Assembly: GCA_000827205.1 (NCBI GenBank)
Contig: KN832555.1
Coordinates: 3,126,696-3,190,695, forward strand
DNA from: Plicaturopsis crispa FD-325 SS-3
Taxonomy: Eukaryota > Basidiomycota > Agaricomycetes > Amylocorticiales > Amylocorticiaceae
Direction of reading: 5' to 3'
DNA length: 64,000 nucleotides
Shown here: positions 1 to 64,000 of the stretch, piece after piece
Position numbering within the stretch: position 1 is the stretch's first letter
How the letters are laid out: every line of letters begins with the position of its first letter
The notes under the pieces: model-generated
The model's database searches: none
Told to the model about the DNA's origin: nothing
The model's input: only the letters and a program-made list of their open reading frames with translations
Program-made: the position numbers and the translations under genes

Positions 1-125
1 ACTCGCCCACCGCCCTCCTCCGTTTCCCACGCCCACCGCCCCCGCCCTCCCGTTCCCACGCCCACGCCCCGCCCTCCCGTTTCCCACGCCCACGCCCCGC
101 CCTCTCGTTTCCCAGCCCACGCCCC
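1..125. repeat. GC-rich minisatellite, about four units
   Basis: Tandem, imperfect units that begin GCCCTC at about 12, 44, 71 and 99, spaced 27-32 bases. Each carries a core like GTTTCCCACGCCCACGCC. The array is very cytosine-rich on this strand and runs off the left edge, so its full length is unknown. Nothing in it looks coding, and it does not resemble a telomeric repeat. Confidence 0.75.
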
Positions 126-1240
126 CGCCTTCCTGTTAACACAGCCACTCCCACAGCACTGCGCCGTTGCGTCGGCGACAGCAAAACAGCGTATCAGGCA
201 AGGGCTCGCCCGCCCGTACGCGAATGCTGCCGTCGACAAGCGTTACGACACCGCGCGGATGGGCGCATCTGTACCCGGAGAGCGCTAGCGAGCTCACGGA
301 CCCGCACGGCGGCGACCGCCCGCCCTCTATGCCGAAACCTCGACAATCATCCCCCCGGCTCGTTAACGCGAGCCCGCCACCCCCGCGTGCTGTCGAAGCA
401 CGCGCGCCCGCACATCGACATAGGTGCCGCGCTGACGCTGAACAAGTGCACCCGCCTCTGCGCACACCACCGGCGTCGGCTCGCGTTGGCGAGGTGCCCG
501 CGCACCCGTGGTGACGTAGAGCCAGGCGCATCCGCATCAGCGCGGACCTGTCGCCCCCGCACGTCGAGCTTCACGCCGAGTTCGGTCGACCGAGCAGATG
601 AGCGCGTCAGCGCAGTCCGTGCTCACGCCGCCGCCCGTCTCCCGCTACCGCTGCGGACTCAATGATGCGTTCCGCCGAGCGTCGTCCCCGCTGCTCGCGC
701 CGCGTTCCCGTTGCTACCGCTCTGGTACCCCGCCATCTGCGCTCCTTGTCAGCGCCGCCCTACACGCATTCCACACTCGCAAGCGCACTCGCGCTACTAT
801 TCTGTATATAGTGATGTTTTGTATATTTGTCTCATGTAGTAGATACAAATAGTATTTTTACTCTACTGCCAGGTTAGTTGAGCTGAGGACAAAGAGATAT
901 TAAGCAAAAGGAAGGTATAGAAAACAAGCTCGAAAATTTGAAGTCGATACAAGGGCGGGGTATACACCCGAGGGCGCGCAAAATATTGAAGTTCAATTAG
1001 GGGCTAACGCTTCTGAGAGTGGATGCCCGAGGCATGCCCGAATAAGCGCGGATAAAGTCCAGGCATGCTTAGGGGCTGTATAGCTGTTTCTGGAAGCCAG
1101 AAAACGCGCCAGGGTTTGGTTTCAAGAATTTCAAGGTCCGACCGCAAGCCGCGCGGGCAGATCGGATCGGTATTGCAAATATTTGGTCACTTGGGATCCT
1201 TTGCATCAAGTCCAATGGCATATTCCCTGATCCTTTACAA
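126..1240. other. gene-free stretch, nothing recognised
   Basis: Open frames occur on both strands up to about 700, but they come from high GC content: their translations are rich in R, P, A and S, show no motif and have no plausible splice chain. From about 790 the sequence turns AT-rich. I see no RNA gene or transposon here. Confidence 0.5.
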
Positions 1241-1943
1241 TTATTTCACAGCAATGGCTGCCTCGGAGGCCTTGTCCAGAGCTCGCTGCTCGCGCACGCG
1301 CACGGCGGGATCGTCCATGTATCGCACAGAGCGCTGTTCGTTCACCCTTGCCCTGGACACATCTTTCTGTGCAGCCGTGAAGCGCTGTGGACTCGTCAGC
1401 ATAGAAAGCAGTGTGAGTGCATATCTACTTACTGATAGGCCCTTGCGCTTGCGAGTGGCTAGCAGGGATGGGGGCTGGTTCTCCGTAAGAGCACTGGTAG
1501 AGGTCTGTGAGATGCATCAGCCGACAGTAAGACGATAGAGCCAGCTTTATACGCACATAAATCGACGACACCTCTACGTCGCTATCGTCGGACGTCTCGA
1601 CCTTGCGCTTCTTGCTTGCTTGCTGCTTCTTGCTCTCTGCCTGGGTAATAGTGCGAATGTGAGCTGCGTTGCACATGCGCGCAGCGCGTCGACGTACTTC
1701 GCGCGACCCACGTATGCCGTTTTCCTCATTCACGGCGGACCTCTTTTCCGTACGCTTCTTGATATGGAGTACGGGTCAACTATTGTAAATCCACGCGTAA
1801 TTCGCGTCTGCGTACCTTTACCGACGCGTCAGCTGCCGCCGCCTTGTCCTCGTCTTCAAGAGACCACGGCGCGTCTTTCGATCCGCGCTTCGGCAGACGT
1901 ACCGGCTTTGGAAGGGTGGGGAAGTAATTTGTTAAAACCATCG
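1241..1943 (-). CDS. small basic nuclear protein, function unknown
   Basis: I do not recognise this gene. The model begins at the ATG at 1943 (MVLTNYFPTLPKPVRLPK) and joins five exons through four introns of GT-AG type, all of which keep the frame, to a TAA at 1241. The product is about 160 residues, strongly charged and probably disordered. A stretch KKRKVETSDDSDVE around the middle looks like a monopartite nuclear localisation signal followed by acidic, phosphorylatable serines. A second basic patch is TRKRKGLS. The C-terminal fifth (RFTAAQKDVSRARVNEQRSV onward) looks helical. Two of the introns have no in-frame stop, so retention would lengthen rather than truncate the protein. The start is the weakest part: a pyrimidine-rich run just upstream resembles an intron end, and a coding-like stretch lies at 2100-2330, so the true 5' end may be further up. 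Confidence 0.5.
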
Positions 1944-2099
1944 TAAAAGTGCGCAAAGGGCCAGGATGGTGGGGGGAAGAGAAGAGCGACGGCGACGAGC
2001 AAGCAGGTCGCGCCCAAATGAATACCCTTCGCTCGATGCGGACGTGGGGTCCGTGCGCTCTTTGACATACGCACAGTAGCGGTGTCGCCAATTACCTGG

Positions 2100-2330
2100 G
2101 GTAGGACCGCCAAAAGGATCGTCGCTCGGCGTCGTTGCACGGCCAGCTATCGTCGATGGCGATCTCGTCTGTTCTGGCATAGAATGCGCTGGGGAGACGG
2201 GAAATTCTGCGAGTCTGGAGGGCAGTGACGCAAAAGAAGAAGAAAATCAGACAAAAAGAATGGCATAGCGACATAAAACTCACTGCGACGCCCGACGAGC
2301 TCTGCACTCTTCCCGCCACTTTAGCAAGTG
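2100..2330 (-). other. possible upstream exons of the 1241-1943 gene
   Basis: On the minus strand a GTGAGT donor and a CCTCCAG acceptor (about 2225-2284) would join the frame SLHLLKWREECRARRASQ to LAEFPVSPAHSMPEQTRSP and on to DDPFGGPTPG, ending at a CAG/GTAATT donor near 2101. This reads like disordered fungal protein, but I could not find an ATG for it. Nor could I join it in frame to the exon beginning at 1943. It may be a separate small gene or unresolved 5' exons. Confidence 0.25.
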
Positions 2331-2705
2331 CAGACTTGATGCTTATTGATCTTGGAGCCTGAAGTCCTTCAAGTTGAAAGAGCCCGTCCGCAGAAGGATG
2401 TGAATCTTGCAAAGTCGCGTGGCATGGCCCGTTATGGTAGCTCGGGCATGCGCAAAAGTTGGCTGGCACTGCTCGAGCCTCGGCGAACAACTTTGTCGAA
2501 TTGAAAACTACAATCACTCCGCTTCGCTCCTAGGATTGATAGACATTGTGTAGGGTGTACTTTGATTCAGATACTTGAGGATTTTATGTTTTGATTTCTA
2601 TTCATCACTTTCCTCGGGTTTCACTGCTTGTTTCCACTTGTCTTCTCTGTTTCTCTACCATTCTCGCTGTAGATTGTGATGTGCACTCCTCAAGAGCATT
2701 CAAGT

Positions 2706-2795
2706 GGACCCGTGGCTCAGTGGTAGAGCATGTGATTCCAGCAGCATCTGCTTGGAGCATCCACAAGGTCATCCGTTCGATCCGGGTCGGGTTCA
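2706..2795 (+). tRNA. tRNA-Trp (CCA) with 18-base intron
   Basis: The acceptor stem GGACCCG (2706-2712) pairs fully with CGGGTTC (2788-2794), allowing one G-U pair, followed by discriminator A2795. The D arm is GCTC-AGTGGTA-GAGC, and the T arm is ATCCG-TTCGATC-CGGGT. The anticodon CCA is at 2738-2740. The anticodon stem has one A-C mismatch. An intron of about 18 bases (2742-2759) follows position 37 and contains TGCTTGG, which can pair with the anticodon, as in eukaryotic pre-tRNAs. A T-rich run TTCTTTTTCTTT about 15 bases after the 3' end is a likely Pol III terminator. Specificity rests on the CCA anticodon and the close likeness of the D arm to known fungal tRNA-Trp. Confidence 0.88.
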
Positions 2796-3475
2796 ATCTT
2801 TTGCAACATTCTTTTTCTTTGTCCCTTTTCGTCTGTCGAGAGACATGCACACAGCGGGGTCTTCGGCACCGCATAGCCATGCCGTATCCTTACCTTGTAT
2901 CTGGAGTACGACTGGCGAGCATAAGACCTACGAGGGGGCAGGCGATGCAGCCCTTCTTCACGTTAAGATGATACCATAGGCCTTTTCAATTCTGAGTTTT
3001 CCCAGTAAAATATGTGGTCAGCGGCGCCATTGGCGCCGCCGCTTATTCCCGTACCAGAATCATTCAAACTACTGGGGGTATTAAGAATGAAATCAATGAG
3101 AGACGAAGGGGAGACCAAGCGCACAGCGTTAGTCGAAATACCGCCACATCGCCCGATTGGGATCCCACGCGAGCGCTGCGGCGGGCCGGCGGCTGCGCCG
3201 CCGCCGCCGGCCAACACGCCAATATTGCAGTCCGTGACAATAAAAGCGCGCTACGAAATATGGTCGGTTTGCTGCTCCAGCGCTTAGACATGGCCAAGTT
3301 GCACCGCGATCGTTGGCGGTGATACTTGGACTGGCTCGGGTCTGCCACAATCCAGACCCGCCGATGGACGTGCAATCGCCGCACGACAGCACAGATACTA
3401 GATCGGCCGGACCATGATGCTACTCCAAACACTGCAGGACGACGCTCGACAGAACTTGCACCAAACCACAACATC
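2796..3475. other. intergenic, nothing recognised beyond the Pol III terminator
   Basis: This stretch lies between the tRNA and the dioxygenase. There is a small GC-rich self-complementary patch of GGCGCC repeats at about 3024-3042 and a GCCGGC-type one near 3180-3215. No coding frame with splice sites is convincing. The last 150 bases are presumably the promoter and leader of the dioxygenase gene. Confidence 0.4.
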
Positions 3476-4890
3476 ATGGCCATCGAACTCGTCCCGTTGC
3501 CTCTCCCGCCTTCAGCAGATCCCTCGAAATTCGCCGACTTCGGACGCGAGGTTAGGGGTGTCAATCCTGGAGCGCTTTCGCCAGAAGAGTTTGAGCAGGT
3601 GCAGGATGCTTTGTACAAGGTGCGTCGATTGATTGTTAGGTATGCACGGTATGCTTATGCACTGCGCGCCTTCAGCACGACGCATTGCTCTTTCGTGACG
3701 TTGAACTAACTCCGGAGCAGCAGTATGCCCTCACCAAGGTACGCCACAGCTCGTCTTGCTCCCATTACTGCATACTCACAACGGCACAGGCCTTCGACCC
3801 TGCCTCAGAGAGCTACGGCCACGGAAATAACAAGACCGAGGGCACCAAGAAATCGATCCTTCACCCCGATCTCAAGACCATCCCGCGTGTGCCGCAGGTG
3901 CAATTAATCGGAAATGGGACGGTCTACAACCACGAAGGCCTCGCCGAGGCTATGCTCAAGCACCCAAGCCACACCACTTTCCACAAGACACGCGTCTCGC
4001 CAGAAGAAGAGGCTAAGGGCATTACCCGCTTCTACCGCTGGCACATTGACGCCGCACTGTACGACCTTTCGCCGCCCAAAGTCACGACGCTGTACGGTAT
4101 CGAGGTCCCTCACGGACCGCCGCAGACCTGTAGATACGACGACGGCACCGGTGACGAACTCACCGTGCCGCTCGGGACTACTGCATTTGTGTCCGGAAAG
4201 ACCATGTTCGATATCCTACCCGCCGAACTCAAGAGCTTCGCCGTGCGCTCCAAAGTCAAGTACGCGCCCCACCCGTACGTCTGGATGGCGCCTGCGCACG
4301 CTCTCTCGACTGGGCTGGGAATCGAATCGGAGGGGCTAGAGCTTCCCTTCGACGAACTCCCGCCGTGGGAGGAGTCGCGCAGGAAGACGTTCCCCATCGT
4401 GAGTCTGTCCCGCATTCTACGCAACGTTCTTTCATATTGATTACAATTTGCAGCTATGGAAAAATCCGGTGACGGGGGAGTTGCACTTCCAGGTTCACCC
4501 CTGCGGCGCTGCGGAACTCCTCGTCGACCCGCTTCCAGCGGGTGCCACACGGGAAGGGGCGCTGTTCCCAGACGGCGCGCACATCACAGATCTCAAAGAG
4601 GTCAGAGCCCTGTTGTACAAGATGCAGAGGCCCGCTATCGACCCAAAGGTGCGTTAAGTTGGGCCACACTGCTTCATGGAACGCGTACTCATTGTGCGGA
4701 ACCGCTACAGTTGATCTACCCTCACGATTGGCGGGAGAAGGACCTCGTGCTGTTCCACAATCGCGGCCTACTGCATACCGTGGTGGGCGCGTTTACGAAG
4801 GAGCAAGTGCGTGCATTCCACCAATGCAATCTGGCTGCCTCGGCAGATCCGGTCGGACCAAGTGAGGAGGACGTGAAGAAATGGGCTTGA
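3476..4890 (+). CDS. xanA: Fe(II)/2-oxoglutarate dioxygenase, xanthine dioxygenase type
   Basis: TauD-like dioxygenase. The model has five exons (3476-3619, 3676-3738, 3790-4398, 4454-4648, 4711-4890) joined by four GT-AG introns, giving about 396 residues. The iron ligands are visible: H and D of RWHIDAALYDL in the middle, and the distal H of VLFHNRGLLHTVVGAF near the C-terminus, followed by the arginine-containing VRAFHQCNLA that would hold 2-oxoglutarate. The phrase FYRWHIDAALYDLSPPKVTT is, from memory, typical of fungal XanA, which hydroxylates xanthine to uric acid and bypasses xanthine dehydrogenase. No signal peptide is visible, so it is probably cytosolic. Other members of this family act on taurine or sulfonates, so the substrate is inferred. 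The fold assignment is firm, the XanA name less so. It is followed closely by the GH47 gene but has no functional link to it. Confidence 0.82.
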
Positions 4891-5323
4891 GCGTCGTCAA
4901 AGCATGTATCCCCAGCGCATATTTTACTGTTTCATTGTCATGCACCCGGTCTCGATTAACATTGCCGTGGGCCCTACGTGGGACATCCCCGAATCGTGAG
5001 CTCGAGACTGGTCCTCCTAGTTATGCGGAATGGGGGTAAGCACGAGTGATCGTCATTCGTTGTCCCTTTATCCCCGCTTTCTTTGATTCTAACTGCAAAT
5101 CCGCGGAACTTGCATCGGTAGACCACTTGCACCAACTTGTGCACATACGAGCTTCAGACTGTGGTTTCCGAGTTTTCCACGTGAATGGAGAGGTACAGAA
5201 CGCGCAAGAACGCGCACTGCGCCACGTCCGCATCTTTATTGCTAACGGCCAGCTGCCACCGTTGTGTCTGCCCGTCTCTGCTCGACTCGTATCTATCAAT
5301 AATATTTCTGGTCGCTGGACGCC
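4891..5323. other. intergenic, tail of dioxygenase and promoter of GH47 gene
   Basis: It holds a mixed-composition 3' flank, then the leader of the mannosidase gene. No stable hairpin, RNA gene or coding frame with splice support is visible. Confidence 0.4.
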
Positions 5324-7972
5324 ATGGCAGAACCTGGCCTTCGCCAACGGAAGAAAGACCTGTCGTCGCAAAAATCGCAAGGTTCCAAGACAGACGGTGT
5401 GCGTGGTCAAGTTCTGTGTACTATATGTGCACGGTGTTGACGCGCTTCTACAGGACCTTCACGCCGGACGCTCGACAAATTATGCAACTATACTTTCAGT
5501 GGTCGCTTTCGCGATCCTTGGACTGTTAACATACCAGGTACTTTTGTCCGACCCGTTCAGCGACAATGCATAATAAACGCCATGCAACAGTTTCCGCAGT
5601 ATCCGACGCAGATCCTAAATGCATGGCTCGGATTCTCTGACGTCGCGGTACTACCTGGAACGAACGTGGATAGTGTTATTGATTTCTCGGCCGACGTGGA
5701 GAAGCGCGACGCGGTTGTCGAGGCCTTCAAGGTGCGCGGACAGCCTTTCGTTGGCTAGCACACCTGATAGTTTTTTTATGGCATAGCATGCATGGCTTGC
5801 ATACGGTGTGTACCGTGCCATATTGCGACCCGCTTGCGCTGACGCGACCAGAGAGGGACGCTATGGGCGCGGATGAGTACCATCCCATAAGCCACGAGGG
5901 AACTAATTTGACCGCCGCTGGCGGTATCGGTTACACGGTCGTTGACTCCATTGACACCATGCTCCTCATGGGCCTAGACGAGGAATATCAACGGGCAAGA
6001 GCGTGGGTCGCCACCAACATGACGTTCGAGAGGGACGACAAGTTCAGCACTTTCGAGGTACGCACGCACTTCTCGCGTCGGATACTGAATTGTGCATATA
6101 TTGACCTAAATCTCTCATATTGGTAGACTACTATCCGCGTCCTCGGTGGGCTGCTGTCAGCTTACCACCTTTCAGGCCAAGACCCTCTGTACTTGGAGAA
6201 GGCGACAGAGCTCGCCGACCGTATACTTCCCGCCTTCAACACCCCGGCTGGCTTGCCCTTGTCTAATATCAACCTTGCAAGACGCATCGGGATTCCCGAC
6301 CCTGATTGGCCAGGTCTGGTCAGCACAGCTGAAGTCGCTACTCTGCAGCTCGAATTCAGATATCTCAGCTATCTCACTGACAACGATATTTACTGGGATA
6401 AATCGGAGCATGTATGTGGTTGGATTTATCTTACTTGTCGGGGCAGTTGGAAAGTGACCGCTGACAACACTGCGCTAGGTGATGGCCGTGATTAAAGCGG
6501 CGCGCATGCCCCACGGTTTAGCGTCGATATTCATGAGGTTGGTTTTCTGAAATCATATTGATACTCGTACTTACGGAAACGTCAAGTGCTCAGGACGGGC
6601 GTTTCGTGACATCCGCCATTCGGTTAGGGTCTCGCGGAGACTCCTACTATGAATATCTCTTGTAAGCAGGCAGACTAACATTGTGGGCATGTCAACTTAC
6701 CGGTCGGACATAGGAAACAATATTTGCAGACGGTGATTATTGTCCGGCTCTTACAACATGCTTTGAATTATTGACATGTCCTTGCAGAATCGTACCGAAG
6801 AAGTCTACCGAGAGGTAAGCTCAGCCATGGTAGCCTTTGAATTTTGTTGACGATTAACCTCAAGATGTACGATGACACGATGACGGCCATCCACAATCAC
6901 CTCATCCAAAAAAGTATCGCTACAAACTCCATTTACACAGCAGAACTCATCCCCGAAAGGAATGAAAAAGGCGAAGTGTGCGTTGCTTCCTCGAGAAAAT
7001 TGGCTTGTGTCGATTTACATTGACATCCATCACAGGTCATGGCGCTTGACTCCCAAGCAGGACCATCTTGTCTGCTTCCTCGGTGGCTCTCTTATGCTCG
7101 GAGCCACCACGACGGGCGCAATCGTTCATCCTGTATCTATCCCTCCAAAGGCGGATGAGTTATCCGCGCAAGGTATGCGGGACTGGAAAACCGGTGTTGA
7201 GCTGATCAAGACGTGCATGGATACCCATGACACCGCTACGTGCGTAATTCTCTTGTTAACACGGAGATACCTCGCTAAGTGACTATCGACGAGGATAGCG
7301 GACTTTCGCCGGAAATTGTGTACTTCAGAATAGCCAGCGACAACATGATTGGTGGCCCCGCCGACTGGTATATCAAGGGTGCCCGGTATGTCTTCTCATT
7401 GGTTTCAAGGAAAGCATTCTGATAGCGATACCTACAGGCCCGGTGAATTCCCTCCATATGATGCGCGCTACATTCTCCGACCTGAAACGGTCGAGTCGCT
7501 CTTCATTGCGTGGCGCCTCACCGGTGACAAACGTTACCGTGACTGGGGCTGGAACATATTCTCTGCTATCGAGAAGCACTGCAAGGTCGAGACAGGCGGG
7601 TACGCTGCGATCATTAACGTCGACGAGGTGCCTTCCCGGCTCGAAGACAAAATGGAGACGTTCTTAATGGTGAGCGTCGTTTTCTGCCCTAAGCGTTGGA
7701 CACGGCACTAAATGCGGACCGACCCTCAGAGTGAAACGTTGAAATATCTCTATCTCATGTTTGCGGACAACAGCTTATTGCCGTTAGACGGTACGTGGGC
7801 AACACGCCTCCACTGTAGCGTGTGCTAACCACAATATATTACAGAATTTGTCTTCAATACCGAGGTGTGTTCAATACATAGTCACGAGTACTGAACGTTA
7901 CTGAAGCATTTTATCTGCCAGGCACACCCTATCCCTATATTCAACCCCACTATCAGGACGGGGTTCTCATAA
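5324..7972 (+). CDS. GH47 class I alpha-1,2-mannosidase
   Basis: Trims alpha-1,2-linked mannose from N-glycans in the ER or Golgi. The model has 17 exons and starts at ATG 5324. The N-terminus has a short basic cytosolic tail (LRQRKKDLSS) and a single membrane anchor (ATILSVVAFAILGLLTYQ), as expected for a type II membrane protein. The catalytic domain shows family landmarks in order: HAWLAYERDAMGADEYHPIS, VVDSIDTMLLMGL, a C-rich FLGGSLMLGA region, EFPPYDARYILRPETVES, and the closing FVFNTEAHPI with the calcium-binding threonine. Three exons are tiny: 19 bases at 5787-5805, another 19-base exon (KQYLQT) near 6714 and a 27-base exon near 6788. Each is needed to keep the frame. The protein ends 15 residues after TEAHP, close to the usual catalytic-domain end. 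Whether it is the ER Man9 enzyme (MNS1-like) or a Golgi paralogue cannot be told here. Confidence 0.9.
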
Positions 7973-8478
7973 GACATCGTCTCAATGTATAGTATTCCGC
8001 GAATGGGAAAAATATCAACCTTTAGGAGCATAAGGTCTTCGTGTAGTTTTACGAGCAGTCTGCATGGCGTGGCATGAGGTCAGTGTCATCCCTTCGAGAT
8101 TAATACAGGCAGTGCAAAACTGAACGTTCATCCTGAACGCATAGAGAAACGTCGCCTGTGAAATGTTGGCCAATTTTTGAGGACATGGTTGTCGCCACGA
8201 TATCCGGCTGCCCGTTGTGACTGCGTGTCAGCTGCATGTTGTGCCCAAAATCTCATTACCAGCTCTGTCCAGTTTCTTGTGAAGTGAAGATGTGGCACAA
8301 TTCTTGACGCCATTATCATTTTCATCGTTGATTATAATCTGATGGATTGGACTAGCAGTTTGTTTTTGTAGACACCTGTGGGTCCTCCCAACCGCGCGGC
8401 CTACAAATTGTGAATCCAGTCCAGGGTCCACCGACGAGATCTCCCACTGACCCATCCTTCCAGCCTCCCTGTTTACCA
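7973..8478. other. intergenic, nothing recognised
   Basis: Lies between the mannosidase stop and the AN1-APH start. Composition is unremarkable. The last 70 bases read open into the next gene, but without an ATG, so they are taken as leader. Confidence 0.4.
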
Positions 8479-9923
8479 ATGCCTCTTTGGAAATGCGACG
8501 TAACTGGGTGCTTGCGCCCCCATGTCCGCAAAACGGGCGATTGCATCCTCTGTGGTCGTCACCTCTGTGCGGGGCACCTACAGCCTGCCTTTCATCAATG
8601 CCCAACCGTGGAGGTGAGTAGCTCTTCTAGTGTTCTATTGGTCATATGAAACAACAATTGCGTGTGCAGGAAGACGAAGCAGGCTGGGATGCTGCGTATG
8701 CTGCTGCCATGCAATCCGAGCTCGATGGACTGTTTGCCCGTATCGACCTTGCGCCTCTCCGATTACGGGCGTCATCCCTCCGTGGCGGTATCGACTGCTC
8801 CACTCCGGAACTGGTACACGACTCAAAGCGCCCCTTTGATATGATGGGGGGCATGAACTATCATGTACCTGTCACATTTGCAGACGGTGTCGTTTGGATT
8901 GCTCGTATTCGTCGTTCCAACGCCTCTTCGCCGCCCCCGCCCATGAGGGACGCTCTCATCATGTCAGAGGTCGCCACTCTGTGTTTTCTTCGAGGCACCA
9001 AGGTTCCTGTCCCCGAAGTGCATGATTTCGCCCTCGAAGGGCCTGACAACAAAGTGGGCGTGGGGTATATACTAATGGATAAAGTTGGTGGACAACCTCT
9101 ACAATTCATGGACCTGGATGCCGCTCAGAAAGAGAAAGTGTTGGACCAATTTGCCGATATCTTCATCGAGCTCAGGAGCCATCCATTTCCTTCCATCGGC
9201 TCCCTTCGTACACCTGGCTCATCCACCGTTGGAGAATGCGTCGCCCAAACTGGTGGATCTATCGCCGCAGATGACACTCTCGAGTTCCTGGGCCCGTTCT
9301 CCGATGCATCGAGCTACCGCGAGGCGACTATTCGTGCACAGCTGGAGCATATACGCAATGGCGAAGCATACCCCAACGACCTTACCAACGCGTATCTCAT
9401 TCACCGCTCCATGCTCGATGTTGTTCCGTCCCATTACGCACACGAGTCGAAAGAATTCTTCCTCAAGCATATGGACGACAAAGGCGACCATATAATGGTC
9501 GACGACGACATGAATATCGTGTCCATCATCGATTGGGAGTTCGCCCAGACCACGCCGATTTCGGAAGCCTTCGCAGCGCCCTTGTTTCTCATTGATATTG
9601 GGGATTATTACGACAATCCCCACAATGACCTCAGTAAGGACGAGGAGCTATTCGCAAGGATCCTGAAGAGAAAGGGCGCTGCGGAGCTTGCAAGCTTCGT
9701 TCGCAAGGGACGCGCAGAACATCGGCTTGCCCATTGCATTGGTGGGGATTTTGACGACATGTCATTCCCGAACCTTTTCAGAGGATATCGCGAGGCGTTT
9801 ATTGGAAAGGACAGCGCAGACCTTACTTTCGAGCAGTGGCTCAAAGGGGCTTCCCAGGCATACAAGAACGATGAAGGCTTCAAACACCTTCCTCGACTAG
9901 CTCGATGGCTGAAGCGCGTATGA
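8479..9923 (+). CDS. AN1-type zinc finger fused to APH/choline-kinase-like domain
   Basis: Two exons (8479-8613 and 8670-9923), about 462 residues. Residues 6-41 form a compact finger, CDVTGC..CILCGRHLC..H..H.C, spaced C-x4-C-x9-C-x2-C-x4-C-x2-H-x5-H-x-C like AN1 fingers, which usually bind ubiquitin-pathway partners. The rest is a protein-kinase-like phosphotransferase of the APH family. The catalytic aspartate is in HMDDKGDHIMVDD, where the usual metal-binding N of the HxDxxxxN loop appears as H. The second metal site is IIDWEFA. The ATP-binding N-lobe is MNYHVPVTFADGVVWIARIR and SEVATLCFLRGT. The ATG at 8479 is the first in frame and sits just before the finger. APH-like genes are expanded in mushrooms and mostly uncharacterised. 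The substrate could be a small molecule or a protein, and I cannot tell which. Confidence 0.8.
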
Positions 9924-10225
9924 TAACTTTCGGGTACCCCAGACAATAACCTCGTTCCGCACTAACTGCGCATGCGTATTGGTGTTATCGGGGTCACCGG
10001 TCACCGGTCACCCACGGTGGGTCTGCTAGTGCTGTGCATATGCATATCATAGTACAATTCTGACCCTCCTATTACAGCTCGCAAACGAGTACTCGTTCTG
10101 CATTACTGGTACATAAATGTCTGAAAGTACGTGGTTCGTGAGGTATACATAAAATCATAAACAAGATCCTCGTGGTACAAATGGTATATCGTGGAAATGC
10201 ATCTCTTATCTCACTGTGTGTCGAC
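9924..10225. other. convergent intergenic with (GGTCACC)3
   Basis: Lies between two convergent genes. It holds three perfect tandem copies of GGTCACC at 9992-10012, which could be a protein-binding site or chance. Nothing else stands out. Confidence 0.45.
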
Positions 10226-10959
10226 TCACTTCCCGATGGAAGCGACCTGTGCGTACGAGGGTCCCTTGGCGTCGTCCGACTCATCGCCACAGATATGCTC
10301 CCATTGTTCTTCCATGTCGAGGGCCTCTTCGCGTACTGCGTCATCAAGTACGATGACAGAACGTATGTGGGGTATAACCTCGAAGTCCCCGGCTGGAAGG
10401 CAATATGTTAACAAATCACGACATATCGGGGTGATTGAACACGCGTACCTTTCGTCTTGCGCGGCTTCTTGGACGTGACAAGGTCAGCCAGCGTCACCTC
10501 GGCGTCGAGGCTACGTCGCGACGCATGAAACGACCCGCGCACAGGGGACATCTCGGGGGTGCGTATCCAGATCTCCCCAACCTCCCTGCTGTCCTCCCCA
10601 CGATCCCATAACGCCCGTAAGTCCTTCTTCTCCGGCGAGCGTCTACTCCCCCGCTCAGGGCGGCGGCACGAGCACTTGGGCTTGCCCGGCACTGCTCCTG
10701 CGCGTGGGCCGCTCTTGGATTTGAGTGCCCCTTTCACCTCCTTCCGCTCCTGCGCCTTCCCGAGCTCAGCGGTCTTCTTCGACCGCTGGCGGTCGTGCTC
10801 GTATGCGCGTACATCCTTGGTAGCTGATGCGGACAGCGTAGAGGGCATGTCCTTCTCGAGCTCCATAGAGCAACTGTCGCAAATAGCAGGTGTGGTCTGA
10901 GCAGCAAGCTGGGTATCGGCGGCGAGAGGTGAGTTCGTGGCGGGAAGAGAAGGAGACAT
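10226..10959 (-). CDS. hypothetical low-complexity charged protein
   Basis: I do not recognise this protein. The model has two exons (10449-10959 and 10226-10392) joined by a GT-AG intron that gives TKAGDFEV, about 225 residues. The start MSPSLPATNS is chosen because it has a good AATATG context; an in-frame ATG at 11052 would add 31 residues. Residues about 20-45 hold ICDSC. Around 90-125 is a basic region KPKCSCRRPERGSRRSPEKK. The second exon is acidic with a clean helical look (SVIVLDDAVREEALDMEEQW). The cysteine pairs are too few for a confident zinc site. It is probably a disordered nuclear or cytosolic factor. It is read away from enolase's downstream side, 328 bases from the enolase stop. 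Confidence 0.55.
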
Positions 10960-11287
10960 ATTGGTGGGCGTTATAAGGAAGCGGGTGGTGCAGGGAGGAA
11001 ATGGGATATGCTGGTGTAATGGCAGAAGGGTTAGAGAGACGCAGGTAGACAAGTGAGGTGGAGAGATAAGGCGGTGAGACCTGTGCAGTCACTTTAAGTC
11101 TTGTCTGGGGTGGCGCTATGTCGGATCGGCCGACTCGGAATCGGGTGCCCTTGCCTTCCGGTGGCTATCGTTATCTCGGTCACAAACGAAATGGAAACTG
11201 ATTACACTTTCTGCTTGTTTCAGTACAACAGACTACAAAAACATTCTAATTAGCATGACTGCACCGTACAACTCCTCTTTCACATCT
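10960..11287. other. intergenic, promoter of the 10226-10959 gene and tail of enolase
   Basis: The minus-strand reading just upstream of 10959 is rich in C and T (CCATTTCCTCCCTGCACC), like the leaders of expressed fungal genes. No other feature is visible. Confidence 0.4.
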
Positions 11288-13000
<1,713 letters not shown>

Positions 13001-13030
13001 GATGGTAGTGGATAGAGAGAGAGAAAATAG
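13001..13030 (-). promoter_or_regulatory. CT-rich leader of enolase
   Basis: On the minus strand the bases before the enolase ATG read CTATTTTCTCTCTCTCTATCC. Pyrimidine-rich blocks next to the start are common in highly expressed fungal glycolytic genes. The site is seen directly; its role is inferred. Confidence 0.45.
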
Positions 13031-13506
13031 ATGCAATCGATCTTTTGTATGGCGTAGACAGGCCAATCTATAGCGCCGAGCACCTTTCTCACGACTCGAT
13101 CATGATTATCGCCGCATCTGGACTTGGCCTGTGCAATCGCAGACCGATGCTAGCCGCAGCGGCATAAAAAGCTGGTCGAATGGACTAGGACGTAGCATGA
13201 GTTTGTGTTCAACAAACAGCGAGTCCGTGAAACAACAGAGACCGTGAAAATCTAGAGGAAGCCCGACCTCCCGAGTCCTTGCAATTTCACGGCGTCGAAT
13301 GATATCACGCATCAGGACGAGGGGGAGTTTTTTAGAGACGGGGCTCGGACGGACGAAGCACGGACGACCACTGATCGAGGCGTGCTCTCGACGGACGGAG
13401 GCAAACGGCCGCAATTGAGTATTCAGACCGATGACGATGATAAAATATAAACGTATCCTGGGCGCACCAGTGACAAGCATACAACGAGTGACAACGAGTC
13501 TGAAAA
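13031..13506. other. enolase promoter region and downstream flank of NOG2
   Basis: Enolase and NOG2 are both on the minus strand, so this 476-base gap is NOG2's downstream flank as well as the enolase promoter. No coding frame with splice support is visible, and no clear TATA box could be assigned. Confidence 0.4.
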
Positions 13507-15817
13507 TTATGCCTCTTTGCGGCCACGCTTGCGCCCTTCGCCCTTCTTACCAGCAGGGAGCGACCGGAGTAGCGCCGCCTTGCTACGGTTCTTATTCTTG
13601 ACGTTGGCACCGCTGTAGAAGTTGGACGCTTTTTTCTGCGAGGTGAAATCTTTGGTTGGATTTGAGCTGACGGAGAGAAATAATACACATACCTTGTTGG
13701 TCTTCATACGAGGTTCCTTCTTGTCGACCTCGGCATCATCGTCGGATTTATCTGTGCAACGCGTGAGATGTGTGGAGGGAGTATAGAAAAGATTGAAGCC
13801 TACCGTGCCGTGCCGACGATTTTTCACCGCTCGTTTCCTCAGCCATCTCCGCATCCTCGCCGTACACATCGCCCCACGATAATTCCTCCTCTTCCTCCAC
13901 CTCTTCGACGTCTTCCTCTTCCTCGCTCTCTTCGCCTCCGCTGAGATCCTCCCCGACCTCCAGCGATTCCTCGTCCATCAACTGCACGTCCTCGGGCAGG
14001 AACGTGTTCTTCTGCATGATGGTCCCGAGATTCTGCTTCACGCCGAGAGTGCGTTCCTCGGGCTCCCCAGCCTTCTCCTTGCCTTTGCCCTTGGATTTCT
14101 TGGCCTTCGCCTCGGCCTGGTTCAGTTCTTCCGAACGCTCAGGCGGGGGGACAAAGAAAGGTATCCGCCCGCGTACCCAGTCGCTCAGTACGATCTTGGC
14201 CACCGAGTCCATGTCCGGCTCGCCACCTTTAAGCAGCCGACCCTTCATCCGCGCGAGCTTGTCCAAAAACACTTCCGGCGCCCAGCCAACAGAGATGTTG
14301 TCGGGATTAGGCAGCGGGACGCCGTAGGTACGCGAGAGGTATAACGGCTTCACGCGCTCCATGAGCGCAGGAATGTGGTCCGAAGGGGTGGGGAGAGCCT
14401 CCACACGCACGACACCCTTCAGGACCGTGGACGTTTGGGTATCATGCGCGGATGTGGGGACGATGCCGGGGCAGTCGATGAGGTATATTCTCCGAGTGAG
14501 CGTGATGTACTGCCAGACTTTGGTCTCCCCGGGCACGGGCGCGACACGGCACACTTTGTTGGCTTTGAGGGTGTTGATGACACTGCTCTTGCCGACGTTC
14601 GGGTACCCGACGAATCCAACGGAAATTTGCTTCTTGTCCGAATGGAGTTGGGCAAATTGGCGTAGCAGCTGGATGAGCGATCCCTTTCCGAACGAATGAT
14701 TAGGCGAAGCGTGGAATGCGATGGTAGGGTAACGGGGGGTAAGATGTTGGATATAACGGGCCTGAGATAATTCGAACGGACGGGTCAGTAGGAGAGGGAA
14801 GCGCAAGTAGACGATGAGCTCACAGTAACCCAGTTTGGTACAAGATCACATTTATTGATGACAAGTACAACTTGCTTGTGTGCCTTCTCCTTTTTCATGT
14901 AGTCGAGTACAGATTGGCACATCGTTCCAAGGGGATCGCGTGCGTCCAGAATATGGAGGACGACGTCTGAAGAATCAATGACTTTGTAAAGTTCGCCGTA
15001 TATTCGCCGGGAAGTCCCCTTGGCGTATATTGGTTCGTTATAGTCTGCGTGTGTTTGAGGCTCGATGATAGAAGACGCGAGAGGTTCTGAAGATGGCATG
15101 AGTGAGTGAACGGCGATGTAAACAAGGTAGACGAACCTATGACACCCTCGCCAGTGATATCCGCTGCATCAGCTGCTTCGTCCGCCGCGGCGGCACCGAG
15201 CTTGCTAAGCTCTTCAAAAGTGCCGGCGTCGATCCTAGGCTTTTTCCGCTGGGCTTTCGGACCAAAGGTATCCTTGAAGGGTTCTGTCTCGACTATGTGG
15301 GAGCGCTGAAAACATTATTCAACGGTGCCCGTTGCCAGTATACCGCGAAAACCCCATACCTTGCGAAGATTTGGGTTAGCGGCATCGTCGAGGAGAGCCA
15401 TAGGCAGTTTATTGCGACGGAGGAGCACAGAGTACGGGTCATCCTTCTTGGATCCTAGACTGGTACGGAAGTGATCCAAAGCACTTTGCGAGATCACCCT
15501 GGTGTTTCCTGTGCGTATCCAGACTAATTAGTATGCAGACATGGATAAGATAATCTGCACCTACCGAACCATCGCCGATCGGGCTGCACCCGTCCGGGCT
15601 TTGTCTCATCCTCGCCCTTCTGAAAGGCGGCGGCCTGTATGATCTTTCCGTCCTTGTCTCTGACGGGCTTGCCGCCATTGAGCATTTTCAGCCGGGAAAC
15701 TTGCTTCGCATTGCGGTAGAAATTTTCGCCCTTGACTTTTGCGAGCGAGATCCCGTTAGAGGAGGACGAGGAGCGCGTCTTGGACGACGACGCGATTTTT
15801 TTGGGGGTAGGAGCCAT
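13507..15817 (-). CDS. NOG2: nucleolar GTP-binding protein 2, 60S assembly GTPase
   Basis: Nuclear pre-60S assembly factor that holds the place of Nmd3 until export. About 600 residues from ATG 15817. The N-terminal NGP1NT region (about 40-205) includes [29 protein letters not shown]-like [20 protein letters not shown] and [20 protein letters not shown]. The GTPase motifs come in circularly permuted order, as in this family: DARDP (about 238), the G4 motif NKCD (268-271), the P-loop GYPNVGKSS (330-338) and DCPGIV (374-379). A long acidic tail ([20 protein letters not shown]) and a basic C-terminus ([13 protein letters not shown]) follow. All exons join in frame through GT-AG introns. The gene stands head to head with a mitochondrial ribosomal protein gene across 580 bases. 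Confidence 0.95.
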
Positions 15818-16397
15818 GGCGAAGTACAACGGTAGACAGTACGTTCACGATAAATGGCAAAGTCCAGGAGAACATGATCTTGAAAAATCTGTTTCCCACG
15901 CTTCATGGCTTTTTGCGAGCACGCCGTTCCAGTCGACGCCGACGCTGTGGAAATTGCTCGAGCTCGTCGTTGCTCACCGTCTTCGGGAAACAGAATGGGA
16001 ACGGATTCATAACCACTTCACGAGCTCAACGTAGCGAGAAAACAACGGGTATATTTGGGGGACAAAAATAAGAAATACAGGATGAAGATGTACCAGTTTT
16101 TGTCGACATGCCGTGTCCTGCAAAGACGTCGATACGACACTTCCTAGACTGGGGTACCATTCTCGAGAGATCAGGACTCCGTGAAGAGTCACTGGCACTG
16201 TTTCGACGGTCGAGCAGACTGGCATCGAGCAGCGTGGCATTTCTCTCTGGAAGAGAAAAGAGAAAAGCAGGAAACGCAGAGACTTTATACCATTTTCGCA
16301 AGGTTCCCACGGTCGGCAACGGCGCCCTGGCTTTTCTTTCCAGTCACGTCTCTCTGCGCGACATTCAATACCTTTCGCATTTTCGACAGAGACAGCC
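15818..16397. promoter_or_regulatory. divergent promoter, NOG2 and mitochondrial uS15
   Basis: A 580-base gap separates two start codons pointing away from each other, so it must hold both promoters. The half near uS15 has homopurine patches (AAAGAGAAAAGCAGGAAACG). No coding frame is credible. Confidence 0.5.
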
Positions 16398-17331
16398 ATG
16401 TTGCGGGCACTGGTAGCGCAGGGTAAGCAATTGGAGTCGTTCAGCTTGAACCGTGCTTATTTCCCCCTCAGTTTCTCGCCCAGTCGCGTCGAGCTCGGGC
16501 GCTGCCTCTCTGCACACGACTGCCGTACAGTACGCGGCAGTGAAAGCGAAATCCGGCGCAGCTGCCTCGAAACAACGAGCCATAAACAAAGGCAGTCGGA
16601 AAGCGCACGGTCGCCCAAACGTCGTCCTCGGATACCGACCCGGCGACGAAGCGAAATGGACCAATTGTGACCTGGCGCAAATCCTCGTCAGCGAGGAGGA
16701 GCTCTCTCGACCCCACGTCGAGCATGACGCTGTGGTGGGGACCGTCAGCATCCCCAGATCACTCAACTTTGGCGTAGGCGCCGAGGAAAGGAAGGCGCTG
16801 CTCGAAACCTTGCCCGCCCTGTCGGCAAGGGTTTCTCGCGAGCAGTCCTCTGGTGACGGTACAATGGGGACGACGCGTATCGAAGACCCGGAGAAGCTCG
16901 AAAGCGCAGAGCTTTTCAAGATCGTCGGCTTTGCGAAGCTGCTAGATCTCCGCAACGCGAATGCCGGCGGTCTGGCATACGAGAACAGGCGGCGGTGTGT
17001 TGCGCTGTTCTCGACCCCGAGTAAGCCACACGATCCTGGTCGTCCGGAGGTGCAGGGTAAGCATCTTTTGCAGGTCCTCGTCGCCGTGACTCCACTGATG
17101 CGTCTCCCCGTATTCCCAGCCGCCATCCTAACGATGCGCATCCACAACCTATGGAACCATCTCCGCACGAACAAGAGGGACATTGGGAATCGGCGGGGCT
17201 TGCGAATGCTCGTACACCAGCGGGCGAAAATACTTCGGTATCTGCGCAAATACAATCGCCGACGATATGACGAGCTCCTACCCCGTCTCGGTTTGGAGCC
17301 TGCAGCGGTCGAGGGGGAGCTTCCCGTATGA
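16398..17331 (+). CDS. mitochondrial ribosomal protein uS15m
   Basis: Component of the mitochondrial small ribosomal subunit. Three exons (16398-16422, 16472-17056, 17120-17331), exactly 273 codons plus stop. The N-terminus MLRALVAQVSRPVASSSGAA, basic and without acidic residues, is a classic matrix-targeting presequence. The uS15 fold is C-terminal, about 205-265: AAILTMRIHNLWNHLRTNKR, then DIGNRRGLRMLVHQRAKILR and YLRKYNRRRYDELL, carrying the conserved rRNA-binding H and R residues. The long middle part (about 35-200) is a fungal extension absent in bacterial S15, which is only about 90 residues. The second intron has no stop in frame, so unspliced RNA would encode a 21-residue insertion. 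Confidence in the family is high. Confidence 0.93.
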
Positions 17332-17528
17332 TCTCAGGGTTCATTCACAGTGCAGTTAAATGTATATTCGGGCATAATTTCGATATGATTACCATCTGGA
17401 ATAAGTAGGGGCAAAAAACGAAACGAGCGGAACACATTATTGGTGGGTAGGTACTGTACTATATATAAGTTGCAGGTGAGGAAGACACCTGGACAAACAT
17501 ATTAAAAACCGGTTTACGAACGGCTTCT

Positions 17529-20289
17529 CTAGCGTGCTATAGGCACTTTCAGATCCACCTCCGATGTCTGTGGGTATGTCCAGGTCCTGTAACTTTGCGG
17601 TCCTTCAAACGACTCGTGGTAGTCTTTGTTCAGCTCTGGCGCAAGGACGTCGTGCCTGGTGAGAGAAGAAACGATATCAGGTGGGTCGCAGATAAAGGAC
17701 GAGGAAGCACTTACTCCGATAACAGATGATCTTTCACATCGTTGAGCGTCATTAGGTCGACTTCGGATGGAAGGTCCTGGCAATGGGTGCAGCACCAAAC
17801 GACGAGGTCTGAAGGGGTGTTGGATTTCGAGTGCACGCTCCCCAGCTTGCTGTAGTCTTCGCGAATCTCTTCCTCGGCGTCTAGTGCACGCGCGAGGTCA
17901 TCGCCTGAGATCCGCATCCACCGGGGGTCATTGCGTGTATTGTGTGCTGCTCCTTGATGCTGAATCTACGATACACAGGTGAGTCGTGAGCATGTGCGTC
18001 AGGAGAAAATGTCGCCTACCGCGCTCCTCCAGCCGAAAACTTGCGTGAGAGTGCTGCCATCAGCTGGCCCTTGGCGTGTACAAGCCACGCACGCCAGTCT
18101 CGCATCAAGCTGGTCCATTTCGTCCACAGTCGCACTCTCGGGGTCAAGCCCGCACGCCTGCACGACCGTCGCAGCGTTCTTCCCCGCCCGCACATTGATC
18201 TTGAGCACGTTCGCCGACCACGCCTTCCGCGAATCAGTCCCATTCGACAGGCGCATGGTGTAGTCGGCGCTGGAGAGTCCGAGCCAGTCCGTGGCGCGCG
18301 TGAGGCACTGGTGGGCGAGCGCGCGCGGGTAGAAGAGGGGCTTCGAGGTGTCCCGGGGGTGGTGGTCGTGCGTCATCATGAACATGCTCAGGTAGGGGTC
18401 GTCGTCCTCGTCATCGTCGTCGTCGCTATCGACTCCAAAGAAGTTATAGCCCTGCGACGAGGCGCAGCGGCTGCACTTGAAGATTGTGGTAGCCAAGTTC
18501 AGTTTCGATTCGATGACTTCTTCGGGCTGTCCGCGGAACCCGTCTTTGGGCGGGGGCCGCCGGCGGAAGAAGAAGGGATCCTCGTCGCTGTCGTCTATTC
18601 CGCCTTTAGCTATCGCGCAACCGTATGGATGTCATGTTTTACACGTACCGTCGTAATCGCCGAGAGATTGCAAGCGGCGCACCAATTTCTGATGGACCTC
18701 CTCGCGCCATCGGCGGAATATATCGGGCAGCAAGGGCACGACGTCTGCGAAACTCGCTTCGGAGAGGTCGACCTCCGTGGGCGACTCTAGGACCGCTTTG
18801 ATCTCGGGGAAGGCACAGAAATCCACGGGCTCCGGCATGATAGCCGTCAAGGGCAGCTGAGAGCGTTTAAAGGTACGGAGGGCATCGACGGCGAAGCGCT
18901 TCCGGAAAATGATAAGTCGCTTGCGCTCAAGCGCTAGGCGTTGCCTTTTCATGTCCTCCATAAAGTCAATGAGAGGCTGGCGGATATTTGCCCAGACTGA
19001 GAAAACGATGAGTAGATATTTTTGACGGATGAATGTACCCGCAACTCACTGCGGTCGGTTAAAGGCTTCGGGTCCTTGACCAACTTGTGGTTCTCGAGAG
19101 AATCACGCGTACCGAAAGGAACCAACTCGTCTCCCCATCCAAGGGCTGTCAAACGCTCGATGATGCTGTCCCCAAAGACACGTTAGCATAGGTCGTGGTC
19201 CGGCTGGAAAAGCTACATACGCGTGTCTGCGGGCACGCTTTATTTCCTCCAACTCCAGACTTCTGTCTTGGCTCTTCCGGTTGAACCATGCTTCACACAG
19301 GCGCGCATGCTGAGCCATGGATCAATTTCTGTACGGCAGCGATGATCGCTCGAGTGCTTACCACGGATGCGCTCTTGACTACCTCACGCCTTTCTGCGGA
19401 ATAGGCCTCACGAGCACGGTCGTCCGGGAGTGACATGTACTTTTTCTTAACGGCTAGCAACTCGGGTACAAATATAACATCCCGTTTTCGCTCTGCAGTA
19501 GACAATGAGAATCAGCACGTTTCTTGAATCGATGTAGAGACGCACTGTTATCGTGGCGACGGGGAACCAAATGACCCCAACTTTGCGAGCTTTCACCGGT
19601 ATAATCCACGAGAGGAGCCTTCCACGATTCCACAACACTAAAGGCATGTCAGAGTCCGAGCTCTTCGTATTAAAGTGGTGCGATGCTTACTGTTCCTTGG
19701 CGCAATTCTTGCAAAGACGGACGCGCAAATTCCAGTCTGGAGCGCCTCGTGTAGTGCACAGGCAGACCTTCGCGTAGCACGCTGTATGAGCGATTATAAC
19801 GAGGCAAACGCAAGGCAGGCATGCTTACATGGCAATGCAAGGAAAACGCGAGGTTCGCCCACTGGGGCTCAGACATGTCGGGAGGGGTGTCAGGGAAATT
19901 GTGGGGCACATTAGCGCGAGCGGTCTTCCAAATTGAAACAGACGAGCGATGCATAAGAATCCGGCGAAACTCCTTTGACGTGCGCGCGAGGTTCAGGATG
20001 TCGAGAGGTAAAAGATGCCCGAATATCTGCGTAGAGTATGTTAACGCGAGATAAGTACGTCGACAATAAATAGAGGCGGATACATTACCTCGAAAAGCAC
20101 GTCGAGTGGACATTTCATGAGGTTCGACAGTCTGCCTAGCAACTTTGTCGAGAAAATACCGCCGCGTCTGACTGAAGTCCGAGGCTTGTCGAGCGAGCCT
20201 GTAGCGGCTGCCTCGTCAGATTTGCGTTTCTTAGACGCACGCTTTGGCCTTGCAGAATCTGCAGTTGAGCAACTTGATTCTGCCTGCAT
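17529..20289 (-). CDS. large F-box protein with cysteine-rich segments
   Basis: Probable substrate receptor of an SCF ubiquitin ligase, about 850 residues in roughly ten exons. The N-terminus is basic (RPKRASKKRKSD). The F-box is KCPLDVLFEIFGHLLPLDIL and on through NLARTSKEFRRIL, split by the first intron. Cysteine-rich segments follow: SLHCH, CYAKVCLC and RVRLCKNCAKEQ. Much further on come FKCSRCASSQ with an acidic run, and WCCTHCQ near the C-terminus. Long charged helical stretches such as MKRQRLALERKRLIIFRKRF lie between. One join is abnormal: between the exon ending LHCH (19829) and the exon reading CYAKVCLC (about 19779), GT-AG splicing is one base out of frame. This is either a non-canonical intron or a one-base error or mutation. 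The start at 20289 is the internal ATG before SSCSTADSARP; an in-frame ATG lies further up. Confidence 0.75.
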
Positions 20290-20819
20290 TGCGTTTGTGG
20301 TGGTGGTTAAAAGGAAAGAAAGGGCCCCGGCTGAGAGGTCTCTTGTCCATGGAGCCGGAGACAGGGGAAATTTCATCTCGGATCACCCCCACGTGATCGT
20401 CGCGACCGGCTTTCTCGTCAAAAACTTTGTCAAAAATATTTGGAATTAGATAAATTTGGGAACTAGGAAATTTGCGGGGAAAAAAGAGTACGGAAAGCGT
20501 TGCTAGCGCGCTTGTGTCGTGTACAGGACAGGTACAGGAAGCATAGAGACGCGAAATCACTGGTATGTCCACCCGTTGATCCTGAATTCATTGAAATTTC
20601 ACGGATTCGTAGTCACTCCGCGGCACGGACCGCACAAATAGAGCTCGGCATATGCAACATCTGCTAGAGACGGTGACTTAGAATCTTAGCTTGTAGAAGT
20701 CTCTAGTACTGGAGAATTTCATGTTCGTGTTACCCTCTGGATGGAAGGAATTTAATATTCAGACCAAGTGGAAAGAGGTGCAAAGTGGCGTGGCAGTGGC
20801 GCGAGGCTCGCCAAATATT
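20290..20819. other. intergenic, promoter of the F-box gene
   Basis: Composition is ordinary, and AT-rich toward 20440-20480 and 20740. No gene is seen. Confidence 0.4.
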
Positions 20820-20968
20820 GCTGTTTTCACTCAGCAAGGCGCGCGTCGATTTCTTACTTTTTTTTGGCAAGGGCTAACCCTAGCGTAGGACTTTCTCCTT
20901 CGTCCGCTTTCCTCCTCGATTTCTCCACAACCGCTGCTGCTATTGCCCCATGCTCTTCTGTTATGAGG
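20820..20968 (+). repeat. left inverted arm
   Basis: Matches the reverse complement of 21912-22060. The outer 125 bases or so differ only in a T run (8 T against 6 T plus C). The inner 25 bases are looser (GCTCTTCTGTTATGAGG against GCTCTTCTGCTCTGAGG). On the minus strand it keeps the open frame AAAVVEKSRRKADEGESPTL. Confidence 0.88.
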
Positions 20969-21911
20969 TCTACTTGTCTGTACCGAGGTCTAGGTGTCAC
21001 TTTTACCGTAAATTTTGGGCCAGAACTCGCAATATAGGATCGGAACCTGCTCGAGCACACTTTCTACCAGATGCAATATGCACACACGGCCAGACGGCTT
21101 CACTATCACTCCAGTATGTTGAATGAGATGGCTATAGATTCTGGGTTAGTTTTGGGAGGTTTAGCTTTGCTCTAGGGCACTTGGAACAGTCACAGGGTGA
21201 GTTCGTCAACTGAATATAGTGGATTTGCTCGTGTAGAGGGATGGAGCGGCATTGGAATGCATATATTCTTCATTATAGTGTGAAATACACGAGGGATACA
21301 TACAGTGAAGACCCCCATTTGAGAGCCGTAGCAATCAGCTACTGTAACGGACGAGTTTTCGTTGCTCGACGAGTAGCCCTGGCCAGTCCGACGGCGCCGC
21401 GTTGGGTACAACGTTCTTCCTGCGCGCGCACGGTATCCAGAAGTTGAAAGAGCCGTCGTGCCGTGCAGATAACGAAATGATGCACTCTGGCAGCTCGCGA
21501 CTGGATATTGCGAGTCAATATGTTCGTAGGCCAATTGAAACATGTCTCTCACTTTGTATACCTGTTACGGCCCTTGGTTTGAGCCCCATGACTCCATAGA
21601 GGGGCAATCCAGAAGGTCGCCAGATGCAACGCACTATCGGGCAATATGGAGCCTCGTCTACGCGGTTGGCGCTACGGCATACGGCCTGTGAGCAGAGAAC
21701 CAATATACATAGTGCATAAAGACTCACTATACTCTTCCCACCGATACCCAGACCACACATCGTGATTGTCAAGCGCGACGGAGGGAGCGATCGTGTGCAA
21801 GGAGCGTTGTCTTGCTCTTCCGGTACTCCAGGAGCTCATCGTGCCATGGCACGAGTTCTGAAGCAGATATGCCCGTAGAAATGGTATGCACACATCAGGC
21901 TACATTAGGAT

Positions 21912-22060
21912 ACCTCAGAGCAGAAGAGCTTTTGACGATAGCAGCAGCGGTTGTGGAGAAATCGAGGAGGAAAGCGGACGAAGGAGAAAGTCCTACGCTA
22001 GGGTTAGCCCTTGCCGAAAAAAGTAAGAAATCGACGCGCGCCTTGCTGAGTGAAAACAGC
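21912..22060 (-). repeat. right inverted arm, next to the importin-9 promoter
   Basis: Partner of 20820-20968. Its outer end lies 74 bases before the importin-9 ATG, so it probably overlaps that gene's promoter or leader. Read on the plus strand it carries the same open frame as the left arm, continuing as GLALAEKSKKSTRALLSENS. Confidence 0.88.
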
Positions 22061-22134
22061 TATAGTCACGCGTACGCGACACCGATTTCTGAATCTCTCC
22101 GAGTCTTGTTTTCATACTTTCAACACCGTTCAAA

Positions 22135-25100
22135 ATGGCAACAACGAACGATATTGCTGCTTGTCTTACTGCTACGCTGAGCCCCGACACGAATACGAGG
22201 ATATCCGCTGAATTGAAACTTTCTGAACTCTCCGCTAACCCAGGCTCGTTGACATCCCTGACGCTCTTACTTGCGCTCTACTTACCTCCTCGGCGCGTTC
22301 CACAGAGGCTGGATTATCGTTGTCCCAGCTGATCCTTGCGCAAGCGGCGGACATCTCTCTCCGGCAGATGAGTGCCACGCGTCTTTACCGTTTCCGCAGT
22401 GACTTGATAACGTTTTGACCGATAGCACTCGGCGAGCATTGTGCTTAGAAAGTACGTGACGGAGCGATGGTCGCCATATTTTATTTCGTTCAAGGGATCG
22501 GCGCCGCCAGTTGAAGTAAGTCCTCATTCGACGCGCCGCGAGTCTCGTGTGTGCTCATCACTTTGGCAAGGTAAAAACCCAGATACGACACGCTGTTTTC
22601 CAAGGACTGTCCGACCCGAACCGCAAAGTGCGGACGGCCTGTGTAAGGGTGTTCGTTCCTCGTGATATTGCCGACCAGTCCTCATTCTACGACAGGCTCA
22701 CACTCTGTCATCCATAGCAGCTTGCGATTGGCCTGATGAATATCCAGAGCTCTTATCCGCGCTCATCACATTGCTATCCTCCAAATCTCCCGACTCTGTA
22801 CATGGCGCCATGCAGGTTCTCACAGAATTTATCAAATCTGATCTGACGGAAGACCAAATCTTGCCTGTCCTTCGACAACTCTTACCCGTTCTGCTCTCTA
22901 TCTTGGGTTCCGCGGAGGTGAGAGCCTCTTTATCATTCGTCCATTGTTCCGCATACCCAGATGCCCTACTTGACAGCAACATACACCTCTGACGCGTTCC
23001 CGGACCGTTTCGGTGTTCCGGCAATGCGTAACAGCGCTCTTTATTGTGAAAGAAGCGCATCCCCAGGCAGTAAAAGAGGCGACAGCCTCCGTCCTTCCCG
23101 TGTGGTTGGACGCATTCAGGGTTCTGCTCAACATCGATCCGCAACAAGATGTATCGAACCCCAACAGTTGGGATGGCTTAGCCATCCGCATCCAAATTTT
23201 TAAGGTGACTTCATTCCATATGTCCTCTATCGCATCCTGATGATTTGTTTGAATAGACCCTCGATAACATCTACACCTCTTTCCCGCGCGCAATGGCTCC
23301 GTACCTCAACGACCTCCTAGCCTCATCTCTAACGCACCTACGAGCATATTGGCCGACGTTCGTGCACTATTACATATCCTCCTCCTCCCCCGTCCCAAAT
23401 TCGTCGGAAGATGATTCGATCGAGCTTCCCCAGCTGCTTTGCCCCATAATCGACTTTATCTCGACAGTGGCGCGGGGAGGCAAGGCTAAGGCGTGGTTCA
23501 GCCAGGAGAACCTCACCTCCTTGATCGACGCGGTATTTAATTATACTCAAATGACTGACGACGATGTGAGTGTCATATTATCTCATTTCCAGGTTTGTAT
23601 TCACGTATACGGTGGTCACAGGAGGAAACTTGGGCCAGTGATGCGAATGCGTTCGTCGCGCAAGAAGACGACGAGACACAACAGTACAGCGTCCGAGTTG
23701 CCGGGTTCGATCTCCTTGGTGTAAGCCATAATCTATCAAATGCATGTAGGACATGAGCTGATACGCATATTTTTCTGCTCTCTCTCTCTAGGTCCTTACA
23801 GATCGCGCGCCCGCTCAGACTGCAGCCACATTCCATTCGACGGTCCACAATGTGGTTTCGAACTCACATCAGTCGAGAGACGCTGGCAATCGAGATTGGT
23901 AAATACTAAATACCATATTCCTAATATTTCTACTAATTGCAATGCACCATAGGTGGCGACCCCTCGAAGCTGCTCTCGCGGCCATTGGCTCCCAAGCAGA
24001 AGCAGTCCTCGATTGCGTCGATGACGAGCAAGATGCCGGACGCCCGAAGCCCATAGATATCGAGTATCTTCTATCTGACGTCGTCCCGTCCGTTCTATCT
24101 CTTTCCGGTGCGCATTGTCGCCTTGAGTGCTGGGACGCCTCGTGCTGACTATTGAACGGTAGAATGTCCCTTTTTACAGGGCCGAGGGTTTGTTTTTGCT
24201 AGCCAGTATGCGAAACTCTTGCCCGTTGAGTTGGCGGGGAGGTATTTGGAAGCAGCGATCCATGTCATCGAGGACACCTCCGCAGGAATCCCTGTCAAAA
24301 TCTCGGCAGTTAAAGCTGTCCACAAGTGCGTGCATGTATGTCTCTTCTAGACCCGATTTGTAGCTCAACTTGTTGCTAGTTTCTGCCAAGGAGGGGAAGA
24401 CTCGGCCCTCGTACCGTTTGTCCCACGCATAGCGAAAGACTTGGGTCCTTTCCTCATGGCGACTTCGGACGACACGCTTGGTCTCGTTCTTGACACGTTG
24501 TCCGTGGTCGTCGAGGTCGACGGAAGCAAATGGATCACTGCCGACCTTGCCAACTCATTAGTCCTTGCCGTGCTGGAGGTATGGACCAAGAATATCAAGG
24601 GTATGCCTCGCTCATCTGTCTTGGTTTTCGTCACTACTGAACGGCTTCATATCAGACCCAATATTCTTGTCCATACTCACCGAGATCTTGGCGTCCCTGG
24701 CGTCATCGTCCTCCGCCGGTGTATACGAAACGGTTGTAAAGCAAGCGCTTCCAACCCTGTGCACAGCTCTGGGGTCTGCGCAGCCCCAAGAATCTTGGGT
24801 CGCTGGATCGTCCATTGATCTTGTCAGCAGCCTTGTCCGGGGTGCGCCAGATAGCGGCCTCGGCGATGGTTTCTTCGCGCTTCTTGCTCCTCCTTTGTTC
24901 ACCTGCCTGAAGGTAGCAGAAGACCGAGATGTGCTTCAGGTGCGAGCAGACCAGCACCCTTGAGTGTTCTCCGCTAACTGCTGTGCTGCGTGTGTAGAAC
25001 GGTGTAACCTGTCTCACGCTGATCATTCGCAAAGACTGCAACCAGCTGCTGTCCTGGGCGGATTCGAACGGACAAACCGGCCTTCAAAATGTTCTTGCTC

Positions 25101-26291
25101 TCATTGCTCGGTTGCTCGAAAGCCAGGACGAGTCGGGTGGCCTTGTGATTGGCGACCTGATTATCCATCTGCTTCGAAGGGCCGGAGAGGCAGTCCTCCC
25201 TGTACTGCCCGACCTTCTACGTGCAATGGTAGGAAGAATGACCAGTGCAAAGACAGCGACGTTCTTACAGGTACGCTTCAGCATCGTATGTATCGTAGGG
25301 CAAGATCGCTGATTCGTCTCATCAATTAGAGCCTTGTCATCCCGTTTGCGTTTTTAATTCACAACCAACGGGACACAGTGCTATCGCTCCTTGAATCCAT
25401 GAACGTTGACGGTCGCACCGGCCTGGATATCCTCATCCAGACCTGGTGCGAAAACGCAGAAACCTTCCAAGGCTTCTGGCCCACTCGCATCAGCGACTTG
25501 GCGCTGTCGCAGCTCTATGCGGCGGAGCGCCCGAGTCTCCAGAGTCTGATGGTGAAAGGAGACATAATTTTCAAGCCGGAGACTAAAAATGGTGAGTTGG
25601 CCGTACCTTTTCCTTTCATCGCCACTTCGTTCAACGAATATGCCGTCTGCGTGCTAGTCATCATGACGCGGTCGCGAACAAAATCCAGTATGCGTCGTTA
25701 TCTGGCGCTATTTATCGTGTCTTCTGACAACGGCTGAAACTTGTTTAGTGCCTCACGAGTTCACGTCGATACCGTTCCCGGTGAAGGCGATTAAAATCCT
25801 GCTGCACGACATCCAGTCCAGCGGTGAGTCCGCGACGTTGAATGCGCGGGGAGGGAACCTCGAAGTTGACTCTGACGACGGGGTGAGCGTACCTCCGTGT
25901 ATCGTTTCCTGTGTTTCCGTATTGATTGCTCCTTTCAGGACGACGAATGGGCTGAGGATGAGGCCAGCAACCAAGGCTTTGAGAAGGAGGAATTCGCGTT
26001 CTTGTCTGAGATGCTTGGCCCCAAGGGTCTCGCCTTTGACAATGACGATGTTCTAGACGACAGCGACGACGAGGATCTCAAAACGGATCCTGTATCCCAG
26101 ATGGACATGCAGGTGGGTTATATATCGTATGTCGTTCACTTGGATAATGCTCATGCTCATTCCAGGGACACCTCGTTTCGTTCTTCCGAGAATGCGCGTC
26201 GCGCAACACAAGCAATTTCTCGGGTGTCGTGGATCAATTGACCGCGGAGGAGTCGATGGTCGTTCGTAGGGTCGTTACAGAGACATCCTGA
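22135..26291 (+). CDS. KAP114: importin-9 / Kap114-type nuclear import receptor
   Basis: Karyopherin-beta that in yeast and animals imports histones and TBP. About 1000 residues in about 18 exons. The N-terminal importin-beta domain begins LTATLSPDTNTRISAELKL and continues SLSQLILAQAADISLRQ, then SASIVLRKYVTERWSPYF. HEAT-like helices follow (HTLSSIAACDWPDEYPELLS, LLPVLLSILGSAE, FRQCVTALFIVKEAHPQA). An acidic loop (DDVLDDSDDEDLKTDP) precedes the family-typical end SFFRECASRNTSNFSGVV. Intron 1 (22244-22305) has a GC donor. Intron 2 (22368-22428) fits no GT-AG solution; the best reading is AT-AC, CAG/ATGAGT...GCAC/TCG, giving LRQ-SASIVLRKYV without a gap against known importin-9 LRQ-LASVILKQYV. 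All later joins are GT-AG. The right arm of an inverted repeat ends 74 bases upstream. Confidence 0.9.
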
Positions 26292-26422
26292 TGTTATCCT
26301 TGCATATAGATGTACAACTGGAACCCAGCGTAAGTGACCCCAGTGTGTACCAAAATCAATAGGATGGTCAAGAAAAACATTCCTGTGCGCATGCAAGTGG
26401 TATAGATAAATGATATGATGCC

Positions 26423-27891
26423 TTAGAACCCGTCCTTCCCCATGTCCCACTCTCGAACGGAGCCTTTCTTCTTGTACTCGATATCCATGATGCTGACCGA
26501 GTCACTGCCCCATCTCCCGGAAACGTTCTCTTGCCCAACGGCGGTCTTCTTGTCCTTCACTTTCTCCTTGGTCAGACCCAGCCTCTCCATGCGTTTCTTC
26601 TCCTCCTTGTCCTCCCTGCGTATTCGGATAAGCTCTAGCATTGCGTCCCATCCCTCGAACTCGGCATTATCTATTAGCCCGGAGCTGGGTACTTTGGGCG
26701 CGGTGAGGGGTGCGACATCGAGGCGGGGATCGTATGATGCCTCGAAGTACTTGTCCATTTTGGACGGGAGATGCGGGGCCGGTGAGGGCGGCGAAGGGGA
26801 ACGGTGTAGAGCGCGCGAGGCGGACGTTTGCTTGACCAGCGTGGAATCGGGTGTTAAGCTCCGACTGCGCATATCTTCTACGTCGTCAAGAGGGTCTGCC
26901 CTAGTTTTACCCTTGAGTTTGCGGCGTCGCGCGCTGTCTGCTTCGTGGTCGGATGGCGAGGCCGATGGTGTCCGACGGTGACGATGACGCGTTCGGCTGG
27001 AATCCTTAGCGTCGGTAGGAGAGTGGCCACGTCGTCGTGGAGAACGGGAACGAGACGCGTCGGTAGGAGAGCGAGATCGTCTGGGCGACCGCGAGCGGCT
27101 GGAGTGGCGTCTCCGCCGGGAGCTTGGATGTTCACGACTGCGATGCCTTCTGTGTCGTCTCCGTTCGTGGGTGTGTGAGTCCTCGACGTCCTCGGCGTCA
27201 CTCCTCTGTCGTGAGGGGCTAAGTGTCCTGTCCCGCTTGCGCGTCGACGAGGATGTCGAGCTACCCTCAGCCTGTCTCGAGCGTCTATCGTCGTCTCTGC
27301 GGCGACTTCGGTCGGCAGACCGTGACCGCGACCTATGATGATGCCGTCGGCGTTTGCTCGAGCGATCTCTCTCCCTGTCTTCCTCCCGCCAGCTCCTCTC
27401 TTTCCTTTTTCCATCTCTCTCCCATCCTTCCGTTCCCCTGCGGTGTGCGCCACCCATGAGCCTCCGCATTCGCTCGGCATCCACTGCTTCCTCCGCCCTC
27501 GCCTTCCGCTCGCGTCTCTCCTGCTCCTCCCGCTCCCTCTTTATTTCCTGGGCGGCTAATGCCTGTGCTTTCAGTATGGTCTTGTTATGGTCGTCTGTGT
27601 TGCGAATGATCGAGCTGAGGAAGCGCTTGTTTGCTTTCGGCGCATTGCTATCGCTGCGGGCATGCTGGCAGTGAGAGATCCAGTATATTGTCAAATATGA
27701 ATATTTGCTTACCCGCCATCGGGGGAGATGTACGCTCTAAAGCCCTCCTTCCCGTATCGCTCTGCTTTCTGTTTCGCTTCTTTGAGAATAAGTTCGGCGA
27801 CGTGTCGGTCCAAGTCATCGTCCGTCACGGTATTTGACACTGACGTGCCCATAGATGCCCTGACGAGGTCTGCTACCGACGGTCTTGACAT
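26423..27891 (-). CDS. RS-rich nuclear protein, probably splicing-associated
   Basis: Two exons (27713-27891 and 26423-27653), about 470 residues. The N-terminal 60 residues are ordinary (VADLVRASMGTSVSNTVTDD, ILKEAKQKAERYGKEGFRAY). A charged coiled-coil stretch EIKREREEQERRERKARAEE follows at about 90-110. Residues about 135-300 are a dense RS/RD/RH domain (SRSRSPRRSRSPTDASRSRS). The C-terminal block is well ordered and likely conserved: KMDKYFEASYDPRLDV, GLIDNAEFEGWDAMLELIR and RREDKEEKKRMERLG. RS domains of this size are found in splicing factors and their regulators, acting in the nucleus under SR-kinase control. I do not recognise the specific family. The start ATG at 27891 is the first in frame. 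The gene is convergent with importin-9, with only 131 bases between stops. Confidence 0.75.
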
Positions 27892-28004
27892 GGCGGTCGA
27901 CAAGCAAGTTCAAGAGAAACGATGTAGTCAATAGTAAAACAGACGCCCTCAGCCACTTTCAATACTGCATATTTGCTTGCTGGTGTTTGACGAGTGGCAA
28001 CCGC

Positions 28005-28280
28005 GCGCACTGGTCGGAAGTTCAGAGGACGCGCCGCGGCGTCCCGGTCCTGCGTCCTGTCTTTCATCGAGTTTTCAGCTTTGCTTAAATATACTTCAAA
28101 TTTACAACCTACAGTGGGCATATTCTGAAGGCAGAACGACGCGCTAGGATTGCTGAGGCTCTCAAGAGACAGGTATTTACAAACTCGACATCTCTGTCGC
28201 TCACGTCTGGCGCTCATAAGCAACACCACTGGCAGGAAAACGCACTGTCGAGCAGGAGAGTTTCTAGATTGCCTCCTATC
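28005..28280 (+). pseudogene. decayed partial copy of the TPR-CCCH gene 5' end
   Basis: This block lines up with the promoter, leader, the end of exon 1, intron 1 and the start of exon 2 of the gene at 30462-31947. Shared strings include GTCTTTCATCGAG, CTTCAAATTT against CCTCAAATTT, GCTGAGGCTCTCAAG against GCCGAGGCTCTCAAG, ACAGGTAT at the donor, and CGAGCAGGAGAGT at exon 2. Most of exon 1, including the start codon region, is missing, and the likeness ends soon after 28275. It cannot make the protein. It lies on the far side of the terpene synthase from the intact gene, in the same orientation. Confidence 0.72.
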
Positions 28281-28704
28281 TGCTGCCCCTCTGGCCCATC
28301 AGATGCCCTCGCACTTCCATCGTGACGAGGACGTATTGCCACGCCAGGGCATGGCCGATGCCGAGGACACCGCACCTTACGGGCGACTCGCGACGGAGGA
28401 GCAGTACCCCTGCAGCCAGTGCGGACATGGTCTCCACTTTTTCGCGTCTCTCCGCCTATCGTTAGCCGCCGGGTTCAATGCAGGACAAGAGGAGGAGCCT
28501 TGGGCGCGATAGAACAATAGCACGCGCAAGGGATTCCTACGCGACCATTACGCCTCCACCTGCTAGCCTTATCCGTGCTGACTGTGTACACCCCACGAAC
28601 AATGCACTAGGCCATGAATGGGAAACAACCCAGAGTGGGTGCGTGCACCATGGTGGTGCTACCCCCGGTATGTCGAGTTTGATTCTCCATATATCCGTTC
28701 CGAG
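28281..28704. other. non-coding remainder after the gene fragment
   Basis: An open frame here reads MADAEDTAPYGRLATEEQYP and then CSQCGHGLHFF before ending. I find no family or splice partner for it. It may be further remnant sequence or chance. Confidence 0.3.
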
Positions 28705-28732
28705 CGTCTCAAATGAGCGCTCATTTGAGACG
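28705..28732. repeat. perfect 28-base palindrome
   Basis: CGTCTCAAATGAGC (28705-28718) is followed immediately by its exact reverse complement (28719-28732), with no spacer. It can form a hairpin or bind a dimeric factor on duplex DNA. It lies 336 bases before the terpene synthase start. Confidence 0.9.
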
Positions 28733-29067
28733 TCGTCGATCCGATAAAGTAAGTAGACTCGTCCGAGGGCACGTTTGTGGTATGAATCAATACTGATGAT
28801 CAACGATCTTGGTATGTTAATATAATATCGTTGCCTGACCTGATTATCTATCTTTTGACATTGACACCTTGCCAGCCGACAGAAGCAGGCCCCAGGGTCT
28901 GCTACATGGTCTCCAAATATACGACGTATCTACACAAGCAATATCTAGGAAACTCCATTTGTACTAACCTCGGCGCGTAGATTGAGTATGTTCTGGACCC
29001 GGGTAAGTTTGTATGTTGCAGCTTAAGAGGATCTCTCGCTGCAACAGTTATACTTCCTGCAAACAGA
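28733..29067. promoter_or_regulatory. upstream region of the terpene synthase
   Basis: 335 bases, AT-rich in the first half (TATGTTAATATAATATC at about 28812). The ATG at 29068 follows a CAAACAGA context. An acceptor-like AACAG just before it leaves open a non-coding leader exon. Confidence 0.4.
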
Positions 29068-30269
29068 ATGGCGCCCATAGTTTCACTAGTCGAGGACACA
29101 GTGTCACCAGTACGTCGTCTTTCAAAGCAATATGCTCGTACTTCAAATTCTGATAGCTGCGCAAATTTTAGACACTCTCCGACAACCTTCAAGCTGCAAG
29201 GGATGTCATCCCATCGTTCCTTAAACGGTGCAACATCCCATACACACATCTGCCGTATGACTACGCATTTGAGCGCGAGGTCTATGTTGAATGTGCTCGT
29301 CTCGGCTACGCCACGGAGGGGCCACAGGCCATCCCCGGGATATTCATCCACAATGGTGTCGCGGTAGCTACGACGATGTACGCGCATCTGCCGACCCAAT
29401 CCGGCCGCATGTTCGTATGCCTATACAGCACGCTCCTGTTCTACGCGGAGGACGTCCACGACAAGGACGTCAGCGCCGTCAGGGATTTCATCGACCGGTT
29501 CATACATAGGCGACCACAAGCTGATACGGTTCTCAATAACCTTGCGGACTTCTTGGGCCGCGTTCATGAGTACTTCGTGTGTAGCTCCGTTCATTATACC
29601 CTTCTCGCACAGGCGCGCTGACTGTACAGCTGAAAACTTAGGATCGAATCCGCGGGAACATTGTACTCAGTTCCGCGTTCAATTTCATGACCGCGATATT
29701 GCTAGAACATGATACGCAAGGAATGGAGGTGAGCTTGTTTGACTTGTATGCTACGTGATATTGCACGGGTAACTGATCGACCGACACGCAGGTGGAATTT
29801 GCCGCAAAGGATTACCCCCAGTTCTCTCGCAGGATGTCTGGCACCGCAGAAACTTACGGACTCTGCATATTTCCGGGGGAGCTGCCTCTGCAGTCATTCA
29901 TCCAAGCGATGCCCGACCTTGAAATTTTTATAAACGGCGGAAAGTAAGTCCGAGTCATGCAACGCTACGAAACATAAGAAGCGCGACTCACATCTTATTA
30001 CTGCATATAGTGATCTAATGTCGTTCTACAAAGAGGAACTAGAGGGAGACGAGGTCAACCAGGTCTCGCTGATCGCCAGGTGCAGGCGTATCACCAAAGC
30101 CGAGGCCCTTCGCCTTCTCGAGGATGATGTTGTTGCCGCGCACGATAACATCTTGAAGATATTGGCACCGCATAGGGATGCACTGAGCGCGTTCAAGCAT
30201 TTTGCTCAGGGATATGTAGCCTCTCATGCGTCGTTGGAGAGATACAAGCTAGATGAGTTGGATCTTTAG
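29068..30269 (+). CDS. class I terpene synthase, trichodiene synthase (TRI5)-like
   Basis: Five exons (29068-29109, 29172-29576, 29642-29728, 29792-29943, 30011-30269), about 314 residues, a usual length for TRI5-like single-domain cyclases. The start reads MAPIVSLVEDTVSP, then DNLQAARDVIPSFLKRCNIP and PYDYAFEREVYVECARLGYA. The aspartate-rich metal site is LLFYAEDVHDKD, with E in place of the first D of DDxxD. The second metal site is the NSE triad NDLMSFYKEE, with the typical upstream TYGLCIFPG. These residues bind the Mg-diphosphate of a prenyl diphosphate, most likely farnesyl diphosphate, to start cyclisation to a sesquiterpene. The product cannot be predicted. No cytochrome P450, oxidoreductase cluster or pathway regulator is recognisable nearby. 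The gene is bracketed by a decayed and an intact copy of a TPR-CCCH gene. Confidence 0.85.
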
Positions 30270-30461
30270 GCCTTCATGTTTGGAGAGTGTATTGGTTTTT
30301 TTAGAGCGTACATGCACGTGTCATTGGTTTTGGGTCAGAAGCTGGAAGGACGCGCTTCGCGCCGCCACCGGCGTCAATTCTTATTCGTCTCTTTCTGAGT
30401 CTTTCATCGAGCTCTCTTTGCTTTGCTAGACCTCAAATTTCTAACGTACGGCGGACATTTC

Positions 30462-31947
30462 ATGTCGACAACAGGGAGCGTTGCGGGCAGTAGTGCCGCG
30501 CTAGCAGATCATGGCCCAGAAACCGCAGCACAAGGCATCTCTGCCGCGGAGGCTGAGGCCGTGGCGAGGCGCGCAGAGAAAAGGAAAGTAAAGGCAAAAC
30601 AACGTAACAAGGCTGCCGAGGCTCTCAAGGAACAGGTATGTGCAAGTGTAGCGTCTCGGTCCCTCGCGTCTGACACGCGACGCACTCATGCGCCACCAGG
30701 GAAATTCGCACTTTCGAGCAGGAGAGTATCTGGAAGCAATAGAGTTGTATGAGCAGGCAATGCAGAAATGGCCCGACAACTCGGTCTATGCAGCAAACTG
30801 TGCGGCTGCGTGGCTCAAACTTGAAGAGTATGTCTGGCGTCTCTGCAGACCTACTAAATGTTGACCAGCCACACGCAGATACGACCGCGTTCTTGATGCT
30901 TGCCTGATATCTCTCATCATGGACCCAAGAAATGTAAAGGCCAGGTACCGGCGGGCTATCGCGAGAAAATTTGGCGGTTTCTACAAAAGCGCTATGGTCG
31001 GTCAGTCATATCAATAAATCCAGGTCTGCGTGAAATTGCTCATGGTCTTCAGATCTCTCCATTGCCAGAGACCTTGAGCCGAACGATGCCAATGTTCGTG
31101 CTGAATTGTTGACTGTTCAAGCACTCTATGACTCCGGCGAAGGCAATGATTATGACCTCACGATGCAAGAGGCCGCCTACCCACCGCCCGACGTCTATGA
31201 CGATGACGGCGACGATCAGGAGGAGCGTTCGTCCTCTAGTGATGACGATCATGAAGGCAACGGTATCGCATGCAAATTCTACAACCACGATGGCTGTACC
31301 AAAGGTGCTGCATGCGCCTACTCGCATGCCCCCGACGAACTTAGTCGGCGAGATAAGTTGTAAGTGGAACAGTGCACATTCGCAAACTCGTCCGACTCAT
31401 GTAAGCACTCGCAGGGGCAAGAATGTTTGCCTATATTACCTACTGGGTGAATGCAAATTCGGCGCCGAGAAATGCAACTATTCGCATGACAAGCGGTTCC
31501 TACCCAATCTCAACTTTTGGAATGATAAAGCCAAGGTAGCACAGGAACGGGATGGGATACTCGTGGAGAAGGAGATGTACAAGGAAGTCGTGCCTCCCAA
31601 ACGGGCTGGCAGCTCTTCATCCTCTTCCAGCCGCCCGAGCCGCGGTGCTCGAGGAAGAGGCAACGGGAGGGGTAGGGCGAGGGGTGGAGGCCGTGGTGGA
31701 GGCCGAGGGCGGGCGACACGAGGGAAACATCGTAGCGCCTGGGATGATAACGACGATGAGCTTGAAGAACGGATGATGAACCATGGGTTCTCCAACAGCG
31801 AGGTGGAAGAACTCCTGTGCCAAGGCGTGAAGCCGTGGGACGACGATGCTTGGGTGAGCCTCAATGTCTTTCCATTGCATCATACTTATTGACCATGAAA
31901 TGATTTAAACGCAGGATGTCATGAACGTGTTGAATGGAAATTTCTAA
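30462..31947 (+). CDS. TPR and CCCH zinc-finger protein with RGG tail
   Basis: About 400 residues. An alanine- and lysine-rich N-terminus (VARRAEKRKVKAKQRNKAAE) leads into TPR repeats: GNSHFRAGEYLEAIELYEQA, WPDNSVYAANCAAAWLKLEE, YDRVLDACLISLIMDPRNVK and the following YRRAIARKFGGFYKSAM. An acidic linker (YDDDGDDQEERSSSSDDD) precedes two CCCH fingers, CKFYNHDGCTKGAACAYSH and CLYYLLGECKFGAEKCNYSH. The C-terminal part has an RGG/GRG-rich segment (GARGRGNGRGRARGG) and ends VMNVLNGNF. CCCH fingers and RGG boxes point to RNA binding; TPRs suggest an Hsp90/Hsp70 or other protein partner. The precise role is unknown to me. The start ATG 30462 follows CATTTC. A decayed copy of its 5' end lies at 28005-28280. 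Confidence 0.82.
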
Positions 31948-32217
31948 GGTCGTCTACAGCTTACTACAAACTCACTGGCTATCCTCCCGGATACTTACAG
32001 AGGCGTGCACCTCTCCCTCAAGGTTCTATGATACGCATATTACATGATGCTCAATGTTTACGAATGTTCACGATTACAACTTTTCCCTACAATACATACA
32101 CTTTCCGCAGTAACGTCCAGAGCGCCGTGGTGGAAATCCCACCAGTTTGTGCGCGATCCGTACAAAGAGATTATTGCACCGTATCATACATACAGACTAC
32201 CGTCCAGTGCCAAAAAG

Positions 32218-34391
32218 TCAACCCTTTGGTCCTCCGGCCCATGGGGTTGGACTCTCCTCCACCGTCCCTGTCCTCGCCATCGCCGCGCCTATACCAATGG
32301 TATCAGCCAACAAGTTCTCGCCCAAGAGCCTCAGCTGCCCGCCGCGTGCGTTAGCCTGCTGCAGCCGCTGCGCCGGCGGCACTCCGAACAGCGTCTCCTC
32401 CTCCCCACCCGGTCGTTCGTACTCGTCCTCGAACGAGTCGTCGTCAAAGCCATCCCCTTGCTCATCCTCGCTGTAGCCGCGTGCGAATGGATGGATGGGC
32501 GCGACGCCCTCGCCCCCCTGATCTTCGCCGAGCGAGTCACTGGAATTATTCGAGGAGCCGAAGGAGTCGTCGGATCCGGGCTGGTGCTGGGATGCCATCA
32601 AGAACGCGGCGGATGGATGTGCGGTGTTGTGCGGCTCATCGTCGAGAGAATCAGAGTCAGAATCCGAGTCTGCGTCTGCGTCTGATTCGGGTAGCGGGAT
32701 GACAGTACTGAGGTCCCCGTCGTCGTCATACATGTATCGCTGTTGGTCAGGCGTTCTAAGCTCCTGCGAAGAGAGGGGCGGCGGCATCAGTCCGTGGCTA
32801 TTAGACACAGAAGAATGCGAGGGAGCGGCAGATCCAGCGTGGTTCCCTGGCAGGCCAACGCGGCGCATCATGCTCTCTAGGCTGGGGTCGAGGCCAACAC
32901 TTGAGCTGCTCTCCATTCCTGTGGGGTATGCATGCCGTGTATAGCGTGACAGTGAAGGTGGAGTGGGCACGGTACTCATGCTCGATTCCAGGGCCCTGGT
33001 GCCCTCATGCCCTCCGTACATGTCATGGCTACCAGAGTAACCACCGCGCCCAAATAATGAGAGTGCAGCGCCGCCACTGCGCCGCTCGACATCTTCCATG
33101 ATATTGCGTCTTATGCGGTCCGCAGCCTCGTTCTTAGGCGTCTTCCCTAGGTTCGGCAAAAGCCCGAGACCGATGGACGATCGCGGTGGACGCGCAAATT
33201 TGACGGTGACAGGTGGCGACATGCCGTCGGGGAAATCAATGGTAGAGTCATCAAAGGAGTCATCCTCGTATGAAGGAGGTGGAGGAGCAGTGGGTGTTGT
33301 GGGTCTGTGACGCGTAGGGTTCCTTTCGTAACGGTCGCGGCGGGGAGACGGACTGGGAAGGTCAGGGATGTTCCTCCAGTTGGCGCTTGGGGGTAGGTAT
33401 GGATTCTGCACATGGGCAACAGGTGTTTTTGGTTTCGGTCTGAGGTGCAAGGGCGATACGCCGCTTGGGTGTCCCGGGCGAGGTGTAGGGAGCAGGCTCG
33501 AGGAGTTGGATATGTCCACGGATTGAAGGTTTTGTCGAAGCACATTGCGAAGGAGCGGTTCGCCCGACTCGCGTCGTTTGCCCTTGTCAACGCGTTGTGA
33601 CGGCTCGCGATAGACTACGGAGGGTGCTTGCGACGGCTGTTCATCCCTGGTCAGACTTTGAATCTCCCTATCCAACCGCACGAGTGGAGATTCCATGGAA
33701 GCCGTCCAGGAAGGATCTTCGTCTGAGTTCTGGCTCACGAAACTGTCCTGTGCACGATGCCGCGACGCAGTAGCTGGCGTTGAGGATACAGCGGCATGCG
33801 CAGGCATAAAGGAGCTTTCAGATGACATTGTACTGTTATGCTCTTCGTGGTTTTTGTGGGCTGTCGATGTCTCAGGACGCGAACCATCATCACTTGGCGT
33901 GCTTGAGTCTTCTTGCTCAGATTGCGATGGGTGATCGTTCATAGACGAGTAGTCTTCGTAGGTCGGAATGCGCACTTGCGCTGTTTCCTCGTAGAATGAC
34001 GTCCAGAACTGGTAGGCATTCTCAGCAACATCTCTACGCGCGATCGAGGACGTACTCACTTTGGCGGCCTCTCGAACAGGCTCGGTACTGACGGCGTAAC
34101 GCTTCACGGCGGGCAGCAGTCGCGTAGACATAAGATGTTGGATCTTTGAAAAGTTCGCATCGATATTCTGGTCGTTCAAAACGCGTCGATTATTCAAGTA
34201 TCAACGAAGATGAAGGATACACGAACCTGGAGTTTGAGGGTTATCAGCTGTTCAATCTGTTCAATTTGGTCGTTTACGGGCGCTGCATTATCCAGCCCGG
34301 GTATGTTTATCGACGCTGGGTCCTGCGAAGGCTCCCATCTCGGAGGATTGGGAGGAATGGGCTTGAGTTTTGGTGTAGAATCGGAGGCCAT
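32218..34391 (-). CDS. ASK1: DASH/Dam1 complex subunit Ask1
   Basis: Kinetochore protein of the ring-forming DASH complex that couples kinetochores to microtubules. The model starts at ATG 34391 (MASDSTPKLKPIPPNPPRWE) and gives about 690 residues in three exons. The conserved part is N-terminal, residues about 40-130: NDQIEQIEQLITLKLQNIDA, NFSKIQHLMSTRLLPAVKRY, then VREAAK joined by a small intron to FWTSFYEETAQVRIPTYEDY. The rest is long, serine- and proline-rich and probably disordered, with many SP/TP sites (LPSPSPRR, PTTPTAPP) typical of Cdk and Mps1 targets. Short blocks recur in fungal orthologues, such as SPPVTVKFARPP. The tail is acidic (SDADADSDSDSDSLDDEP). The second intron has no stop in frame. 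It is convergent with the TPR-CCCH gene, 270 bases apart. Confidence 0.88.
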
Positions 34392-34614
34392 GAGGGTCAG
34401 AATCAAGGCGCGTTCTGATACCGCGGAGTCGGTGCACGCGTTTCGGCAACCAAGTTTTTCGACGCGATTTCCTGCTACTGACTAAAGTCGCGATTGCTCT
34501 TGCACAAAATGAGCAAAATACAACGGCCTCCGATAGCTACATGCATCCATTGATTGTCTAGCGTGTGAGGCCCATCGTAATACAAAGTCCCTAGATATCC
34601 AAACAAGGAAGCCT

Positions 34615-35912
34615 TTATGAAGTCGTACAGTTCACAAACACCTCCTCAACATAGTCTGCAATCAAACGGTGGGTCTCCTTCGATGGATTGCTACGCGCAA
34701 TGTTGTTAATCAGCCTCAGAGATATATACTTTCATGGCGCCACTCACCCAGGTAGCCAGTAGAAGGTATGCTCTGGGTCTGAGCACGCGCCGTCCGTGGT
34801 GGTGTCGTTGACCAGGCACGCTCCGGGGCTCGTGTACCCGAATGCCTTGTATCCAGGCGTTGTACCCAACACACCATCCCATATGGTTTTCAGGTCCACG
34901 AACCCGACATTCAAACCGAGCTGAGTGTGTAAGGACTGCAGACCTGAAAACACGGTCTGCTTGTACTCATCACCCAGGGCGGTCGAATTACCGCGCCCGT
35001 AGTTGTCGATGACGAGGATGTTCTTCGCAAACGTCGGAGAGGAGGAAAGCACAACGAGGTTGTAAACCAGGTCGGAGCCGATCTGGGTCAAGTTTTGGGT
35101 GCCGTCTGACTCTACGAAATCCCTGGTGAGAGGGGAGGGGTCAGCGACTGTCCTCCAGTCCAGGTTGACAACAACATACTCGATGCCAAAGAACACAGTG
35201 TATAGCGTGGTGTTAGGATCAGGATGCACGCCTTGTCCAACGAATGTGTTTACTGCGCCGCCGGAAGTCAGTGGCCTCGCTGACACGAAAGCGCCGACTA
35301 GGGCGCAAAAAGAGACGCCCGCCCGTTACTCACTCTGCGTGACAAAGTCCGAAGCTGTGTTCTCTGTATGGGCCCATTGCGATACATCTATCAACGCCCC
35401 CGATGTCTGTCGCAGATGCAATGGAGCAAGCAGTGAGCCAAACGAAATTAGACCGTGTATAAATAAACTCAAAACTGACCGCGTAATCCTGTAGCGCCGC
35501 GCCTGTGTCGTTGGCGATGTCTTCAACCCAAACGGGGCCGTTGGTACTACGGCCGCCTGCCTTTGGATTCGGCGGGACGACTATGGCGGGGAGCAGTGCA
35601 GAGCCATTGTGCACGCCGCCGTCGCTGTACGAGTCCTGCATGTCCATGTTTTTAGCATCAGCACAAGGACGGATGGTTCTGCATGCACACCCCGAAAGAA
35701 ACGATCGTCTTGTAAGAGCTCAGGCTCCCGAGGCCCGCGTTTAGATCGCTCGGTGCGCCTGAGAGGTTTCCGCAATTGGGACCTACGGCAAGGTGGATCC
35801 CGTCGTTGATGGTATTCGTAGAGGACGAATTGTCTCTAGGAAGAACAGAGGCAGAGACGAAAGCCGTGGACACGAGGAGGGTCATAAATTTGTGGCGTAG
35901 CATATTGAACAT
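34615..35912 (-). CDS. secreted GDSL (SGNH) esterase/lipase
   Basis: Five exons (35691-35912, 35480-35635, 35334-35406, 34748-35252, 34615-34690), about 343 residues. The N-terminus MLRHKFMTLLVSTAFVSASV is a signal peptide. The nucleophile block is TIVSFGDSYSDGG with the catalytic serine. The oxyanion glycine/asparagine region includes FFGIEYVVVNLDW and DNYGRGN. The catalytic D-x-x-H is NPSKETHRLIADYVEE in the last, 76-base exon. Family relatives in wood and litter fungi, often placed in CE16, remove acetyl groups from hemicellulose oligomers; others are lipases. Substrate is therefore inferred only as an ester in the environment. A divergent neighbour encodes a secreted carbohydrate-active-looking protein and beyond it a sugar transporter. 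Confidence 0.85.
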
Positions 35913-37126
35913 GGAGAGAACTGTCTTTAGACGTATCGAAGCGCCATCTGAGGTATTTATGCATGCGTCCTCGAGCATTAGCTGGATACGGACAGCTCGA
36001 TGCGATGTAGCGGAGACAAGCCCAGGTGCTCTTCCCGTCAAACAAGTGATCGAATGCGCGGCTCGCCCTGTGCTGAGTTTCCCGATGCGAGACGTTGGAA
36101 CGCGGCATGCATGGTCGACGGGCGACAGTCGCTAGATGTCCGGGAGCAGGACGTCAATGTGCATCTAGTAAGCTCCTGTACATGGCAATGATGTGTACTC
36201 TGTAGGAATGACACGAGACGAAACACGACTGCGTACCGGCGGATCGCGATTGGACAGGCGCCTAAAATCACGGTACTAAAACTCGAGCAGGAGCATCTGT
36301 CGGATGAACACTGGATGAACACGACCCATGTACGGGAACAGTACGGGAAGATATCATCTATCGGCCGCCCGTACCTGTGCACGAGTTTGCATTGCGTTGA
36401 GAAGAATGCATCTAGTGTGTCTAGCCTTCGAGCCCAGCGACCCGCGGACAGGAACAAGACGCGCAACTCGCGAGGTGTGACGTGGTCACCACTGTAATGA
36501 CGCCTTCAAATCGCCGAGTAAAATTCAGCGTGGTATACACTTCCAGAAAAAAAGAACGCACAGTTGTACAAGAGTCGCCGTATGCCATCAAGCGTGCAAA
36601 CTCACAAGGGACATGACCCGGACCATGAGATTCACGCTTGAGCAGCCGCTTGCCAGATATCTGAATCATGGGACTAACACCACGAACCATGTACCATTTG
36701 CGAGAAATTTGGATTGCAGCATGAACGCAGGAGTTAAGGATTGGTTAAGGAGGAGGCAGCGTAACGGGTACCTATCGCGCCTCGGCTCGGATACGGAAAT
36801 ATCTCGGATAATTCCGAAATTACTGTCGCGTGGTCTAGAGACTTTTCCGCGGAAAGTGCGCCACATGCTTTCCATCCTTCTCATTATCGAAGTCGACATG
36901 TTTTTAGGATCTCATTCACTGCGAAAATGTGCAAAGGAGTCAGAAGCCTCTTTGCTCGCGAGCGGACGCATGTGCTCGCGGCTCAGAGACCCCGTCGGTG
37001 CGCTCTACCGATGAACACCTGTGAACTGACGCCTATACATAGGTCGGGAACGCGGCTACAAAATGTTTCGCGTCTGCTATGGACGCGCTATGACATTGTC
37101 GTGTCTCTGTATCGTCTCTGACTACT
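35913..37126. promoter_or_regulatory. 1.2 kb divergent promoter, GDSL esterase and DUF5695-like gene
   Basis: Both flanking genes for secreted proteins start here and point outward. No coding frame with splice support is visible. A short TCTAGAGACTTTTCCGCGG stretch near 36833 and scattered GC-rich hexamers might bind regulators, but I cannot assign a known site. Confidence 0.4.
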
Positions 37127-40100
37127 ATGCACTATCATGGTGCTGCGATATGTGCGTTGGTGTACCTCGTGAATAGTGCTCTAGCGCAGAGCGGCACTCT
37201 CGGATTGTCTGACGGTTTCTTATCATTGGACACGCCTTCATTCTCTGTACAGCTTGTCAAAGACTCTCAGACACTGTACTCCTTGAGGCCCACTGGTGCG
37301 GGATCCTTTGATTTCATCCCCTATGACAAAATGGACGCGCGTCAGGCTGATGGAAACTACCACCTCGGCGACATCACCTTCCGAGCACGAGCAGTCGGTT
37401 CGTCTGCGTGGGCCAGTGGGGACACATCTGCGTCGCGAAAGAAGGTGACCGCAATTTCTGTATCTGGGACCAATCTATCTGCTGCGAATCTAGCGCCCAC
37501 TCTTCCGGAAGACTCCCTCTTGAACATAACTCGGCGTTGGGTGGTCGACGACGGACAGTTCGAGTTATTATTCGACATCACGAATACCCAAAAAGTCGCC
37601 GTTGAGATCGGCGCTCTGGGAACTCCATTAGAGTTCAACAATGTCTGTCTATTTTCGTGCTAATCTAACATGTCGCGTACTAATTCATTTCTCCCATTTC
37701 TCCCGTAGATTTTCACCGGTCGAACAGCCGCTGACACGAATGAGAATTCTAGTCTCTTCGACCCGTATATCGGAAGCGGAGCAGGCTATGTTCAAGTCAC
37801 ACCTTTACTAGGAACCCTCCCACCACTCGTTGTCGTCCCTGTCGGTCAGTCTCCCCTCGAAGGGTGGCGCTTTCTCCCTGAGGACACATCTACATCGCTC
37901 GGATACCAGTCTCAAACCTTCGAGGGCCTGTACGAATGGCAGTTCCACACACTCGCATACGCACAGAACGAGTGGGCGGACGTCTCGCCGTGGAACGCGC
38001 CGACATCGGCAGTGCTGCAGCCAGGCGAGACACGCACATATGGCTTGCAGTTTCGGCTGGCGAGCTCTATTCGGGGAATCGAGGATGAGCTGCTCAGCGC
38101 AGGTCGGCCTGTAGCCGTCGGTATTCCCGGGTACATACTCTCCGAGGATATCGCCGGGAGGCTATACCTGAACTACACCGCATCTGTGCAATCAATATCA
38201 GTCACTCCCGCCAGCGCGCTGAGCGTAGCAGAAGATCCCGACTCCTCTCCACCTGGATGGGTGGCGTATACCGTAAACGGAACATCCTGGGGAAGATCCA
38301 GGATATCAGTGAACTACACCGACGGCACCACCCAGACTGTACACTACTACGTCACGAAACCGGCGGCACAGGCCATCAGCGACCTCGGGACATTCCTCAC
38401 CACTGCCCAGTGGTTCAACGACTCATCTGATCCATTCTCACGTTCGCCCTCAGTCATAAGCTATGACCGTCAAGTAAATGCCGTCGTCAAGGATGAGGCG
38501 AGGGCATGGATCGCTGGGCTCAGCGACGAAGCTGGTGCCGGGTCGTGGCTTGCGGCAACAATGAAGCAATTTGCCCAGCCAAGTGCTAGCGAGGTGGCGC
38601 AACTCGAGGAATTCATTGATAAAACAGTTTCGGGGACGATCCAGAACGCCAATGGTGCGTGTCCTTGAATATATTCTCGAAATATCGCTGACTTGCCGTT
38701 CGATATCATCCAGGGACTGTCAAGAAGGTGATGCATACTATATGGGGAGCCTATGCATATCGATCTCACTGACAGTCCTTCCCATTTATAGTCTGTCTAC
38801 TTCTACCAGCCCGACGCTGTCCCCAACTACACCTATCCATCGGACATCGACTACTCACAATGGTGGTCGTGGAACGTCGCAGCGGCATACGCGACTGATC
38901 GTGCGTACGACTATGTGCACGTTCTATCAGCATACTGGGCGATTTACCGTGTCGCGCGAAATTACCCTGATACGACCAAGCTGCATACATGGCAGTGGTA
39001 TATAGACAAGGCCGTCGCCACTGTCGCAACGATGACAGACGGTGCAGTCGGGTATGCCGACGATGGGCTCATGGAGGAGACAGTCATCCGGTACCTACTC
39101 CAGGATCTGAAACGTGAGGGGCTGGAGGCGAACGCGACTTTGGTTGAGGCACGCATGCGCGCGCGGGAAAATGTCTGGGCTGGGGAGCGGTATCCGTATG
39201 TTGCACTCTCTCGTTCTTATCATACCTGTTATACTGCTAATATGTATGCCTTCGATAGCTTTGGCTCGGAGATGGCATGGGATTCTACTGGCCAAGAGGG
39301 CGTGTACGCTTGGGCGACTTACTTCAACGACACCACCACCGCAACAAACGTCATCAATTCTATCCTCGCGTACCAGCCATCCATCCCGCACTGGGGGTAC
39401 AACGGCAATGCGAGACGATACTGGTACGCCTCCTGATGGTATGTGCACACAAAACGCTGACTGGTAGGTTATCAGGGACAATGTATACGGCGGGAAGCTT
39501 CAGCGTATCGAGCGCCAGATCCATCACTATGGGAGTGGTCTGAACGCTATACCCCTCATCACTCAGTTCAGATCATCGCCCGACGACTACTACCTGCTCC
39601 GTGTCGGATTTGCTGGAATCAGTGGTCCCTTATCGAATATCGACCAAGACGGGTTCGCTTCCGCGTCGTTCCACTCATTCGCAGACACTCTCGCATGGGA
39701 CGCCTACTCAGGCGACTACGGCCCGAATTTCGTGGGCCACGCCTTGGAGATTGGTACATACCTCATAGACCATCCGACGTTTGGCTGGCAGGCCTTTGGC
39801 GGGAACGTAGTAGCGACATCCCCGACCGTAAATGTGCTTCCACGGGACTCGCTGAGGCGCCGCATCTTCATATCACCCCTCGGCACACTCTTGACGCTTG
39901 ACGCGGGTGCGTTTTCGGCGTTCTCGTACGATCCATCTGCCAAAACACTCCAGGTCACGGTGGTGCCCGCTGCGGAGGGCGCAATCAATGCTGCTGCAGC
40001 GCCGCACGGCCGCCTGGTTGTGGAACAGATCGTAGCTGGGGGAGCCGGCGTGTTAGTACCCACGGGCAACCTCACCGTAGATGCGGGGGCGTACGTGGTC

Positions 40101-40145
40101 CCGTTCACATCCGGCGTTGCGCAGGTCATGCTCAAACCCTCTTGA
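37127..40145 (+). CDS. large secreted protein, DUF5695-like, probably glycan-active
   Basis: Five exons (37127-37642, 37709-38654, 38714-38727, 38792-39423, 39476-40145), about 925 residues. The signal peptide is MHYHGAAICALVYLVNSALA. The first half is beta-rich (FSVQLVKDSQTLYSLRPTGA, HLGDITFRARAVGSSAW, RRWVVDDGQFELLFDITNTQ) with IFTGRTAADTNE and a TYGLQFRLA strand before an Ig-like stretch. The second half looks like an alpha-toroid with aromatic-rich helices (SDIDYSQWWSWNVAAAYATD, YVHVLSAYWAIYRVARNYP, PSIPHWGYNGNARRYW). A C-terminal beta domain closes it. From memory this matches the fungal and bacterial DUF5695 group; no enzyme activity is known to me. A toroid flanked by beta-sandwiches suggests a glycoside hydrolase or lyase. 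Exon 3 is a 14-base microexon needed for the frame. Many NxS/T sites are present. Confidence 0.7.
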
Positions 40146-40266
40146 GGTATCGTGTCTGAGTCTCATGTACAATATCTCCAAAAGTGAAAATTCATTTCGT
40201 ATACTATGCATTATCGTACACAACGCGTCTTCAGACAATGTCGTGGCAGAATTCGTGACCCTCAAA

Positions 40267-42792
40267 TTACACAGCCTCAGCTGCCTGCTTTTCATCGACT
40301 TCCCGCACATCAGCGGACGTTTCTGTCTTGTGGTCTTGTAGCTGCTTTTCAGTTGGTCTCCACCCTGGAGTGTTCCATGGTCGGATATTGGCGCGATACA
40401 TCTCATCGACCTGCATTTACGGTAAGCAATGAGACTTTTAGGAAATCCGTGATCCAAACACACCTCCTCCAGACTGAGTCCCTTCGTCTCCGGAATGGCG
40501 AAATACACGAAGACGTAGCCAAACACCAGCATGCCGAAGAAGATAAGCAAGATCAGTGGGCCAATTCTGTGAGCGGTCTTGTTAGCATGCTAAACGAAAG
40601 TATACGTTAACATGCTGTTGACGTACTTGGCCGCTATGCGGGGTGCGAAGAACGACAGCAGGAAGTTCCATATCCAATCTGCAGCCATGTCAGCTACTAT
40701 GGGTTTGGATGAATCCACTCGACTCACTCGTGGCACTTCCGAGCGCAATGGCTTTCGGGCGAACGCGCAGGGGGAATGACTCGCCGAGGTACACCCAAGG
40801 CGTGGGTCCCCAGAATGTAGAGAAAAAGAATACGTGGAGGACAGCAAACGCGATGAGAGTGTCTCCCCCGGCTTTGTTTCTTTTCGTCAGCTGTGCGATG
40901 GGAGTTCCGGTGGCGGCGAGCGTGAAGTGCCCAACTAGTGCGGCCTATGGTTGTTTCGTGAGCGATTCGTCAACTCGTCATGGAAAAGACGGCACTTACG
41001 ATGATAGCACAAGTCGCTTCACCGATGGAACCTACTAACAAGGTCTGAAGCCAATTGACCCGTCAATATGGGGCCGTAAGTGAGAGGTCGTAAGATACTT
41101 ACGCGGCGGCGTCCCCAAGATTCAATCAGGTACAGCGCCGGGACTGTTCCCACCACGGATACGGCTCCCAAGATAGTTTGGATGACATATGGGCTCAGTC
41201 TGTAGAACATCAGCGATATGTACGAAGGCGCCGTAACTCTATGACACGCACTCTGTACCAGCCGACTTGAAGAAAGTGTCACCGTAGTAGTCTGTAGTTA
41301 TATCCGTCAATATCGAATGAGTACGCGCGAGAAAATCCAGAATGCGCACAGTAGAAGTTCTGTCCGTTCAGCTGTTGGATGAACTGGAGCATCATGCCGT
41401 TGACAGTGCGCTTCCACAGGGCGTTACGCGTGGAGAAACATTCCAGCCATGTCGCCTTTCCTCCCTCGTTCTCGGCTTTGATGCCTATCTCGAGCTCTTC
41501 GACAACTTCGGTGACTAAATCATCGTCTACGGGAACACTGTTGAGCTCTGCAATAACGCGCCGTGCTTCGTCCTCTTTGCCAATGCCGAGAAGGTGTCGG
41601 CTGGGTGGAACGAATGAGCAGCTGTCGTAAACTCGCGCTGAGTAGCATTACTCACGGAGACTCTGGCAGGAAGAATATTCCGGACATAAGGATGAGACCC
41701 CAGAGCATCTGGAGGCCCACAGGGATCTTCCAAGAGGCCGAGTTGTCGATCGAGTGCGTTGCAAGGTCGATCACATAGCTCAAGAAAATCCTAGGGAAAG
41801 TGAAGCTATGTTAGAAGAATGAAAGCATGGAGTCCATCTCGAATGCGTACCCCATGATCACCTGAAGCTGGTAAACTACCAGCATTGACCCACGGATAGC
41901 TTTGGGCGCGGTCTCGCCATTGTACAATGGGACGATGGCTTTGTAGGCGCACTCAGTTGTGCAGTACCCCGACGAGATAAATGAATCTACATACCTGACA
42001 TAGCTCCAACACCAAGGCCCGCGACAAACCGGCCGATCGTAATTTGCACGATGGAGTACTCAGTAGCCGTTTGGATGACAACACCGATCGTGAATATAGA
42101 TGACCATATAATTCTATGGACAATTGTAGAAAATGAATCATCGGACTCGACAAAGTAAATGTAGCACATACATAGATCCACGTCTGCCAAAGCGATCCGA
42201 CGTGAATGCTTGACCGAGAGAGCCACTGCAAACAAGTCGTGTTAGACTGAGTATGTGTGATTAGTTCTTCGGTTGTGGATGCTTACACAAAAGTCCTGAG
42301 TTCAATAAGAAGTGAGTACTATATGTTTCTCAGATCTGCCGCATGGACTTACCCTGCAGACAATAGCGACGTGATGATAGACTGTCTGGAGCTCGACAGG
42401 AAATATTCGCCGTCATCTCCAAGTTCACCGAACCGGCGTATAAAATCCGGCATGATTAGACATCCCTGTTATCGAAACGTCAAGACGCATACATCGACTG
42501 GCGAGAAAAGTACTCACGGAAATAACACCAATGTCATATCCGAAGAGAAAACCTTTCAAATGTGTCCCAAATTCTGAACATGGACGTCAGGGAGAGCGCA
42601 ACCAAAATATCGGATGAATGATACTCACAGTTGGTGATACATAGCCTGCAGTCTTTATATCTACCTCCTGCAATAGCACATCGCCTGGGTTACATCACGA
42701 TCTGCGGTAACTGCAGCTCGGGTGCACGTACCGAACGCGATGAAGATGGCCAGGATGATAGCCCTCCGATTCGTAGGAACCGCGCGCGCCAT
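40267..42792 (-). CDS. MFS sugar porter (hexose-type transporter)
   Basis: Twelve-helix plasma-membrane sugar carrier in about 14 exons. The start MARAVPTNRRAIILAIFIAF is the first ATG. Signatures in order: GFLFGYDIGVISG (helix 1), DRFGRRGSM after helix 2, GRFVAGLGVGAMS and PLYNGETAPKAIRG (the second signature), LPESPR after helix 6, QFIQQLNGQNFYYYGDTFF in helix 7, YLIESWGRR after helix 8, WVYLGESFPLRVRPKAIAL, and PETKGLSLEEVDEMY after helix 12. All are standard for glucose/hexose porters of the Hxt/Rgt type; the exact sugar is not deducible. One exon, GACTTTT at 42289-42295 on the minus strand, is only 7 bases, and the frame SAG-LF-GSLGQAF depends on it. It is convergent with the DUF5695-like gene, stops 121 bases apart. 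Confidence 0.92.
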
Positions 42793-43906
42793 AGCTGCTT
42801 CAAATTCCAAGACGTCACACGGGGTACAAAAGGCGCAAGAACCAGAGCTCCTGGGGACGCGAAGGCCCTCCACGGTTTAAGTATGTTTACTTTTGGTTCC
42901 GTGTAGAAGGGGGGCCCCACGGCACCGCTGCGACGATCTTTGCCCGCATCCTCCGAGGTCAGATGGTACTGTAAAACCTGGGGTAGCGGTCCGTGCACGG
43001 ACCGAGGCGTGCGATGCATCGGAAGTCGAGCAGTATCTGAGTCGGAGGCCGTTAATCTGGTTAAGCGCTCGTACGTTTGCTTGCGGCGGAGGTAATGATC
43101 GTGGGTGAATGAGGAAGGAAGGAAGAATAAGGCCGCCGAAGAAGGGCGTCTGTTTGTAGCGTTCTGATGACGAGAAACCAATGAAATCGCATGCTCGACA
43201 TGCACCTGGTGCATACGTCAGGCATTGTTTGAGGCTACATACACGATACGCTGCAACATATTGCGTTAGAGTAGATGCCAGTGTAGAACGAACTCAATGC
43301 TTACTTGTACTGTAGTACCCGACGCGTCAAATCCATGAGCATCCCTGACTGCACAAATGCCTCTGTAGCGTAAATCACAAGGTGGCTCCGGTGCGGTATC
43401 GTTCATGATCAAGGCGTTGCGTTTACCGGGGTACCTGCTCCCGGCGTGCTCAGGCGCATGATTTTCTAGACCAAAATTTGACCACCGCGACGGTCCAGAT
43501 TCCGCTTCCAAAAATACTATCTCGTAGTTTGGCATCTACACATTCCATCCGCGAGAGCCAGCAGCATCGAACAGAACGACTCGGACACAAGCCAATATCA
43601 CAAAGAGTGAAAACAAGAAAGTAGAGAAAGAGACTCAACGGCCCGGGGCGCCACAACGGTCAACGGAAGTAAATATTTTTTCTCGCGATCATTTCCCGTC
43701 CATTTGCGGCGGCGCTGCCAGTGCGTCATTCGTTTCCGAGCTTTCTCTCTTCAATTTTCGTCGACGCTTTTCTCGTCAGCTCACGATGAGTCTTGAACGA
43801 CTCAGATAGACTGTATGTACTTTGTTCATAACTTTTTCCAAGGAAATTTGACTCGTCAAGGGGAAATCCGACTCTGTATTGCAAGATCAACGCGGTGGAC
43901 TGCGTC
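42793..43906. promoter_or_regulatory. 1.1 kb divergent promoter, sugar transporter and membrane protein
   Basis: The two flanking genes point outward from it. Translations on either strand show no motif or splice chain. No RNA gene is visible. Confidence 0.4.
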
Positions 43907-45012
43907 ATGACCTTCGCGAGCTTCGCAATCCAGGCATTGCAGTTGATCACCCTTACGGTTGTCCTTGCGGCGTCCGCCCTACTCTCTGCGAGGCTTTTTG
44001 GACACGCTGTGTCTGTCGGGTGCATATGTCTCTTCTCCGTCCACAACATCAAATATTCGCACAACACCACCTTGACGATATCATGCTCGTGCGCGCGCTT
44101 CGCATTTCACATACCCCGCCCTTCAAATCCCCGCTGGGGATCGTTCACAGCGTATGACTACGACTACAGCGACACCGTATGCCGCGTATCCGTGGCGAAA
44201 TTGCACGCGGATCTGTGGATATTCCCAAAGGCATTTAAGCACACAGCCGGGCCGTGGACATCAGTCGAGCTCCATGACTTCAGACTGCTGGTCATATCCT
44301 CGAAGACATTCCCGGGCTGGGTGGCCGGCCTCCGTAGGAACCTCGTGAACACCATACTCTCAGGCGAGTACCTCCGTCTCGACGACTTCAAAACATCCGT
44401 CGTTTTGGGCCCAGACGCCACCAGCGGTGCAGATCGCTACGACCAGCCTGTCGAGAAGCCCGTGATCGAGGACGAGCGCACAGAGCCAGACGACGACGAG
44501 GCGAGGGTGTCGGCCTCTGCGCGGCATTTCCATGTGCGGAACTGGCAGGGGCGGAACTACATGTTCGGGGCGATCGACGCGCAGCTGCGGCGAAGCTGGG
44601 TCGACGATCGCGGATCGTTCGTGATGATAGCGGAGAACAGCGTGTGGGCGAAGGTGCAGAGTCCGGAGGAGAGGCAGATCACGCCCCTCTACTCATGGCG
44701 GTATGCACCGTCCCTTTCATATTCGAACGCTATGAATAGGTCTGATAGAGTTTCCTCGACCGCAGGCAGATCCCGATGTCTATTCTCTACTTCCCTTCGG
44801 ATCTGGCGAAGCTCTACTTCGATCCGTTGTCCTTTGTAGACCTGCACATCCCGCGCGCCGACATCACCTTCGATGATTTCCGTATGCGCGACGCGGAGCT
44901 CGTTCGACAGTGCGGCGAAATGGTAGCGCGGAAGTTTAATGAGGGCGGAAAGGAGCTGACGGGTTTCCTTTGGGACGTATTTCTGTCCGCATTGCTTGAG
45001 CTCACGGGGTAG
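43907..45012 (+). CDS. membrane-anchored hypothetical protein
   Basis: I do not recognise this protein with confidence. Two exons (43907-44700 and 44766-45012) give 346 residues. A hydrophobic N-terminus, ALQLITLTVVLAASALLSA plus VGCICLFSV, is one or two membrane segments. It is followed by beta-like alternating sequence: YSDTVCRVSVAKLHADLWIF and SVELHDFRLLVISSKTFPGW. A linker with EDERTEPDDDEARVS leads to FHVRNWQGRNYMFGAIDAQL and RRSWVDDRGSFVMIAENSVW. The second exon has SILYFPSDLAKLYFDPLSFV and an amphipathic C-terminal helix FLWDVFLSALLELTG. A membrane anchor followed by short strands around recurring 'LHADLWIF' and 'ELHDFRLLV' lines is loosely reminiscent of the N-terminus of bridge-like lipid-transfer proteins, but this is a guess. 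The start is the first in-frame ATG. Confidence 0.6.
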
Positions 45013-45477
45013 TGGATCCTTTCTTTCGTCCGTTTACTCGGACATTTAGACAATACTCACATCTTGGACTTTGTGCACTGTAATGATACACGCTTAACAT
45101 AGGATTAGACCTGTATACCTTCGTACAGTACATACATGAGCACTATACATTGTACAAACACAATATGCATGCGAATTTGCGATCATACCGACGTTGTGCA
45201 TGAATATTAGCGCATCTTGAGGCCGAGGAGCACGATGGTCGAACACGAGTACTTAGGTGTAACAGCATAACATTACAGGCTAATTCCACCTCGACACAGT
45301 CGCAGCGGGGATCAGCTATTACATTAAAGGGGTAGATACCAATACTTCTTCACAACAAGGCGCGAGAATACCAGTTCCGCTCTACACTAACGTATAGTCC
45401 GCTGTCATAGTCCGTTGTCGAGCCATGCTCGACGAGATCTCGTCACTGACGAATCCTAGCGAGTGCTCGAGCTTAGC
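45013..45477. other. convergent intergenic, AT-rich
   Basis: Lies between two convergent stops. Rich in TACA/TACAT (CCTTCGTACAGTACATACATG), as expected for fungal 3' flanks. Nothing else is seen. Confidence 0.4.
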
Positions 45478-47271
45478 TCACATGGCCTGGCCGAACTGGA
45501 GGTACAATCAGCCAAGTCGCGTGAAAGGTATATCGTCATGACTCACATAGGCCGAGGACGTATTACCGCTGCCGTTAGACGACGCGGTAGAAAGCCTGCT
45601 CGCCTCTTCCACGCGCCCTTGCGGCGGCGGCCGTGCAGTCGCAGCAGCCTCCGCCGGCTTGGGGTCACTGAACGGGTCACGCGCGGCCGGGGGCGCAAAC
45701 GACATTGACGGGTCCCAGAACGGATCCTGCTGCGCGGAGCTCGCGGGCGAGGGCGCACGCGGGACGTCAAGCAGGTTCGGGACCGGCTTCCGCTGGATCG
45801 TCATGGGCGCGGGCGACTGCTGCCGCATCGGCGGGGCGGGCTTGGGCACGAACGGCGGCTCAGGCGGCGGGAACGCCATGGAGATGCGCATGACGTCCGA
45901 TTGCTGTCTCAGCCGGTGGCGGCGGCGCAGGAACAGGGTCGCGAGGACGGCAATGATAGTAAGGAAGGCGAGACCACCGACGACGCCTCCCGCGATAGCG
46001 GCTGTTTTCTTTGAGGGGCTGCGGACAATAGTTGGCTGTAAGCACAACACGCGACACTACTAACAAACGCACCCAGAGCTAGAGCTCAAAGAAGCTGAGC
46101 CGCTCGTTTCCGTAGGGGCGGCGGTTTGTGGCACAGAGGTCACGAACGTCGAACCCGCGCTCGTAATGGTGAGCGGCACGAATTGAACTGGCGGCATGGT
46201 AGCACCGTTACTTTGCGTCGGCTGGGCGTTTGAACTAGGTGATACCAGGAGATGAGTTAAGTAGGTGTAAGTAGCGACACCGATACTCACGTTGCAAGTG
46301 CTATAACTCGGGTGTTAGATGCCAGGCCGGTAGTATTCGGACTGTCGCTGCCACTCTGCGATTGCGTCGCACTCGCCGAGGTGGTGCCAGTGGTCGAGGC
46401 TGAAACACTTGTCGAAGTGGTCGCACTCGCGGACGATGAACTGCACGCATGACAGAATGTAGGGTTTCAGCAAGTATTCAAACACAAGACCCGATATGAA
46501 CATATTCACGAAGAAGACGCGCTAGAATCCACAGAGCTGGTAACGGATGTGGCCTGTGTACTGCTTGCATCGGAGGAACTCGATAAAGGACTAGGTGCAG
46601 GTGTGTTGTCATCGGACGCATCTCCGTCACCAGACGCAGGCGAAACCTGAGTAGGCCTAGCCAATTACATTCAGCGTGGGCTAGTGGCGCAGGGGCGGAT
46701 ATCAACATACAAGGGCGCGTCTGCTACTGTTACTGTAGCAGTGTCAGTCGTAGTGCCGGGCAACGTAAGGACCGGAGTGGACGAAGAGGACTGCGCTACA
46801 GAGGTGACTGCGGCCGGCAGGGACACGACAGGCTCTACAGGTTTCAACGTAGCCTCGGGCGTTGACGCTGGCGAGGAGGTGGTGGTAGGGCTCGGCGTAC
46901 TTGCATCAGCAGTAGTAGTAGTGGCGTCAGCGGTAGTAGTGGGATCGGCGGTGACGGTAGTTGTCGGGGCCGCTGAGGAAGTCGCAGAAGAATCGGAATC
47001 GTCCGTGCTTGCACTGGGCGTAGACTTGGCAGTCGATGCGGTCGTCGTTGCAGGCGTGCTGGACGTGGCTGCGGCTGAGCTGGCCGTAGATGAAGTAGAC
47101 TGTGCTCCTTGGTCGGCTGGTAGCGCCAGGGGGCAAGCGAACGTGAAGATTCATTAATTTCAACCTCGTAGCGCATGGCAAGTGGGCCTCACCATTTCCA
47201 GCGGGCGTGTCATCACTGTCCGAAGCATCGCTGCGCCTCCAGGACGCAGGCCTGATAATAACTGGGGCCAT
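45478..47271 (-). CDS. mucin-like single-pass membrane protein
   Basis: The N-terminal ectodomain, from MAPVIIRPASWRRSDASDSD through about 250 residues, is almost all S, T, P, A (TTTADATTTTADASTPSPTT, SSSASATTSTSVSASTTGTT), so it is likely heavily O-mannosylated. One clear membrane helix follows, AAIAGGVVGGLAFLTIIAVL, then the stop-transfer RRRHRLRQQ. The cytosolic tail is proline-rich (PPPEPPFVPKPAPP) and ends in a serine- and asparagine-rich part (LSTASSNGSGNTSSAY). This architecture resembles wall-stress sensors such as Mid2/Wsc, without a WSC domain. No signal peptide is evident before the ectodomain, so the start may be incomplete. The last intron (GTGAGT, CTGATT, CAG) would end the protein at FGQAM, stop at 45478; if it is retained the stop is at 45508. 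Confidence 0.7.
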
Positions 47272-49162
47272 AATGAATGGAAAAGAAAGAGAAAAACGAG
47301 CAAAGAGTGAAGCTGAAGGTGACCGTCGTGGTGAAGGTCCCTTGAGCGCGCACTGGCCGTTGCTTCGACGGCTTTGGTCTCTTCGGCGTTCCGGCCTCAA
47401 CTGCAGCGTTCAGATTGCATAGCCCTCATCAAGCAGCCACCAACGCAACATCTGTTCTCTCCAGTGATCAACATAGCCGTCTACGGCTAGGGCCCAGTAA
47501 CGACCGTGGCTGCTCCAGAATAGCGTACCAAATCATCGAACAACCAGTTCGCAAATCATGATTTCGACGACGATCACTTTGGGGATCTGCACGACGCATT
47601 TCCTCTCTTTCTTGACCACAACACCACTTCGTTCAACAACATAGCGCATCCTCGAGCTCGCGATGTCTAGGGTGTTCTTCCCCGCCAAAGACTAGCCACC
47701 TTGCTCCGCACTTGCCGAGAAAACGTTGACCACGACTTGCTTGGAGGGACCCTCTCAGGACCTAGCTGCTCATATCATGATCTGCCCCGGCAAAAGGTCG
47801 TCGACGTAAGAGTGTCGCTGGCGTCCTTTCTCGATCGTCCGAAATGTCCAGCTCTCCTCGACTACTAACCGAAGGGGGCAGACAGGTCCCCAGGGCTGCA
47901 ACGTCCGCGGGATGTCAACGCGTCAGTAATATATTGGTGCGCCACCTTTTCACTAGCGATTGACCGAGGCAACATTCTCTCGTAACACGCTCAAGCTCTT
48001 TCTGCAGTATTGGTCTCACGAAACCGCACTAGGCCTAGGGAGAAACGCGTCAAATGGGAGAACTCGATATGAGACATACGCGGCGCGAAACACGTCCGAA
48101 CCCCGTATCTGAACACCGTTTAGGATGGCATGGTCGCCTCGCACAACTCTGAGTGGCCGACCCGAGACGAGACAGCCTGCAGCGCTCCAGCGTTATCACC
48201 CGCCGGATGCACTAAATTCCCCGGTAACGCCAGAATGATTTTCCGGTCAACACACACCTGTCTAAATTTCTTCCAGAACGTTGTTCGCGTGCATACGGTA
48301 TTCCACAGCAGTGACTACCCCTTAGCCCTGGCACATGTGTGGCATTCACACGATCCTCCACCCCCGAGACGTCATAGCACAATCGCTGCTTGCCATCGGC
48401 GGGGTTCCATCCTCGACAAGACCCATTGTCTTCATATTAATAACAGAAGAGGGACTGAGAAGGTGCGAGTGTCATGCCAGTTTCCCAATGTCTATAGCTT
48501 TTACTTGATCCGGAGAAGCTTGGTTGCTTGAGATAGCAGATGCCTCATCGGATGATAGACTTCTCTATAAATTCAGGCACCTCTACGGCTAGCAGCGGTC
48601 AGGTAAGTCTTGTCGACAGGTGCTCTTTGTACGTCCATGTCAGGCGCCGTACTGATAACTCTCCAGGCCCCGCTGCAGGTTCCTCCGCTCTGAGCGAATT
48701 GGTGAGACCGACGGGGATGCAGAAACGCTTCGAACATTCCACAGGAAGCGTTCCATTCGCAGGTTTGCCTCCGTTTACGCATATCTCGGAGGATTGTGTA
48801 CACCCGCACGCGTCGCCGCTGTTCTGTAATAAAATGCCACGCACTGTGGACACATTTTTCGCACATGAAAGTGTGAACTGAATATATTCTATCGGTCTAA
48901 AGACACCATAGAGCGTGCAAACCAGGTGCAAACTGCGTGGTGCAGCGCCGTGCACCGCGCGCTGGAAGCGACCCACGTGGCCAAGAGCCACGGAAGTTGA
49001 GCGTCCCCAGATTCGATTGTGAACCGGAAACGGATTCTGTGGAATCTTCTCAGTTTTCTTTCTGTCTCCCGCCGACTGGGTCCTTGTATTTATAAAAATT
49101 CGGTCGTTCGTGGCTTGTCTTTCTCCTCTTTCTTCCCTCTCAAAGTTGCCGCAAATTCACGA
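47272..49162. other. 1.9 kb gene-free stretch, divergent promoters
   Basis: Two genes point outward from it. A homopurine-rich patch lies at 47276-47340, next to the mucin-like gene start. Several open frames of 100-130 codons occur, but none shows motifs, codon bias or splice sites. I see no repeats or RNA genes. A non-coding RNA cannot be ruled out. Confidence 0.4.
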
Positions 49163-51792
49163 ATGGGCAAGGACAAACGCGAGCACCGTCGCCCCAGAAC
49201 GCTCTCGGACCCGTTCGCGGCAGTTCTGCGTCCCCCGCCCGATGAAACGCCAGAACAACGCGAGGACCGCTTGATAGCTGAACAGGAGGCAAAGAAAGTG
49301 AGCGATGGCATCGACGAGCAGATCCGCAACGAGCGCAACGAGAAGAAACGGGGAAAGACAGAGGTCAAAGTGCTCTTGCTGGGGCAGAGCGAGAGCGGCA
49401 AAAGTACCACCTTGAAGCGTGAGTGTTTTGGTTGCGCTGTTTGTCTAGCACCTTTGTGTGAGTGTCGGAATGGTCCCCCACTGCTTTCCAATTTTTGGGA
49501 GAGCATTTTGTCTCGTCAATGGTCGACTGACGCGTCTAGTTTCCTTGACACGGTACGTGGCATGCCATTATCGAATTTTGTCTTGGTTTAATGTTTTCGA
49601 GTTGGCAAAAGGCGAATCCACGTCTACTGTGAAGGACTTCCGCGTCTTCCGGTTTCCAATTTCAAATATTCGCTGGCATAGCGTAAACGCCCGCTCTATC
49701 CGGGAGAATGCCAGTTCGCTCTATAGCGTCCACAGACATCTCTCGCGGGGGCGCAGACCCTTCGCACGCATCTTCTCGCGCTTTTGACCGTGGCCATTCC
49801 GATGCTGAGCACCCCAATCATGCGTTCGACTGGTATTGACATATTCATCCGCAGAGTTCCAGCTCATGCACACTCCTGCCGCGTTTCACGCTGAGCGCAT
49901 AGCGTGGCGGGCTGTTATCTACTTAAACTTGGTCCGATCTGTCCGGAGGTAAGCGATTTGGAGTTCAATCTTTCACCGTCAATATACTGACCTCGTCCTT
50001 ACAGGATACTCGACGCAATTGCGCCAGAGGATGCTCTAGACGAGACAGAGGAGGGGGACTCTGCGGAAACAGCTTCTATCATCATATCGGCCAATGGGCG
50101 ACCGGCGTCGGCCCTCTCAGGGACGCGAGTCACCCGCTACGATGCGTATCGACGGCGCCTTGCTCCTTTGGAGGAACTCGAAGAACGCCTCATCCGACTC
50201 CTCTCGTCTCCAGATGAGGACGAGCCTACGCATCTCGGGCCCACACCACAAGGCTGGAATGCCATGTCGAACGGTGGCCATGGGAACGGAGGCAGTAGTA
50301 GCGGGTACTTTCAAGACCGTCCTTCGCCTTCCGTCCACATCCCTACTTCCAACAGCAGCAGCAGTAACAACCACACCCCATGGGCGGCAAACGTATCCCC
50401 TCTATCCGCGTCGACAAGCTTCGGCTCGTATCCCCCCTCGAGTAGCCGGCCAAACGCAAAAGCTAAGAAACAGGAGATCGCCGTCCATACTACCACCAAT
50501 TGGAAGAAAGCGTTCTCATTGGGCGCAAAGACTACTAGCCCCAAAGGCGCTGATACCGGTGAGATTGTAGGCTGGTGGGAGGACCCAGATGACCCCGTGC
50601 ATATGCTGAACGCGTGTGCGCCGGTCATGATGGAGCTATGGCGGGATCCTGATGTTCGCCAACGATTAAAGGAGCGACGTCTACGGTTCGAAGAGAGCAG
50701 TGGATTGTGCGTAGGGTCGCTGTGTAACCTTGGCTAGTAACTGACGGTGCCATCAGCTATCTGGACGAAATTCCTCGAATAACAGCAAAGCGATATATTC
50801 CTACCGATGGTTTGTCGTATTCAATGATCACGATTGTCACGGTGTGGTTGACGTGGCATAATGCAGATGATGTACTCAAGGCGCGACTGAAAACTCTGGG
50901 TGTCGTCGAGCACAAATTCGCTTTGTCTGGTCCACACAACCGTGGCGTCGAATGGAAAATATACGACGTAGGTGGGGCGCGAAATCAGCGTCAAGCATGG
51001 GCACCTTACTTCGAGGACGGTTCGTATGACATGCTACTCTGTTTCAAAACTTTGGCTAAAGAGTACTTTTTTGTAGTCAACGCCATAATCTTCTTAGCGC
51101 CCATATCGGCTTTCGATCAGGTCCTGTTAGAGGTATGTGACAGCGCATCGTAAATCGTATAGCCCGCTTACATCGTGTAAAAGGATCCTCGAGTCAACCG
51201 CTTGGAAGACACCTTATTGCTCTGGAAGTCCCTCGTCTCGAATAAACTTCTGGCGCGCGTCAACATAGTCCTATTTTTGAACAAGATTGACCTCCTTCAG
51301 GTATGCATATCAGCCTCTTCGCGTGTGTGCCCTAGCTTATCGTGATGTCTGTCCACCCAGGCAAAGCTCAACGCGGGCGTGCGGCTAAATCAACATATGT
51401 TATCGTACGGAGACCGAACGAATGATTTCGACTCGGTTGTAAAATGTGCGTCTCTACGCGCATTCTGGCTTGCGTTGCTCGTGTCTTATTGCTCGTCCCT
51501 GGGGCTGCTTAGACTTCCGGAACAAATTTGGCGCTTTCCACCAATCTTTCTCTCCCAACAAAGAACGGGAGCTTTTCAGTGCGTGAAAGTGCGACCTTGC
51601 TGGGGGCTTGTTTTGCTGATCGACTCCTACTGTTCTCAGTCCACTTGACAGCCGTGACAGATACACGACGGACAGCCACTATAATCTCGAACGGTGCGTA
51701 ACAACACATTCTATCAGCCTCTGGTACTAATGGCCAACCTAGTGCGGGACATGATCGTCCGGGCGAACCTGAGAAACCTCGCCCTCGTATGA
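49163..51792 (+). CDS. atypical G-protein alpha subunit with long helical-domain insert
   Basis: Heterotrimeric G-alpha-like GTPase, about 520 residues in ten exons. The N-terminus is MGKDKREHRR: Gly2 is present, but there is no Cys3. P-loop GQSESGKSTT at 74-83. The helical domain (QLMHTPAAFHAERIAWRAVI) carries an insert of over 150 residues rich in S, N and G (GGHGNGGSSSGYF), absent from classic G-alpha. Switch I keeps the arginine, DVLKARLKTLGVVE. Switch II reads DVGGARNQRQAW, with alanine where GTP-hydrolysing glutamine normally stands. FLNKIDLLQAKL is the guanine-specifying motif, and TAVTDTRRT is the last nucleotide loop. It ends NLRNLALV. From memory this switch II form defines an expanded basidiomycete class. 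Intron 1 is 436 bases, far longer than the others. Coupling to a receptor is unproven. Confidence 0.88.
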
Positions 51793-52396
51793 ACCCCACC
51801 CGCTACAACACATATGCTCTCCGAACTGCTGTCTACTGCAATACTGCCTCCCGTGCTATGTTTTCCCCTGCCCTTGCTTTCTCTCGTACACCTCCTTTCT
51901 TTTTCTTTGCAACATCTTTGTTTCACTCTGCACATCGTATATATACATCATCCACATCGGTCTGTCACTAATGGTCATATCTACTTGTTACCATCCCTTT
52001 AATATGCTGCTCCCCTTCCAACGTTCCTTTTTTTCTCCCCTTTCCGCGACTGCGACTGCTGCTAAGCCCATACCTATAATCCACATGTACTTGTCCTGCC
52101 CTACCATTGTAATTGCATCTGACCGTGTGTGTTCGCAGTGATGGTGCAGACTACCAAACGCTGTTAGACGGTATATTGCAATACACCGGTGACTATGTCC
52201 TCGGACGTCGAGGGGGTGCACAGTGCGTTAATAATCCTCTTACTCACCTTCAGAAGTAGCAGCCTGTGAGTTTCAAGCGTATAGCTCGCCAGTATACGGG
52301 CTGTACGGGTGCCAGGGCTGCCCGCCTCCGTCGCGTATAACTTGCTCACAAAGCTATCGGCCCCGACCAAGTCCGACCACTGGCACATAGACTGGA
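51793..52396. other. intergenic, G-alpha 3' flank and RidA promoter
   Basis: Strongly T/C-rich at 51840-52030, fitting a 3' untranslated region. A 90-codon minus-strand frame at 52164-52436 ends in a donor-like AAG/GTGAGTAAG but shows no homology I know and overlaps the next gene. Confidence 0.4.
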
Positions 52397-53095
52397 ATGC
52401 TCTTAAAAGCGCGACTCCCATCTCTTTCCTCTGCACTTACCACCCGAACTCTAGTCGCATCGCCTGCAAGACAACTCCCGAATTTGCAGCTGTACAGAAA
52501 GATGTCAACCGTGACTATGCACCCCTCCTTGACCCCCGTGTCTACCGAACGTGCGTACATGCCTGTCGCGTCCGTATACCAGATCGCGTGCTGAACCGAT
52601 GATGTGTGCGCTACAGATGCTGTCGCTGCCATCGGGCCTTACTCCCAGGCGATCAAGGTCGGCGACCTCGTCTTCGTGTCCGGATGCGTGCCGCTCGACA
52701 CGAAGACCGCGCAGGTCGTTCCGGGCGGGATCAAGGAGCAGGCCGAGCAGGCCCTGCGCAACCTCAAGGCCGTCGTCGAGGCGAGCGGCAGCTCTCTGGG
52801 ACAGGTGGCGAAGACCACGGTGCGTAAATCGACGGGGCTACTCCGAGTCTGAGCGTAGGGCTGAATGCGGCGGTGGCGGGATAGGTGTTCCTGAAGAACA
52901 TGGACGACTTTGTGACGGTCAATGGGATATACGCGGCGTTCTTTGGGGACCACAAGCCAGCACGGTCGGCGGTCGAGGTTGCGCGGTTGCCGAAGGACGT
53001 GTTGTTCGAGATTGAGTGTATCGCGAGGTGCGTGTATGTCTACCCCTTCCTCAAAACCGCTGTGCTCACGCAGAATGTCTAGCACTAAAAGCTGA
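52397..53095 (+). CDS. MMF1: mitochondrial RidA/YjgF-family enamine deaminase
   Basis: Hydrolyses reactive 2-aminoacrylate and related imines made by PLP enzymes; the mitochondrial form (Mmf1) also supports isoleucine synthesis and mtDNA upkeep. Four exons (52397-52550, 52617-52819, 52885-53027, 53074-53095), 173 residues. The leader [20 protein letters not shown] with [15 protein letters not shown] is basic and free of acidic residues, a good matrix-targeting sequence. A second in-frame ATG at 52502 ([10 protein letters not shown]) would give a cytosolic form, so dual targeting by two starts is possible. The domain shows [40 protein letters not shown] and the C-terminal [20 protein letters not shown], including the conserved arginine that binds the substrate carboxylate and the E near the end. 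The last exon is only 22 bases. Confidence 0.9.
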
Positions 53096-53275
53096 AGGCT
53101 CAAATGACTCATAGTCGCAGCGTGGTTTGTGCTGGTCCAATGTAAGAAAGAAATGATAAGAAGTTTCCGACGTTTTCAAAGCTTAGACCGGCGTTTGAGG
53201 GACGCTGAGTAGGGAAAATCGACCACAGGGAGTATGCAAGCCAGTCCATGCCATTGAAAACATCAAAAATACATC

Positions 53276-54339
53276 TCACATAGCCTCAATGACTTCTTTC
53301 AATTTTACTTCGTTTAATATCTCGAAGCCCTTGTCCGATGTCACCTGAAGACTGGGATAAGCCCAGTGTGACTCCAAAGCAAAAGATAATTTCGGCACTA
53401 ACCTGAGCAAGTTGTACATTATGATGGTCGAGCTTCTCCTCCATCACTTGCTTCAGCACTCGTAGCGTCAGTGTTTGTGCCTCCTGCAGTGTCATTTGCT
53501 AATTCGGGGCCACGGGATCAACATGCAGGCAGAGGATTGACAACGCGACCGACTCACTTTATGCCATTTATCTTGTAGCTCGCTTTGTGCCGCTTCGGAA
53601 CCCGACCCAATCGCCTTTGCATCATACCGCATAAAGGTGCCTGACGGATCTGTGTGATATCTAGAACGTGTTGTCAATACACCCCAACGATCGTGGACGA
53701 GAAAAGAAAACTCACAGCTGCGGCCCCTGCTCGTCGATCCCTGCAATTAACAATGCCACTCCGAACGGCCGACTCATCATCGCCTCCTCATCGTGCACAC
53801 TCTCTCCGAAGCGCAGCGCGAGATCACACACCGCCTGCGTCACGCTCTCGACCTTGATGCGCTCGTCGTACGTGAAGGAGTGGTTCTGCGCGGTGACGCG
53901 CGCGTGGTCGATCATCGTGCGCGCGTCCGCGGTGAGGCCGGACATCGCGCAGCCGAGGTGGGCGTCGATCTCCATGATCTTCTCGATGGACGCGGACTCG
54001 AGCAGCGGCGACTGGACGCGCTTTTCGACCGCGAGGACGACGCCCTCCGGGGTGCGAATGCCGACTGTAGTGGATCCAAGCTGCGCGTTTACAATGTTAT
54101 GAGTTTGTTTTCGGTGTGGGGTGTCGATCCCTACCTTGATAGCCTCGATAGCGTATTCAACTAGATAGAGGGGTCAGGAGATAGACTGGAATGAAGGCCA
54201 AATTGTGCTTACCTTGGAACAGACGCCCTTCCGGGGAGAAGGTGTTTACACCTCGGTCTATTTTGTAAGTTCAGCATTCTGAAACGACTAGGACATGAAA
54301 GCACTTCATTTTACCATACTCTGATCGCGTTAGGAACAT
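53276..54339 (-). CDS. PUP2: 20S proteasome subunit alpha-5
   Basis: Alpha-ring, non-catalytic subunit of the 20S proteasome core. The start [20 protein letters not shown] and the next block [20 protein letters not shown] are almost invariant in alpha-5. Then come [60 protein letters not shown] and [20 protein letters not shown]. It ends [15 protein letters not shown]. About 243 residues, the usual length. Several introns cut the N-terminal part, the smallest exons coding eight to fifteen residues, and all joins are GT-AG. It is transcribed away from the inositol monophosphatase gene across 384 bases. Confidence 0.96.
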
Positions 54340-54723
54340 TTCTGTAGATGACGAGAACGATTGGCAAGGACGAGTAGGAGATGGTAAAGTGCGAAGTGCA
54401 CTGGACGCGCGTCGGCTCACGCGTATGTCCTTGCAGTCGTGGGAAATTGGACTTAGCCTCCCGTGGAAGTACTTTGGCTTTTGGACTCCTTCATTTCCAC
54501 ATTTCCTCTTGGACCTTGCCCGTTTATTCAAGTCTGTGGCCGTATCTGTAATGTCTGGTACCTTCTGCATAAAAAACGCTCGCCATTTTACGGACGCACG
54601 TTCGACGACGTGAACCAGGAGACTTCCCTAACCTGGCCAAAAGATCTGGGATGACGTCGGAGATCACTGGAACACGGCCCTCTGTAAAGTCGGCGCGTAT
54701 CGATTTCTTCGACCGCAACCGCC
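54340..54723. promoter_or_regulatory. divergent promoter, PUP2 and inositol monophosphatase
   Basis: 384 bases between two outward start codons. I see no site matching the proteasome-associated control element GGTGGCAAA, and no obvious TATA box. Confidence 0.45.
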
Positions 54724-56121
54724 ATGTCGACCCCGGAACTCAGCCCAGAGGACTTGCAGTCCATCCTGACCTTCACGGTCGACCTCGCGCGTACCGCAGG
54801 TGCGCTGATCTTGGAGGGATCAGCTGCCATCCTGTCTACCCCGCCCGATGTCGGCGAGAAGAAGAATTCTGTCGACCTCGTTACGGAGTATGATGTGCGC
54901 GTGGAGGAGCTCGTGAAGCAGAAGATCAGCGAAAAGTACCCGCATTTCAAGTTGTACGTATCGTCTGGACTTTGTTAATTGAAGAGGGGAGACCCAATTT
55001 AAGAGGATTACTGACGGAATTTGTAAATGATAGCGTCGGCGAGGAATCGTATGCAGCAGGCTCGCGGCCGCCTCTTACAGACGAGCCAACATACTGTGTA
55101 GATCCCATCGGTGAGCAACGCAGATGTATCAATTTTGCTTCACGGAATCTAGAATTGTTGGACAGACGGGACGACAAACTTTGTACATGGCTTTCCGTTC
55201 GTGTGCATCTCGCTGGGCCTCATTTATAAAAGACGGCCTATCCTCGGTGTCATATACAACCCGTTCTTAGATCAACTCGTGCGTATTCATGTCTGCTACA
55301 AGTGTTCAAGGTCTCCCGCTCACCTACACACAACAGTATACTGGTGTTCAGGGCAAGGGATCCTATCTCACCTACGGGTCCAAGCCGCCGCAAAAGCTCC
55401 CCATCGGCGCGCCGAAGCCGCTCCCTTCCCTCTCACAGGCACTCGTCGGTAAGTTCCCCTGCGCCGTGTCTCTTCCACTGAGTACAAGTTCCAATGAGCG
55501 TGCATATAGCTGTTGAATGGGGATCCGACCGCGCGCTTGATGTCGTTGGCAAAAAGTCTGCGTCGTTCATGCGTCTTGCGGGCGATCCTTCCCAGGGCGT
55601 CGAGCGTGGGCGCATGGCACACTCCGTCCGGTCAGTGGGAAGCGCTGCCTTAAATTTTGCCCTCGTAGCACAGGGTGGCCTGGACACATACTGGTTCGTT
55701 GACGTCGTCTTCAGTTTGCCACGGTACTAATTTTATTTCTGGTTTGTAGGGAAATTGGATGCTGGCCTTGGGATGTCTGTGTAAGCATTCGGTCTCATCC
55801 CTCTATGAGAAGCAACACATATAAATATTTCGACTGTAGGCCGGTATAGTGATCGCCCAAGAAGCCGGGGGCGTCGTGACGGGTTCCGCCGGTGCATATG
55901 CGTCGTCGCAGGGCTCCTTCGACGTTACGGAAGAGATTCTCACTGGACGCAAGTATCTTGTCGTCCGCGGGATCGCGGACACACCCGTAAGTTGTCGCGG
56001 CTTTGAAGTGTCGTGCCCCGCTTATCCCCTATTCACTTTATAGGCAGAGAAAGGCCTCGATGCCCAGAAACGGATTGTCCAGGAGTTCTACGATACAGTC
56101 GACGATGTTGACTGTCACTGA
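54724..56121 (+). CDS. inositol-1-monophosphatase
   Basis: Magnesium-dependent phosphatase that releases myo-inositol from inositol monophosphates. About 310 residues. N-terminal helices [20 protein letters not shown] and the metal-site lead [18 protein letters not shown]. After the first intron, VGEESYAAG holds the conserved E. The main motif spans an intron as [17 protein letters not shown], and the second motif is [20 protein letters not shown], also split by an intron. All ligands expected for two or three metals (E, D, D, D) are present. Members are lithium-sensitive as a family trait. Some fungal relatives (QutG-like) sit in quinate clusters; no such cluster is seen here. Confidence 0.93.
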
Positions 56122-56529
56122 GCCCAATGAACGGGCCAGTGAAAATGTGTACAGAATAGAAATGTATGAGCCGTTCCGTTACGCCACCATTTTCCGAGAA
56201 CCACGTTTAGTTCTTTGTGCTCACGCACATTCTCCGACGACCACCTGCATGATCTGTTTTCGCTGATTCGACTGATAGGCAATGCCGCCGCAAAGGAAGG
56301 CGAGACGAGAAAATCGATGGCTTGTCGATGATAGGTTATCCGAACTTCCGGTCGCGACTTCCGTACCGCGCTCAGTTGCACCAGCGCCGCAACTTTTGCA
56401 GTATATATGACGTCGGATGGCAAAAAATGGTGTGCTCTCTCCCACTAAAAGTACTCCGTCTCGCAAGCACTGCGTATCTTCCTTTCAAACCACCACTACC
56501 ACCCCCTTGTAAAAATCTGAACATACGAA
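56122..56529. other. intergenic, promoter of aldo-keto reductase
   Basis: Ordinary composition, with a C-rich CCACCACTACCACCCCC patch at about 56489-56506 just before the gene. Confidence 0.4.
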
Positions 56530-58017
56530 ATGTCTCTCGGACGCACCCAAACTCTGTAAGTCGCGCCGTTTCGAAGATCTAGTCTGCGATACTAACGCTT
56601 GTGCAGGAACACCGGTGCTAAGATCCCCACCATCGGCCTAGGCACCTGGCTTAGCGCCCCGGGCGAGGTTGAGCGCTCTGTCGTGCACGCGCTCAAGACA
56701 GGCTACAGGCACATAGATGCGGCGCTGATATACGGAAACCAGGAAGAGGTAAGCAGGACGCTGCCAGGATTCTACACTCGCATACTCACTTAGGTCGCCG
56801 GTAATCTTAGGTTGGACGCGCTTTGGCGGCAACCGATGTCCCCCGGGAGGAAATCTTTGTCACGAGCAAGCTCTGTACGCGCCCGATATTTTTGAGTGTG
56901 TTAATGACGCTAACACGTTCTGTTGCGTGCTAGGGAACAACTCGCACCGTCCCGAGCTCGTTGAAGCCGACCTCGACCTCACGCTGAAGCAGCTTGGATT
57001 GACTTACCTTGATCTCTACTTGGTCCGTAATCAAACCGTTATCGCTTGACGCCCCATCTAATCTTATCCCCGCATTTAGATCCACTGGTATGACACCATC
57101 CGGCGCCTGCTACTGACCTCGTTTGTTGACGATGCATCTGCAGGCCCGTACCTTTCAGGCCCGGCAAGGAGCTGTCGCCCACCACACCCGATGGCAAGGA
57201 GGTCCTCATCGACACCGACGCCCCCTCCATCACCGAGATCTGGAAGGCGGTTATTGAGGTCCAGAAGACGGGCAAGGCCAAGGCCATCGGTGTGTCTAAC
57301 TTCACGAAGGAGCACCTCGAGAAGATCATCGCGGCCACTGGTGTCGTCCCCGCCGTGAACCAGATCGAGGCGCACCCCAGCTTGCAGCAGGATGAGCTCG
57401 AGGCGTACTCGAAGGAGAAGGACATCGTGATCACTGCATACAGCCCTCGTACGTCCCTTCTCGTGGTCCTACGCGTAGTAAATCAAACGTGCTGAGGTGA
57501 ACTCGTGCAGTTGGAAACAACGTCACTGGCAAAGCACGGGTGATCGACCACCCCCTCGTCCAGGACCTCGCCAAGAAGCAGGGCCGTGACCCCGCCCAAA
57601 TCCTCATCGGATGGGCTGCGCACAAGGGTAAGCTTTTAACTGCATCTGTCCCCCCAAAATCCCTAGCTTACGTCGCGGGCCTGGTCTACAGGATACACCG
57701 TCATCCCCAAATCTGTCACGCCCTCTCGCATCGAGGTAAAATAACTTGTTTACTCATTCCTGATAGCCCTTTACTGACATTCGACGCAGAGCAATTTCCA
57801 GGACTACATACTCACCGACGAGGAGTTCGAGGCTATCTCGAAGATCGGGCGTGAGAACCCCATCCGGTACAACATCCCGAACTTGTATGCCCCACGGTAA
57901 GCTTTCGTTGTTCCTCGCTCTGGCTAGTGTGCGACGGTCTGATGATGCGCTTCTAGATGGGACATCGACGTTTTCGGTACCGACGAGGAGAAGAGCGCGA
58001 GCAGGAAAGTGTGGTAA
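56530..58017 (+). CDS. NADPH-dependent aldo-keto reductase
   Basis: TIM-barrel reductase of the AKR superfamily, cytosolic, about 325 residues in roughly nine exons. MSLGRTQTLNTGAKIPTIGL and GTWLSAPGEVERSVVHALKT start the barrel. The catalytic tetrad is seen: D and Y in GYRHIDAALIYGNQEE, K in FVTSKLW, and H in LIHWPVPF. NADPH contacts follow in SVTPSRIESNF, preceded by GWAAHKGYTVIPK, with K and R suited to the 2'-phosphate. GVSNFTKEHLEKII and PAVNQIEAHPSLQQDELEAY are standard. The C-terminus (WDIDVFGTDEEKSASRKVW) lines the substrate pocket. Nearest groups known to me are fungal glycerol/aldehyde reductases of the Gcy1 type; substrate not deducible. Confidence 0.92.
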
Positions 58018-58252
58018 ATCATAGTAACCCTAGAAGAATGCGCTTAGATGCGTTTGTACCATTGCGTCTGTACTAACTAGCACGAACATTTGGCTTGAGT
58101 CGACCATGAACATTACCTGTTAGTTTGAGCACGCATGTCGAGCAGATAGACACTGTTAAACGAACCCAATAAAAATGATGTCCTGCATGACGATGGTAAG
58201 ATGTCATTGAGAATCTGGAGCTCTTCCACGATTCACAGGGAACACAATAAAC

Positions 58253-60103
58253 CTAAGAGGCAGGTTCACTCGTCTCGTCATCGCCATCACCATCGTCCTC
58301 CTGCAGCCACCCTTCCCAGTCCCTGAGCACCCTGTTCAGTTCGGATTCTTCGGGCAGCGCATATGGGGACTTTTCCGCGGCATCCGTGCTGCTCCTCCCG
58401 TTGACAGCGGAGTCGATCCGAAGACCATACACACCTTCCACCAGCGCCCTCCGTGCAAATGGAACCAATACGCGACTGAAGACCTCGCCGGCCGCGCGCA
58501 GAATCTTGAGCTCGCGCTCCGTGTTCGCGGCCGATTCGTCCGCGGCCTGCTGGTACTCGGTCGCGTATGCCAGGAACGCCTCCGATGTCTGCGCCAGGAC
58601 GGTGTCGAGGACGTCCACGAGCTGGCCGAGGATCGAGACTGGCGCGAGAAGGCGCAGGCCGTTAAATGTAGTAAGCAGCGCGTTCGTGAATTCGGCGAGT
58701 GGGGGGTACGACGCTAGGACCAACGGGGCGACATGCGCGGGTGACCCGCTCGGTGGCGGGGATGTGGGCGGCGAGTCCGTGTGGGCACCCGCGAATAGCC
58801 ATTGCGAGGGCGATACCGGAGGGACGGTTTTGCCTTTTGTCGCGCTATTCCCTTTCACGCTCTGTATCCTCTGATCCCAGCTCTTTCCTGCATCGCGCAG
58901 CTCGTTCTCGACGCCCTTGGCCACGGCGTCGCTGAATAGCCCACCGAGCAGTCCGCGGAAATCCATCCCCACGCGTGCGAACGCGGTAGCACAGTATGTG
59001 AGCTGTGTGAGCAGCGACGCGTATGCAGCGGGGACCTGCGGGAGCAAGGTGGTGAGCGTAGGAAGTAGATGTGTGTGCAGTGTGTGCGAGGTATACGTCG
59101 ACAGAAGCGCTCGCAGCGGCACGGTCGATACGGCAGTTTTCGACGCAGCGGCGGATTTGAGCGGCGAAGATGGGGGATTTGAATGTGTCTGGCGGTCCTC
59201 GAGGAATATAGCGGTGTACTGGGTGATGATATCGTATACCCCTTCTCGCCACGCGTCAATATATCGTCGTAGATATCGCGCCACGTCTTCCCTTTCCCGC
59301 TCATCATTAGAGACCCCAGCACCAAGGACACCACCGACAAACGACTCTCGCGTCAGAGCCTCCAGCGCCTTGCTCAAACATTCGCCCCTCCCCGTGACGA
59401 ACGCCAATGCAAGCTCGTCCTCCTCTAACACCCCCATCCGCCGTATGAAGGTCACTGCCTTCCATAGTGCCGGCAGCTTGCGACCGGGCTCGCGAAGCGT
59501 CGCAAGGAGCATGCCCAGCATCGCACGGACAGACTGGTCTACCTCCATGCGCACGTCGCGTAATATCGCGAGGTCGGCGCCCGATGCGGCCGCCGCGGAG
59601 ACGTGCGCGGCGAGGGACAGGGCCTCTGCGAAGTACCCGTTGCGTACGCACGTGTCGATGAGCAACGGCGCATCGAGTAAGTCGCGTATTTTGTCGTGCT
59701 GCTCGAGCACACCGCGTGCCTTGGAGCGCTGTGCGAGAACAGGTTCGGTGCGGGACTTGAAATTCGACGTGGATGTCTCTAGCGCGGGCAGCGACGATGA
59801 CAGCAGTGTCGAAAGAGAGTTGGAGAGAGCGTCTAATGAGGAATTGAGTGCGGAGGTTGTATTGTGCAGAGCGATGAATGTTGGGTAGGACGCATGTGTG
59901 AGATTCGTCAGTGACGAGGTCAAGTGGTGCGCGTGTGTCGCGAGCGAGGGGGGCTCCGTAAGAAGTTCCTGAAGCGGCAGACTCGTTAGGCGGTGCAGAT
60001 ACTCGTTAGTTACAGGATTGTTGATGGCCGAGGGGAAGATATCCGCCAATGTTGCAGGCTCCTGGGACGAGGTAGACGCCGCTACAGCCGTGGCCTCCGC
60101 CAT
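58253..60103 (-). CDS. COG8: conserved oligomeric Golgi complex subunit 8
   Basis: Tether subunit (lobe B) for retrograde traffic within the Golgi. A single exon of 616 codons, unusual in this intron-rich neighbourhood. The N-terminal part is diagnostic: YLHRLTSLPLQELLTEPPSL, then serine-rich coiled segments (LNSSLDALSNSLSTLLSSSL), HDKIRDLLDAPLLIDTCVRN and GYFAEALSLAAHV. The middle includes FIRRMGVLEEDELALAFVTG and CLSKALEAL, with RYIDAWREGVYDIITQYTAI after it. Fungal low-complexity insertions (SPPTSPPPSGSPAH) follow, and the end is acidic (EDDGDGDDETSEPAS). The ATG at 60103 (MAEATAVAASTSS) is the first methionine in frame. I assign COG8 from the DLLDAPLLIDTCVRNGYFAEAL block, which is well kept between yeasts and animals. 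Confidence 0.9.
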   Translation of the reverse strand: MAEATAVAASTSSQEPATLADIFPSAINNPVTNEYLHRLTSLPLQELLTEPPSLATHAHHLTSSLTNLTHASYPTFIALHNTTSALNSSLDALSNSLSTLLSSSLPALETSTSNFKSRTEPVLAQRSKARGVLEQHDKIRDLLDAPLLIDTCVRNGYFAEALSLAAHVSAAAASGADLAILRDVRMEVDQSVRAMLGMLLATLREPGRKLPALWKAVTFIRRMGVLEEDELALAFVTGRGECLSKALEALTRESFVGGVLGAGVSNDEREREDVARYLRRYIDAWREGVYDIITQYTAIFLEDRQTHSNPPSSPLKSAAASKTAVSTVPLRALLSTYTSHTLHTHLLPTLTTLLPQVPAAYASLLTQLTYCATAFARVGMDFRGLLGGLFSDAVAKGVENELRDAGKSWDQRIQSVKGNSATKGKTVPPVSPSQWLFAGAHTDSPPTSPPPSGSPAHVAPLVLASYPPLAEFTNALLTTFNGLRLLAPVSILGQLVDVLDTVLAQTSEAFLAYATEYQQAADESAANTERELKILRAAGEVFSRVLVPFARRALVEGVYGLRIDSAVNGRSSTDAAEKSPYALPEESELNRVLRDWEGWLQEDDGDGDDETSEPAS

Positions 60104-62535
60104 ATCGTAGTCGAGACCTAGGCCGCTGGTCCTCTTGCTATTACACAAGCCAGCCTTTCAGAGTAAGTGCACGCGTAAGAAAACCAAGGAACAGCGATAC
60201 CATACCTGCAATTTTGAAGGTGGCCGTAACGGTTAGTGAGTACAAGCTGCAAGCACGGAAATCAGAACGCGGTCGATGGCGCGTCGACTTTGCTCTGGAC
60301 GGCCATCATCTCCTCGTCTATTGGCTACAGGACCTCTTGTATTCATAAAAATCGTAAAGCCTCTCCTTCTTGGAGCGATACACGAATGGGCCTTAGCCCC
60401 CTCGGTGTAGTTAGAGCGTACCAGCTTGGTCTCCCCGATGCCCGCCGTACTAGCGCCCATGATCCAAGATTGCCTTGGGCCAAATCGCCGCTATTCCAGC
60501 ATGCGGAGGACCTCGTTGTTTGCCGCCGCGATATTCAAGGATATTCTAATCCTCTTCTACCTCACACAAGCCGTACACGAACCCAAAATGCTGTGGAATG
60601 CCGGGCCGTGCGTGTGTCATTGAGGTTGCTAAAAAGCACAGATCGTCTGCACGCCGACATGCAAACGGTATCGCAGGCCTAAACACTACCGGTCCAGCCG
60701 TGTCAGACAGTGGTCCAATCTGGTGAGTGGTTTTCTCACTCCTTTCCGTCAAACTGCATTTTTGTTACTGCTTCCCAATCTTCCGGCCGAATGCGCAGGT
60801 GAGCACAGTCCTGCTTGGGCATCCGTTCATCCCAAATGCGTGCTGCATGTCCTCGCAAGAGGCATATGGATCGCTTTACTTGTGCTCGCCGACTATACGT
60901 GTTTTCTTAGCGCAGATGCTATTGGTCCAGGCATTATGAAGACACGCTATCGACGGCCTGCTGCGATGTGTGCCCGGATGGCATGGCTTCTCGCCCAGCT
61001 CCGTTTATCGTCGCAGCACACCTCCTTCACATTGCTCCTCCTGTGCGCATGTACTTCGGCTCCTCTCGTAGAAGTGCGGCGTGAGTCATGTCTGTGATCT
61101 CCTTCTGCATCGCTGTTCATCTTACTCTCCTATGTCAGACTCTTTTAGCACTGCGAATACTGAAGTCGCGTATGCGCATATAGCCGATCATGTACTGCTC
61201 TTATGACTCGTCTTCGCGAGGTCAATACAAGGAACGTTATACCTGGTGAAATTCCCAGCGCATTAACGGGAAATGAGTCGAGTCGTCGCCTGAATGTCAA
61301 TCGCCACCGATGTTCCTCGCCTCGATGATCCTCGTGTGGAAGTCTCCGACTTTGTGACCGCACGATCGCGACCGCGGAGATGTGTATGTCCAAGAAAGTT
61401 ATGTGTAGCCGAGCGCCACCAAGTTCCAGCCGTATATGGTCACTTGACGACACAAGACAATAAGAAAGAAGCCCCCGCGGAAATTCGCAGTCCACACCTC
61501 CATACGAGCTCGAGCATCAAATTTCATAGATGGCGGTTGGTGTTGGATATCCTCGCCGCATCTTTGCTTTTTGTTCTCTTGTCACCAACCGATATACGGT
61601 CTCGACAATGCATGCGAGCAGATCTAATGAGCAGGCATGCGGCGTCCGGAGACAAGGCACAACGCTCCAGTCGAGGCCGTAAATTGGCGCGTTATTGGGC
61701 TATAGATCCGATCTCATCGTGTTCGCTCCGTCCGAGTCATGGAAATAACGGAGGAGATGACTGCAACGATTGGGCGGGGAGAAAATGCGGCGCAAAGATG
61801 CACGCAATACGCCGCACTTTGAATGTACACGGGTCGATTCAGTGCTGCAGTGGCCTCGGTGCACGCACTCTGTGCATGTCTCCTGTCACGCCGGGCCAAA
61901 ATTATCAATGCAGTGTGCATGTTTATACAGGACCCACAGGGCGCCCATGAATCACCGCCGGTCTTGCGCCAGTGTACGTCCGTGAACTGCCGCATGGCAC
62001 GGCGACAACTTACATACCGACCCTTGCCAAGGAACCTATACGAGAATACACCAACCCCCTCTGGTCTGCAGACTGGAGAAACTGCGCCTTCCATACGTAT
62101 CCGAGACCGAGTAATACACGTGAAAACTCGTGTAACTTTGTGAAAATAACGACTACTCCCAGTTAAAAAAATGGCCGTCGACTCAGAGTGAGTATATCGC
62201 GCAATATTCTCACATATATGGGCGCGCTTTTCGGGCAGATGAGCGGGAGGCGAGCACTGGCGAAGGCGGCAAAGTGACGGAGGAAGAGTTCCGTCTTGAC
62301 GGCAAAACGAAAGAGGAAACGGCGCGCCGGTAGGTAGGGACATCTCAAATTCATGGCTCGGCACTTTTTCCTTTCTTTTTGTTTCGGACTTACACGTTTT
62401 GACTATGGCTGGCTTGCGAAACTCGCCCACTGCCAGTATAAATATGCAGACAAAAGCTGTAATGGCCCCCCGTGTTCCCTGGACCAGTCCCTCCGTAGTC
62501 CGTTCGCACAAGACGCTCGATTTCGCAGAGTCGCC
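60104..62535. other. 2.4 kb gene-free stretch, nothing recognised
   Basis: The longest gap in the window. Open frames up to 265 codons occur on both strands, mainly 60236-60682 (+), 60723-61097 (+) and 61714-62511 (-). They start at non-ATG codons or lack motifs, and their amino-acid make-up (rich in C, R, H) does not look like selected protein. I see no repeat pair, terminal inverted repeat or RNA gene. The last 200 bases presumably hold the F-box promoter. Confidence 0.4.
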
Positions 62536-63885
62536 ATGGGGTTCTTCAATTTCTTTACCCTGCCTTCCGCGTCTCGGGTGAGTTCTATGTGCTCGTTATC
62601 CAGAAACAGCAGCTCACAACTTCGTAGGCCGTCGAACACGCTGTATCATTCGACTTAACGACAAACCACCCCCACCGCAATGTACGCTCCCAACGCGCAC
62701 CGCGAGCTCTCGTTCGTATGCCCATGGAAATCGTGCTCCACATCCTCGAGATCGCCTACTACAACGACGACCTCGAATCCAACGACAGGCTCATCGCAGA
62801 CTGCTCGCTCGTATGCAGAGACTGGGCACCCGCCGCGCAGAGACTCCTCTTCCGGCACGTCACCCTCCGCACACACGCCGCCTCGAATGCATTCCAAAGC
62901 GCAGTTGATCGCTCGACGGCGCATGGTCGGATGTTGGGCGATGCAGTCGTGCGTATGCGCGTCGTCATCGATCACAACCAACCTACTGGGATATCGCAGC
63001 GCTCGTTCGCACGCGCCGTGAGGCTGTGTCCTAATCTTTACGAGCTCAATCTTGCTTTGTACGGATATGCTGTTCCCGGAAAGGACGCAGTTGATCGTGC
63101 ACGCCGGACTGAGCCTTGTTTCGATGAGGAGACGCTTGCTATTCTTGCATCAGGCCCCAGCATCACTGCGCTTCAGTTCAGTAACTGGTCCGACAACCGT
63201 CAATCCATCATCAGGCTGTTGAGCGTCTGGCCGGCACTGCGGTCGCTCGCCATCAGCGGTACCGCCCCGGCGCTCCTCACCGATCCGCTCCAGCCGTACC
63301 CCGGTCAGTTGGACGAGCTACGCATGAACTTCCAGAGCTCACCCTCGGTCGACTTCATGCATTGGCTGCTCCACTGCTCCGCCGGCGCGCTACGGATCCT
63401 CGAGCTTGAGCGCGAACCATCAACGGATATTCTCGACTACATCGTCGACCATCACGGAGACCAGCTCGAGTCCCTTGCGCTGCCCACCTGTGGGTCACAC
63501 GACCAGGCGCTCGCTGTGCAGAAATGCCAGCAGCTTCGTGAGTTAAAGGTTGAGAACCCGTGGGCCTCGCCCATGGTCTACCGCCGTCTCCCCGCTGTCG
63601 TCCAGCACATCGCCTTCGGGCTCGGTCGGGAAACTGCTCTGCAGCCCGTCATCGATACGGTCAAGTCCCGCGATGATCTCGCCGTGGTCACCGCGCACGT
63701 TTGGGAGGGCGGCGACTGCCACCCGCAGCTGTCGGCGCTCAAAATTGCGTGCACCATCAGAGGCGTCGAGCTTAGGTTTACGCGCGATATACGTACCTTC
63801 CGTGGCATTATCGTAAGCTCGCGTCTTTGTTCTCTTGATTTGCCCACGATGGCTGACCCGTCAGATGGTTTCTCTAGCGCGGTGA
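62536..63885 (+). CDS. F-box protein with leucine-rich-like body
   Basis: Probable SCF substrate receptor. Three exons (62536-62577, 62628-63810, 63865-63885), about 415 residues. After MGFFNFFTLPSASR and a basic linker (RSQRAPRALVR) comes the F-box: MPMEIVLHILEIAYYNDDLE, then DRLIADCSLVCRDWAPAAQR and LLFRHVTLR. The body has irregular leucine-containing repeats (LCPNLYELNLALYGY, LSVWPALRSLAISG, PGQLDELRMNFQSS, LRILELEREPSTDIL), as in many mushroom F-box proteins that mediate recognition. The end is uncertain: a GTAAGC donor at 63811, a CTGACC branch and a CAG acceptor give a six-residue last exon and a TGA at 63885. Without that splice the frame stays open to the window edge. Such genes are highly expanded in Agaricomycetes. 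Confidence 0.75.
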
Positions 63886-64000
63886 TCCGGTCCCTACCAC
63901 GTCTTTTCCGCGCTACAAGGCCTTCGAGAACCTCACCCGGATGCGCTGCTGCGTCTAGACGCGTACATCTATGTATCATATCTTCCCATTTACGATCACG

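Follow-up and report, generated by a model that had tools for sequence, protein, structure and literature searches.

How the codons for LRQ are joined to those for SASIVLRKYV is the question raised by a karyopherin gene in a 64,000-nucleotide stretch of fungal DNA, referred to below as the window, which is part of a genome of 33.2 Mb divided among 49 contigs. The two segments lie in different frames, and the unspliced frame runs into a TGA stop, as a preliminary description of the locus had stated. Judged from its predicted product, the gene is an importin-9/Kap114 orthologue, the identity also given in that description. The best matches of residues 1-260 in the PDB were human importin-9 (IPO9; E 2e-30) and yeast Kap114 (E ~2e-13), with the next-best match at only E 1.7e-6. 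With an AT-AC reading of intron 2, the importin-beta N-terminal domain (IBN_N) scored 46.6 bits, where the cut-off is 21. This homology comparison covers residues 1-260, and the later exons were joined via frame and splice signals, with intron 7 set to 23566-23621 (56 nt) in place of a 29-nt version. The resulting model has 17 introns (15 GT-AG, 1 GC-AG, and 1 AT-AC). The gene does not appear decayed, with the whole spliced frame open and 15 introns of the GT-AG class. The positions of the features are collected in Table 1.

Table 1. Positions in the window of the importin-9 gene, the parts of its proposed AT-AC intron, and the enolase gene
Feature	Position	Strand	Description
Importin-9/Kap114 gene	22135-26291	+	18 exons; spliced product of 1,028 residues, 0 internal stops
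Intron 1, read as GC-AG	22244-22305	+	62 nt; CAG/GCTCGT...TTCCACAG/AG
Exon 2	22306-22367	+	Ends ...DISLRQ
Proposed 5' splice site of intron 2, CAG/ATGAGT	22365-22373	+	U2-type consensus save A for G at +1
Intron 2, proposed AT-AC	22368-22428	+	61 nt, phase 0
Candidate branch site, TTGAC	22415-22419	+	A 10 nt before intron end
Proposed 3' splice site of intron 2, CAC	22426-22428	+	AC replaces AG; ATAG ends at 22425, three bases upstream
Exon 3	22429-22515	+	Begins SASIVLRKYVTERWSPYF...
Enolase gene	11300-13250	minus	7 introns, 2 read as GC-AG

Several other features were seen in the window. A gene for the DASH-complex protein Ask1 was found; together with the short introns and the general appearance of the genes, it suggests that the fungus is probably a basidiomycete. 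Two long open frames at 37709-39433 match Pfam DUF5695, a family of unknown function (472 and 279 bits). At 20816-22064 lies a 1.25-kb element with terminal inverted repeats (48-nt arms 98% complementary, 171-nt arms 80%), which ends 70 bp before the start codon of the importin-9 gene. Its arm recurs at the two ends of a comparable stretch on another contig (C39:36732-37991, 92% identity each), so the element has the appearance of mobile DNA.

An AT-AC intron had been placed at this junction in the preliminary description, and direct reading of the bases agrees with it in the two ends, in the coordinates 22368 and 22428, and in the 61-nt span: CAG/ATGAGTGCC spans 22365-22376, and GATAGCAC/TCG on the acceptor side puts C at 22428. 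We enumerated all pairs of intron ends with the first intron base at 22335-22399 and the first exon base at 22400-22459, a length of at least 44 nt, the frame kept, and no stop. The 698 such pairs comprised 14 GC-AG, 4 AT-AC, and no GT-AG pairs, in keeping with the earlier statement that no GT-AG pair rescues the frame. The score of each pair combined an alignment of its spliced peptide with the human IPO9 and yeast Kap114 proteins and the values from matrices for donors and acceptors, which were made from this genome's GT-AG introns (importin-9's own included) with the first and last intron base ignored. By the combined score, the AT-AC pair 22368-22428 came first (45.8); next were an AT-AG pair at 34.4 and, at 30.9, a non-canonical pair with shifted ends. 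By the protein score alone, three 61-nt readings shifted by 1 to 3 bases (37.0, 37.0, and 34.5) stood above the AT-AC pair (34.0), and one tied with it (34.0). The protein evidence favors the 61-nt length; the AT-AC junction is decided by the splice signals, as protein evidence alone leaves it unfixed.

The spacing of conserved residues was examined around the junction. Between RQ and K/R there are six residues in human IPO9, in yeast Kap114, and in the AT-AC reading, which bears out the claim that LRQ-SASIVLRKYV is collinear with the importin-beta N domain. The residue after RQ would be Ser here, versus Leu in the human and Phe in the yeast protein; the ATG read as exon gives Met. When six readings were compared by IBN_N, the AT-AC reading was best at 46.6 bits, the others reaching 46.3, 42.2, 39.7, 39.7, and 38.3 bits, and one or three added residues cost 7 to 8 bits (39.7, 39.7, and 38.3). 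The near-tie at 46.3 bits belongs to a CA-AG reading with an eight-base shift, which was rejected as being without a usable donor (-12); a GT-GG reading (42.2 bits) was also rejected, with a donor score of -5.7.

The donor had been described as GTGAGT with G1 changed to A, and it departs from a near-ideal donor at +1 only. Scored without +1 and +2, it reaches 6.9, compared to 0.25 to 7.55 across 44 GT-AG donors, only 2 of which match or exceed it; with +1 ignored, its score is reached at 9 of 127,960 window positions (both strands, own site counted). We also permuted the 61 nt 200,000 times with base composition kept. In 78 of these shuffles there was an equal donor (+1 ignored) together with NT...AN ends and a 61-nt offset within 10 bases; in 3 there was an equal donor with A...C ends at the collinear place. 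These figures serve as a guide, the test having been devised after the observation. The length of intron 2 falls inside the 41- to 157-nt range of 49 GT-AG introns (median, 55 nt). TTGAC is the best branch word in 1 of 44 GT-AG introns, CT-NA-Y words being found in most; the A of the best branch word lies 8 to 40 nt from the intron end in these 44 introns, and 11 to 18 nt in 29 of them. Counting against the AT-AC reading, the proposed AC is preceded by an AG at a distance of three bases (ATAG/CAC). Two introns or a microexon within the 61 nt were rejected, the shortest GT-AG intron read being 41 nt, as was readthrough or frameshifting, since the unspliced sequence contains a stop and the protein would gain about 20 residues.

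We propose that intron 2 is probably a natural U2-type AT-AC intron, with A...C in place of G...G, a rare double substitution known to be tolerated by the major spliceosome. In the proposed course of splicing, U1 and then U6 would recognize the otherwise strong donor CAG/ATGAGT, the branch would form at a U2-type site, probably TTGAC, and for the second step an A1-C61 pair would replace the G-G contact by which the two ends of an intron usually meet, so that the exons would be joined as LRQ/SASIVLRKYV. The ancestral intron 2 would have been GT-AG. We infer splicing at AT-AC, the branch point, the machinery, and the GT-AG ancestry from genomic sequence. A U2-type AT-AC intron appears to be the best reading because yeast, which has no minor spliceosome, can splice AT-AC introns, with an efficiency second to that of GT-AG, according to passages of PMC6726248, and because the G-G pair is replaceable in yeast exclusively by A-C, according to part of PMC8283771.

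To place this intron among its neighbors, 83 introns were read in ten genes, of which 79 were GT-AG, 3 GC-AG, and 1 AT-AC. Importin-9, enolase, three actins, an actin-related gene, and a proteasome subunit account for 53 of them (49 GT-AG, 3 GC-AG, and 1 AT-AC), and three tubulins for the other 30, all GT-AG once three aligner junctions were re-read. The GC-AG cases are importin-9 intron 1 and two enolase introns; 3 of 83 is above the fungal mean of 1% stated in part of PMC7072748, though not clearly so with such a small number of cases. An enolase junction printed as TT-AC by the aligner was re-read by eye as GC-AG of equal length (GIDA/VNV). A GT-CA junction in the actin gene L030 was re-read as two GT-AG introns flanking a 6-nt exon, and a CG-AG junction in L032, one base over, as GT-AG. 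Among the tubulins, CA-TC in L037 and CC-AG in L039 were re-read as GT-AG, and AC-GG in L039 as two GT-AG introns, again flanking a 6-nt exon. The proteasome introns were placed by eye. One ambiguous junction each in L031 and L032 (107 and 114 nt) and the last junction of L033 (AG-AC, 93 nt) were left out of the counts, as was L038 (158/442 identical, 10 junctions); L040 and L041 lie outside the census. The 6-nt exons are apparently microexons, located at ~1391-1498 of the actin gene L030 and ~2460-2570 of L039, a divergent beta-tubulin gene. The actin genes L031 and L032 are neighbors on contig C1, with under 2 kb between them; one of the two is rather divergent and agrees with the actin reference at 264 of 372 aligned positions.

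For intron 1 of the importin-9 gene, which directly precedes intron 2, none of 987 pairs is GT-AG, a departure that the preliminary description had not mentioned. When the protein score is taken by itself, the GC-AG reading is outranked by eight or more other pairs; intron 1 is read as GC-AG because of its splice signals.

The leading rival to an AT-AC intron 2, though an improbable one, is an assembly error at the site that conceals a true GT-AG intron. Introns 1 and 2 are neighbors and both non-GT-AG, which may point to faulty sequence in this 300-bp stretch. However, to hide a strong GT-AG intron at these borders, two separate base substitutions would have to yield the known A-C pair by accident, the remaining coding sequence is open, and the N count of the window is 0. 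The GT-starting collinear pairs among the top 14, 22372-22432 and 22381-22441, end one base off AG and have donor scores of -3.8 and -4.9, respectively. A 201-base query across the site gave a single match in the assembly, and no second allele was seen.

A GC-AG intron at 22379-22436 (58 nt), an alternative overlooked in the preliminary description, is unlikely to a slightly greater degree. It would give LRQMSATIVLRKYV, LRQMSATIVL, with one residue more in the importin N domain. The class is known, comprising 3 of the 83 introns read, one of them in importin-9 itself, and the Met that would follow RQ is hydrophobic, like the human Leu and the yeast Phe. Nevertheless, its donor CAC/GCGTCT scores -1.17 without +1 and +2, under all 44 GT-AG donors (0.25 to 7.55), its acceptor GGCGAG scores -3.8, and the added residue costs about 7 bits of IBN_N (39.7 versus 46.6). 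Of the 14 GC-AG pairs, the two that are best by protein have poor donors and add one or three residues, which speaks against this class for intron 2.

We give rather little credence to the idea that intron 2 is a relic, in which a U12-type AT-AC intron of the ancestral importin-9 gene came under U2-type recognition without changing its place. Such a conversion would have come before, or as, the lineage lost its minor spliceosome, and a return to GT-AG would have been hard since both ends must change together. A route of conversion from U12 type to U2 type was proposed for sodium-channel introns in a passage of PMC2831892.

Two further readings that use the upstream ATAG are very unlikely. A GC-AG intron at 22374-22425 (52 nt) would keep the frame with this acceptor, but its donor AGT/GCCACG scores -8.1 (-8.10 without +1 and +2), IBN_N falls to 38.3 bits, and residues are added where the human and yeast proteins are collinear. 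The preliminary description had rightly called this alternative the weaker one, yet it adds three residues (MSH) and not four. An AT-AG intron at 22368-22425, combining the A1 donor with ATAG to give LRQHSASIVL, has the merit of a true AG acceptor and ranked second by the combined score (34.4); against it, one residue would be in excess (IBN_N, 39.7 bits), and an A1-G pair would be expected to fail the second step, judging by the yeast results described in part of PMC8283771.

Which spliceosome would remove an AT-AC intron 2 was considered from its signals and from the genome. The U12-type donor consensus is ATATCCTT, and the U12-type branch consensus is TTCCTTAAC. The donor of intron 2 matches the former at 2 of 8 bases and is thus unlike a U12-type donor, which supports the suggestion, made in the preliminary description, that the major spliceosome would act here. 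The best match to the branch consensus is 5 of 9, and at least 5 is also reached in 39 of 44 GT-AG introns, so the branch does not mark the intron as U12-type. In PMC3033335, the U12-type donor is given as ATATCC and the branch as CCTTAAC. A genome search returned six copies of U2 and six of U6 over the cut-off (one U6 match spans 106 bases and five span 117) and none of U12, U6atac, or U4atac. The missing minor snRNAs are suggestive of the lack of a minor spliceosome, and as evidence they are weak because U1 was likewise missed and the control genomes were positive for none of these families. A search for the U11-48K zinc finger found none. One of the basidiomycetes is Cutaneotrichosporon oleaginosum. 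Minor-spliceosome RNA genes were detected in this one fungus according to part of PMC7072748, and convincing minor introns are lacking from both Ascomycota and Basidiomycota according to a passage of PMC10639083. No minor intron of IPO9 was found reported in the literature at the level of titles and abstracts. That intron 2 is a U12-type intron excised by the minor spliceosome is hardly credible: its ends are AT-AC, but the donor, a branch no better than in the GT-AG introns here, the snRNA search, and the described lack of convincing minor introns all stand against it.

Further AT-AC introns were sought ab initio in 264 kb. A first model gave 1 candidate overall. A second model was set aside as having too little power, since it showed no clear enrichment of GT-AG, with 271 GT-AG among 4,786 candidates versus 376 AT-AC and 638 CT-AC; at threshold 6 it returned 57 GT-AG versus 44 AT-AC, and at the highest threshold AT-AC was the most frequent class (4 of 14). 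A third coding model was rejected, the importin exons being separated by only 0.009 nats per base. Donor-dinucleotide enrichment, in which a donor is followed by branch and acceptor, was determined with four patterns. In the broadest, GT scored 144 of 1,043 (13.8%), AT 52 of 746 (7.0%), and the other fourteen dinucleotides 4.8 to 6.9%; in the strictest, GT scored 1 of 10 and AT 1 of 8. No genome-wide excess of AT donors was detectable by this enrichment.

If intron 2 is indeed a U2-type AT-AC intron, it would provide a natural in vivo test of A-C for the G-G end contact in a conserved transport receptor. Comparison of orthologues could reveal which end of the intron changed first, and gene finders limited to GT-AG will misannotate the importin-9 gene. 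Because convincing minor introns are reported to be absent from Ascomycota and Basidiomycota, AT-AC introns in these groups would be expected to have arisen naturally as double mutants within the major pathway.

From its sequence features, intron 2 quite likely belongs to a known, rare kind, the U2-type AT-AC introns. With human SCN4A intron 21 and the sodium-channel set of this type it shares AT...AC ends and G at +5. According to a passage of PMC2831892, recognition as U2-type is improved by A at +4 and by T at +6, and both are present in intron 2. Unlike that set, intron 2 is a 61-nt fungal intron of a karyopherin gene, with its splicing predicted from sequence. GC-AG introns are likewise a tolerated departure from GT-AG, by a single change at +2 compared to the paired changes at +1 and -1 in intron 2. 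Fungal AT-AC introns with the same ends have been catalogued, as frequencies only in the parts of these surveys bearing on them, at 0.019% (PMC7072748) and 0.03% (PMC4084796) of annotated or predicted introns. A close fungal parallel is the AT-AC protointron of yeast SUT635, an instance of AT-AC splicing in a fungus that has no minor spliceosome; the passages of PMC6726248 that describe it also state that no standard yeast intron is normally AT-AC. Whereas the SUT635 protointron lies in a non-coding RNA, intron 2 is needed by the frame of a conserved gene.
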